From Yinghuangia soli (GTDB lineage Bacteria; Actinomycetota; Actinomycetes; Streptomycetales; Streptomycetaceae): a DNA stretch of 37,188 nucleotides. The translations under genes and the position numbers were made by a program. The notes below the pieces were generated by a model. The model made no database searches and had not been told where the DNA came from. It saw only the letters and a list, made by a program, of their open reading frames with translations. The DNA is taken from positions 1 to 37,188 of the forward strand of contig NZ_JAKFHA010000007.1 in the NCBI RefSeq assembly GCF_021502675.1. Direction: 5' to 3'. This document shows, piece after piece, positions 1-37,188 of this stretch. The first letter of the stretch is position 1; each line of letters starts with the position of its first letter.

Positions 1-184
1 GCCAGGGGCCGTATCTGGCAGGCACGTCGCGCCATGCGGCACCCGCGCGGATCTTCCACACGATCCCGTTCAGCACCCTGCGGTCGTCCAGCCGCGGCCG
101 CCCCTTCGGCGGCCGCGGCAACCACGGCTCCATCAACGCCCACTCTTCGTCGCTCAGTTCATAACGCCGGATCACAAACCACAT
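1..184 (-). CDS. IS5 family transposase, N-terminal fragment (partial)
   Basis: The minus strand opens with an ATG at 184 and encodes MWFVIRRYELSDEEWALMEP, then WLPRPPKGRPRLDDRRVLNG and a WKIRAGAAWRDVP segment. This Y-E-L-(S/T)-D-E-(E/Q)-W start followed by GRP..DDR..(L/I)NGI.W..R.G..WRD(V/L)P is the DUF4096-type N-terminus of IS5-family DDE transposases common in actinomycetes. The catalytic domain is outside the window. Only about 61 codons are visible, so whether the element is intact cannot be judged. Confidence 0.85.
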   Translation of the reverse strand, partial: MWFVIRRYELSDEEWALMEPWLPRPPKGRPRLDDRRVLNGIVWKIRAGAAWRDVPARYGPW

Positions 185-215
185 GATCCCGCGTCAGCGA
201 TTTGAAGACAGGACC
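1..215 (-). mobile_element. Right end of an IS5-type insertion sequence, cut by the window edge
   Basis: The transposase start lies at 184 and transcription runs out of the window to the left. Beyond the start, 185-215 holds no gene and ends in GGACC; read inwards on the minus strand the end is GGTCCTGTCTTCAAATCG, which looks like an IS terminal inverted repeat. The next bases are TAG (216-218), giving a CTAG-like junction of the kind targeted by the IS5 group. The other end and the target duplication are outside the window, so the exact boundary is inferred. Confidence 0.65.
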
Positions 216-241
216 TAGACCGAACCGGCGGTTCCGATGCC

Positions 242-276
242 GTGACACGGTCGCCGCGCTGCTTGAGCGGTGTCAC
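242..276. promoter_or_regulatory. Inverted repeat upstream of the GNAT gene, possible operator
   Basis: GTGACAC (242-248) and GTGTCAC (270-276) are exact reverse complements separated by 21 bp, 26 bp before the GNAT start. The arms are short, so this is only a candidate binding site. Confidence 0.25.
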
Positions 277-301
277 CAGTACGCCGTGGCATCGTGGCGC
301 C

Positions 302-895
302 ATGACCATCGAAGTCCGCCCGGCTACCGCCTTCGGCGACGTCCGTACCCTGGTCGGTCCGAAGTCGCCTGAGTCCAACGTCTGCTGGTGCCTGAGCTAC
401 CGGATCCCGAGCAAGCTCAACAACGAGCTTCGCGGACCGGACCGCGGCGCCTACGTGGCCGAGTTGTGCCGTGCGGATCCCCCGCCGGGAGTCATCGCGT
501 ACGACGGCGACGAGCCGGTCGGCTGGGCCGCCGTGGCGCCGCGCTCGGACACCTCGTTCGCGCGCAACCGCAAGATCCCGCATGTCGACGACCTGCCGGT
601 CTGGTCGCTGTGGTGCATCCGCGTACGCCCGGGTCACCGCAAGAAGGGGATCTCGCACGCGCTGATCGCCGGTGCCGTCGAGTTCGCCCGCGAGCAGGGC
701 GCACCGGCGATCGAGGCGTACCCGCTCGACAGCGGTGACGCCAGGGTCGACATGACGATGGCGTACGCCGGTATCCGGAAGAACTTCGAGCGGGCCGGAT
801 TCTCGTATGCCGCCGACACCACTTCGGTGCTGGCCGGTCATCCTCGCGTCCTGATGCGGCTCGACCTCACACCTCCGCGGCGGGCTCCCAAGTGA
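302..895 (+). CDS. GNAT family N-acetyltransferase
   Basis: The 197-residue protein begins MTIEVRPATAFGDVRTLVG. It has the GNAT core: a strand ending in LWCIRVRPGHRKKGISHALI (motif A, acetyl-CoA pyrophosphate loop of R-x-x-G-x type) and a following helix AVEFAREQGAP. The distal part NFERAGFSYAADTTSVLAG corresponds to motif B, with the usual F-x-x-x-GF. A cysteine-containing CWCLSYRIPSK segment near residues 48-58 is typical of an actinobacterial GNAT subgroup with unknown substrate. An in-frame ATG at 242 exists, but the extension is low complexity and overlaps the inverted repeat, so 302 is preferred although its ribosome site is weak. The 3' end overlaps the convergent VOC gene by 29 bp. 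Confidence 0.8.
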   Translation: MTIEVRPATAFGDVRTLVGPKSPESNVCWCLSYRIPSKLNNELRGPDRGAYVAELCRADPPPGVIAYDGDEPVGWAAVAPRSDTSFARNRKIPHVDDLPVWSLWCIRVRPGHRKKGISHALIAGAVEFAREQGAPAIEAYPLDSGDARVDMTMAYAGIRKNFERAGFSYAADTTSVLAGHPRVLMRLDLTPPRRAPK

Positions 896-1511
896 AGCCG
901 TCCAGGTCGGTGAAGGCGTCGCCGGTGCTGCCCAGCACCACGCGGTGCGAGCCGGAGCCGTCATTCGGGACACCCAGGTCCTTGGCCAGGCCGCGCCGCT
1001 TGTACAGCGCGAACTTGACCACGCTGGACGGGTCCGCGGTGAACTCCGCGTACTTCCCGCCGAAGCTCTTGTGCACCGACATGCCCCGCTCCACATAGAA
1101 CGCCCGCGTGGCCTTCACGTCCTCGACGCCGATCAGCAGCACGATCTCGTCGACCACACCCGTCGCCGGACCCGAGTCCTTCTTCTGCGACGTCGCGATC
1201 TTCCAGATGGCCCCGTCCGGCGCCTGCACCACACCGCCGTACCCCCACAGCGACTTCGCCGCCGCCTTCACCACCACAGCCCCCGCACCCACCGCCGCCG
1301 CGATGAACGCATCCACGTTCGCCGGCCCGGTCACCGTCAAGCCCAGCGTGAACCCGCGGAACCCCTCCGACACGGCCTGCGACTCCCGCAGACGCACATG
1401 AGCGTCCACACCGAACGCGGCATAGAAACGGCGAGCCGCCTCGAGATCGGCCACCTCGAGAGTGACGGAAGCAAGGGACTTGGTGGCTGCGGTGAGCGTC
1501 GTGTTCGTCAT
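867..1511 (-). CDS. VOC (glyoxalase/bleomycin-resistance/dioxygenase-fold) family protein
   Basis: The 214-residue protein starts MTNTTLTAATKSLASVTLEV and contains two VOC modules. The first (about 10-105) has VTLEVADLEAARRFYAAFG and ends in a WGYGGVVQAPDGAIWKI strand. The second (about 118-214) has DEIVLLIGVEDVKATRAFYV and ends in DLDGFTWEP. The VOC fold serves glyoxalases, extradiol dioxygenases and drug-sequestering proteins; metal ligands and substrate cannot be assigned by eye. It lies 89 bp downstream of the sigma factor gene on the same strand, an arrangement that suggests co-transcription or control by that sigma factor. The 606-codon open frame through this gene and the sigma region is not all coding: only its last 214 codons are this protein. 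Confidence 0.85.
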   Translation of the reverse strand: MTNTTLTAATKSLASVTLEVADLEAARRFYAAFGVDAHVRLRESQAVSEGFRGFTLGLTVTGPANVDAFIAAAVGAGAVVVKAAAKSLWGYGGVVQAPDGAIWKIATSQKKDSGPATGVVDEIVLLIGVEDVKATRAFYVERGMSVHKSFGGKYAEFTADPSSVVKFALYKRRGLAKDLGVPNDGSGSHRVVLGSTGDAFTDLDGFTWEPAAEV

Positions 1512-1600
1512 GACCACAACGCTAAAAGCGACCCCATGCCCCACGCTTCTCGATTCCTGACCGGTCCCGAGGCCCGCCGGATCCGCCCCTGCGCGAGGCC

Positions 1601-2626
1601 CTACGCGGGGCTCTGCGCAGGGCCCGACGACGCGTCCGCCGGCAGCCGCTCCGGCAGCCCGAGCTGCGCGAACCGGCTGTCGTCGAACACCACGATCTCG
1701 GTGATCAGCCCATCGCTGACCCGCAGGACGTCGATGGTCATCGGCAGGAACGCACCCTCCTGCTCCTGCCACACGTAGAAAGCGACCGCAGGCTGCCGGT
1801 TCAGGGACAGGGGCAGGCCGCGCAGCATGCCCTTCATGTTCTCGAAGCCGTGCTCCACCCAGTCGCCCACCACCGTGTCGCGGCCGATCTGGATGCCGGG
1901 CGTGGGCGGCATCGCGAAGCGGATGTCGTCGCGCAGCATCGCGGCGAGCACGGGGACGTCCGCGGCCACGCTGGCCTCCGTGTAGCGGCGCACCAGGTCG
2001 CGCGTCCCGGCGTCCTGCTCGCCGCCCGTCCAGTCCTGCCGCTCGGCGGGCAGGTGCTCCCGCATCCCCGCGCGGGCCCGCTGGAGCGCACTGTTCACCG
2101 AGTTGACGGAGTCCCCCAGCAGCTCCGCGACGTCCTTCGCACGCCAGCCGAGCACGTCCCGCAGGATCAGCACCGCCCGCGGCCGCGGCGCGAGGTGCTG
2201 GACGGCGACCAGGTACGCCAGCTCGATCGTCTCCCGCGCGACGGCCGCGGTCTCCGGGTCGTCCGCACCGCCCGCGGGCAGCTCGTCGAGGAGCCGGTCC
2301 GGATACGGCTGCAGCCAGAGCACCTCGCCCCCGGCGGCCGGCGCCGGGCGGGACTTGGCGAGCATGTCCAGGCAGGCGTTGGTGGCGATCCGGTACAGCC
2401 AGGCCCGGAACGTCGACCGCCCTTCGAAGGTCTCCCGGCGCCGCCAGGCCCGCAGGAAGGTCTCCTGCACGGTGTCCTCGGCGTCCTCGAACGACCCGAG
2501 CATCCGGTAGCAGTGCACGTGCAGCTCGCGCCGATACTTCTCGGTCAGCCTGGAGAACTCCGCCTCTTCGACCTCCGCCAGTCCGCTCACACCCAGAGTC
2601 TCCAGCAGCTGCTTGTCCGCACCCAT
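1601..2626 (-). CDS. ECF RNA polymerase sigma factor with C-terminal SnoaL-like domain
   Basis: The 341-residue protein directs RNA polymerase to a specific promoter set. Sigma region 2 (about 20-90) includes YRRELHVHCYRMLGSFEDAE, the DTVQETFLRAWR helix and TFRAWLYRIATNACLD. Region 4 (about 140-200) includes LAPRPRAVLILRDVLGW and a helix-turn-helix SVNSVNSALQRAR. The remaining ~130 residues (TRDLVRRYTEASVAADVPVL onward, ending near VVFDD) form a SnoaL/NTF2-like fold, as in ECF groups that lack a separate anti-sigma factor and use this tail for autoregulation; it resembles the SigX5/TIGR02960-type architecture. The start at 2626 is chosen because AAGGA lies seven bases upstream; in-frame starts at 2644 and 2749 are less well supported. 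Confidence 0.88.
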   Translation of the reverse strand: MGADKQLLETLGVSGLAEVEEAEFSRLTEKYRRELHVHCYRMLGSFEDAEDTVQETFLRAWRRRETFEGRSTFRAWLYRIATNACLDMLAKSRPAPAAGGEVLWLQPYPDRLLDELPAGGADDPETAAVARETIELAYLVAVQHLAPRPRAVLILRDVLGWRAKDVAELLGDSVNSVNSALQRARAGMREHLPAERQDWTGGEQDAGTRDLVRRYTEASVAADVPVLAAMLRDDIRFAMPPTPGIQIGRDTVVGDWVEHGFENMKGMLRGLPLSLNRQPAVAFYVWQEQEGAFLPMTIDVLRVSDGLITEIVVFDDSRFAQLGLPERLPADASSGPAQSPA

Positions 2627-2784
2627 CACGTCGTCCTTCCGCATCGCCGTGTCGTCCCGTCGCAGGTATGACAGGCCCGGCTGCCAAAACTCATCACCGG
2701 AGTCGAAAGCCCCGGCCGCCTGCCGGGCGGTCGGACCGGGCTGGCACACTCACCGGTTGGTCCCCACCACCGAACGGAGCCCTG

Positions 2785-3654
2785 ATGAGCCGCGACACGC
2801 TTGCCCTGGTCACCCAGGCCGGGGAGGCCTGGGACGAGCAGGACTGGCCGCGCGCCGCGGAGCTCTACGAGGAGCTGCTGACTGCGGAACCGCACCACGA
2901 GCGCTCGGAGCAGTGGGCCTTCGACGCCGCACTCGCCCACAAGTTCCTGCGGGACTGGCCGAAGGCGTACGCGCTGGGCAAAGAGGCCGCCGCCCGCGCC
3001 GAACCGGGTACCGGCGATCCCGCGTTCTGGAACCTGGGCATCGCCGCGACCGCGCTCGGCGTCTGGGACGTCGCCCGGGAATCGTGGCAGGCCTACGGCA
3101 TCGACCTGAAGCCCGGCGTCGGCGAGATCACGGAGGACTTCGGCCTGACCTGCGTACGCCTGGCGACGCCCGACGGCCGCGAGATCGTCTGGGCCAAGCG
3201 GATCTGCCCCGCGCGCGCGATCGTGGTCAATGTGCCGCTGTCCTCGGCACACCGTTTCGGCGACATCGTCCTCCACGACGGGGTGCCCAACGGCGAGCGG
3301 GTCGTCGAGGGCAATGCCTTCCCGGTCTTCGACGAGCTGATGGTCTGGCGAACCTCCGGGTTGCCGACCTGGACCGTCGACGTCACCGCCCCCACCGCCG
3401 ACGACTTCGCGGCTCTGGAGATGTCCTTCGCCGGCCGGAACCTCGGCGTCGAGGCGGCCAGTGCGGTGCGCACGCTGTGCGCCTGCTGCGATGAGGGCAG
3501 CGTCGAGCAGGTCATCGGCAGCGGCCACGGCGTGGGGGTCCAGGTCCGGATCGCCGCGCCCGAAGCGGACGCGGCGCTGCTGCTGGCCTCCTGGCAGCGC
3601 GAATCCGAAGGCCGGTCCTGGGAGAATCTGGCCCCGGTCACCGCCGCCGGCTGA
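2785..3654 (+). CDS. TPR-like repeat protein of unknown function
   Basis: The 289-residue cytoplasmic protein starts MSRDTLALVTQAGEAWDEQD, with GGAG six bases upstream. The first ~110 residues look like degenerate tetratricopeptide helices: AWDEQDWPRAAELYEELL, ALAHKFLRDWPKAYALGKEA and GIAATALGVWDVARESWQ are spaced about 35-40 residues apart. The rest is a mixed alpha/beta region with a basic segment (GREIVWAKRICPARAIV) and a cysteine pair (LCACC) near residue 233. I recognise this only as a conserved actinobacterial type with no assigned role. It is divergent from the sigma factor gene and convergent with the ABC exporter operon, from which it is separated by 15 bp. Confidence 0.72.
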   Translation: MSRDTLALVTQAGEAWDEQDWPRAAELYEELLTAEPHHERSEQWAFDAALAHKFLRDWPKAYALGKEAAARAEPGTGDPAFWNLGIAATALGVWDVARESWQAYGIDLKPGVGEITEDFGLTCVRLATPDGREIVWAKRICPARAIVVNVPLSSAHRFGDIVLHDGVPNGERVVEGNAFPVFDELMVWRTSGLPTWTVDVTAPTADDFAALEMSFAGRNLGVEAASAVRTLCACCDEGSVEQVIGSGHGVGVQVRIAAPEADAALLLASWQRESEGRSWENLAPVTAAG

Positions 3655-3669
3655 CGCCCGGCCATCTCC

Positions 3670-5502
3670 TCAGGCGAACGCCGCCGCCTGCTTGCGGAAC
3701 ATGCGGGCGTAGCTCCCGGGGCGGCCGATCAGGTCGTCGTGGGAGCCGACGTCCTCGATGCCGCCCGCGTTCAGGACCACGATCAGGTCGGCCATCCGCA
3801 CCGACGAGAAGCGGTGCGAGACGAGGAGCACGATGCCGCCGTTCTCGCGCACTCGGGCGGCGGCTCCGACATAGCGCTCGTACAAAGCATGTTCGGCGAT
3901 CGGGTCGAGGGCCGCGGTGGGCTCGTCGAGTACGAGGAGCAGCGGCTGGGGATGCATCATCGCGCGGGCCACGGCGACCTTCTGCCATTGGCCGCCGGAG
4001 AGTTCCTCGCCTTCCCGGTATGTCCGGCCCAGCGGCGTGGCCAGGCCGTCCGGCCAGCGGGCGAGGAGGTGTTCGGCGTCCGCGCGGGCCAGTGCCTCGC
4101 CGACCTCGGCCGCGTCGTCCATGACTGCCGGACGACCGGCGCCCACGCTGTGCTGCGCGGTCGCCTCCAGGCGCAGGAAGCCCTGGAAGGTGCCGGACAG
4201 CCGGGCCCGCCACGCGGCGATGCCGAGGTCGGCCAGGTCGGTACCGTCCACCTCGATGCGGCCCGCGTCCGGCCGGTGGAATCCGCACAGCAGCTTGACC
4301 AGCGTGGTCTTGCCGGCGCCGTTGACCCCGACGATCGCGACAGTACGCCCGGCGGGGAGGTGCAGGTCCACACCGTCCAAGGTGGGCTGCGGCGCACCCG
4401 GGTAGGTGAAGTGCACGCCGGACAGCCGGATGCCGTCGCGCAGGACGTCCGGCGGCTCGGCGGTGCCCGCGTACTGGGCCTTCGCGGCTTCGGCGCGGTC
4501 GGCGAGCCATGCGTACCGGTCGGCCATCCGCAGGCCCGCACCGACCTGGCGGGTGGTCGCGGCCATCGCCGAGACGTTGCCGCGCAGTTGGATGAGGACT
4601 TGGGCGGCCATCAGGATGTCGCCGGCGGACGCCCGCCCGGCGCGGGCCTCGGCCACGACCAGGAGCAGGCCGCCGGTGTAGCCGCCGACCAGGAGGACCC
4701 AGCCTGCGGCGCCGACGGCCGCGGCCCGGACCGCGCCGCGCAATTTGAGTGCGGCCGCGTCGCGCCACGCCTCGTCGGAACGCCGGTCCAGGGCGTCCGC
4801 ACAGTCGAAGATGCGCATCTCCATCGCGGCGGTCGGGTGGGTGAACAGGCCGTGCAAGTGGTCGGCGGTACGGACGCGTTCGGCGGACGTGACGGCGGCA
4901 TCCTCGATGTGCGACTGGGCCTTCCCGGCCAGCAGCACGGCCGGGACCGCGAGCAGCGGCACGATCATGAGCAGCGGGTGCACCCAGCCCAGCAGGGCCA
5001 CCGCGATGAGGATGCGGAACGCCAGCGAAGCCAGGTCGGCGATCGAGAACGCGGCCCGCACGAGCGGCCCTCCGCCGGTGCGCAGCAGCGCGATCTGGTC
5101 GGCGTACTCGGGGCGTTCGAGGTGGTCGGTACCGGGCATCTCGTTGGTGAGGCGGACCGTGTCGGTGTTGATCCGGGCGCCGACGGTTGCGGCGAGCGCG
5201 TCGTGGGCGTCGTTGTAGACGCGCCCGCAGGCGGCGTTCACGCCGAACGCGAAGGCCGCGATGCCCGCGGCGGTGAGCGCGTAGCCCCACGAGCCGTCCG
5301 CGGCGCCGTCCACCATGCCCTTGACCGCCAGGCTGATGGCCGCCCCGGCCAGGGTGACCAGCACGATCATCAGCACTGCGGTACGCATCCGGCCGGGGCG
5401 GCCGCCGCGCAGCACGGCGGCGCGCAGGATCGCGAGGCGGCGGCGCAGCGGGACCTGCGGGACGGGGTCTCCGTCCGGGATGAGCTGGTGTTTGTCGACC
5501 AT
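3670..5502 (-). CDS. ABC exporter half-transporter (membrane plus ATPase domains), second of a pair
   Basis: This 610-residue inner-membrane protein has an N-terminal transmembrane domain (about 35-310; for example TAVLMIVLVTLAGAAISLAV and ILIAVALLGWVHPLLMIV) and a C-terminal ATPase domain. Walker A is GVNGAGKT (392-399), the Q-loop glutamine is at about 440, the signature LSGGQWQK is at 501-508, Walker B VLDE ends at D526-E527 and the H-loop histidine is 563. All catalytic residues are present. The start codon shares one base with the stop of the upstream ABC gene (TGATG), so the two are translationally coupled and probably form a heterodimeric exporter of the multidrug/lipid/peptide ABCB-like class. 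Substrate unknown. Confidence 0.9.
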   Translation of the reverse strand: MVDKHQLIPDGDPVPQVPLRRRLAILRAAVLRGGRPGRMRTAVLMIVLVTLAGAAISLAVKGMVDGAADGSWGYALTAAGIAAFAFGVNAACGRVYNDAHDALAATVGARINTDTVRLTNEMPGTDHLERPEYADQIALLRTGGGPLVRAAFSIADLASLAFRILIAVALLGWVHPLLMIVPLLAVPAVLLAGKAQSHIEDAAVTSAERVRTADHLHGLFTHPTAAMEMRIFDCADALDRRSDEAWRDAAALKLRGAVRAAAVGAAGWVLLVGGYTGGLLLVVAEARAGRASAGDILMAAQVLIQLRGNVSAMAATTRQVGAGLRMADRYAWLADRAEAAKAQYAGTAEPPDVLRDGIRLSGVHFTYPGAPQPTLDGVDLHLPAGRTVAIVGVNGAGKTTLVKLLCGFHRPDAGRIEVDGTDLADLGIAAWRARLSGTFQGFLRLEATAQHSVGAGRPAVMDDAAEVGEALARADAEHLLARWPDGLATPLGRTYREGEELSGGQWQKVAVARAMMHPQPLLLVLDEPTAALDPIAEHALYERYVGAAARVRENGGIVLLVSHRFSSVRMADLIVVLNAGGIEDVGSHDDLIGRPGSYARMFRKQAAAFA

Positions 5503-7478
5503 CAGCGGCCCGCCTCCTCGGAATCGGCCTGCGCACAACCGCCGGCTGCGGAACCGTCGGCTGCGGCTGCGGCATCGGCGTCGACGTCCGTCTCGGCTTG
5601 CCGGAAGCGCTCGGCCTGGAGTTCGTGCAAGGTGCGGTACATCCCGCCGAGTTCCATGAGGGCGGCGTGGCTGCCGTCCTCGGCGACCTTGCCGTCCGCG
5701 ACGACGACGATCCGGGCCGCTCTGCGGACCGTGGAAAACCGGTGCGAGACCACGATGTTGGTGAGGTCGTGCGCGGTGTCCATGAGCCGGTCGAACAGCT
5801 CGGTCTCGGCCGTGACGTCGAGTGCGGCGGTCGGTTCGTCGAGGACGAGGACGCCCGCGCCTTCGTCGGCCGCGTACAGCGCCCTGGCCAGGGCGATGCG
5901 CTGCCACTGGCCGCCGGACAGGTCGCCGCCGCCCTTGTAGGCGGGCGAGAGCACACTGTCCCAGCCACGCGGCAGGGCCTCGATGCGCTCCAGGATGCCG
6001 ACCGCCCCCGCGGCTTCGCGCAGCGCCGCCTCGTCCGGAGCGCCGCGGCCGAGCGCGGCCAGGCCGATGTTGTCGCGCGCGCTCAGCTCGAGCCGGGCGA
6101 AGTCCTGGAAGACCACGGCGATGCGGTCGCGCCAGTGCGCCGGGGGCACGGTGCCGATGTCGGCACCGTCGATCAGGATCCGTCCCCGGGTAGGGGTGAA
6201 GAACCCGCACAGCAGCTTGAGCAGGGTGGTCTTGCCGACGCCGTTCTCGCCCACGATGGCGACCGAGTCCCCGGCTGGGATGTGCAGGTCGAGGCCGCGC
6301 AGCACGTCGCGTTCGGTGCCCGGGTAGCGGAACCACACGTCCTCGAACGTGATGGACGCCCCGACCCTGCCGAGATCCTTGCGCCGCACGACCGCAGCGG
6401 GCGCATAAAAAGCAGCCGAGACGGGCGGAGCGGCCAAAGCCCCCGGAACGGTCGGACCACCCGGACCACCCGGACCATCCTGACCAGCCGGACCAGCCCC
6501 ATCGTCCAGCAGCCCGTCGACCGTGCGCAGCGCCGCGAGCTGCCGCAGTGCCGCCGCGATGTAGATGGCCTCGAAGCCCATCACGCCCATCGAGGACAGG
6601 CCCAGGACGCCGCCGATCGTGGTGGCGAGCCGGGCCGGGGTCAGGTCGCCGTCCAGGGCCGAGGCGGTGACGAGGCCGAAGGCGAGCCCGGCGCTTCCCG
6701 CGGACAGCCCGAAGACCGCCCAGTGCATGCCCTTTCCGCGGTTCATGACCCGCTGCATGACGTCCGCGCGCGCGTCCGCATGCCGGCCGAACTCGGCGGT
6801 GGCCCACGGCCCGAAGCCGAAGATGCGGGACTCCTGGGCGCCCGCGGTGCCGCCCGCGACCTGCTCCCAGTAGTCGGCGCCGCGCCCTGCCCGGTGCATC
6901 TGCGGGAGTTCGCGGACGATCGTGCTGTACTGCTTCACCAGGATCCGGCGCTGCACGAGCATGCAGCCCAGCACCGCCGCCGCGACCCACGGCGAGTACA
7001 GCGCGACCAGCCCCGCGGACGCAGCTGCGCCGGCGAACCTGGCGAGCAGCCACAACTGCCCCTGGGCGCCCGTACCGATGTTGATCGAGGCGGTGTCCAC
7101 CGCGGGGAGCCCGGCGGCTTCGCGCATCGCCTGGTCCTCGACGTGCGCGATGCCGGCCGGTGAGGACAGGGCCCGGCGGACGCGCTTGCGGACCTCGCCG
7201 TTGACGCGCAGCGCGGTCCAGTCGCGGAAGGCCTGGACCAGGTCGGGGGCCAGCAGGTCGAGGAAGAGGACGACCGCGACCAGCAGCAGCGGGGCGGTCA
7301 GTGTGCCGAGGCCGGCGCCGTCCCGGGCCACCACCACCGCGCGGGCGACCAGCCAGCCCAGCGAACCGGCGGTGAGGGCGGGCAGCAGCGTGACCAGAAG
7401 CATCGCGGCCGCCAGTCCCGCGACGACGCGCGGGCCCAGCGGCCGCAGAAGAGAGAGCAGGGCAAGCCGATCGCGCAC
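5502..7478 (-). CDS. ABC exporter half-transporter (membrane plus ATPase domains), first of a pair
   Basis: The 658-residue protein starts at a GTG preceded by a GGGGGA run. Membrane segments include VVAGLAAAMLLVTLLPAL and APLLLVAVVLFLDLLAPDL. The ATPase domain begins near residue 375: Walker A GENGVGKT (410-417), Q458, signature LSGGQWQR (520-527), Walker B VLDE with D547-E548, H579. Between the two domains is a Gly/Pro-rich linker (about 317-341, repeated GPGG units), longer than usual. The C-terminus after residue 628 is an acidic, alanine-rich tail with no fold I recognise. It is the promoter-proximal gene of a two-gene operon with the overlapping half-transporter downstream. Both sites look catalytically competent, unlike many degenerate heterodimers. 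Confidence 0.9.
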   Translation of the reverse strand: MRDRLALLSLLRPLGPRVVAGLAAAMLLVTLLPALTAGSLGWLVARAVVVARDGAGLGTLTAPLLLVAVVLFLDLLAPDLVQAFRDWTALRVNGEVRKRVRRALSSPAGIAHVEDQAMREAAGLPAVDTASINIGTGAQGQLWLLARFAGAAASAGLVALYSPWVAAAVLGCMLVQRRILVKQYSTIVRELPQMHRAGRGADYWEQVAGGTAGAQESRIFGFGPWATAEFGRHADARADVMQRVMNRGKGMHWAVFGLSAGSAGLAFGLVTASALDGDLTPARLATTIGGVLGLSSMGVMGFEAIYIAAALRQLAALRTVDGLLDDGAGPAGQDGPGGPGGPTVPGALAAPPVSAAFYAPAAVVRRKDLGRVGASITFEDVWFRYPGTERDVLRGLDLHIPAGDSVAIVGENGVGKTTLLKLLCGFFTPTRGRILIDGADIGTVPPAHWRDRIAVVFQDFARLELSARDNIGLAALGRGAPDEAALREAAGAVGILERIEALPRGWDSVLSPAYKGGGDLSGGQWQRIALARALYAADEGAGVLVLDEPTAALDVTAETELFDRLMDTAHDLTNIVVSHRFSTVRRAARIVVVADGKVAEDGSHAALMELGGMYRTLHELQAERFRQAETDVDADAAAAADGSAAGGCAQADSEEAGR

Positions 7479-7607
7479 GTGTCCCCCGTCGCGTTGACGC
7501 CGATCATGGCACCGGCAAGTTGGCAGGTTTCCATGGGCGTTGCAAGGGAGTCACGGTCCGGCAACCGGTTACTTGACCAGTCTTTTGATCATCCGGGGAT
7601 TGGCCGG

Positions 7608-7868
7608 TCAGTCCTCCGGAGCCATCAGGATGTACTCCAACTTGCCGACCGAGTGCACGAATTCGGCGGGCGTGAAGACCGCCCCGTCGTACACGAAAGC
7701 CGGTTCTATCGCGGTCTCGACGGTGCCGTCCGCGGTGGTGTCGGCGACCACCACTGCCCACCCGATGACCGGGCAGATGGCGGACTCCGCGCCGGGCCTG
7801 ATCAACTCGAGATCCCAGCCCGGCTCGGCCGGGGTGAGGCTGACGACGCTGCGGCGGGTGTAGCGCAT
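7608..7868 (-). CDS. Small conserved hypothetical protein
   Basis: An 86-residue acidic protein starting MRYTRRSVVSLTPAEPGWDL, with GAGGAG eight bases before the ATG at 7868. It has alternating hydrophobic strands (VIGWAVVVADTTADGTVETA, FVYDGAVFTPAEF) and no signal peptide, membrane segment or cysteine cluster motif. I do not recognise a named family. A longer in-frame extension to 7991 is low complexity and lacks a ribosome site. It sits between the ABC exporter operon (same strand, 129 bp away) and the divergent thioredoxin gene; its own promoter probably lies in 7869-8184. Confidence 0.65.
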   Translation of the reverse strand: MRYTRRSVVSLTPAEPGWDLELIRPGAESAICPVIGWAVVVADTTADGTVETAIEPAFVYDGAVFTPAEFVHSVGKLEYILMAPED

Positions 7869-8184
7869 GGCGGGGGCTCCTCGGGCTGCATGGTGCGCGA
7901 GCGGTGGCACTGTACGGCGACGCGGGACGCAGGGGAATACGTGGGGACGGGTGCCGGACAGTGCGGCCGGGCGGGAAGTCGGCGTCGGCACAGCCTATGG
8001 GGCTCAAGTGACAGGCGGGATGGCACGGGGCTGCCGAGACGGGCCCTTGCCGCATCCTTGCGCCGGTAGCGGGCACGATGGAGGGCAGGTGCGGAGCCGG
8101 GCATCCGGAATGCGCGGCATCTCCGCATCGTTCCCATGCATGTCGGCTGCCACCGGTCGACACGGACGCAGGACGGAGAGGCAC
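7869..8184. other. Divergent intergenic region between the small protein and thioredoxin genes
   Basis: This 316-bp spacer must contain promoters for both flanking genes. I see no convincing -35/-10 pair and no strong palindrome. The only clear signal is the purine-rich GGACGGAGAGG ribosome-binding tract just before 8185. Confidence 0.4.
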
Positions 8185-8592
8185 ATGGCCACGGTCGAAC
8201 TGACCAAGGAGAACTTCGACGAGGTCGTCTCGGGCGACGGCCTGACCGTCATCGACTTCTGGGCGGCCTGGTGCGGTCCGTGCCGGCAGTTCGCACCCAC
8301 CTTCGAGCGGGTCTCCGAGACCGAGCCGGAGGTGGTGTTCGCCAAGGTGGACACCGAGGCGCAGCCCGAGCTGGCGGCCGCGTTCTCGATCAGCTCGATC
8401 CCGACGATCATGCTGGTCCGGGACAACGTGATGGTCTACGCGCAGCCGGGCGCGCTGCCCGAGTCGGCGCTGGTGGACCTCATCGCGCAGGCCAAGGGCC
8501 TGGACATGGAAGAGGTGAAGGCCAAGGTCGCGGCCGCACAGGCCGGCACCCAGGCGCCTTCGGTGAACGGCAGCGGGCCCGACGAGGCCTGA
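8185..8592 (+). CDS. trxA: Thioredoxin
   Basis: The 135-residue protein is a single thioredoxin domain: FWAAWCGPCRQFAPTF holds the redox-active C30-G-P-C33, and the conserved cis-proline is P73 in SISSIPT. It reduces protein disulfides in the cytoplasm using electrons from thioredoxin reductase. No signal peptide is present. After the domain (about residue 108) comes an Ala/Lys-rich helix (EEVKAKVAAAQAG) and a short Ser/Gly tail. A GGAGAGG tract precedes the ATG. A strong palindromic terminator lies 194 bp downstream. No reductase gene is nearby, so this is probably one of several thioredoxins. Confidence 0.93.
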   Translation: MATVELTKENFDEVVSGDGLTVIDFWAAWCGPCRQFAPTFERVSETEPEVVFAKVDTEAQPELAAAFSISSIPTIMLVRDNVMVYAQPGALPESALVDLIAQAKGLDMEEVKAKVAAAQAGTQAPSVNGSGPDEA

Positions 8593-9006
8593 CCGCACGC
8601 CGCCCGGCACCCCGCCCGGCAGACCGGCTGCGCGACGCCTTTGCGCTTCGCCCGCAAGAGAGTTCTACTGGAAGCACCGGGAGAAGCCCGCAAGAGAAAG
8701 ACGCGGAGTAGCGGTCCTCCGTTGGCCGTGCACCGCGCAATCCGGGTCCGCGAGAAGTGGGCGGGGCTTCTCCCGCTCAGACGCACCGACGGCCCGCCCC
8801 CTGCAGGGGGCGGGCCGTCGGCATGTGCGGCACGTGCAGAAGGCGCCGAAGGTGCGGCGCCCTGCAGTTTTCGTGCCCTGCGCGGGTCCTGACGGGCCGT
8901 CCGGCCGGTGATGCCATCAATAAATAGGGCGTAACGGACAAAACGGGTCTACGTTGGGAGCAACGGAGGTCTGCCGGACGTGTCCGGCCGTACTTGGGAG
9001 GACGCC
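8593..9006. other. Intergenic region between thioredoxin and the DUF7144 gene
   Basis: This 414-bp stretch contains the terminator palindrome, an exact 12-bp direct repeat GCCCGCAAGAGA (8650-8661 and 8686-8697), and an unusually AT-rich patch near 8918-8945 that probably carries the promoter of the downstream gene. I find no supportable gene in it. Confidence 0.5.
8786..8821 (+). terminator. Perfect 36-bp palindrome downstream of thioredoxin, probable terminator
   Basis: CCGACGGCCCGCCCCC (8786-8801) and its exact complement (8806-8821) flank TGCA, which is itself self-complementary. There is no T-tract, as is common for actinomycete terminators. Confidence 0.75.
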
Positions 9007-9531
9007 ATGGCAAGGAAATCGAGCGGATTCAACGCCTGGTCGGGTTGGGTGGCGTTCGCGGCGTTCACGCTGCTGACGCTCGGCATCCTCAACCTCATGA
9101 TGGGCATCACCGCCCTGGTCCGGGACGGCTACTTCCTGACCGCGTCCGGTGACCTGCTGGTGTGGGACTACACCACGTGGGGCGCCATCATGATCTGCTT
9201 CGCCGCGCTTCAACTGGCGGTCGGCATGGGTCTGTTGACCGGCGCGTCGTGGGCCCGCTGGACCGCCGTGGCGCTGGCGATCCTGAACATCATCGGGCAG
9301 GTCGGCTTCCTGGACGCACACCCGGTGTGGTCGATCATCGTGGTCGCGCTGGACGTCGTGGTGCTCTACGCGCTGACCGCGCGCTGGGACGATGCGCAAG
9401 GCATCGACGAGCCGATCCAGCGGTCCGACGCGGCCGAGTGGGAGGCCGCGGAGAGCAGCGGGCGGCATGCCGCGGGCAGCTCGTCGATGCGCACCGAGGA
9501 CGGCGGCACGCACCAGATGGGTGCCTCGTAG
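9007..9531 (+). CDS. DUF7144-type four-helix membrane protein
   Basis: The 174-residue protein has four predicted membrane helices: GWVAFAAFTLLTLGILNLMM, WGAIMICFAALQLAVGMGLL, WTAVALAILNIIGQVGFL and VWSIIVVALDVVVLYAL. The pattern, including GASWAR after helix 2 and HPVWSI before helix 4, matches the DUF7144 membrane family widespread in Streptomyces. Residues from about 128 on form a hydrophilic tail. The role is unknown. GGAGG lies five bases before the ATG. The gene ends against a bidirectional terminator shared with the convergent GntR regulator. Confidence 0.85.
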   Translation: MARKSSGFNAWSGWVAFAAFTLLTLGILNLMMGITALVRDGYFLTASGDLLVWDYTTWGAIMICFAALQLAVGMGLLTGASWARWTAVALAILNIIGQVGFLDAHPVWSIIVVALDVVVLYALTARWDDAQGIDEPIQRSDAAEWEAAESSGRHAAGSSSMRTEDGGTHQMGAS

Positions 9532-9579
9532 CCTCGTAGCCCCCAAAGCCCCGTAGTACCGATCCGCAGAACCACCAGG

Positions 9580-9619
9580 CGGCCCCGCCCCTGCGCCGAA
9601 CGGCGCGGGGGCGGGGCCG
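9580..9619. terminator. Bidirectional stem-loop terminator between convergent genes
   Basis: CGGCCCCGCCCCTGCGCC (9580-9597) pairs with 9602-9619 over 18 bp with one T:G pair and a GAAC loop. It directly abuts the stop codon of the GntR gene (9620). Confidence 0.75.
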
Positions 9620-10360
9620 TCAGCCGTTGGGCCGGGTGATGTAGTGCGGCTGCACGACTCCCACCGGGAGGAGCGTGTCGGCGGCCTCCAGGGGGTGCCG
9701 GGCGCCGAAGACGGTCCGCTCCACGACGGTGACCAGCGCGCTGCGGGCGATGTTGAGCACGCGGGCCTCCTGGGTGGTCACCGCGCGCGGGATCAGGTCC
9801 TCGTTGACCCGGATCGCAGGCAGCCCGATCGCGGCGAACCGGGCCAGCACGCCCTGGCCGGCGAAGGGGCCCTGCTCGGGGAAGGCGATCGGGGTGCCGG
9901 CCGTGAGGTAGAGCGGCTCCCAGCTGGTCACCAGCGCATACGTGCGGCCGCCCGCGGTGCATTCGTACGTGGTGCGCATGACGTCCGCACCGATGTCCAC
10001 GGCCAGCCGCTGCGCGATGTGCCGGTCCGCGACCATGGTCGTGGTCTGGTGCGTGTAGGCGGTCTCGCGCAGGTCCTCGAAGACCGGGGCGACGGTGCCG
10101 CCGCCCGGCTGCATGACGCGCGTGACCGCGCGGCGGGTCAGGCCGGTGACGTACGTGCCCGACCCCAGGCGGCCCTCGACGATCCCCTCGACGGCCAGCT
10201 CGCGCAGCGCGACCTGCACGATCCCGACGCTGTAGCCGGTCTCCCGGGCCAGGTCCTTGTGCGACGGCAGGGCCGCGCCGGGCTTCCACTCCCCCGCCAG
10301 GATCCGCTGCCGGATCTCGTCCGCGAGCTGCCGATATTGCGCAAGACCGGCCGATGCCAT
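9620..10360 (-). CDS. GntR family transcriptional regulator with UTRA effector domain (HutC subfamily)
   Basis: The 246-residue protein has an N-terminal winged helix (about 5-70): YRQLADEIRQRILAGEWKPG, then LPSHKDLARETGYSVGIVQV and a LRELAVEGIVEGRLGSGTYV wing. Residues from about 92 onward form a UTRA ligand-binding domain, with TTYECTAGGRTYALVTSWEP and the typical RVNEDLIPRAVTTQEA segment. HutC-type regulators usually respond to sugars, amino acids or phosphonates; no obvious target operon lies beside this gene. A GGGGGA tract precedes the ATG at 10360; the upstream in-frame extension to 10429 is rejected. It is divergent from the yceI-like gene, with a 181-bp shared control region. Confidence 0.9.
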   Translation of the reverse strand: MASAGLAQYRQLADEIRQRILAGEWKPGAALPSHKDLARETGYSVGIVQVALRELAVEGIVEGRLGSGTYVTGLTRRAVTRVMQPGGGTVAPVFEDLRETAYTHQTTTMVADRHIAQRLAVDIGADVMRTTYECTAGGRTYALVTSWEPLYLTAGTPIAFPEQGPFAGQGVLARFAAIGLPAIRVNEDLIPRAVTTQEARVLNIARSALVTVVERTVFGARHPLEAADTLLPVGVVQPHYITRPNG

Positions 10361-10460
10361 GTGCGTTCCCCCTGTCGCCGCGCTGCTCCGACGGCCGGTC
10401 AGGGTACCCACGGGCCGAGGCCCCCACAAGAGCGGCCGGCGCCGTCCGACAATCGCACTA

Positions 10461-10517
10461 GTTGAACATTCAACAGGAAAGAGCTACTGTCGTTCTTGTC
10501 AGGTTGAACCTTCAACC
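10461..10517 (+). promoter_or_regulatory. Promoter with two palindromic operators upstream of the YceI gene
   Basis: A TTGAAC -35 (10462-10467) and TACTGT -10 (10485-10490) are 17 bp apart. Operator 1, GTTGAACATTCAAC (10461-10474), covers the -35. Operator 2, GGTTGAACCTTCAACC (10502-10517), lies just after the expected start of transcription. Both share GTTGAA-N2-TTCAAC and their centres are 42 bp apart, four helical turns. The shape suits a dimeric winged-helix repressor, for example MarR family, but no MarR gene is in the window. Confidence 0.7.
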
Positions 10518-10541
10518 AAATCTCACGGACAAGGAACCGTC

Positions 10542-11165
10542 ATGGGCCTCTTCTCCCGCTCCCGCAAGCCGTCCGACGCCGTCTCGAACGGTGCCGTCGC
10601 CGTGGCCGACGCCCCGCAGGCCGACCTGTCGCACCTCACCGGCGACTACGTGATCGACACCACGCACAGCGCCATCGGCTTCTCGGTCCGCCACGCGATG
10701 GTCACCAACGTGCGCGGTGCGTTCACCGAGTACGAGGGCCTCCTGCGCCTGGATGGCGCCGACCCGGCGGCCTCGTCCGCGGCCATCACCATCAAGGTGG
10801 CGAGCATCGACACCAACCAGGAGCAGCGCGACGAGCACCTGCGCAACAGCGACTTCTTCGCGGTCGAGGCGCACCCGGAGATCGTCTTCCGGAGCACCTC
10901 GGCGCAGCGCATCGGTGCGGACGACTACCGCATGACCGGCGACCTGACCATCAAGGGCACCACGCGCCCGGTCGTCCTCGACCTGGAGTACACCGGCACC
11001 GCCACCGACGCGTACGGCATCGACCGGGTCGGCTTCGAGGGCGGCACCACCATCGACCGCACCGACTGGGGCCTGTCCTACAACGCGGCGCTGGAGACCG
11101 GCGGCGTGCTCATCGGCGAGAAGGTCAAGCTCACCTTCGACATCTCGGCCGTCAAGAAGGCCTGA
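10542..11165 (+). CDS. YceI family protein
   Basis: The 207-residue protein has a ~35-residue polar lead (MGLFSRSRKPSDAVSNG) and then a complete YceI lipocalin-like beta-barrel: GDYVIDTTHSAIGFSVRH, EQRDEHLRNSDFFAVEAHPE, the DLTIKGTTRPVVLDLEY strand and WGLSYNAALETGGVLIGEK. YceI proteins bind isoprenoid lipids such as polyprenols. The E. coli protein is periplasmic, but this one lacks a signal peptide, as usual in actinobacteria. AAGGA precedes the ATG. Expression is probably repressed through the two palindromes upstream. Confidence 0.92.
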   Translation: MGLFSRSRKPSDAVSNGAVAVADAPQADLSHLTGDYVIDTTHSAIGFSVRHAMVTNVRGAFTEYEGLLRLDGADPAASSAAITIKVASIDTNQEQRDEHLRNSDFFAVEAHPEIVFRSTSAQRIGADDYRMTGDLTIKGTTRPVVLDLEYTGTATDAYGIDRVGFEGGTTIDRTDWGLSYNAALETGGVLIGEKVKLTFDISAVKKA

Positions 11166-11199
11166 GGCATCCGGACGCGGCGTGCGCCCGGCCGCGTGC

Positions 11200-12087
11200 T
11201 CACGCGGCCGGGGCCGCATCCCGGACCAGGAAGCCGCCGACCGGCGACACCATCAGCGCGACGTCCGGGTTGTGGCTGAGCTTGGCGATCTCGATGTGCT
11301 CGGCGTGCGGCAGCACCGCCGTCGCCGCCTTGGCCGCGATGCGCAGCAGCGCGTCGCTGCGGCCGCCGGACAGGACGAGCACCGGCACCTGTACACCCGC
11401 CCAGTCGGCGGGGTCGAGCGGCTCGGCGCGCATGTAGTCCCCCATGACCGCCCAGTCGTGCGCGGTCGAGGGGGCCAGCGCGGTGAGCTTGGACCACATC
11501 GGCGTGATCCGCATCAGGCCCACGAACGGGGCCGGGATGCCGATCGCCTTGGTCATGAAGTACCGCACGGTCCGACTGTGTTGCCCGGTCGCCACCAGGC
11601 GGTGGAGGTTCTCGCCGAGGTCCGCGGGCGGCACGTGCCGCGTGCGGTCCACGACGAAGGGCGGCTCGAAGGCCACCACGCGCGTGATGCCCGGGATCTG
11701 CCCGGAGCGCGCGGCCCGCAGGGCCAGGACCGCACCGGACGACCAGCCCACGAGTGCGGCCGTACCGCCCTCGGCGGCCACCACCGCGGCGAGGTCGGCG
11801 ATCTCCTGCGCGGCGTCGTACCGGCCCGGCGTGTCACCGCTGCCGCCGCGGCCGCGGCGGTCGTAGTTCACCACGGCCACCCCGTGGTCCGCCGCCAACT
11901 GCTCGGCGAACTGCACCATCTTCGGGAACTTGCGGTGGCTGAACGCGCCGCCGACCAGCACGACGGTCCCGCGGCTGCGGCCGCCGGCCGGCACATGGCG
12001 GTCGTAGGCGATCACGGTGCCGTCCGCGGACGTGGCGACGGACTCGGTGACGGTCGGCTTGGCGGCGACATCGGCAGCAGTGCTCAT
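11200..12087 (-). CDS. Alpha/beta-fold hydrolase
   Basis: The 295-residue protein has the canonical fold order: GTVVLVGGAFS (oxyanion strand), VAVVNYDRRGRGGSGDTPG, the nucleophile elbow GWSSGA with Ser116, VPVLVLSGGRSDALL near the acidic residue, and a C-terminal LSHNPD histidine. Such enzymes hydrolyse esters, amides or epoxides; the substrate is not inferable. A GAGGAG tract lies eight bases before the ATG at 12087. The upstream in-frame stretch encodes degenerate RRDP repeats from tandem GCGGATC units (12112-12138) and is not considered coding. It lies 153 bp downstream of the zinc-ribbon TetR gene on the same strand and may share its transcript. Confidence 0.85.
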   Translation of the reverse strand: MSTAADVAAKPTVTESVATSADGTVIAYDRHVPAGGRSRGTVVLVGGAFSHRKFPKMVQFAEQLAADHGVAVVNYDRRGRGGSGDTPGRYDAAQEIADLAAVVAAEGGTAALVGWSSGAVLALRAARSGQIPGITRVVAFEPPFVVDRTRHVPPADLGENLHRLVATGQHSRTVRYFMTKAIGIPAPFVGLMRITPMWSKLTALAPSTAHDWAVMGDYMRAEPLDPADWAGVQVPVLVLSGGRSDALLRIAAKAATAVLPHAEHIEIAKLSHNPDVALMVSPVGGFLVRDAAPAA

Positions 12088-12240
12088 GGGACTCGCTCCT
12101 CTTCGCGGATCTCGTCGCGGATCCCTCCGCGGATCGGGCCCGGCCGGGCGGCCGGACTCGGTGCTCGCGAATACGTCGCCTCGCCGATGCGACAGGGAAT
12201 GCACCTGTTCCCTGCTGCTGTTGCGATCCCCCGATCGGAC

Positions 12241-13155
12241 TCAGTCGGCGGCGTTCCCGGCGCCGGCGCCCGCGCGGAACCCGGCGAGCGTCACGCCGAT
12301 GCCGTCCAGGACGTCCTGCAGGCCCTGCTCGAACAGCCGCTCCAATTCCTCCGGGTAGGGCCGGTGGTCGGCGAAGACCGCGGTGAGCCGCGGGTAGTCG
12401 GCCAGCCGCGAGTGCCACGGCTCGCGGACGAACTCCTCCGCGTACCACTGCTCCCCGGACGTGCCGGTGCGCCGCGTCAGTTCGACGTCGTTGACGTGGA
12501 TCAGCGCCAGGCCCTGGGTGAACGCGATGACCAGGAACAGCAGCCGCAGTTGCTCGTCGGCGGTCAGCCCCAGCCCGTCGAACGCGGCGAACGCCCGCTC
12601 GCCGTCGGCCGCCGCGGCCTCGCTCCAGCGCATCCGCGACCCGACCATCGCGTACCGCAGGATCCACGGGTGCCGCCGGTACAGCCCCCAGTCGCGGCGC
12701 GCGGTGTACTCCAGCCCGGCCCGCCAGCCGCCGGGCGCCGGGTCCGGCTGCGGCTCCTCGCCGAGCGCGGCGGCGACCATCAGGTCGATCAGCTCCTCGC
12801 GGCCGCCGACGTGCCGGTACAGCGACATGGTCCCCGCGCCGAGGTGCGCGGCCAGCCGGCGCATGTGCAGGTTCTCCAGCCCGTCGGCATCCGCAAGGTC
12901 GATGGCCGCGGCCACGATGCGCTCGACGGACAGGTGGCTGCCCGGGGCTACGGCCCCGGGGGTTTCCGGGGCGAGCGCGAACTCGGCCTCGCCGCGCGCC
13001 GATCCGGCGCCGCCCACCTCCCTGCGGTCCGCCGCGGCCTCGCGCTGCCGGGCGCGGTACGCCTTCGCCTGGCAGGCGCGCGAGCAGTAGTCGCGCGGCC
13101 GGCCCCGGCCCGGCGCGCTCTCCACGGGCGCCTCACACCACACGCACCGGTCCAT
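12241..13155 (-). CDS. TetR-type regulator with an N-terminal zinc-ribbon
   Basis: The 304-residue protein starts MDRCVWCEAPVE with GGAGG five bases upstream. Cysteines 4, 7, 24 and 28 form a CX2C-X16-CX3C zinc-binding module (YCSRACQAKAYRARQ). After a ~40-residue linker comes a TetR helix-turn-helix (about 75-125): VERIVAAAIDLADADGL and MRRLAAHLGAGTMSLYRHVG. The C-terminal all-helical domain (WILRYAMVGSRMRWSEAAAA) is the tetracycline-repressor-like ligand domain. It probably represses the divergent MFS exporter and itself. An in-frame ATG ten codons upstream (13185) is possible but lacks a better ribosome site. Confidence 0.88.
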   Translation of the reverse strand: MDRCVWCEAPVESAPGRGRPRDYCSRACQAKAYRARQREAAADRREVGGAGSARGEAEFALAPETPGAVAPGSHLSVERIVAAAIDLADADGLENLHMRRLAAHLGAGTMSLYRHVGGREELIDLMVAAALGEEPQPDPAPGGWRAGLEYTARRDWGLYRRHPWILRYAMVGSRMRWSEAAAADGERAFAAFDGLGLTADEQLRLLFLVIAFTQGLALIHVNDVELTRRTGTSGEQWYAEEFVREPWHSRLADYPRLTAVFADHRPYPEELERLFEQGLQDVLDGIGVTLAGFRAGAGAGNAAD

Positions 13156-13264
13156 CGCTGCCTCCGCCGCCCGTATTTTCGTCACACATCGTGCGTGTCG
13201 AAATAATACTCGGGAAGCCTATCCAGTTGCTGCTCCTCTTTGGTAAGGGCTGTTCAAATATCCG

Positions 13265-13312
13265 TTGAGTAATCGTCACGGCCATGCATATCGTGTACGC
13301 GCTATTGCGTAC
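13265..13312 (+). promoter_or_regulatory. MFS exporter promoter with overlapping operator
   Basis: TTGAGT (13265-13270) and TATCGT (13289-13294) are spaced by 18 bp. Immediately after the -10, GTACGC-N6-GCGTAC (13295-13312) is an exact 6-bp-arm inverted repeat covering the expected transcription start. It is a good candidate binding site for the divergent TetR-type regulator. Confidence 0.55.
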
Positions 13313-13340
13313 GACGTACCCACGCACTCAAGGGGACTCC

Positions 13341-14954
13341 ATGGCCACGCCAGACCTGACCACCGGCGCGCCCGCGCGGGCCGGCACCAAGGAATGGATC
13401 GGGCTGGCCGTGCTGGTCCTGCCCGGCATGCTCGTGTCGATGGACATGTCGGTGCTGTTCATGGCCCTGCCGTTCCTGAGCGCCGACCTCGAACCGAGCA
13501 GCTCCGAACTGCTGTGGATCATGGACGCGTACGGCTTCCTGCTGGCCGGCCTGCTCATCACCATGGGCACCCTCGGCGACCGCATCGGCCGCCGCAGGCT
13601 GCTGCTGACCGGAGCGGTCGGCTTCGGCGTCGCGTCCGTGCTGGCCGCGTACGCCAGTTCCTCGGAAGGCCTGATCGCGGCCCGCGCGCTGCTCGGCATC
13701 GCGGGCGCCACGCTCGCCCCCTCGACGCTGTCCCTGATCCGCAACATGTTCCACGACCCGGCCCAGCGCACCACCGCGATCGGCATATGGACCGCGGGCT
13801 TCGCGGGCGGCGGCATCCTCGGCCCGGTCCTCGGCGGCGTCCTGCTCGAACACTTCTGGTGGGGCTCGGTCTTCCTGATCAACGTGCCCGTCATGGTGCT
13901 GCTGCTGGTCCTCGGGCCGATGCTCCTGCCGGAGTTCCGCGACCCGCAGCCCGGCCGCTTCGACGTGCCCGGCGCCGCGCTGTCGCTGGTCTCGGTCATC
14001 GGCATCGTCTACGGCGTCAAGAAGATCGCCGAGAACGGCTTCTCCGCGAGCTACCTCGGGATCAGCCTGGCCGGCCTCGCGGTCGGCGCGGTCTTCCTGC
14101 GCCGCCAGCAGGTGATCGACCACCCGATGCTGGACGTCGGGCTGTTCCGGTCCCGCCGCTTCAGCGTCTCGCTGGCCACCAACTGGCTGCTGATGCTCGG
14201 CCTGGTCGGATTCGGGCTCTTCTCCTCGCAGTTCCTGCAGATCATGCTCGGCATGGGCCCGCTGGAGTCGGCGATGTGGTCGCTGCCCACCTTCTTCGTG
14301 ATGCCGGTCGGCATCGCGATCGGCACCGCGCTGGCGCCGCGTATCGGCAAGCCCAACGTCGTCGTGCTGGGCCTGGCCATCGCGGTCGTCGGCTACATCG
14401 TGCTGGCCCGGATCGACGCCGACTCGTCGGCCTGGGATCTGCTGATCCCCAACGTCATCACCGCGCTGGGCATGGGCGCGGTCTTCGCCCTGGTCACCGA
14501 CATGATCCTGGCCGCGGCCCCGCCGGAGCGGGCCGGCTCGGCCTCCGCGATGTCGGAGACCGCGGCGGAGTTCGGCGGCGCGCTGGGCATCGCCGTCCTC
14601 GGCAGCATCGGCACCGCCATCTACCGCGGCCAGGTGCAGGACCACGCCCCGCAGGGCCTGTCCGGCGGGCAGTTGGACGCCGCCCAGGACACGCTCGGCG
14701 GCGCGGTCGAGACCGCCGCGACCCTGTCGCCGGAGACCGGACGGCAGCTGCTGGACGTCGCATTCGAGGCGTTCGCCCGCGAGATGCGCGTGATCGCCCT
14801 GGTCGGGGCAGGCCTCATGGCCTTCACCGCGATCATGGTCAAGATCGCCCTTCGCAACGACCGCGGCGACGAGGTCGCGGCGGAGGGGCCGCGCGCGGAC
14901 GAGAAGGCGGCGGTCGCGGCGGACTCCGCACCTGAGGCGGCCGCCGCGCACTGA
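13341..14954 (+). CDS. MFS drug exporter, DHA2 (14-helix) family
   Basis: The 537-residue membrane protein begins [19 protein letters not shown], with AAGGGGA just before the ATG. It has about 14 hydrophobic helices. Motif A appears as [14 protein letters not shown], an acidic residue sits in helix 1 ([12 protein letters not shown]), and the antiporter-type motif C appears as [17 protein letters not shown]. These mark the proton-driven DHA2 drug:H+ antiporters such as QacA/SmvA. The C-terminus is a hydrophilic Ala/Glu-rich tail. Divergent orientation from a TetR-type regulator with an operator over the promoter is the classic arrangement for inducible efflux. Confidence 0.92.
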
Positions 14955-15007
14955 GCCGGCTGCAGTGCACAGGTGCACCGATCGGGCTGCGGTCCAAGGT
15001 GCCGACG

Positions 15008-15047
15008 GGCCCCGCGCAACGCCACGGAGGAGTGGCCGCGCGGGGCC
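15008..15047 (+). other. Nested stem-loop between the MFS and DinB genes
   Basis: GGCCCCGCGC (15008-15017) pairs perfectly with 15038-15047. Inside, GCCAC (15021-15025) pairs with GTGGC (15032-15036), closing a GGAGGA loop. It lies 53 bp after the MFS stop and 80 bp before the DinB start. It may be the MFS terminator or a structured leader; it matches no riboswitch class I can confirm. Confidence 0.45.
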
Positions 15048-15127
15048 TGGGCAACCTGCCGAGGACAGCCGGACGCATCGGCGGCGCGCCCTCGCGGGCC
15101 CCAGCCGCCCGCGAGGAGGTGCCGTAC

Positions 15128-15667
15128 GTGCCTGCGACGCCCGACGGGCGGACGATCCCGCCCTTTGCCGCCGACGAACGCACCATGCTGGAAGCCTGGC
15201 TGGACTTCCACCGCGAGACCCTGCTGGCCAAGTGCGCGGGGCTGGACGACGAACAGCTGCGCACCGCCTCCGCGAAGCCGTCGCCGCTGACGCTGCTCGG
15301 CCTGGTCCAGCACATGAGCGAGGTCGAACGCAACTGGTTCCAGAGGGTGTTCGCCGGACGGAACGTGCCGCACGTCTACCCGGATGCCGACGGCGCAGGG
15401 TTCATCGTCGTACCGCAGCGCGGTCTCGCCGAGGCCGCGGAGACGTGGCGCGCCGAGATCGCGCTGGGCCGCGAACTGGCCGAGGGGGCCGACCTGGACG
15501 CCACCCGGCCGGCCCGCGGCACCGACGGCGCATCCGGGCGGCGGCCCGCAGAGGAACAGGTGTTCACGCTGCGCTGGATCCTGGTGCACCTCATCGAGGA
15601 GTACGCGCGCCACAACGGGCATGCGGACCTGCTGCGCGAGCGCCTGGACGGCACCTCGGGGGTGTGA
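15128..15667 (+). CDS. DinB family (DUF664) protein
   Basis: The 179-residue protein starts at a GTG preceded by GAGGAGGTG. It is a four-helix DinB/YfiT-type domain: [40 protein letters not shown] (first metal-type histidine) and [20 protein letters not shown] (further histidines). Members of this fold often bind a divalent metal; several are bacillithiol- or mycothiol-dependent transferases, though this subgroup is uncharacterised. The gene is convergent with the SpoIIE-type phosphatase gene and 84 bp from it. An ATG at 14999 in frame would run through the stem-loop and is rejected. Confidence 0.85.
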
Positions 15668-15751
15668 TCCCGCCCGGCTCGCCGCAGGCGGGCGGCCCTT
15701 GCCGGGCGCCGCGGACAACGGACCTCGGCGGGCGCTGCGGACGGGCGGGCG

Positions 15752-18562
15752 TCACCAGGCGACGGCGTCGTCCCACTGGTCGAGGAGGTCGTCGACCGAG
15801 TCGCCGGGGACGGGCGGCAGGGCGTCGTGCAGGGACAGTTCGGCCCAGATGACCTTTCCGCGCACGTTGTAGCGGGTGCCCCAGCGCTCGGCGAACTGCG
15901 CCACCAAGAACAGCCCGCGGCCGCCCTCGTCGGTGGTGGCCGCGCGGCGCAGGTGCGGCGATGTGCTGCTGCCGTCCGACACTTCGCAGGTCAGCATGCG
16001 GTCGAACAGCAGCCGCACCTGGATGGGCTGGGTGCCGTAGCGGATCGCGTTCGTGATGAGCTCGCTCAGGATGAGCTCCGCGGTGAAGGTGAGCCCGGGC
16101 AGCCCCCACGCCTCCAACTGGCGCGTGCACGCGGCGCGGAGCGGAGCGACCGCCTCGGGGTCGGAGCGTACGTCCCAGACGGCCACCCGCTCGGGGGCGA
16201 GCCGGCGGGTACGCGCGACCAGCAGCGCGACGTCGTCGCTCGGGCGGGCCGGCAGGAGCGCCTCCAGCACCGCCGCACACATCCCGTCGGGCGTGCGCCC
16301 GGGGCCGCCGGCCGCCAGGACGCTGCGCAGTTGCTGCAGGCTGGTGTCCGGATCGCGCAGCCGGTCCTCGATCAGGCCGTCGGTGAACAGCACCAGCGAG
16401 GCGCCCTCCGGCAGGTCCAGCTCCGCGTTCTCCACCGGCAGCCGGCCGGCCAGGCCCAGCGGCGGCGCGACCGGGACGTCCGGGAACTCCACGGTGCCGT
16501 CCGGGAGGACCAGCGCGGGCCCGGGGTGGCCGGCCCGGGCCATCGCGACCCGGCCCGACACCGGGTCGTAGACCGCGCACAGGCAGGTCGCGCCGGTGAT
16601 CTGCGAACCGTCGTCGCCGCCGTGTTCCAGGTCGATCATGGTCACCAACTCGTCCATGTGCCCGAGGACTTCCTCGGGCGGCAGGTCGAGTGCGGTGAAG
16701 TTCTGGGCGGCGGTCCGCAGCCGTCCCATGGTCGCCGCGGCGTGCAGGCCGTGGCCGACGACGTCGCCGACGATGAGCGCGACCCGGGCGCCGGGCAGCG
16801 GGATCACGTCGAACCAGTCGCCGCCCACGCCGGCCTGCGCGGGCAGGTAGCGGTACGCGACGTCCAGGGCGCTCTGCTCGGGCAGTTCGTGCGGCAGCAG
16901 GCTGCGCTGCAGGGTGACGGCCAAGGCGTGCTCGCGCGTGTAGCGGCGGGCGTTGTCGACGGACAGCGAGGCGCGGGCGGCGAGTTCCTCGGCGAAGGAC
17001 AGATCCTCGCCGTCGAACGGCTCGGCGGTCTCGCGGCGCCAGAAGTTCGCCAGCCCGAGGACCACACCGCGCGCCCGCAGCGGCACGGTGACCAGCGAGT
17101 GGACGCCGGACGCCAGGATGCGGCGGGCCCGCTCCGGGTCGGCGGCCCAGCCGCCGCCCGCGGCCAGGTCGGCGTGCAACTCGGCGCGGCCGCCCGCCGC
17201 GGCGGCCGCGACGGGCACGTCCGGGTCCGCGCTGACCAGGCCGCCCACCGGGTGCAGCGGCACATCCTGGCCGACGCCGCGCGCGGCGGCGCGCACGATG
17301 TCCGCCCCGGCCGGCTCGCCGCCGCTCAGCACCGGGTCGAGCAGCTCGACGGTGGCCAGGTCGGCAAAGCGCGGCACGGCCACGTCGGCCAGCTCCTCCG
17401 CGGTGCGGGCCACGTCCAGCGTGGTGCCGATCCGGACGCCCGCGTCGTACAGCAGCTGGAGCCGCTCGCGGGCCACCTCGGCCCGTCCGGCGAGCGCACG
17501 CAGTTCGGTGGTGTCGCGCAGCGTCACCACGCTGCCCGCCGGGCCGCCGTGCGCGGCGGTCGACCGCTTGTTGACCGCGAGGAGGATGTCGCCGGCCCGG
17601 ACCAGCTCGTCGGTCGCCGGCCGGTCGGCGGCCAGCAGCTCGGCCAGCCCGGCGTCCACCCCGAGGCCGCCGACCTGCCGCCCCTCCGCGTCCGCGGGCA
17701 GCCCGAGCAGCCGCCGCGCCTCGTCGTTGGCCAGCACCAGCCGCCCGTCCGCGCCGACGATCAGCACGCCTTCGCGGACCGCATGCAGCACCGCGTCGTG
17801 GTGCTCGTACATCCGGGTCATCTCGGCAGGGCCGAGGCCGCGGGTCTGGCGCTGCAGGCGGCGGCTGACCAGGGCGGTCCCGGCCGCGGTCAGCGCGAGG
17901 GCGGCGATGGCGCCGCCGATCACCACGGGCATCTGCCGGTCCACCGCACCGCCCACCCGCTCGGTGGTGATGCCGGCCGCGACCACGCCCAGGTAGGTCC
18001 CGTCCGGGGAGAACACCGGCACGGCCGTGGTCACCGCGCGGCCCGCCGACGTGGGGACGGTGGCGGTCTGGGTCTCGCCGCGCAGCAACGCCTGCTCGGT
18101 CGGCTCGGTCACCGGCAGCCCGATCCGGCGCGGGTCCGTGTGCGCGACGCGGATCCCCTCCCGGTCGATCACGATGACGAACGCGACCCCGGTGCCCTCC
18201 CGGATGTCCGCCACCGCGGGCTGCAGCGCCGCGGTCGGATCCGGCCCGGCCAGCGCCTCCGCGGTCCCCGGCGCGTGCGCGAGCGCCTCCGCGACGGCCA
18301 GCGAGCGGTGCCGGGCCTCGCGCAGGCTGTCCCGCTGCGCCTGCAGCACCAGGGCCACGCTCGCCGCCACCACCAGCAGCAGCACGACCGCCACCTGCAG
18401 CCAGAACACCTGCCCGGCCACACTGCGCAGACTCAGCAGCGCCCGGAGCCGCCCCGTGCGCCTCCCCTCGCGCGCTTCCGCCGGGGCATCGCCCGACCCC
18501 GGCCCCTCACCCGCCGCACCCGGCGCCGACGAGGGAACCGATTGGCCCTTACGCCCTGACAT
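15752..18562 (-). CDS. Membrane sensor phosphatase: Cache-PAS-GAF-PP2C(SpoIIE)-HATPase
   Basis: The 936-residue protein has two membrane helices (about 51-73 and 212-232) bracketing an extracellular Cache-like sensor (75-210; AFVIVIDREGIRVAHTDPRR, similar to DcuS/CitA). PAS (about 250-350, GVLIVGADGRLVLANDEARR) and GAF (365-538) domains follow. The PP2C phosphatase domain (555-785) keeps its metal ligands in GGDWFD (580-585), GDVVGHG (609-615), FTDGL (726-730) and SDD (765-767). The C-terminal HATPase domain (795-915) has an ELITNA N-box and DEGGRGL, like RsbW-type anti-sigma kinases. Such proteins control partner-switching of sigma factors by phosphorylating or dephosphorylating STAS antagonists. 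No STAS or sigma-B-type gene is adjacent, so its partners are elsewhere. Confidence 0.92.
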   Translation of the reverse strand: MSGRKGQSVPSSAPGAAGEGPGSGDAPAEAREGRRTGRLRALLSLRSVAGQVFWLQVAVVLLLVVAASVALVLQAQRDSLREARHRSLAVAEALAHAPGTAEALAGPDPTAALQPAVADIREGTGVAFVIVIDREGIRVAHTDPRRIGLPVTEPTEQALLRGETQTATVPTSAGRAVTTAVPVFSPDGTYLGVVAAGITTERVGGAVDRQMPVVIGGAIAALALTAAGTALVSRRLQRQTRGLGPAEMTRMYEHHDAVLHAVREGVLIVGADGRLVLANDEARRLLGLPADAEGRQVGGLGVDAGLAELLAADRPATDELVRAGDILLAVNKRSTAAHGGPAGSVVTLRDTTELRALAGRAEVARERLQLLYDAGVRIGTTLDVARTAEELADVAVPRFADLATVELLDPVLSGGEPAGADIVRAAARGVGQDVPLHPVGGLVSADPDVPVAAAAAGGRAELHADLAAGGGWAADPERARRILASGVHSLVTVPLRARGVVLGLANFWRRETAEPFDGEDLSFAEELAARASLSVDNARRYTREHALAVTLQRSLLPHELPEQSALDVAYRYLPAQAGVGGDWFDVIPLPGARVALIVGDVVGHGLHAAATMGRLRTAAQNFTALDLPPEEVLGHMDELVTMIDLEHGGDDGSQITGATCLCAVYDPVSGRVAMARAGHPGPALVLPDGTVEFPDVPVAPPLGLAGRLPVENAELDLPEGASLVLFTDGLIEDRLRDPDTSLQQLRSVLAAGGPGRTPDGMCAAVLEALLPARPSDDVALLVARTRRLAPERVAVWDVRSDPEAVAPLRAACTRQLEAWGLPGLTFTAELILSELITNAIRYGTQPIQVRLLFDRMLTCEVSDGSSTSPHLRRAATTDEGGRGLFLVAQFAERWGTRYNVRGKVIWAELSLHDALPPVPGDSVDDLLDQWDDAVAW

Positions 18563-19097
18563 GTCCCATTTCTAGCACTTCCCCTCCCGCAAAGTGGGCC
18601 GCCCGCCCCGACCCCACCCGGACGGCACAGCCGGACACCCACCGGGACGCAAGTGACACCCCCGCACCACCGCTCCGCCCCAAGCCTTGCCCCGCCGGGA
18701 AGCCGCCGCCGACCTGCCCCGACCACCGCTCAGGCCGACCCGCGAGACCGCGCGTCCGCGCGGAGCTACAGGCATCGAGCCTGCCGACGGGCCCGATTCG
18801 CCGGCACAGCAGATGGCCCGCGGTCGGCGGCAGGTGACGGCGGGCTGCAACAAGCAGCGGCAGGCGGTCGGGCGGCGGCGGGTGGGCTGCGAAGAGCGGC
18901 AGGAGGCGGGTCGGCGGGGGTGGGCGACAGGGGTGGGTGGCGGCTGCGCGGTCAGCCCTCGGCGGGCGGCAACAAGCGACGGCAGGCGGGCGACGGCGGG
19001 TGGGTGGCGGTGGGTGGGTGGCGGGGCGGGTGAGCGGTCAGACCTAAGCGGGCGGCAGGCGGTAGGCGTAAGCGGTCGGCCCCGAGCGGGTGGTGGG
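18563..19097. repeat. 535-bp gene-free spacer with G-runs and degenerate repeats
   Basis: No credible gene is present. On the plus strand 18908-18937 and 18998-19029 contain five and six runs of at least three G with short loops, a G-quadruplex pattern. Two ~45-bp imperfect direct repeats, around 18842 and 18963, share GCAACAAGC and CGGCAGGCGG. The promoter of the phosphatase gene should lie in the left part (18563-18700). Confidence 0.55.
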
Positions 19098-19967
19098 TCA
19101 CTGTTCGAGGTCGGCGAGTGCCTTGCGGCTTGCCGTGATGCGGTCGGGGTCCCAGCCGGGGCCTGGTACCGAGTCGATGAGGAGGCGGGTGTACGGGTGT
19201 TCCGGGGCGGCCAGGACCCGCGCGGTGGGGCCGGACTCGACGATGCGGCCGTGGCGCATCACCACGATGTCGTCGGTGATGTGCCGGACCACCGCCAGGT
19301 CGTGGCTCACGAAGAGGTAGCCGATGTCCTGGGTGGCCCGGATGGCGGCCAGCAGGTCCAGGATCTGGGCCTGGATGGACACGTCGAGCGCGGCGACCGC
19401 TTCGTCGAGGATGAGCACCTGCGGGCGGGCCGCCAGTGCGCGGGCGATGGCGACGCGCTGGCGCTGGCCGCCGGAGAGCCGCCGCGGCAGGGCCGCCGCC
19501 TCGCGGGTCCCCAGGCCGACCTGGTCGAGGAGTTCCTCGACGCGGGCCTCGCGCGCGGCCTTGCCGAGGCCGCCGTGCAGCCGCAGGACCTCGTCGATGC
19601 AGCCCCGTACCGTGATGCGCGGGTCCAGCGACAGGTAAGGGTCCTGGAACACCATCTGGATCTCGCGGGCCCGCGCCAGGCGTTCGGCGCGGTTGCGGGG
19701 CTTCCGGGTGCGGTCGCGACCGCCGAGGCGGATGCTGCCCGCGTCCGGCACCTCCAGGCCCACGACCATGCGGATCGTGGTGGTCTTGCCGGACCCGGAC
19801 TCGCCGACGATGCCCAGCGAGCCGCCCGGCGGCAGCGTGAAGCCGACCCCGTCGACAGCCTTGTGGGCGCCGAACGCACGGCAGAGCCCGCGCACTTCGA
19901 GGCCGGGGCCGGCCGCGGTGCCGGGCGGGACGTCGGGCGAGGCGGCGGACGGGGCGTCGGTCAGCAC
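19098..19967 (-). CDS. Oligopeptide/dipeptide-type ABC transporter ATP-binding protein (OppF/DppF-like)
   Basis: The 289-residue ATPase energises the importer from the cytoplasmic side. Walker A is GESGSGKT (55-62), the Q-loop is MVFQDPYLSLDP, the signature LSGGQRQRVAIARAL, Walker B LILDEAVAALD (Glu present, with Ala in place of the usual Pro) and the H-loop FVSHDLAVV. It ends HPYTRLLIDSVPGPGWDPDR, a short OppF-type tail without the cysteine motif. The GTG start at 19967 overlaps the stop of the OppD-like gene by seven bases. It is the last gene of the amidohydrolase-opp operon and is followed by the G-rich spacer. Confidence 0.9.
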   Translation of the reverse strand: MLTDAPSAASPDVPPGTAAGPGLEVRGLCRAFGAHKAVDGVGFTLPPGGSLGIVGESGSGKTTTIRMVVGLEVPDAGSIRLGGRDRTRKPRNRAERLARAREIQMVFQDPYLSLDPRITVRGCIDEVLRLHGGLGKAAREARVEELLDQVGLGTREAAALPRRLSGGQRQRVAIARALAARPQVLILDEAVAALDVSIQAQILDLLAAIRATQDIGYLFVSHDLAVVRHITDDIVVMRHGRIVESGPTARVLAAPEHPYTRLLIDSVPGPGWDPDRITASRKALADLEQ

Positions 19968-20929
19968 GTGAGGATCCCTTCGTCGGCGCGCAGGCAGGCG
20001 ACCGCCCCGCCGTCGTCCGCGGCCAAGCGCGGAGTCTCGGTACGGCAGCGGTCGGTGGCGTACCCGCACCGGACGGCGAACGCGCAGCCCGGCGGGTTCT
20101 CCGCCAGCGACACCGGGCGGCCCGGGATCGGCCGCGGCGGGGTCGCATCCGGTTCCAGGCTCGGCGCGGCGGCCAGCAGGCCCGCGGTGTACGGGTGCCG
20201 GGGCGCGTCGAACAGCTCGCGGGCGCCGCGGGTCTCCACCACGCGCCCGGCGTACATGACGTAGATGCGGTCGCAGATCGCCGCGGCCAGTTCGAGGTCG
20301 TGGGTGACGAACAGCATGCCGGTGCCGTGCTGCGCCTGGGTGCGGCGCAGGATGCCGATCACTTCGGCCTGCGTGGTGACGTCCAGCGCCGTGGTCGGCT
20401 CGTCGGCGAGCAGCAGTGCGGGGCCGCCGGCCAGCGCGGCCGCGATGACCACGCGCTGCAGCATGCCGCCGGAGAACTCGTGCGGATAGCGCCGCAGCGC
20501 ACCGCGCGGGTCCCGGATGCCGACCTCGGCGAGGAGTTCCCCGGCCCGCTCCAGGGCGCGGTCCCTGGGGACGCCGGCGGCGCGCAGGCCCTCGGTGAGG
20601 AAATCGCCGATCCGGCGCACCGGGTTGACCGAGGCGCGCGGGTCCTGGAAGACCATCGCGACCTCGCCGGACCGCAGCGCCTTGAGCGCGCCGCGGTTCA
20701 TGGCGAGCACGTCGCGGCCGGACACCCGGACCTCGCCGGAGGTCCGGGCGCCCGCGGGCCGCAGTCCGAGCACCGTGCGGCAGGCGACCGACTTGCCGGA
20801 GCCGGACTCGCCCACGAGGCCGACCACTTCGCCGGTCTCCACGGTGAGTGAGACGCCGTCCAGGATGGGCCGCGCCGCGGCGCCGGACGGGAGGACGACG
20901 CTGAGGCCGTCGATGTCGAGCAGGGCCAT
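19961..20929 (-). CDS. Oligopeptide/dipeptide-type ABC transporter ATP-binding protein (OppD/DppD-like)
   Basis: The 322-residue ATPase pairs with the OppF-like subunit. Walker A is GESGSGKS (40-47), Q-loop MVFQDPRASVNP, signature FSGGMLQRVVIAAAL, Walker B LLLADEPTTALD, H-loop FVTHDLELA. The C-terminal oligopeptide-transporter extension is complete: HPYTAGLLAAAPSLEP, IPGRPVSLAENPPGCAF and the conserved cysteines in VRCGYATDRCRTE, as in Opp/DppD proteins that carry a metal or Fe-S site. It starts three bases after the permease stop and overlaps the OppF-like gene by seven bases. Confidence 0.92.
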   Translation of the reverse strand: MALLDIDGLSVVLPSGAAARPILDGVSLTVETGEVVGLVGESGSGKSVACRTVLGLRPAGARTSGEVRVSGRDVLAMNRGALKALRSGEVAMVFQDPRASVNPVRRIGDFLTEGLRAAGVPRDRALERAGELLAEVGIRDPRGALRRYPHEFSGGMLQRVVIAAALAGGPALLLADEPTTALDVTTQAEVIGILRRTQAQHGTGMLFVTHDLELAAAICDRIYVMYAGRVVETRGARELFDAPRHPYTAGLLAAAPSLEPDATPPRPIPGRPVSLAENPPGCAFAVRCGYATDRCRTETPRLAADDGGAVACLRADEGILTC

Positions 20930-20932
20930 GGT

Positions 20933-21838
20933 CTACCGCTCCCGCTTCGCGATCCGGTCGGAGATGCCCTCGCCGACGATGCCGAAGGCGACGACGGCGA
21001 CGACGATGGCGGCGCAGGGGGCGAGCGCGGGCATGAACGCGTCCTTGAGGATGGCGCCTTGGCCTTCGTTGACCATGGTCCCCCAGTCCGCGGTGGGCGG
21101 CTGGACGCCGAAGCCGAGGAAGGACAGGCCGGCCAGCTCCATGAGCGCGTACCCGAAGCTCACCGTGGACTGCGCCACGATGTTCGGAGTGATGTTCGGC
21201 AGCAGGTGCCGGGTGGTCACGCTCCATGCGGACCAGCCCTGCACCCGGTACGACTCGATGTATGGGCGGGCCTTCTCCTGGACCGCGACGCTGCGCACGT
21301 ACCGCCCGACGTAGGGCGTGTACGCGACCGTCATCGCGATCACCGGAGCGGTCAGCCCGGCCTCGAACACCGCGACGCACAGGATCGCGAGCAGCATCGC
21401 CGGGAACGCGAACAGCGCGTCCATGGTGCGCGACAGCAAGCTGTCCACCCAGCCGCCGCGCCACGCGGCGACGAGGCCGAGCGCCGTCCCGAGGACGGTG
21501 GACACCGCGACGACCAGCAGCGGGCCGAGCAGCCCGGTACGGGCCCCGTGGATCAGGCGGCTGAGCACGTCGCGGCCGGACTGGTCGGTGCCGAGCCAGT
21601 GGTCGGCATCGGAGCCGGCGAGCGAGTTGCCCAGGTCGATCGTCTCGGGGTCGTGCGGCGCGACGAACGGAGCGAAGACCGCGCACAGCGCGAGCAGCAC
21701 CAGGGTGGCGACCGCTGCGGTGAACAGCGGTCCCTGCGCGGCGAGTCCGCGCATCCAGGCGGTCCCGCGCCGCGGCGGGGCGGCGACCTTTGCCGCCGGG
21801 GCGGCGGAGGGGACCCGGGAAGCCGGGGCGGCGGTCAT
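20933..21838 (-). CDS. Oligopeptide/dipeptide-type ABC transporter permease (OppC/DppC-like)
   Basis: The 301-residue inner-membrane protein has the OppC N-terminal helix (LFTAAVATLVLLALCAVFAP) followed by the characteristic HWLGTDQSGRDVLSRLIHGA. Helices include LLVVAVSTVLGTALGLVAAW and MLLAILCVAVFEAGL. The EAA loop (YIESYRVQGWSAWSVTTRH, then LLPNITPNIVAQ) contacts the ATPase subunits. The start overlaps the stop of the OppB-like gene by four bases (ATGA). Confidence 0.92.
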   Translation of the reverse strand: MTAAPASRVPSAAPAAKVAAPPRRGTAWMRGLAAQGPLFTAAVATLVLLALCAVFAPFVAPHDPETIDLGNSLAGSDADHWLGTDQSGRDVLSRLIHGARTGLLGPLLVVAVSTVLGTALGLVAAWRGGWVDSLLSRTMDALFAFPAMLLAILCVAVFEAGLTAPVIAMTVAYTPYVGRYVRSVAVQEKARPYIESYRVQGWSAWSVTTRHLLPNITPNIVAQSTVSFGYALMELAGLSFLGFGVQPPTADWGTMVNEGQGAILKDAFMPALAPCAAIVVAVVAFGIVGEGISDRIAKRER

Positions 21839-22779
21839 CGCGCACCTCGCCCGGTCAGGCTCAGCCGCGGGTCGATCAGCGGCTGGAGCAGGTCGACGAC
21901 GAGGTTCACCACCACGAACGTCGCGACGATGAGCAGCGTGAGGGCTTGGACCACGGGGAAGTCCTTGTTGGTCACCGACTTGATGAGCAGGCTGCCGATC
22001 CCGTCGACGCTGAAGACGATCTCCACCATGGTGGTCGACACCAGGAGTCCGGCGACCATCGTGCCGATCACCGTGACGACCGGGCCGAGGGCGTTGCGGA
22101 GCACGTGCCGGCGCACCACGGCAGCCCCGGCGATGCCGCGCGACCGGGCCGCCTCGACGTGCTCGCGGCCGAGTTCGTCGCGGACCGCGGCGCGGGTCAC
22201 GCGTGCGACCAGCCCGCCGAAGGCCAGCGCAAGGGCGATCGCGGGCAGGGTCAGGTGCTTCAGGTGGCCGCCGAAGCCCTCGCCGCCGCCGTACGTGGGC
22301 CATCCCGCGGTACGGGCCAGCGCGGTGAGCGCGATGGCCGACGCGAATGCCGGCGTCGCGGTGCCGATACCGGTGCCCACGAGCACGGCCCGGTCGGCGA
22401 AGCCCGGCTTGAGGCCGGCGAGGATGCCGAGTCCGATGCCGGCCGCGCAGATCAGCAGCGCCGCGTAGCCGACCAGGATCGCGGTCACCGGGAGCTTCTC
22501 GGCCACCAGCGTGCCGACGTGCTGGCGGAACTGCACGGAGCGGCCGAAGTCGCCGGTGAGGACTCCGCCCAGCCAGTGGAAGTACTGCGCGAGGAGCGGC
22601 TCGTCGAGGCGGTACTGCTCGGTGAGCGCGGCCCGCGCCTCCGGGGTGATCGGCCGGCCCCGCATGAGGAAGGACACCGGGTCGCCCGGGGCCAGGTGCA
22701 CCGCGCCGAAGACCACGAAGGACGTGGCGAGCAGCACGAGCACCAGGCCCAGGACGCGACCGCCGATGAAGCGGATCAT
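21835..22779 (-). CDS. Oligopeptide/dipeptide-type ABC transporter permease (OppB/DppB-like)
   Basis: The 314-residue inner-membrane protein begins MIRFIGGRVLGLVLVLLATS and shows the OppB hallmarks HLAPGDPVSFLMRG, YFHWLGGVLTGDFGRSVQF and the EAA loop EHVEAARSRGIAGAAVVRRH. The C-terminus carries FSVDGIGSLLIKSVTNKDFP and a final helix LLIVATFVVVNLVVDLLQPL before the terminal DPRL motif. Its ATG shares one base with the stop of the binding-protein gene (TGATG), so expression is coupled. Confidence 0.92.
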   Translation of the reverse strand: MIRFIGGRVLGLVLVLLATSFVVFGAVHLAPGDPVSFLMRGRPITPEARAALTEQYRLDEPLLAQYFHWLGGVLTGDFGRSVQFRQHVGTLVAEKLPVTAILVGYAALLICAAGIGLGILAGLKPGFADRAVLVGTGIGTATPAFASAIALTALARTAGWPTYGGGEGFGGHLKHLTLPAIALALAFGGLVARVTRAAVRDELGREHVEAARSRGIAGAAVVRRHVLRNALGPVVTVIGTMVAGLLVSTTMVEIVFSVDGIGSLLIKSVTNKDFPVVQALTLLIVATFVVVNLVVDLLQPLIDPRLSLTGRGAR

Positions 22780-24410
22780 CAGCTCGCGGACCCCAACTGT
22801 GCGGCCCACGGGTACGACAGCATCACGGAGAGGACCGGCGTGGCCCCGCTGATCCGCTTGCCCAGGAAGACCGTGTACGGGGTGTCGAACAGCGGGATGG
22901 CGGGGAGTTCGCGCACCGCGATCTCCTGCAGCTTCACCGTGAGCGCGGCCCGGGTGATCGGGTCCTGGGCGGCATTCGCCTGCTCGACGAGCTTGTCGTA
23001 CTCCTCGTTCTTCCAGTCGCCATAATTCGGGAACTGGCCGGACTGCAGGGTCCCGTAGTACTCGAGCGGGTCCGGCGTCATGTTGTAGCCGCTGGTGATC
23101 AGGAGGTCGATGCCGGCCCGGGCGGACGGGTCCGTGAACAGCGCGGTGTACGCGTCCGGGGCGATGGCCTTGAGTTCGACGTCGAGGCCGATGTCCTTCC
23201 CGGCCTGCCGCAGGGCGTTGGCGCCGATGCTGATCTCGGGCGACACGCTGATGGTCGCCACCACGATCTTCTTGCCCGCCGCACCGGCCTCCTGGACCAG
23301 CTTCTTCGCCGCGTCGATGTCGCGGGTCATCGGGGGCAGCGCATCGTGCGCCGCCTTGCCGGTGGTGGGGGCGATGCCCCACGCCTCGGCGGGGGCCGGG
23401 GCCTTCGCCGGGACGCCGTAGCCGTTGAGGGCCGCATCCACGACGCCCTTGCGGTCGACCGCCAGCGAAAGCGCCCGGCGGACGCGGACGTCGCCCAGAG
23501 CACCGCCGAGGTTGGCGACGTGCGCGTTGTACGTCCCGGAGTTGCCGCCGAAGTACAGCTTCCCCGAGCCGGATGCGGCGAGCTTGTCGTACGAGGTGGC
23601 GGGCAGCATGTAGCCGCCGTCGACCTCGCCGGACAGCAGCGCGTTGACGCGTGCGGACGGGTCCTGGATGAAGACCAACTTGAGCTTGTCGACGGCAGGG
23701 GTCAGGTTCTTGTCCCAGTAGCCGTCGAACTTCTTGAGGTTGATGGAGTCGCCGGTGCTCCAGCTGTCCAGCGTGTATGGACCGGTGCAGTTGACCTTGC
23801 CGGTGGGGTTGCCGTAGTCCTTGCCGGCCTTGGCCAGGTACGCCGCGCTCTCGACGGTGCCCGGGGACGCGGCGAGTTGCTGGTTGAAGAGCACGTTGGG
23901 CTTGGTCAGCTTGACGGTCAGCTGCATGGGGCCGGTCTTCGTGACGGAGGCGACGTCCTTGAACGCGCCGACCCAGGCCGAGGCGTTCGCCGGGTCGAGG
24001 TGCCGCTGCAGGCTCGCCACCGCGTCGTCGGCGGTCATGGTGGTGCCGTCGTGGAACTTCACGCCCTCGCGCAGCGTGTAGACCCAGGTCAGCGGGTCGG
24101 GGTTCTCGAACTTGGCGGCCAGGCCGGGCTGGATGCTGAAGTCCGGGGTGATGCGGAGCAGTTGCTCGCAGACGTTGGCCAGCACGGTGTTGGGCGGGAA
24201 GTCGTAGGCGTAGAGGTAGTCGAGCGACTGCGGTTCGGCGAACAGCGCCCAGGTGGCGTCCGCGACCGGCCCCTTGCCGGCCGGAGTGTCGGACGACATC
24301 TGGTATTTCCCGGCGCCCGCGCCGGAATCGCCGTTGTCGGAACTCCCCGAGCATGCTGCCGCGGTCATGGCCACGGCCGCGGTGAGCGCGGCTGTTCGAA
24401 GCAAACGCAC
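22779..24410 (-). CDS. ABC transporter substrate-binding lipoprotein, family 5 (peptide/opine/nickel type)
   Basis: The 543-residue exported lipoprotein starts MRLLRTAALTAAVAMTAAAC; the lipobox cysteine is residue 20, so it is tethered to the outer face of the membrane. The SBP_bac_5 signature is present: WVYTLREGVKFHDGTTMTAD, then VRRALSLAVDRKGVVDAAL and MTPDPLEYYGTLQSGQFPNY. It captures the ligand for the OppBCDF-type complex. The GTG at 24410 is chosen because GAGGTGG lies five bases upstream; a GTG three codons earlier (24419) has its purine tract too close. The upstream leader is a pyrimidine-rich tract with a 16-bp tandem repeat. Confidence 0.92.
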   Translation of the reverse strand: MRLLRTAALTAAVAMTAAACSGSSDNGDSGAGAGKYQMSSDTPAGKGPVADATWALFAEPQSLDYLYAYDFPPNTVLANVCEQLLRITPDFSIQPGLAAKFENPDPLTWVYTLREGVKFHDGTTMTADDAVASLQRHLDPANASAWVGAFKDVASVTKTGPMQLTVKLTKPNVLFNQQLAASPGTVESAAYLAKAGKDYGNPTGKVNCTGPYTLDSWSTGDSINLKKFDGYWDKNLTPAVDKLKLVFIQDPSARVNALLSGEVDGGYMLPATSYDKLAASGSGKLYFGGNSGTYNAHVANLGGALGDVRVRRALSLAVDRKGVVDAALNGYGVPAKAPAPAEAWGIAPTTGKAAHDALPPMTRDIDAAKKLVQEAGAAGKKIVVATISVSPEISIGANALRQAGKDIGLDVELKAIAPDAYTALFTDPSARAGIDLLITSGYNMTPDPLEYYGTLQSGQFPNYGDWKNEEYDKLVEQANAAQDPITRAALTVKLQEIAVRELPAIPLFDTPYTVFLGKRISGATPVLSVMLSYPWAAQLGSAS

Positions 24411-24449
24411 AGGAACCACCTCTTCTGGGGGAAGACGGAGAGAGGGAAC

Positions 24450-24481
24450 GGGAAGGCAGGAGAGCGGGAAGACAGGAGAGC
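24450..24481. repeat. 16-bp tandem repeat in the leader of the binding-protein gene
   Basis: GGGAAGGCAGGAGAGC (24450-24465) is followed directly by GGGAAGACAGGAGAGC (24466-24481), one mismatch. On the transcribed-sense minus strand the whole 24420-24500 stretch is a C/T-rich tract between the amidohydrolase stop and the binding-protein start. Confidence 0.7.
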
Positions 24482-24504
24482 GGTGGAGCGGGAATCGCGG
24501 CGGC

Positions 24505-26175
24505 TCAGGCCGTGAAGACTTCTTCGCCCTGGACGAAAGTGCGGACCACTGCCGTGTCGCCGATCTCCTCGGGCGCGCCGGCGAAGGGATCGCGGTCGAG
24601 CACCGCCAGGTCGGCGTACTTGCCGGCCTCGATCGAGCCGGTGACGTCGTCCATGTGGTTCACCCAGGCGGTGCCGAGGGTGTAGGCGCGGAGGACTTCG
24701 GCAAGGGTGAGCGCCTGCTCCGGGTAGAACGGCTTGCCGGCCGCGCCGGCCACCGCAAGGTCGCCGCCCGGCGGCAGGCGGTTGACCGCGACGTGCATGC
24801 CCCACAGCGGGTTCGGGCTGCTGACCGGCCAATCGCTGCCCGCGACCAGGCGGGCGCCGGCCCGGCGGAGGTCGCCGAACGGGTACTGCTGCGCCGCGCG
24901 TTCGGGGCCGAGGAACGGAATGGTGAGCTCGTCCATCTGCGCCTCGTGGACGGCCCACAGCGGCTGGATGTTCGCGGTCGCGCCGAGTCGGGCGAACCGG
25001 GGCACGTCGTCGGGGTGGACGACCTGCAGGTGGGCCAGGTGGTGCCGGTTGTCGCGGGGGCCGTTGGCCTCGCCGGCGGCCTGGACGGCGTCGAGGGCCT
25101 CGCGGACCGCGCGGTCGCCGAGCGCGTGGAAGTGGATCTGGAAGCCGAGCCGGTCGAGTTCGGCCACCGCCTTCGCGAGCAGGCCGGGGTCGACGAAGCT
25201 GAGCCCGGAGTTGGCCGTCGCGCAGCCGCACCGGTCCAGGTAGGGGCTGAGCATGGCGGCGGTGAAGTTCTCCGCGATGCCGTCCTGCATGATCTTGACG
25301 GAGGTCGCCGCGAAGCGCCCGGCGCGGCCGTGCAGCCGGCGCTCTTCGAGGTCGGGGATCTGTTCGAGGCCGCGCTCGCGGTCCCACCACAGCGCGCCGA
25401 CCACCCGCGCGGTCAGCGCCTCCTCCCGGGCGGCGCGCAGGTACACCGGGAGGTTGTCGCAGTTCCCGGCGAACGCGCCGATGATCGCGTCCTGCCAGCC
25501 GGTGATGCCGAGCGCGTGCAGGTGCTCCTGGGCGCGCAGCAGCCCCTGGTAGGCCTCGTCGTCACCGGTGGTGGGGACATGCCGGGCGACCAGGTCGACG
25601 GCGCCCTCCTGGAGCATGCCGGACGGATGGCCGCCGGGCTCCCGCTCGATCCGGCCGTCCGCGGGGTCGGGCGTGCCGCGGCCGAGGCCGGCGGCCTCCA
25701 GCGCCCGGGTATTGACCCAGGCGCCGTGCCCGTCCCGGTTGCGCAGCATCACGGGACGGTCGGGTACGACCGCGTCCAGCGCGTGCCGGCTCGGGACGCC
25801 GCCGGGGAAGGCCTCCATCGACCAGCCGCCGCCGAGGATCCACGCGGCCTCGGGGTTGCTCCGTGCATAGGAGCCGATGGCCTCCTGGTACGCGGCCAGG
25901 CCGGGCGCCTCCGACAGATCGCAGCGCAGCAGCTGGACGCCGGCCTCCACCGGGTGCATGTGCGAGTCCTGGAAGCCGGGCACCAGCAGCCCGCCGGCCA
26001 GGTCGACGACGCGTGTCCCCGGCCCGGCGAGCCCGCGGATCTCCCGGGCGCCGCCGACCGCGGCGATGCGCCCGCCGGCCACCGCCACCGCGGCGTCGAC
26101 CGGCTCCGCCGCATCGCCGGTGAAGACCCGGCCGCCGGAGAAGACGGTGTCCACCCGCCCCGCTGAACTGCTCAT
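24505..26175 (-). CDS. Amidohydrolase 3 family metal-dependent hydrolase (YtcJ-like)
   Basis: The 556-residue protein is a TIM-barrel amidohydrolase with the small composite beta domain at both ends (DTVFSGGRVFTGDAAEPVDA and SIEAGKYADLAVLDRDPF). Metal ligands are recognisable: DSHMHP (H72 and H74), the SVKIMQDG strand, FHALGD, HHLAHLQVVHP, and the catalytic aspartate in GSDWPVSSPNP. The family hydrolyses amide or related bonds of small molecules; N-acyl amino acids and formamides are examples. There is no signal peptide, so it acts in the cytoplasm, probably on the compound imported by the downstream Opp-type transporter. The start at 26175 has GGGAG upstream. It is the first gene of the operon. 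Confidence 0.9.
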   Translation of the reverse strand: MSSSAGRVDTVFSGGRVFTGDAAEPVDAAVAVAGGRIAAVGGAREIRGLAGPGTRVVDLAGGLLVPGFQDSHMHPVEAGVQLLRCDLSEAPGLAAYQEAIGSYARSNPEAAWILGGGWSMEAFPGGVPSRHALDAVVPDRPVMLRNRDGHGAWVNTRALEAAGLGRGTPDPADGRIEREPGGHPSGMLQEGAVDLVARHVPTTGDDEAYQGLLRAQEHLHALGITGWQDAIIGAFAGNCDNLPVYLRAAREEALTARVVGALWWDRERGLEQIPDLEERRLHGRAGRFAATSVKIMQDGIAENFTAAMLSPYLDRCGCATANSGLSFVDPGLLAKAVAELDRLGFQIHFHALGDRAVREALDAVQAAGEANGPRDNRHHLAHLQVVHPDDVPRFARLGATANIQPLWAVHEAQMDELTIPFLGPERAAQQYPFGDLRRAGARLVAGSDWPVSSPNPLWGMHVAVNRLPPGGDLAVAGAAGKPFYPEQALTLAEVLRAYTLGTAWVNHMDDVTGSIEAGKYADLAVLDRDPFAGAPEEIGDTAVVRTFVQGEEVFTA

Positions 26176-26234
26176 CGCCGCTCCCATGTACCGGCGAGCC
26201 GGCCCGGTGCGGCGGCTCGTGCCGGGGAGTCAAA

Positions 26235-26270
26235 CAGCGGCGCAACAGTGATGTCAACAGTGATGCGCAA
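26235..26270. promoter_or_regulatory. Iterated repeats in the TetR/amidohydrolase divergent promoter
   Basis: Three units abut: CAGCGGCGCAA (26235-26245), CAGTGATGTCAA (26246-26257) and CAGTGATGCGCAA (26258-26270). A perfect TTGACA -35 on the minus strand (26257-26252) spans the second unit, with a weak TTGACT -10 18 bp further (26233-26228). The array is a likely operator for the adjacent TetR regulator. Confidence 0.5.
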
Positions 26271-26302
26271 TGTCCTGGCGCGATGGGTAGACTGGCCCCA
26301 CC

Positions 26303-27037
26303 ATGTCGAGCTCCCCCGCGTCGAACCCGCCCGCGGCCCCCGTGCGCACCAAGCGCGTCGGCCGCCAGCTCACCCCGGACCAGATCGTCGAGGCCAGCCT
26401 GCGCATCGCCGCCCGCGGCAGCGCGGACGCCTTCACGATCCGCCGCCTCGGCGACGAACTGGGCAGCGACCCGACGGCGATCTACCGCCACTTCCGGGAC
26501 AAGGACGAGCTGATGCTCACGGTCGCCGACCGCATGCACGGCGAGGTCCTCGACAACGTCCCCGACGGCCTCGACTGGCGCGACCGCCTCCGCGCGCTCG
26601 CCGCCGCCGCGCACGCCGCCGCGGTGAAGTACCCGATCGTCGCGTCGAGTACCGCCAGCCGCACCACGCGCCGCGTCAACGAGTTCCGCATCGTCGAACT
26701 CATCCTCGGCGCCCTCGCCGAGGCCGGCCTCGACGGCGCCGACGCCGCGCTGTACTACCGCGTGGTCGGCGACTCGATGCTCGCGTACACCGGCCAGTAC
26801 GCCGCGTACCTGCTCGTCGAACCGGGCGTGCGCGCATCGGACGAGGCCTCCTGGTCAGGCGAGTACCGACTCGCCGACACGGCCCGCTTCCCGCACATCA
26901 CCCGGCTCGGCGACGAACTCCCCGCCATCACCCACGAAGCCATCTACGAGGCCCGCTTCGAGGCGCTGATCATCGCGATCGAGCACCTCGCCGCCGAACG
27001 CCGCGCCGCCGCCGGGGACGCCGGCACCGCATCCTGA
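26303..27037 (+). CDS. TetR family transcriptional regulator
   Basis: The 244-residue protein has a clear TetR helix-turn-helix (about 20-75): LTPDQIVEASLRIAARGSAD, FTIRRLGDELGSDPTAIYRH and FRDKDELMLTVADRM. The C-terminal domain is helical and unassigned (VVGDSMLAYTGQYAAYLLVE). It is divergent from the amidohydrolase-opp operon and is the likely repressor acting on the iterated repeats between them. No Shine-Dalgarno tract precedes the ATG; a TAGACT box (26288-26293) ends nine bases before it, so the message may be nearly leaderless. It converges on the 27050-33575 block with only 12 bp between stops. Confidence 0.88.
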   Translation: MSSSPASNPPAAPVRTKRVGRQLTPDQIVEASLRIAARGSADAFTIRRLGDELGSDPTAIYRHFRDKDELMLTVADRMHGEVLDNVPDGLDWRDRLRALAAAAHAAAVKYPIVASSTASRTTRRVNEFRIVELILGALAEAGLDGADAALYYRVVGDSMLAYTGQYAAYLLVEPGVRASDEASWSGEYRLADTARFPHITRLGDELPAITHEAIYEARFEALIIAIEHLAAERRAAAGDAGTAS

Positions 27038-27049
27038 CCGGCCCGCGGC

Positions 27050-28021
27050 CTACGGCCCCACCTGCAGGAACTCCGCCGGCGGCCGGCCGACGGCCCACAA
27101 GTCGTTGAACCGGTGGATGCACTGCGCCACCCGCTCGCTGCGCCACACCATCCGCGTCGTGTCGATCACCGGCTGCGCGCTCAGCTCGGGCCGCACCTCG
27201 TAGGTCGCCTCGCCGTCGAACACGATGAAGTCGATCATCGTGTCGATGCGGGCCGTCTCCGGGAACGTCGACGTGGTGGCGACCCGTACCTCCACCCCGA
27301 GTTCGGCATGCCGGCGGCAGCGCTCCTGGACGCTCGCGTCCTGCGCCTCGGCGTCGTCCGCGACGATGAAGAGCCGGCGCACCCGCACCCCGCGCAGGAT
27401 CGCCTTGCGCTGCGCGACCAGGTAGCGGCGCCCCAGCTCCGTCGTCCAGAACTCGTAGTCCACCGACGTGCTCGTCGCATCGATCGTGGCACGCGTGACA
27501 TCAGTCAGCGTCAGCAGCCAGTCGTGGTCCTCGCCCGCATAGTCCACGTGATCCGTCTTCAGGTCCCGCAACAACTGCGTGACGCGCCGGAGTTCGGCCT
27601 CCGCGAAGGCATAGATGATGTCCGGCTCGTCGCCCCCGATAGCGGTCGCAGAACGCACCAGATCCGTCAGCGCCTCGGTGGGCAGCGCAGAACCCGATAC
27701 TTCCCCGAAGAACTTGGTGGCCTCGCTCACCCGCGCGAAACCCGTCTCGACCAGGATTTCCATCCCCGCCGTGTGATGGCCCCACGACGTCGTCATCCCG
27801 TCGGCATGCTGCTCCACCGCCAACCCGACCTCACCGAGCCGCCGTTCGAAATCCACCATGTACTGCACGATGAGCGTGGCACCGCCTATGAAGATCGTGA
27901 TGGTCAGCTGCCACACCTCTTCCTGACCGGTCAGCTCGGTCACCGAATAGGCGATGCCGCCGAACACCACGGCCAGGACGGCCTTCAAGAGAAAGGGCGG
28001 TATTGCAGGTGTCTGGCGCAT
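27050..28021 (-). CDS. Two-TM protein with a possible phospholipase-D-like domain
   Basis: The 323-residue protein has two N-terminal membrane helices (about 11-28, LLKAVLAVVFGGIAYSV, and 39-56, LTITIFIGGATLIVQYMV), a helical middle, and a C-terminal alpha/beta domain from about residue 160. That domain contains SVDYEFWTTELGRRYLVAQR, AILRGVRVRRLFIVADD, LGVEVRVATTS and MIDFIVFDGEATYEVRPE. The order resembles PLD-type sensor or effector domains, but the catalytic HxK(x4)D motif is not visible, so it would be degenerate. This assignment is inference. It lies 34 bp after the SCO2521-like gene, has a GGGGGAG ribosome site, and probably belongs to that operon. It could anchor the system to the membrane. 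Confidence 0.6.
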   Translation of the reverse strand: MRQTPAIPPFLLKAVLAVVFGGIAYSVTELTGQEEVWQLTITIFIGGATLIVQYMVDFERRLGEVGLAVEQHADGMTTSWGHHTAGMEILVETGFARVSEATKFFGEVSGSALPTEALTDLVRSATAIGGDEPDIIYAFAEAELRRVTQLLRDLKTDHVDYAGEDHDWLLTLTDVTRATIDATSTSVDYEFWTTELGRRYLVAQRKAILRGVRVRRLFIVADDAEAQDASVQERCRRHAELGVEVRVATTSTFPETARIDTMIDFIVFDGEATYEVRPELSAQPVIDTTRMVWRSERVAQCIHRFNDLWAVGRPPAEFLQVGP

Positions 28022-28055
28022 GTCTCCCCCGATGGGATCGCGTGGCGTCGGCCGC

Positions 28056-29024
28056 CTAATGTCGAGTCAGGTCGTCTCGCAGCAAAGGGATGGCCTGCAA
28101 GGCCAGTTGGTCGCGAATACGCTGCACGAGGATGCGCCACTGCGCGGAAAATCCCGGCGTACGCTCCAGCACCTCCCACAGCGGGACGAGCGGCGCCGCC
28201 ACCCGGACCATGGGCATCCACAAATGCAGCAGATGGTCGACGGCCGGACGCAGCGCCGCGACCGCCTCGGGGCCCGGCACGGACCCCAGCCGGCTGCGCT
28301 CGACCATGTGCACCAGAGTCGTCAGCAGCCAGTCGTGCAAGGCAAGGTCCTCGCACAGACCCAGCACGCCCTCGTCGTCGGGATCGGGCACCCGGAGCAG
28401 CACCGTACGCAGCCCGTCATCCGCCAACGTGAACCGCTCGATCACCGGCGCGGCCCCCGGATCGCCCCGCAGCGCCGACCAACGCAGCCGCGTACGCCGC
28501 GACTTGAACGGCGCCCGCCGGTCCAGCAGCGCATGCGCATGCAGATCGCCGATCAGGCGCTCCGCAACCGCCCCCGGGTCCAACGTCTGCACCCCGCCGG
28601 CCCGTCCGTCCAGGAAGCCCGCGGCCGCGTCCCCCTCCTCCAGCCGCCCCGCAGGCTCCACGATGCCCGGCCGCACCAGGTAATGCCCCCACGGCTGCCG
28701 GTGCTCCGGCCCCCGCGCGGGCGCCCTGAAGCACGCCGTGGCCTGCAGCACCCGGCCCTCGGTCAGCACCGCCCGCGCCCGCACCGTCCCGACCCCGCGC
28801 ACCTTCGCCCCCGACTTCGCCGGGAACAAGCAGTCCACACCGGTCAGCAACTCCGGCGAGACCACATGCAGATTCGGCCGGGCCGACAGCGACACCCCCG
28901 AATCCGGCCGCAACTGCAGCAACTGCGCAGCCGACGCCGCCGGCAGCGAAGCCGACGTCTGCAGCAGGCAGGTCCGCACCTCCCCGCAGGAGAGCACCCG
29001 GACGCCGTCCCCCGTGGCGTCCAT
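28056..29024 (-). CDS. SCO2521 family protein (unknown function)
   Basis: The 322-residue protein begins MDATGDGVRVLSCGEVRTCL. I recognise it from its sequence and neighbours as the SCO2521 type, a conserved actinobacterial family with no known activity. It has an N-terminal beta-rich half (LLQTSASLPAASAAQLLQLR, NLHVVSPELLTGVDC) and a helical C-terminal half rich in Leu and Arg (LHDWLLTTLVHMVERSRLG, WRILVQRIRDQLALQAIPLL). No signal peptide or membrane helix is evident. The ATG shares one base with the stop of the SCO2522-like gene (TGATG). A much longer open frame reaching 30038 is noise from the genes upstream. Confidence 0.8.
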   Translation of the reverse strand: MDATGDGVRVLSCGEVRTCLLQTSASLPAASAAQLLQLRPDSGVSLSARPNLHVVSPELLTGVDCLFPAKSGAKVRGVGTVRARAVLTEGRVLQATACFRAPARGPEHRQPWGHYLVRPGIVEPAGRLEEGDAAAGFLDGRAGGVQTLDPGAVAERLIGDLHAHALLDRRAPFKSRRTRLRWSALRGDPGAAPVIERFTLADDGLRTVLLRVPDPDDEGVLGLCEDLALHDWLLTTLVHMVERSRLGSVPGPEAVAALRPAVDHLLHLWMPMVRVAAPLVPLWEVLERTPGFSAQWRILVQRIRDQLALQAIPLLRDDLTRH

Positions 29025-29980
29025 CAGGAACCCGAATACAGGACGTAGGCCGCCCGGTCGGCCACCTCCGCAGGGAGCGGAAAGCCCTCCTGCGCGGCAC
29101 GTTCCGAGACCTGCTCCAGCGCCCTCGGCTCCACCTGCACCCGGCCGAGGACGATGCGCACCGCATGCTCCACGTCCAAGAACCGGTTCGGCAGCACCGA
29201 GCACGTCTGGTACGCGGCGAACGGCGCCGCTTCCTCCCGCAGTTGCACCACCGCCGGAAGCGCGTCCCAGTCCCCCGGGAAACCGCCCGCCCACCGCACC
29301 GGCGACATCACCGGATCGCCGCGATGCCGCAGCAGCCCGAGCCGCGCCAACTGCCACACCGCGGCCAGGAACGCACACGACCAGGTCCGGCGCTGCCCCC
29401 GGTCGTCCCACAACTCGACGTCGGTGAACACCGAATGGCGCCGCGCACCGACCTCGGACGGCGGGCTCCAGGCCGGCACGCCGCTCATCGCCTCCAGGGC
29501 GTCGACGGCCGGGGTGCGCTCGCCGTTGCACATCCAGCCCACCTCGCGCACCGGCGGCCGCGAACCGTTGCTGCCCGGCGGCGGCGCCTCGACGAGCCGG
29601 GCCAGAACCGACGCGGCCAGCTCGACACCGTCCGCCCGCGCGCACCCCGACTCGCGGGCCAGATAGTCGATGCGCAGGCCGGCCGCCTCGGCCTCGGCCA
29701 GCACCATCGGGACCAACTCGGCCGGCGAGGAGTACCGGGTGAAGTAGTCGTCCACGAGAAAGCACGTGCTGATCCGCGGCCGGCCCCGCGGCAGCTGCGC
29801 CGCGGTCATCGCGGTGACCGCGTCCGCCCACGGCCGGACCCGGCCGAAATGGGCGCGCAGCCGCTCCGGGCCGGCCGCGAAGTCGTCCATGTACAGATGG
29901 CCGAGTTCGAGGGAGACATGCGCGAGGGGCACCGCCGCGACCCGCGGCTCGGCCGTCGTCTCGTGGAACACGGTCTCCAC
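29024..29980 (-). CDS. SCO2522 family protein (unknown function)
   Basis: The 318-residue protein starts at a GTG whose first base is the last base of the preceding TAG stop (TAGTG), with GGAGG eight bases upstream inside the SCO2523-like gene. Features include an N-terminal strand-helix region LAHVSLELGHLYMDDF, ISTCFLVDDYFTRYSSPAEL, and a central WMCNGERTPAVDALEAMSG. The C-terminal part has WSCAFLAAVWQLARLGLLRH and YQTCSVLPNRFLDVEHAVRI. The acidic VDDYF and the conserved cysteines could be functional, but no known catalytic motif is evident. The identification as SCO2522-type rests on sequence impression plus gene order next to SCO2521-, SCO2523- and SCO2524-like genes. Confidence 0.8.
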   Translation of the reverse strand: METVFHETTAEPRVAAVPLAHVSLELGHLYMDDFAAGPERLRAHFGRVRPWADAVTAMTAAQLPRGRPRISTCFLVDDYFTRYSSPAELVPMVLAEAEAAGLRIDYLARESGCARADGVELAASVLARLVEAPPPGSNGSRPPVREVGWMCNGERTPAVDALEAMSGVPAWSPPSEVGARRHSVFTDVELWDDRGQRRTWSCAFLAAVWQLARLGLLRHRGDPVMSPVRWAGGFPGDWDALPAVVQLREEAAPFAAYQTCSVLPNRFLDVEHAVRIVLGRVQVEPRALEQVSERAAQEGFPLPAEVADRAAYVLYSGS

Positions 29981-30900
29981 TACGGCGACCTCCACATCTC
30001 GTCGTCGAACAGCGCCTTCGACAATTCCTCGAGAGCAAGCCAGGTCTCGATGTTGGCGACGCCGCTGCCCGGCGTGACGTCGTCTATGGTGATCAGCTGC
30101 TCGCGCCACTGCAGCACCGGTTCGAGCGGCACCGCCCCCAGCTTGCGGGTGTTGCCGATCCCGTGCTCCGCGGCCAGCTCCCGCAGTTGCTCGTTGCACG
30201 CCCGCATCCACGACGCCTGCTCCAGCGGCACGGACGCCCACAGCGCCCCATCGGGATCCGGCACCGCGGCCCGCACCGGGCGTATCGCCGCGGCGAGTTC
30301 ATCCTTGTCGTGCCCCCGCGCGGCACCCGCCTCCAGGATCCCGCGCGCACCGAACATCAGGCCCGCAGCGGCGATCACATGCTGGCGCGTCCAGCGGTGG
30401 AACACCATCCACCGGCTGGTCACCTGCTTCAACTCGGGCCGGGCGGTGACCTCCAGGACCATGTCCATCGCATACGAACGGCCCGCGCTGAGATCGACCA
30501 GCACCACGTCGAACTCCTCCTCCAGCCGCAGGAAGAGGGTCACGCAGCGGCGCACCGTCTCGCGCCCGATCACGAACTCGCCGCCGCCGCGGTCGCCCGG
30601 GAACAGCGCCAGACGCCCCGCATTGACCGGCTGATTGCGCAGCACGCGGTGCTCGGTCTCCGCCCATACGTCGATCCGGCGCGGCTCCGTCACCCCGCCC
30701 TGCAAATACGAGTGCAGGCCGTTCCCGTCGATACCGCGCAACGCACTGGGGACGTCGAAGACCGCCGCCGCGGTGGGCGAGCCGAAGTCGAAGTCCAGGT
30801 AGCAGACGTCGCGTCCGTTGACCGCGCACTGGTACGCGATGTTGGCACTGGTCACCGAACGGCCGGTGCCGCCTTTGTCCGACGCAGCGAAGACGAGCAC
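29980..30900 (-). CDS. SCO2523 family variant P-loop ATPase-like protein (ParA/MinD-related)
   Basis: The 306-residue protein begins MLVFAASDKGGTGRSVTSAN. The deviant Walker A of ParA/MinD proteins is KGGxGKT; here it is K9-G-G-T-G-R14-S15, with the signature lysine kept but the P-loop lysine replaced by arginine. Other parts fit: YLDFDFGSPTAAAVF (switch I region, D36 and D38) and VVLVDLSAGRS (Walker B-like, D136). These proteins form nucleotide-dependent dimers that position partners on membranes or DNA; with Arg14, ATP hydrolysis may be weak or absent, though other variant P-loop proteins retain function. The GTG start lies three bases after the SCO2524-like stop. Confidence 0.88.
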   Translation of the reverse strand: MLVFAASDKGGTGRSVTSANIAYQCAVNGRDVCYLDFDFGSPTAAAVFDVPSALRGIDGNGLHSYLQGGVTEPRRIDVWAETEHRVLRNQPVNAGRLALFPGDRGGGEFVIGRETVRRCVTLFLRLEEEFDVVLVDLSAGRSYAMDMVLEVTARPELKQVTSRWMVFHRWTRQHVIAAAGLMFGARGILEAGAARGHDKDELAAAIRPVRAAVPDPDGALWASVPLEQASWMRACNEQLRELAAEHGIGNTRKLGAVPLEPVLQWREQLITIDDVTPGSGVANIETWLALEELSKALFDDEMWRSP

Positions 30901-30903
30901 CGG

Positions 30904-32745
30904 TCACACCCCCCGGGACGCGACCTGCCGACCCACCGCCAGCTTGTCCAGATCACCGAGGACCAGCAGCGCCAATGCGCAGGCGGTGCCCGGCTGTTCG
31001 TCGACGATCGTCTGGGCCCGGCGCAGCCGCACCTCGACCTGCTTGAGCGCCAGGTGCCGCGTGCTGTCCTCGACCGAGGTCGGCTCCATCAGCTCGTTGC
31101 CGTACAACTGCCCGGCCTCGCTCAGCAGCGCATCGGCCATGCCGGTCAACTCCGCGCTGCGGATGGGACTCTGCCCGTACAGCTGGCGAGCCGCGACCAT
31201 GCTCTCGACCACGCGCTCGGTGGTGCTCCACGACAACTTGCGGTCCAGCTTGGGCGAGACCGGGAAGCTCACGTGCACGTCGTCCCACAGTCGCGTGCCC
31301 ACACCGTCCTTGATGCGGCGGGCCCACAAGTGGTCGAGGGTCCGCTCGGCCAACTGCATGAGCCGCTCGCGCGACGCGAGGTTCCGGGACAGCCCGCACA
31401 GCTGGATGGTCCGCTTCAGCAACTGCGCGGAGAAGTCGGTCAGTGCCCACTGCATCGGCGGACCGAGCGTCTCGCTGCCGAGCAGGTTCAACCGGACCCC
31501 GGGATTGTGCAGCGCCACCACCGGGTCGTTGTCCATGGGACGGCTGGTCACCCGGCCGCGCTCGGCCAGCCGCTCCATGATCGCCACGGTTCTGGTCAGG
31601 TCGTCGTCGGTGGCTTTGCGGCGGACCAGGTCCTGGATCACGATCGCGGCGACCGAGAGACTGAAGTACTCCGACTCCAACTGCTGGCCGGTCGTCCGCC
31701 AGGGGATGTCCTCCAGCGGCCACGTGCCCTCGCCGAAGCGCGCCACGATCGACCAGTACTGCTGGGTGATCTCCCAGCGCAGGCGCAGCGCCTCCGCCAG
31801 CCGCTGCTGCTCCGCGTTGAGCAGACCGAGGATGAGCGTGCGCTCCGAATACAGGTCGGCGATGCCGTCCAGCGCCACCACCGAGAAGTACAGGTACGGA
31901 GTCGCCAGCGCCACGCCCTTGGGCTGGCCGCCGATCGCCTCCTCGGTGTCCACCTCGGGCGCGTCCGCCACCACGCTCCACGACCAGCCGCACTCGAACA
32001 GCTGGTTGTCGTCCTCCAGCACCCCGGCCACGTCCAGACCGAGGACCAGGCGGTCCCGGATGGTGGCGCGCAGCGGGCGCAGGCGGCGCTGGAACTGCTG
32101 CATCAGCAGCCGGTCCCCTGGCCGACCCCGGGTGACGAGACCGCTCAGCGCCTTGCCCTGCGGCGACTCCGACTCGAACACGTTCACCGTGAAACTGCGC
32201 AGCAGGCTCACCATCGCCGCGGTCAGGCGCAGCGAGATGGCCTCCCGTAACGCCTCGGCCTTCTCCTGGACCTCGGTCCGCCGCGGCTTCGCCAGGTACA
32301 CCTTGAGGAAGCCGAGCGTGGCGAGCCCCAGCGTGATGGCCATGGAATAGGCGTCCGTCACGCCCAGTTCGCGCTGCGCCTCGGTCAGCGAGTCGGCCTT
32401 CTTCTCGGGCGAGAAGTAGTAACCGCCGGAGAAGGTCGGGACGCCGTCCTCGTCGGTGTGCTGCTCGACGTACTCGCTGAGCGCGTCGATGAGCTTGAGC
32501 GGGATCTCGCTGCGCCCGCCGAGGACGCGCACCGCTTCCAGGACGTCCCGGTCGGTGGTGTCCGGATCGTCCAGCCGGAACGCGGGGACCTCGGTGGCGG
32601 GATACATGATGCAGAGCAGGCGCTCGGCGTCCGCGACGCTGCTCGGCGTGGCGTTGTCGTCCCACAGCCATTCGCCGCCGACGTACGACTGCCGGGCGAC
32701 CGCCTGCCAAATCTCCAACAGCTGCTGGCGCGGCTGGATCCGCAT
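30904..32745 (-). CDS. SCO2524 family protein (unknown function), with an in-frame TTA codon
   Basis: The 613-residue protein is the largest of the cluster, starts MRIQPRQQLLEIWQAVARQS and has AAGGGGA before its ATG. It is mainly alpha-helical. A mildly hydrophobic stretch near 134-153 (MAITLGLATLGFLKVYLAK) might associate with membrane but is followed by charged helices. Other marks are FECGWSWSVVADAPEVD, YLYFSVVALDGIADLYSERT and VRLRRAQTIVDEQPGTACAL. I know of no assigned activity for the SCO2524 type. Leu166 is encoded by TTA (32250-32248), the rarest codon in streptomycetes and the one read by the bldA tRNA, which suggests developmental control of this protein and, through overlap, of the genes downstream. 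Confidence 0.82.
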   Translation of the reverse strand: MRIQPRQQLLEIWQAVARQSYVGGEWLWDDNATPSSVADAERLLCIMYPATEVPAFRLDDPDTTDRDVLEAVRVLGGRSEIPLKLIDALSEYVEQHTDEDGVPTFSGGYYFSPEKKADSLTEAQRELGVTDAYSMAITLGLATLGFLKVYLAKPRRTEVQEKAEALREAISLRLTAAMVSLLRSFTVNVFESESPQGKALSGLVTRGRPGDRLLMQQFQRRLRPLRATIRDRLVLGLDVAGVLEDDNQLFECGWSWSVVADAPEVDTEEAIGGQPKGVALATPYLYFSVVALDGIADLYSERTLILGLLNAEQQRLAEALRLRWEITQQYWSIVARFGEGTWPLEDIPWRTTGQQLESEYFSLSVAAIVIQDLVRRKATDDDLTRTVAIMERLAERGRVTSRPMDNDPVVALHNPGVRLNLLGSETLGPPMQWALTDFSAQLLKRTIQLCGLSRNLASRERLMQLAERTLDHLWARRIKDGVGTRLWDDVHVSFPVSPKLDRKLSWSTTERVVESMVAARQLYGQSPIRSAELTGMADALLSEAGQLYGNELMEPTSVEDSTRHLALKQVEVRLRRAQTIVDEQPGTACALALLVLGDLDKLAVGRQVASRGV

Positions 32746-32777
32746 CCCGTTCCCCTTATGAAGATGTCCTGCCGTGG

Positions 32778-33575
32778 TCAGGAATTGGACGCGCTCCGCC
32801 CGCAGGCCAACAGCATTCCCGTATATCCGGTGCGCAACCGCCGTCCCGGAATGGGAATCTCGATGATCGTGGTGGCCGTCGGATCGACGTACTTGACGAG
32901 GCTCTCCCCGACCTGATTCCGGTCCACCGGATAGGCGGGGAACTTCTGGCCGGCCACCTCATAGCCGCTGGAGTTCTCCATGAACGCCGCGGCAAACGGC
33001 GCGCCGGGATTCAGGCAGCCCAGGAATTTCGCGACGGCTTCCTCGAATTCGTGGCGGACCGTGGACATCGACTCGGCGACGAAGAACATCGTCCCGATGT
33101 CCCAGCGCTCCGCCGCGGCGCCGCCGCGCTCCTCGGCCAGGTCGAACAGGTCGCCCTGCCGGACCTCGGCGCGCTCCCGGAAGCAGGCCCGGGGGTCGCC
33201 GACCGCCTGGTACCCGGCATCGGCGGACAGGACCGACCAGAACTGGTCCCAGCCCGCGCCGTATTCGGCGATCTGGCCGCGCAGCCACGTGACGTTGGTC
33301 TGCGCCCGCTCGTACAGCAGGATCTCGTCGCACCACGGCAGCATCGACAGCGCCGGGTAGAGGTTGGCCCCGGCCCCGACGTCGATGCCCTTGAGCCCGG
33401 CCGGCCGGCCCCCCGGGAAACACGCGGCGAAGTGATCGCGGACCGCGGCAATGATCTGCCGGTCGTCTTCGCGCAGAGTCCGATAATTATGATCAAGATA
33501 TGATCGCGAATCGAACCTGTCCCAGGGTGCTTCCCGGTTGAGGGTCCGCGTTTTTCCGGCAGCCGAGTGCAGCAT
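32778..33575 (-). CDS. SCO2525 family SAM-dependent methyltransferase
   Basis: The 265-residue protein has a class I Rossmann methyltransferase core: GIDVGAGANLYPAL (motif I, about 63-76), EILLYERAQTNVTWLRGQI (acidic residue binding the SAM ribose), VRQGDLFDLAE (motif II region), MFFVAESMSTV and the later strand FAAAFMENSSGYEVAG. The lead FDSRSYLDHNYRTL resembles the NNMT/PNMT/TEMT family, so a small amine or thiol acceptor is possible. It is the promoter-proximal gene, 32 bp before the SCO2524-like gene. The ATG at 33575 has a purine tract that is too close to be ideal. Residues 21-32 use AT-ending codons unlike the rest of the window. Confidence 0.87.
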   Translation of the reverse strand: MLHSAAGKTRTLNREAPWDRFDSRSYLDHNYRTLREDDRQIIAAVRDHFAACFPGGRPAGLKGIDVGAGANLYPALSMLPWCDEILLYERAQTNVTWLRGQIAEYGAGWDQFWSVLSADAGYQAVGDPRACFRERAEVRQGDLFDLAEERGGAAAERWDIGTMFFVAESMSTVRHEFEEAVAKFLGCLNPGAPFAAAFMENSSGYEVAGQKFPAYPVDRNQVGESLVKYVDPTATTIIEIPIPGRRLRTGYTGMLLACGRSASNS

Positions 33576-33595
33576 CTTCTCATGCTAGCGCGGAA

Positions 33596-33620
33596 GCACT
33601 TCACCAGCCGATGGAAGTGC
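33596..33620. promoter_or_regulatory. Inverted repeat just upstream of the SCO2525-like gene
   Basis: GCACTTC (33596-33602) and GAAGTGC (33614-33620) are exact complements with an 11-bp spacer, 20-45 bp before the methyltransferase start. It could be an operator for the whole SCO2525-to-SCO2521 operon, or a leader hairpin. Confidence 0.4.
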
Positions 33621-33710
33621 CTCGCCACGGCGCGCCCGCCGAACGGAAGATCGAATTCCGTATCACCACCGTTCCGGCAATCCGGACCAGCCGGATCACC
33701 CATGCCCTTC

Positions 33711-33784
33711 TGGACATGGCGACATTCACCGCGTAGACCTTTAACCCACGGGTTGTTGCACGATGCACCCGATTGCACCGGTGC
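33711..33784 (+). promoter_or_regulatory. Candidate promoter and palindromes before the second GNAT gene
   Basis: TGGACA (33711-33716) and TAGACC (33734-33739) are 17 bp apart, a good streptomycete housekeeping match. AACCC-AC-GGGTT (33743-33754) covers the likely transcription start, and GCACCGGTGC (33775-33784) is a perfect 10-bp palindrome in the leader. Both are candidate operator sites. Confidence 0.45.
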
Positions 33785-33805
33785 CCGCGACTCCGAGGGA
33801 GAGGC

Positions 33806-34351
33806 ATGAACCCCCTTGCCGACGATCGTTTCCGCAAGGCGGGCACGTCCCGCTCCTTCACCGCGGCCGCCCGCACCCGCGCCGGCCTGCGCACCGTCGA
33901 GGAGCACGAACTCCCCGACCTGGCCGGCCTGGACATGGAGATATTCGCCGGCGACGCCTACCCGTACTTCGTCCTGCGCCAGCTCTTCGACGTGCACGGC
34001 GACCGCCTCAAGGTCGTCGACGACGGCTCCGAACTGTGCGGCTACGTCCTCGTCGCGACCCGCCAGGGCGGCAACCGCAGTTGGATCCTCGGCCTCGGCA
34101 CCCGCAAACGCTGCCGCGGCCTCGGCTACGGCCGCCGCCTCATGGCCGAGGCCGTCCGCATGTGCGCCGCCGACGGCGTCCACGAGGTCCGCCTCACCGT
34201 CGACCCCGCCAACACCGCGGCCGTCCAGCTCTACGAGTCCTTCGGCTTCGCCCGCGACCACCACCGCGACGACTACTTCGGCCCCGGCGAATCCCGCCTG
34301 ATCATGACCCTCACCCTGGCCCGCCCCACCCCGGACCGGCAGCCCCCCTGA
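33806..34351 (+). CDS. GNAT family N-acetyltransferase
   Basis: The 181-residue protein starts MNPLADDRFRKAGTSRSFTA, with GAGGGAGAGG before the ATG. It has a full GNAT domain: LRTVEEHELPDLAGLDMEIF, CGYVLVATRQGGNRSWILGL, motif A in LGTRKRCRGLGYGRRLM (R-G-L-G-Y-G, acetyl-CoA binding), EVRLTVDPANTAAVQLYESF and the GFARDHHRDDYFG end. The last part (N-x-x-A-x-x-L-Y-x-x-x-G-F) is the typical motif B of RimI-like enzymes. The acetyl acceptor is unknown. It is divergent from the SCO2525-like operon across a 230-bp control region. Confidence 0.88.
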   Translation: MNPLADDRFRKAGTSRSFTAAARTRAGLRTVEEHELPDLAGLDMEIFAGDAYPYFVLRQLFDVHGDRLKVVDDGSELCGYVLVATRQGGNRSWILGLGTRKRCRGLGYGRRLMAEAVRMCAADGVHEVRLTVDPANTAAVQLYESFGFARDHHRDDYFGPGESRLIMTLTLARPTPDRQPP

Positions 34352-34569
34352 TCCGCTCCCGCTCATCCGCCCCGCCCGACGCGCCGCCCCCGAATCCCGC
34401 GACATCGTCAAGCAAAGGCCTGTTAGCGATCAGAACCGATCACCGAATCCGCCAAGAACACAAGCAACTTGCCCCCGCAAGATCACCTCTGACCCCACTC
34501 CGCCCACGCTCCGCGCCGACACGGCGCACCGACCCGGGCGGCCCGCTCCCGCGCACGCCCCCGGCACGC
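34352..34569. other. Intergenic stretch between the GNAT gene and the tRNA terminator
   Basis: No gene, RNA or strong repeat is apparent in this 218-bp stretch. It is C-rich on the plus strand and slightly less GC-rich around 34410-34480. Confidence 0.4.
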
Positions 34570-34605
34570 AAAAGCCCCCGCCCGGGAAATCCCAGGTCGG
34601 GGGCT
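34570..34605 (-). terminator. Rho-independent terminator of tRNA-Val
   Basis: On the minus strand AGCCCCCG (34605-34598) pairs with CGGGGGCT (34580-34573), with an inner TGGGA/TCCCG-type stem, followed by a TTTT run (34573-34570). It lies 10 bp after the tRNA 3' end. Confidence 0.8.
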
Positions 34606-34614
34606 GTTCGGCGG

Positions 34615-34688
34615 TGGGCACGATCGGACTCGAACCGATGACCCCTGCTTTGTAAGAGCAGTGCTCTAACCAACTGAGCTACGCGCCC
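34615..34688 (-). tRNA. tRNA-Val (anticodon TAC)
   Basis: The 74-nt sequence folds as a full cloverleaf. The acceptor GGGCGCG pairs with CGTGCCC with one G:T pair, the D-arm is GCTCAGTTGGTTAGAGC, the anticodon stem CTGCT/AGCAG encloses CTTACAA, and the T-arm is TCGGTTCGAGTCCGA. The anticodon UAC reads GUA valine codons, rare in GC-rich genomes. CCA is not encoded; the discriminator base is A. A TAGGCT -10-like box lies at 34727-34722. Confidence 0.96.
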
Positions 34689-34849
34689 GCTTACGGACAG
34701 TGTCTGCCGCGCGAGGGGGACAGCCTACCGAATCGGTGTGCGTGCCTGCGCACCTGTTTCACGGGAGCCGGGGCGGTGCCCTCCCGCGGGGGTGGGGGCG
34801 GACCTGGGAGGATGGGGGCGGCAGTCCGCGGGCGGCGACGGGAGCGGGA

Positions 34850-36202
34850 GTGGCACTCGGGTCGGTACGGCACCGGTTCGGTTACGGGGCCGCTTTGCTC
34901 TGGCCCTGCGTCGTGTTGCTTCCGGTGCTGCTGCCCGCGGCGTTCGCGGGTGGCGAGACGCGGCCGTGGCGGCGGCGCCGGGAGGCGGCGCGGGCGGCGG
35001 CGACCGGGGCGCGCGAGGCGGCCGGGGAGGCGTTCCTGCGGCTCGACACCGCGCAGCGGGATCTGCGGATCTCGCTGGAGACCGTGCGGGCGGTGGAGCC
35101 GTCCGAGGCGAGCGAGGCCGCGCTGGGCCGGTTCGCGGCGCTGAGCGATGCGGTGGACGAGGCCAGTGCGGCGTATATCGCGCAGATGGACCGGCACCCG
35201 CTCGACGGCGAGGGCCTGGAGACCGACGACTACGAGGCGGCCCGGCGCGATCTGGACGCGGTGGCGCGGCGGCTCGACGACGTGGGCAAGGAGCTGGAGC
35301 GGTTCGCCGGTTCGCTCGGGCCGATGATCGCGCGGGCCGATGCGGCGCTTGCGCAGCTGCCGCCGAAGACCGAGCACGCCCGGCAGACCGTGCGCGCCGC
35401 GGAGGCGGCGGTGCACGCCGCGGTACGCGAGGGCCTGGCGCCCGCGGCGTACGCGGCGCGGCTAGGGGCGGTGCAGGCCGAGCTGGCCGAGTTGGACAAA
35501 GGGGCCGCGGTGCACGGCGTGGCCGGCACGCTCGCGCTGGCGGCCCGGGTGGGCGAGGCCGCGCAGGCGCTGTACGAGGAGGCCGACCGGCTGCCCCGGC
35601 TGCGCGACGACGTCACCAAGCGGCTGTCCTCGCTGCGTACGCGCGCCCAGGCGGTGACGTCGCGCGCGGAGAATCTGGAGCCCGCGCTCAGCCGTCTGCG
35701 GCAGGGGTACAGCGCGGCCTGCTGGACGGACCTGACCGGCGCGGAGGCCGCGGTGGCGCGGGCCGTGCAGGTCGCGCAGGCGCGGATCGACGAGGCCGGC
35801 ACCGCGGCGGCGGACCGCGAGTGGGCGGACGCGGTCAGCCGGTTGGGCACCGCGCGCGCCGAGCTCAACCATGCGGACGAGGCGATGGCCTCGGTGCACG
35901 ACCGGCTGCGCGACCTCGACGATGTGGCCCGCGACCCGGCCGCGGAGATCGAGCGCACCCGGTTCGCGCTGCGCGACGCCCAGCGGCTCGCGGTGGCCGG
36001 CCGGGCGAACGCCGAGGCGAAGTACGCGCGCAGCCTGGACGCCCTGGTCTTCCGCCTGGAGGCGGCCGGCGAGCGGCTCGACGCCCCGCACCCGGACTGG
36101 TGGCATTTCCTGTCCGAGACGCGGGCGATCCGTGCCGAAGTGGCGCGCGTGGTGCAGCAGATCCGGGACGACCGGGCGGGCGGGAGCGGCAGCCGGCCCT
36201 GA
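34850..36202 (+). CDS. Membrane-anchored coiled-coil protein of unknown function
   Basis: The 450-residue protein starts at a GTG (VALGSVRHRFGYG) with GGGAG five bases upstream. One membrane helix or uncleaved signal (about 12-33, ALLWPCVVLLPVLLPAAFA) is followed by a basic RPWRRRREAARAA segment. The remaining ~400 residues are almost entirely helical and rich in Ala, Arg, Glu and Leu, with heptad-like stretches such as LDAVARRLDDVGKELERFAG and LRDDVTKRLSSLRTRAQAV. The layout (short N-terminal anchor, long cytoplasmic coiled coil) recalls EzrA-like or other cell-division and scaffold proteins, but I cannot place it in a family. In-frame ATG at 34700 is too close to the tRNA and its promoter. 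Confidence 0.72.
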   Translation: MALGSVRHRFGYGAALLWPCVVLLPVLLPAAFAGGETRPWRRRREAARAAATGAREAAGEAFLRLDTAQRDLRISLETVRAVEPSEASEAALGRFAALSDAVDEASAAYIAQMDRHPLDGEGLETDDYEAARRDLDAVARRLDDVGKELERFAGSLGPMIARADAALAQLPPKTEHARQTVRAAEAAVHAAVREGLAPAAYAARLGAVQAELAELDKGAAVHGVAGTLALAARVGEAAQALYEEADRLPRLRDDVTKRLSSLRTRAQAVTSRAENLEPALSRLRQGYSAACWTDLTGAEAAVARAVQVAQARIDEAGTAAADREWADAVSRLGTARAELNHADEAMASVHDRLRDLDDVARDPAAEIERTRFALRDAQRLAVAGRANAEAKYARSLDALVFRLEAAGERLDAPHPDWWHFLSETRAIRAEVARVVQQIRDDRAGGSGSRP

Positions 36203-36296
36203 CGGGGAGCGGGTCCGGGGCCGGGTCTTCAGACGGGCTCGGGCGGGCTCGGGCGGGCCCGCGCAGGTGGCGTGATCTCCACCACAAGCCAAAGAA

Positions 36297-36312
36297 CAAA
36301 TGTGGACATTTG
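36297..36312. promoter_or_regulatory. 16-bp palindrome in the 36203-36605 spacer
   Basis: CAAATGT-GG-ACATTTG has perfect 7-bp arms in an AT-rich patch of a 403-bp gene-free spacer. Further on, GTTT-N15-CGGTAC (36408-36432) resembles a sigma-B/sigma-F-type stress promoter (GTTT...GGGTAC) for the next gene. Otherwise I see nothing in this spacer. Confidence 0.4.
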
Positions 36313-36605
36313 CCGCAGAGTTCTCGACAGCCGGTCAGCCGTCGGCAACCCGGGGCGACGATTCCGACAATCCGCCGAAGACCCCCTGCCAAATACCGCG
36401 ATCCGACGTTTAAGGTTTCCAGACCGCGGTACGGCAGGGCCTTTGGTCCCGTCGTAGGGGACCCCCGTCCCTATGCCGCGGATGCCGCTCCTCGTCGGCG
36501 CGCCGGCGCCCCGCCGCCCCCGCAGCTGGGCCGTCCCCCGCCCGACGTCACCTCTTGTGCCGCCCCGCGCCACCGGGACGGCCCGCGACACCTCGGGGAC
36601 GTGTA

Positions 36606-37085
36606 ATGCCCGTGATGCTGATTCCGATGCTCGCCTTCGTCGCGCTCGCCGCCGCGCCCTGCGTGGCCGCCCTGCGCCGCACCCCGAAGGTCGCCGGCAC
36701 CCACAAGATGCCGCTGCACACCTCGGATCTGCACGATGTACGGCGCATGCTGCACACCGCCTACGAGGAGGAGCGCGACCTGCTCCACGAGCAGGCCGTC
36801 CGCTGGCTCAACTCGCTCGGCCGCGGTCCGCTGCGGGTGACCGACGCCCACCCGGCCCCGCGCGGCCGCGGCGGCGACACCGTCATCCTGAGCGACGGCA
36901 CCGTGCTGTGCCTGTCCGCGACCGGTGTGATCCACGAACTCACCGGTGCCCTGGACCGGTTCACCGAAGTCGCGCTCACCCGGGTGCGGGCCGCCCGGGA
37001 CGGCTTCGAGCTGACCTTCGACATCGAGGGCCGCCCGGTGCACGCCGCCGCCGAGCTCCTCACCGTGCGCGGCGCCGACGTCTGA
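36606..37085 (+). CDS. Small membrane-anchored protein of unknown function
   Basis: The 159-residue protein starts MPVMLIPMLAFVALAAAPCV with GGGGA six bases before the ATG; the first 20 residues form one membrane helix or uncleaved signal. The body is soluble: a helix around YEEERDLLHEQAVRWLNSLG, then beta strands in DTVILSDGTVLCLSATGVIHEL and FELTFDIEGRPVHAAAELL. I do not recognise the family. A second in-frame ATG at 36615 is possible. The gene may be driven by the stress-type promoter-like sequence upstream and is closed by a strong terminator 32 bp after the stop. Confidence 0.72.
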   Translation: MPVMLIPMLAFVALAAAPCVAALRRTPKVAGTHKMPLHTSDLHDVRRMLHTAYEEERDLLHEQAVRWLNSLGRGPLRVTDAHPAPRGRGGDTVILSDGTVLCLSATGVIHELTGALDRFTEVALTRVRAARDGFELTFDIEGRPVHAAAELLTVRGADV

Positions 37086-37116
37086 CCGCGCCGCTCCGAC
37101 CGCGCCGCAACGCGAA

Positions 37117-37147
37117 GGGCCGGATCCGACACTGTCGGATCCGGCCC
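37117..37147 (+). terminator. Strong stem-loop terminator
   Basis: GGGCCGGATCCGACA (37117-37131) and its exact complement (37133-37147) form a 15-bp inverted repeat around a single C. It stands 32 bp after the stop at 37085; no T-tract follows. Confidence 0.8.
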
Positions 37148-37188
37148 CTCGCGGTGGGCGGTGCCGCCGGCCCCGACGGGGCGGGGGC

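Follow-up and report, generated by a model that had tools for sequence, protein, structure and literature searches.

A conserved seven-gene actinobacterial module of SCO2521-SCO2525-family genes, a GNAT acetyltransferase and a DUF6879 membrane protein

The 37,188-nucleotide stretch of Yinghuangia soli DNA analysed here (contig NZ_JAKFHA010000007.1; the window) contains seven neighbouring genes (Table 1) which, as comparison of homologous loci at the sequence level establishes, co-occur, co-diverge and swap places within one module. Our tentative reading, possible rather than probable, is that this actinobacterial module makes or modifies a metabolite of the amino-acid or amine type, under the control of a variant ParA-like protein and with one part anchored in the membrane.

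Table 1. Genes of the module and their shared intergenic region, in window coordinates
Feature	Position	Strand	Basis
MT, SCO2525-family SAM methyltransferase (NNMT/PNMT/TEMT), 265 aa	33575-32778	-	NF040568, 325 bits (cut-off 240)
SCO2524-family protein, 613 aa	32745-30904	-	NF040567, 864 bits (cut-off 300)
SCO2523-family variant P-loop protein, ParA/MinD-like (KGGTGRS), 306 aa	30900-29980	-	NF040564, 469 bits (cut-off 200)
SCO2522-family protein, predicted class I aminoacyl-tRNA-synthetase-like fold, 318 aa	29980-29024	-	NF040566, 461 bits (cut-off 200)
SCO2521-family protein, 322 aa	29024-28056	-	NF040565, 385 bits (cut-off 150)
TM6, sixth member, two N-terminal TM segments and C-terminal DUF6879, 323 aa	28021-27050	-	Hydrophobicity, Pfam, conserved gene order
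GNAT-family acetyltransferase, seventh member, divergent from MT, 181 aa	33806-34351	+	Pfam Acetyltransf_1
GNAT-MT shared intergenic region, 230 bp	33576-33805		Sequence

An initial annotation had described a block of six genes and named five of them after SCO25xx families. All five products exceed the NCBIfam cut-offs, and the order and junctions read as it had claimed: 32 bp between MT and SCO2524, 3 bp between SCO2524 and SCO2523, TAGTG, TGATG, and 34 bp between SCO2521 and TM6. The arrangement is confirmed as real and not due to chance, its order and close junctions recurring across loci. The six genes follow the window order (MT, SCO2524, SCO2523, SCO2522, SCO2521, TM6) in 70 of 77 fetched loci; measured to the nearest start, the SCO2524-SCO2523 gap is 0 to 6 nt in 76/76 loci and the SCO2523-SCO2522 gap is -4 or -1 in 63/76. 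A description as six genes is nevertheless incomplete, since it overlooked a conserved GNAT gene standing divergently 230 bp upstream of MT. In the accessible part of PMC11472566, sco2521-sco2526 of S. coelicolor is called an operon and reported to be controlled by HupS; if GNAT is SCO2526, as we infer from gene order, the HupS-controlled set would include it. The HupS co-expression group as printed there ends at SCO2521, and thus leaves out TM6.

Gene presence was counted by tblastn (60 bits; 45 bits for GNAT), as presence only and not adjacency, because the codon-usage script used to call genes in the fetched loci missed or mis-started some of them, for example all of the cluster genes in L250 and SCO2521 in L258 and L260-L262. 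Removal of loci with identical C-terminal parts of three proteins reduced 157 loci to 134 distinct ones, and 122 of these hold all seven genes within the fetched stretch. At GTDB scale 446 relatives were found, the best 80 of which were fetched; among the class-level loci, 13 of 25 hold all seven, with GNAT or TM6 repositioned in many. Within the host family SCO2523 is patchily distributed (75 of 394 genomes). Both MT and SCO2523 are over cut-off in 73 of the 394, MT alone in five and SCO2523 alone in two, counts that exclude MT relatives below cut-off (116-146 bits) in 35 more genomes. The Fisher tests of the analysis ignore relatedness. Distances for the other genes correlate with those for SCO2523 (r 0.84-0.95), also after removal of the leuA distance (0.87-0.95, 55 loci) or of the recO distance (0.89-0.94, 63 loci), the control being weak because recO hardly varies (mean distance 0.05).

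Since 87 of the 134 distinct loci have leuA or recO within reach, the site of the cluster is partly core. This, together with the loss of differing gene subsets in differing lineages, might be expected if functionally unrelated genes owed their linkage solely to common regulation and a core-genome position. We consider that very unlikely in view of the strong genome-level co-occurrence and of 35 loci that have no leuA or recO within reach, in which GNAT is still upstream and divergent and GNAT, MT and TM6 remain with the core; they also do so in other families, where the internal order is shuffled.

Residues 6-24 and 38-56 of TM6 are hydrophobic segments, and residues 203-319 form a DUF6879 domain (Pfam PF21806, 26.2 bits, above the gathering score of 23.9). 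Of 21 homologues, 18 match this domain with an E value of 1 or below; no NCBIfam match of TM6 was found at E 0.1. Its membership, suggested by the initial annotation, is borne out by its position, in 128 of the 134 distinct loci, no more than about 10 kb from the cluster (tblastn) and by its presence in 72 of 75 cluster-bearing (SCO2523) genomes versus 4 of the 319 others among the same 394, the lists having been compared by eye. Four loci without TM6 carry a different two-TM protein, inverted, downstream of SCO2521. By eye it appeared channel-like, but an ion channel was rejected when the three of these proteins that were scanned showed no ion-channel match in Pfam. Outside the host family TM6 moves position yet mostly remains with the cluster. 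The window SCO2524 protein has three borderline hydrophobic stretches (1.50-1.56, threshold 1.5), five of 133 SCO2524 homologues have one stretch above 1.8, and no segments were detected in the other block products. Of the membrane-localised complex that had been envisaged, TM6 is clearly membrane-bound, whereas SCO2524 is borderline and the remaining products have no segments.

GNAT (Acetyltransf_1, 62.7 bits; gathering score 20.7) directly adjoins MT and is divergent from it in 119 of the 134 distinct loci; outside the host family the two genes are co-directional in 9 of 13 called loci. Its relatives with structures, among the matches listed (60 of 135), are largely protein N-terminal or polyamine acetyltransferases. 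A promoter scan revealed no sigma-70-type site in positions 26700-34500; TAGCAT, located by eye six bases before the start codon of MT, suggests that the MT mRNA is leaderless. K-mers are shared among the GNAT-MT intergenic regions, and an AACTC-GAGTT dyad occurs in 19 of the 119. Because of this low count, and because best-dyad arm lengths are only modestly above those of shuffles, a shared promoter element was dropped as lineage-specific. WhiA-type GACAC is present in 68 of the 119 regions versus 51-60 in shuffles, and BldD boxes are not enriched in them.

MT matches Pfam PF01234 (NNMT/PNMT/TEMT; 40.0 bits, gathering score 25, E 3.5e-10) and PNMT chains at E 3e-4, which fits the earlier suggestion that it may modify a small molecule. 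A mutant screen by Gehring et al. in 2004, which PMC3017869 cites, reportedly named SCO2525 as a development gene, without a mechanism. No MT over cut-off was found in any of the 11 genomes whose cluster is without it, and all five loci of the f92 type have neither MT nor GNAT; no single chemistry, therefore, is essential.

Among non-canonical loci a D-amino-acid oxidase (at least 100 bits) is near 8 of 25, and a D-2-hydroxyacid dehydrogenase (at least 100 bits) near 10 of 25, versus 0 of 139 canonical loci in each case; the p-values are descriptive since the query proteins were chosen from non-canonical loci, and for at least three of these 25 loci (L207, L266, L269) the non-canonical status is due only to a contig end. 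Four canonical loci also have weaker dehydrogenase relatives (74-84 bits) nearby. The oxidase belongs to the DAAO family by PDB match (E 3.5e-53), and its loci occupy four separate positions on the SCO2522 tree as read by eye. In L118-type and L262 loci the two enzymes are at least 2.6 kb from the core genes and could be chance neighbours.

For SCO2522 a class I aminoacyl-tRNA-synthetase-like (HUP/Rossmann) fold is predicted from one model, for which all 50 VIA-align entries listed are aminoacyl-tRNA synthetases or MshC. The call rests on that model because Foldseek found no PDB entry with an E value of 0.001 or lower (best 6e-3) and hhalign did not link the sequence to MshC or to the CysRS-like protein of the same genome. 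No usable match came from PDB sequence searches with the SCO2522, SCO2521 and SCO2524 profiles, SCO2521 having no match at E 5. Class I aminoacyl-tRNA synthetases carry HIGH and KMSKS signature motifs. Neither was recognised by eye in canonical form in the SCO2522 family alignment, which has a nearly invariant ELGH and the invariant residues E25, H28, D77, Y79, D105, Y106, E110, H182 and C202.

ParA/MinD ATPases possess a deviant Walker A motif, KGGxGKT, with both lysines. In SCO2523 the motif is KGGTGRS, Arg replacing the second Lys in 154 of 157 homologues (the remaining three are gene calls starting too late), and the nucleotide-switched complex of the initial annotation is to that extent unproven. 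Pfam scores are 25.0 bits for CbiA (gathering score 25.4) and 23.9 for ParA (27.1). In PHROGs the only match was ParA-like, to SCO2523, and a phage origin of the block was rejected. In 4 of the 28 SCO2524 members a weak DUF6829 match is seen, with E 1.3e-5 at best. The five genes do not always occur together as one machine: SCO2524 and SCO2523 stand alone in locus L127, and SCO2522 accompanies MT and differing other members in four of the five loci that have MT but not SCO2523.

We regard as quite unlikely the original model of a membrane-localised, nucleotide-switched growth or division complex resembling Min/ParA, whose methyltransferase modifies a partner. The P-loop of SCO2523, the two TM segments of TM6 and the morphogenetic role of SCO2525 stated in the accessible part of PMC6344877 agree with it, but the Arg substitution, the loci that lack SCO2524/SCO2523 while retaining other members, and the absence of a clear membrane segment outside TM6 do not. 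Doubtful, too, is a conflict or stress-signalling system of multicellular bacteria in which SCO2523 and SCO2524 act as the switch and TM6 or its replacement as the membrane effector. SCO2523 does match the KGGVGR-variant domain (AAA_KGGVGR, E 1.7e-10, 41.5 bits, under the cut-off of 90), MinD/ParA-like domains predicted to be inactive are described as conflict-system effectors in the accessible part of PMC7159879, and the patchy spread and the inverted two-TM protein would be in keeping. PADLOC, however, gave only weak matches (SCO2523 to PDC-M28B, 22.6 bits; SCO2521 to PDC-M21A, 12.3 bits), the site belongs in part to the core, two biosynthetic enzymes are present almost throughout, and the word methyltransferase is absent from the accessible main text of PMC7159879.

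Under the metabolite reading, SCO2522 would be the core enzyme, binding an amino acid, aminoacyl-adenylate or aminoacyl-tRNA, and the PNMT/NNMT-like MT and GNAT would act on the amino group of the compound that it uses or makes. Part of this chemistry may be taken over, in some lineages, by a D-amino-acid oxidase, at times together with the D-2-hydroxyacid dehydrogenase and another methyltransferase-like protein. SCO2523 would bind nucleotide with little or no hydrolysis and form with SCO2524 a regulatory pair, dispensable in some loci, while TM6 may link the output to the membrane via DUF6879. A small molecule with an effect on colony development would be the product, consistent with the reported SCO2525 mutant. 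A more specific proposal, which we rate as unlikely, is an undescribed pathway round SCO2522, as a new class I aminoacyl-tRNA-synthetase-like family. The amino-group enzymes of this pathway would be interchangeable (an N-methyltransferase, an acetyltransferase, or a D-amino-acid oxidase with a D-2-hydroxyacid dehydrogenase), and it would make or clear a hyphal-development signal derived from a (possibly D-) amino acid, gated by a non-canonical ParA-like protein and membrane-coupled via DUF6879. Together with the exchange of enzymes and the fold predicted for SCO2522, the extra members would give a conserved but unexplained operon a hypothesis in which the substrate class is defined.

Among known systems, the NCBIfam SCO2525, SCO2524, SCO2523, SCO2522 and SCO2521 families comprise the same gene set as the window, under names that carry no function; in the accessible literature on the SCO25xx genes we found neither GNAT nor the DUF6879 membrane protein as members, nor the alternative oxidase cassettes or the predicted SCO2522 fold. 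SCO2523 shares with the KGGVGR-variant MinD/ParA domains (NF047398; PMC7159879, as far as accessible) a ParA/MinD-like variant P-loop with Arg, but scores under the AAA_KGGVGR cut-off, and the seven genes include no vWA or MoxR member. From MshC and the class I aminoacyl-tRNA synthetases SCO2522 differs in that no sequence similarity was found, canonical HIGH and KMSKS were not recognised by eye, and it has invariant residues of its own. Cyclodipeptide synthases are related to class I aminoacyl-tRNA synthetases and use aminoacyl-tRNA. They were considered for SCO2522 from its fold and rejected, a single distant Foldseek row (9iam, E 2.3) being all that was found; by analogy, it would resemble them as a small stand-alone class I aminoacyl-tRNA-synthetase-like protein beside tailoring enzymes.

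The window carries SCO2525, SCO2524, SCO2523, SCO2522 and SCO2521 in that order on the minus strand. All five products score above the curated NCBIfam cut-offs, and the SCO25xx names used in the initial annotation are correct; the gene junctions given there match the window sequence. The gene 34 bp past SCO2521 encodes a 323-amino-acid protein (TM6) that has two hydrophobic segments near its N-terminus and DUF6879 as its C-terminal domain. A TetR-like regulator (family assigned by eye) is convergent with the cluster, its end lying 12 bp from that of TM6. Also by eye, TAGCAT was seen six bases ahead of the start codon of the SCO2525-family methyltransferase (MT), which would fit a leaderless transcript, with a GCACTTC/GAAGTGC dyad just upstream of it.

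Features located in the window and in cluster loci (L-numbers)
Feature	Locus	Position	Strand
TetR-like regulator	window	26303-27037	+
TAGCAT	window	33582-33587	
GNAT acetyltransferase	window	33806-34351	+
GNAT-domain and hydrophobic, probably multi-TM protein beside D-amino-acid oxidase	L277	7180-8451	+
The same, also in L275	L279	11317-12579	-
Large NB-ARC/TPR STAND-type protein, inverted between GNAT and D-amino-acid oxidase	L118	13227-15218	-

SCO2523 (NF040564), a variant ParA/MinD-like P-loop protein, exceeded its cut-off in 8 of 396 genomes phylum-wide; within the window's family the count was 75 of 394. SCO2522 scored above its own cut-off in 38 of 393 genomes drawn across the class, and these came from this family and three others (f3, f92 and f93). 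The first locus set (n=77) took in every SCO2523 place of the window's family, 76 in 75 genomes since one genome has two copies, plus a single place from elsewhere; all six genes stood in the same order in 70. Together with the best 80 of 446 relatives this made 157 loci, 134 of them distinct. MT and SCO2523 occurred together in 73 of the 394 genomes (MT only, five; SCO2523 only, two), and MT relatives below the cut-off in 35 further ones. Pairwise distances of all other members correlated with those of SCO2523 (r 0.84-0.95, 138 to 156 loci), also after regressing out the distances of the core genes recO (0.89-0.94, 63 loci) or leuA (0.87-0.95, 55 loci), which are weak controls since both show little variation (mean distance 0.05 for recO, 0.07 for leuA).

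The sixth gene had been proposed as a cluster member, and this is borne out: tblastn within about 10 kb located TM6 in 128 of 134 distinct loci and in 21 of 25 class-level loci. It was matched in 76 of the 394 family genomes, 72 of these being among the 75 SCO2523 genomes (overlap counted by list comparison, Fisher's test run on typed counts). Four genomes (G396, G528, G574, G593) have TM6 without SCO2523 over the cut-off, and three of them hold partial clusters. TM6 lies between SCO2523 and SCO2522 in some f93 loci (L249, L263, L264), just upstream of SCO2522 in L266 (cut by a contig end), and inverted and upstream in L271 (f93). From this co-occurrence and varied position, TM6 is therefore a faithful cluster member that changes place. 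It is duplicated in tandem in L091, L103 and L134, and genome G510 has the core genes without it (L118), with two copies and an MT fragment about 50 kb away. In seven genomes (G430, G439, G436, G451, G502, G593, G737) the match to the window's TM6 crosses one in-frame stop, either a real interruption or a natural gene end. TM6-less L137, L254, L259 and L272, one clade on the SCO2522 tree, carry a different protein of 269-286 amino acids, inverted downstream of SCO2521, with two C-terminal hydrophobic segments; a Pfam scan of three of these proteins gave no relevant match. It may be a stand-in for TM6.

The next most constant neighbour, and the seventh gene of the cluster, is a GNAT acetyltransferase, found in 147 of 157 loci by clustering and 128 of 134 distinct loci by tblastn; the families that follow reach at most 73 of 157 (recO). 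In 119 of 134 distinct loci it is the immediate, divergent neighbour of MT, at a distance of 103-587 bp that contains no called gene, and it persists in 35 loci where leuA and recO are both out of reach. Gene calls outside the window's family include it at 13 of 25 loci; in nine of these, all f93, it lies co-directional just upstream of MT, and in the two f3 loci it is inverted and downstream.

Loci with members missing or swapped (25 non-canonical, at least three of which, L207, L266 and L269, are cut by contig ends) show which parts vary. Among MT-only genomes, L278 reads GNAT-MT-2522-2521-TM6, without SCO2524 and SCO2523, and L276 GNAT, MT, 2522, TM6. In L275, L277 and L279 a D-amino-acid oxidase and an inverted GNAT-multi-TM protein take the place of this pair, L275 being otherwise decayed with weak SCO2523 and SCO2521 remnants. 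An oxidase of the same family occurs in MT-less L118, L172, L206 and L130/L160 (one genome), which share a similar large inverted gene (Table). In the first three it is followed by a methyltransferase-like protein (assigned by eye; no Pfam match) and a D-2-hydroxyacid dehydrogenase. In L262, which belongs to another family, all three of these protein families lie on the opposite side. MT and GNAT are missing from all five f92 loci, where a D-2-hydroxyacid dehydrogenase and a TPP enzyme are encoded upstream. MT exceeded its cut-off in none of the 11 genomes whose cluster lacks it. L130/L160 is a decaying cluster: its SCO2524 match is in overlapping pieces and TM6 is fragmented, with SCO2523, SCO2522 and SCO2521 seemingly intact. 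Genome G502 has SCO2524 and SCO2523 alone at L127, and at L136 a second SCO2523, its first P-loop Lys lost, with MT, SCO2522, SCO2521 and TM6.

The best PDB match of the oxidase, a D-aspartate oxidase (E 3.5e-53), places it in the DAAO family. At 100 bits or more it was found in 8 of 25 non-canonical versus 0 of 139 canonical loci, and the dehydrogenase in 10 of 25 versus 0 of 139, totals that are descriptive because the queries came from non-canonical loci. Weaker dehydrogenase relatives (74-84 bits) lie near canonical L101, L139, L148 and L157. Read by eye, the SCO2522 tree (65 rows, L275 left out) puts the oxidase loci at four points (L262; L277; L279; the L118/L130/L172/L206 clade) separated by canonical loci; the program, which takes labelled rows only, counted 2 changes.

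SCO2522 is the most constant part, then SCO2521, and the SCO2524/SCO2523 pair is lost together or found alone (L127). The swapped parts (N-methyltransferase, acetyltransferase, D-amino-acid oxidase, D-2-hydroxyacid dehydrogenase) and the predicted class I aminoacyl-tRNA-synthetase-like fold of SCO2522 suggest that the substrate is of an amino-acid or amine type. SCO2522 may be the centre of this small-molecule chemistry, with a putative regulatory role for the pair and possible membrane coupling through TM6.

We found no literature on KGGVGR or DUF6879, and no description of a seven-gene module or its function in the portions available for SCO2520-SCO2526, few subscription journals being covered in either case. 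The primary paper behind the growth or morphogenesis role of SCO2525 is reportedly Gehring et al. 2004. That paper is cited in PMC3017869, and the role is stated in PMC6344877 and PMC11472566. By gene order, our GNAT should be SCO2526. In PMC11472566, sco2521-sco2526, called an operon, are among the genes under HupS control solely; the group ends at SCO2521, and in that dataset this argues against the sixth gene being co-regulated.
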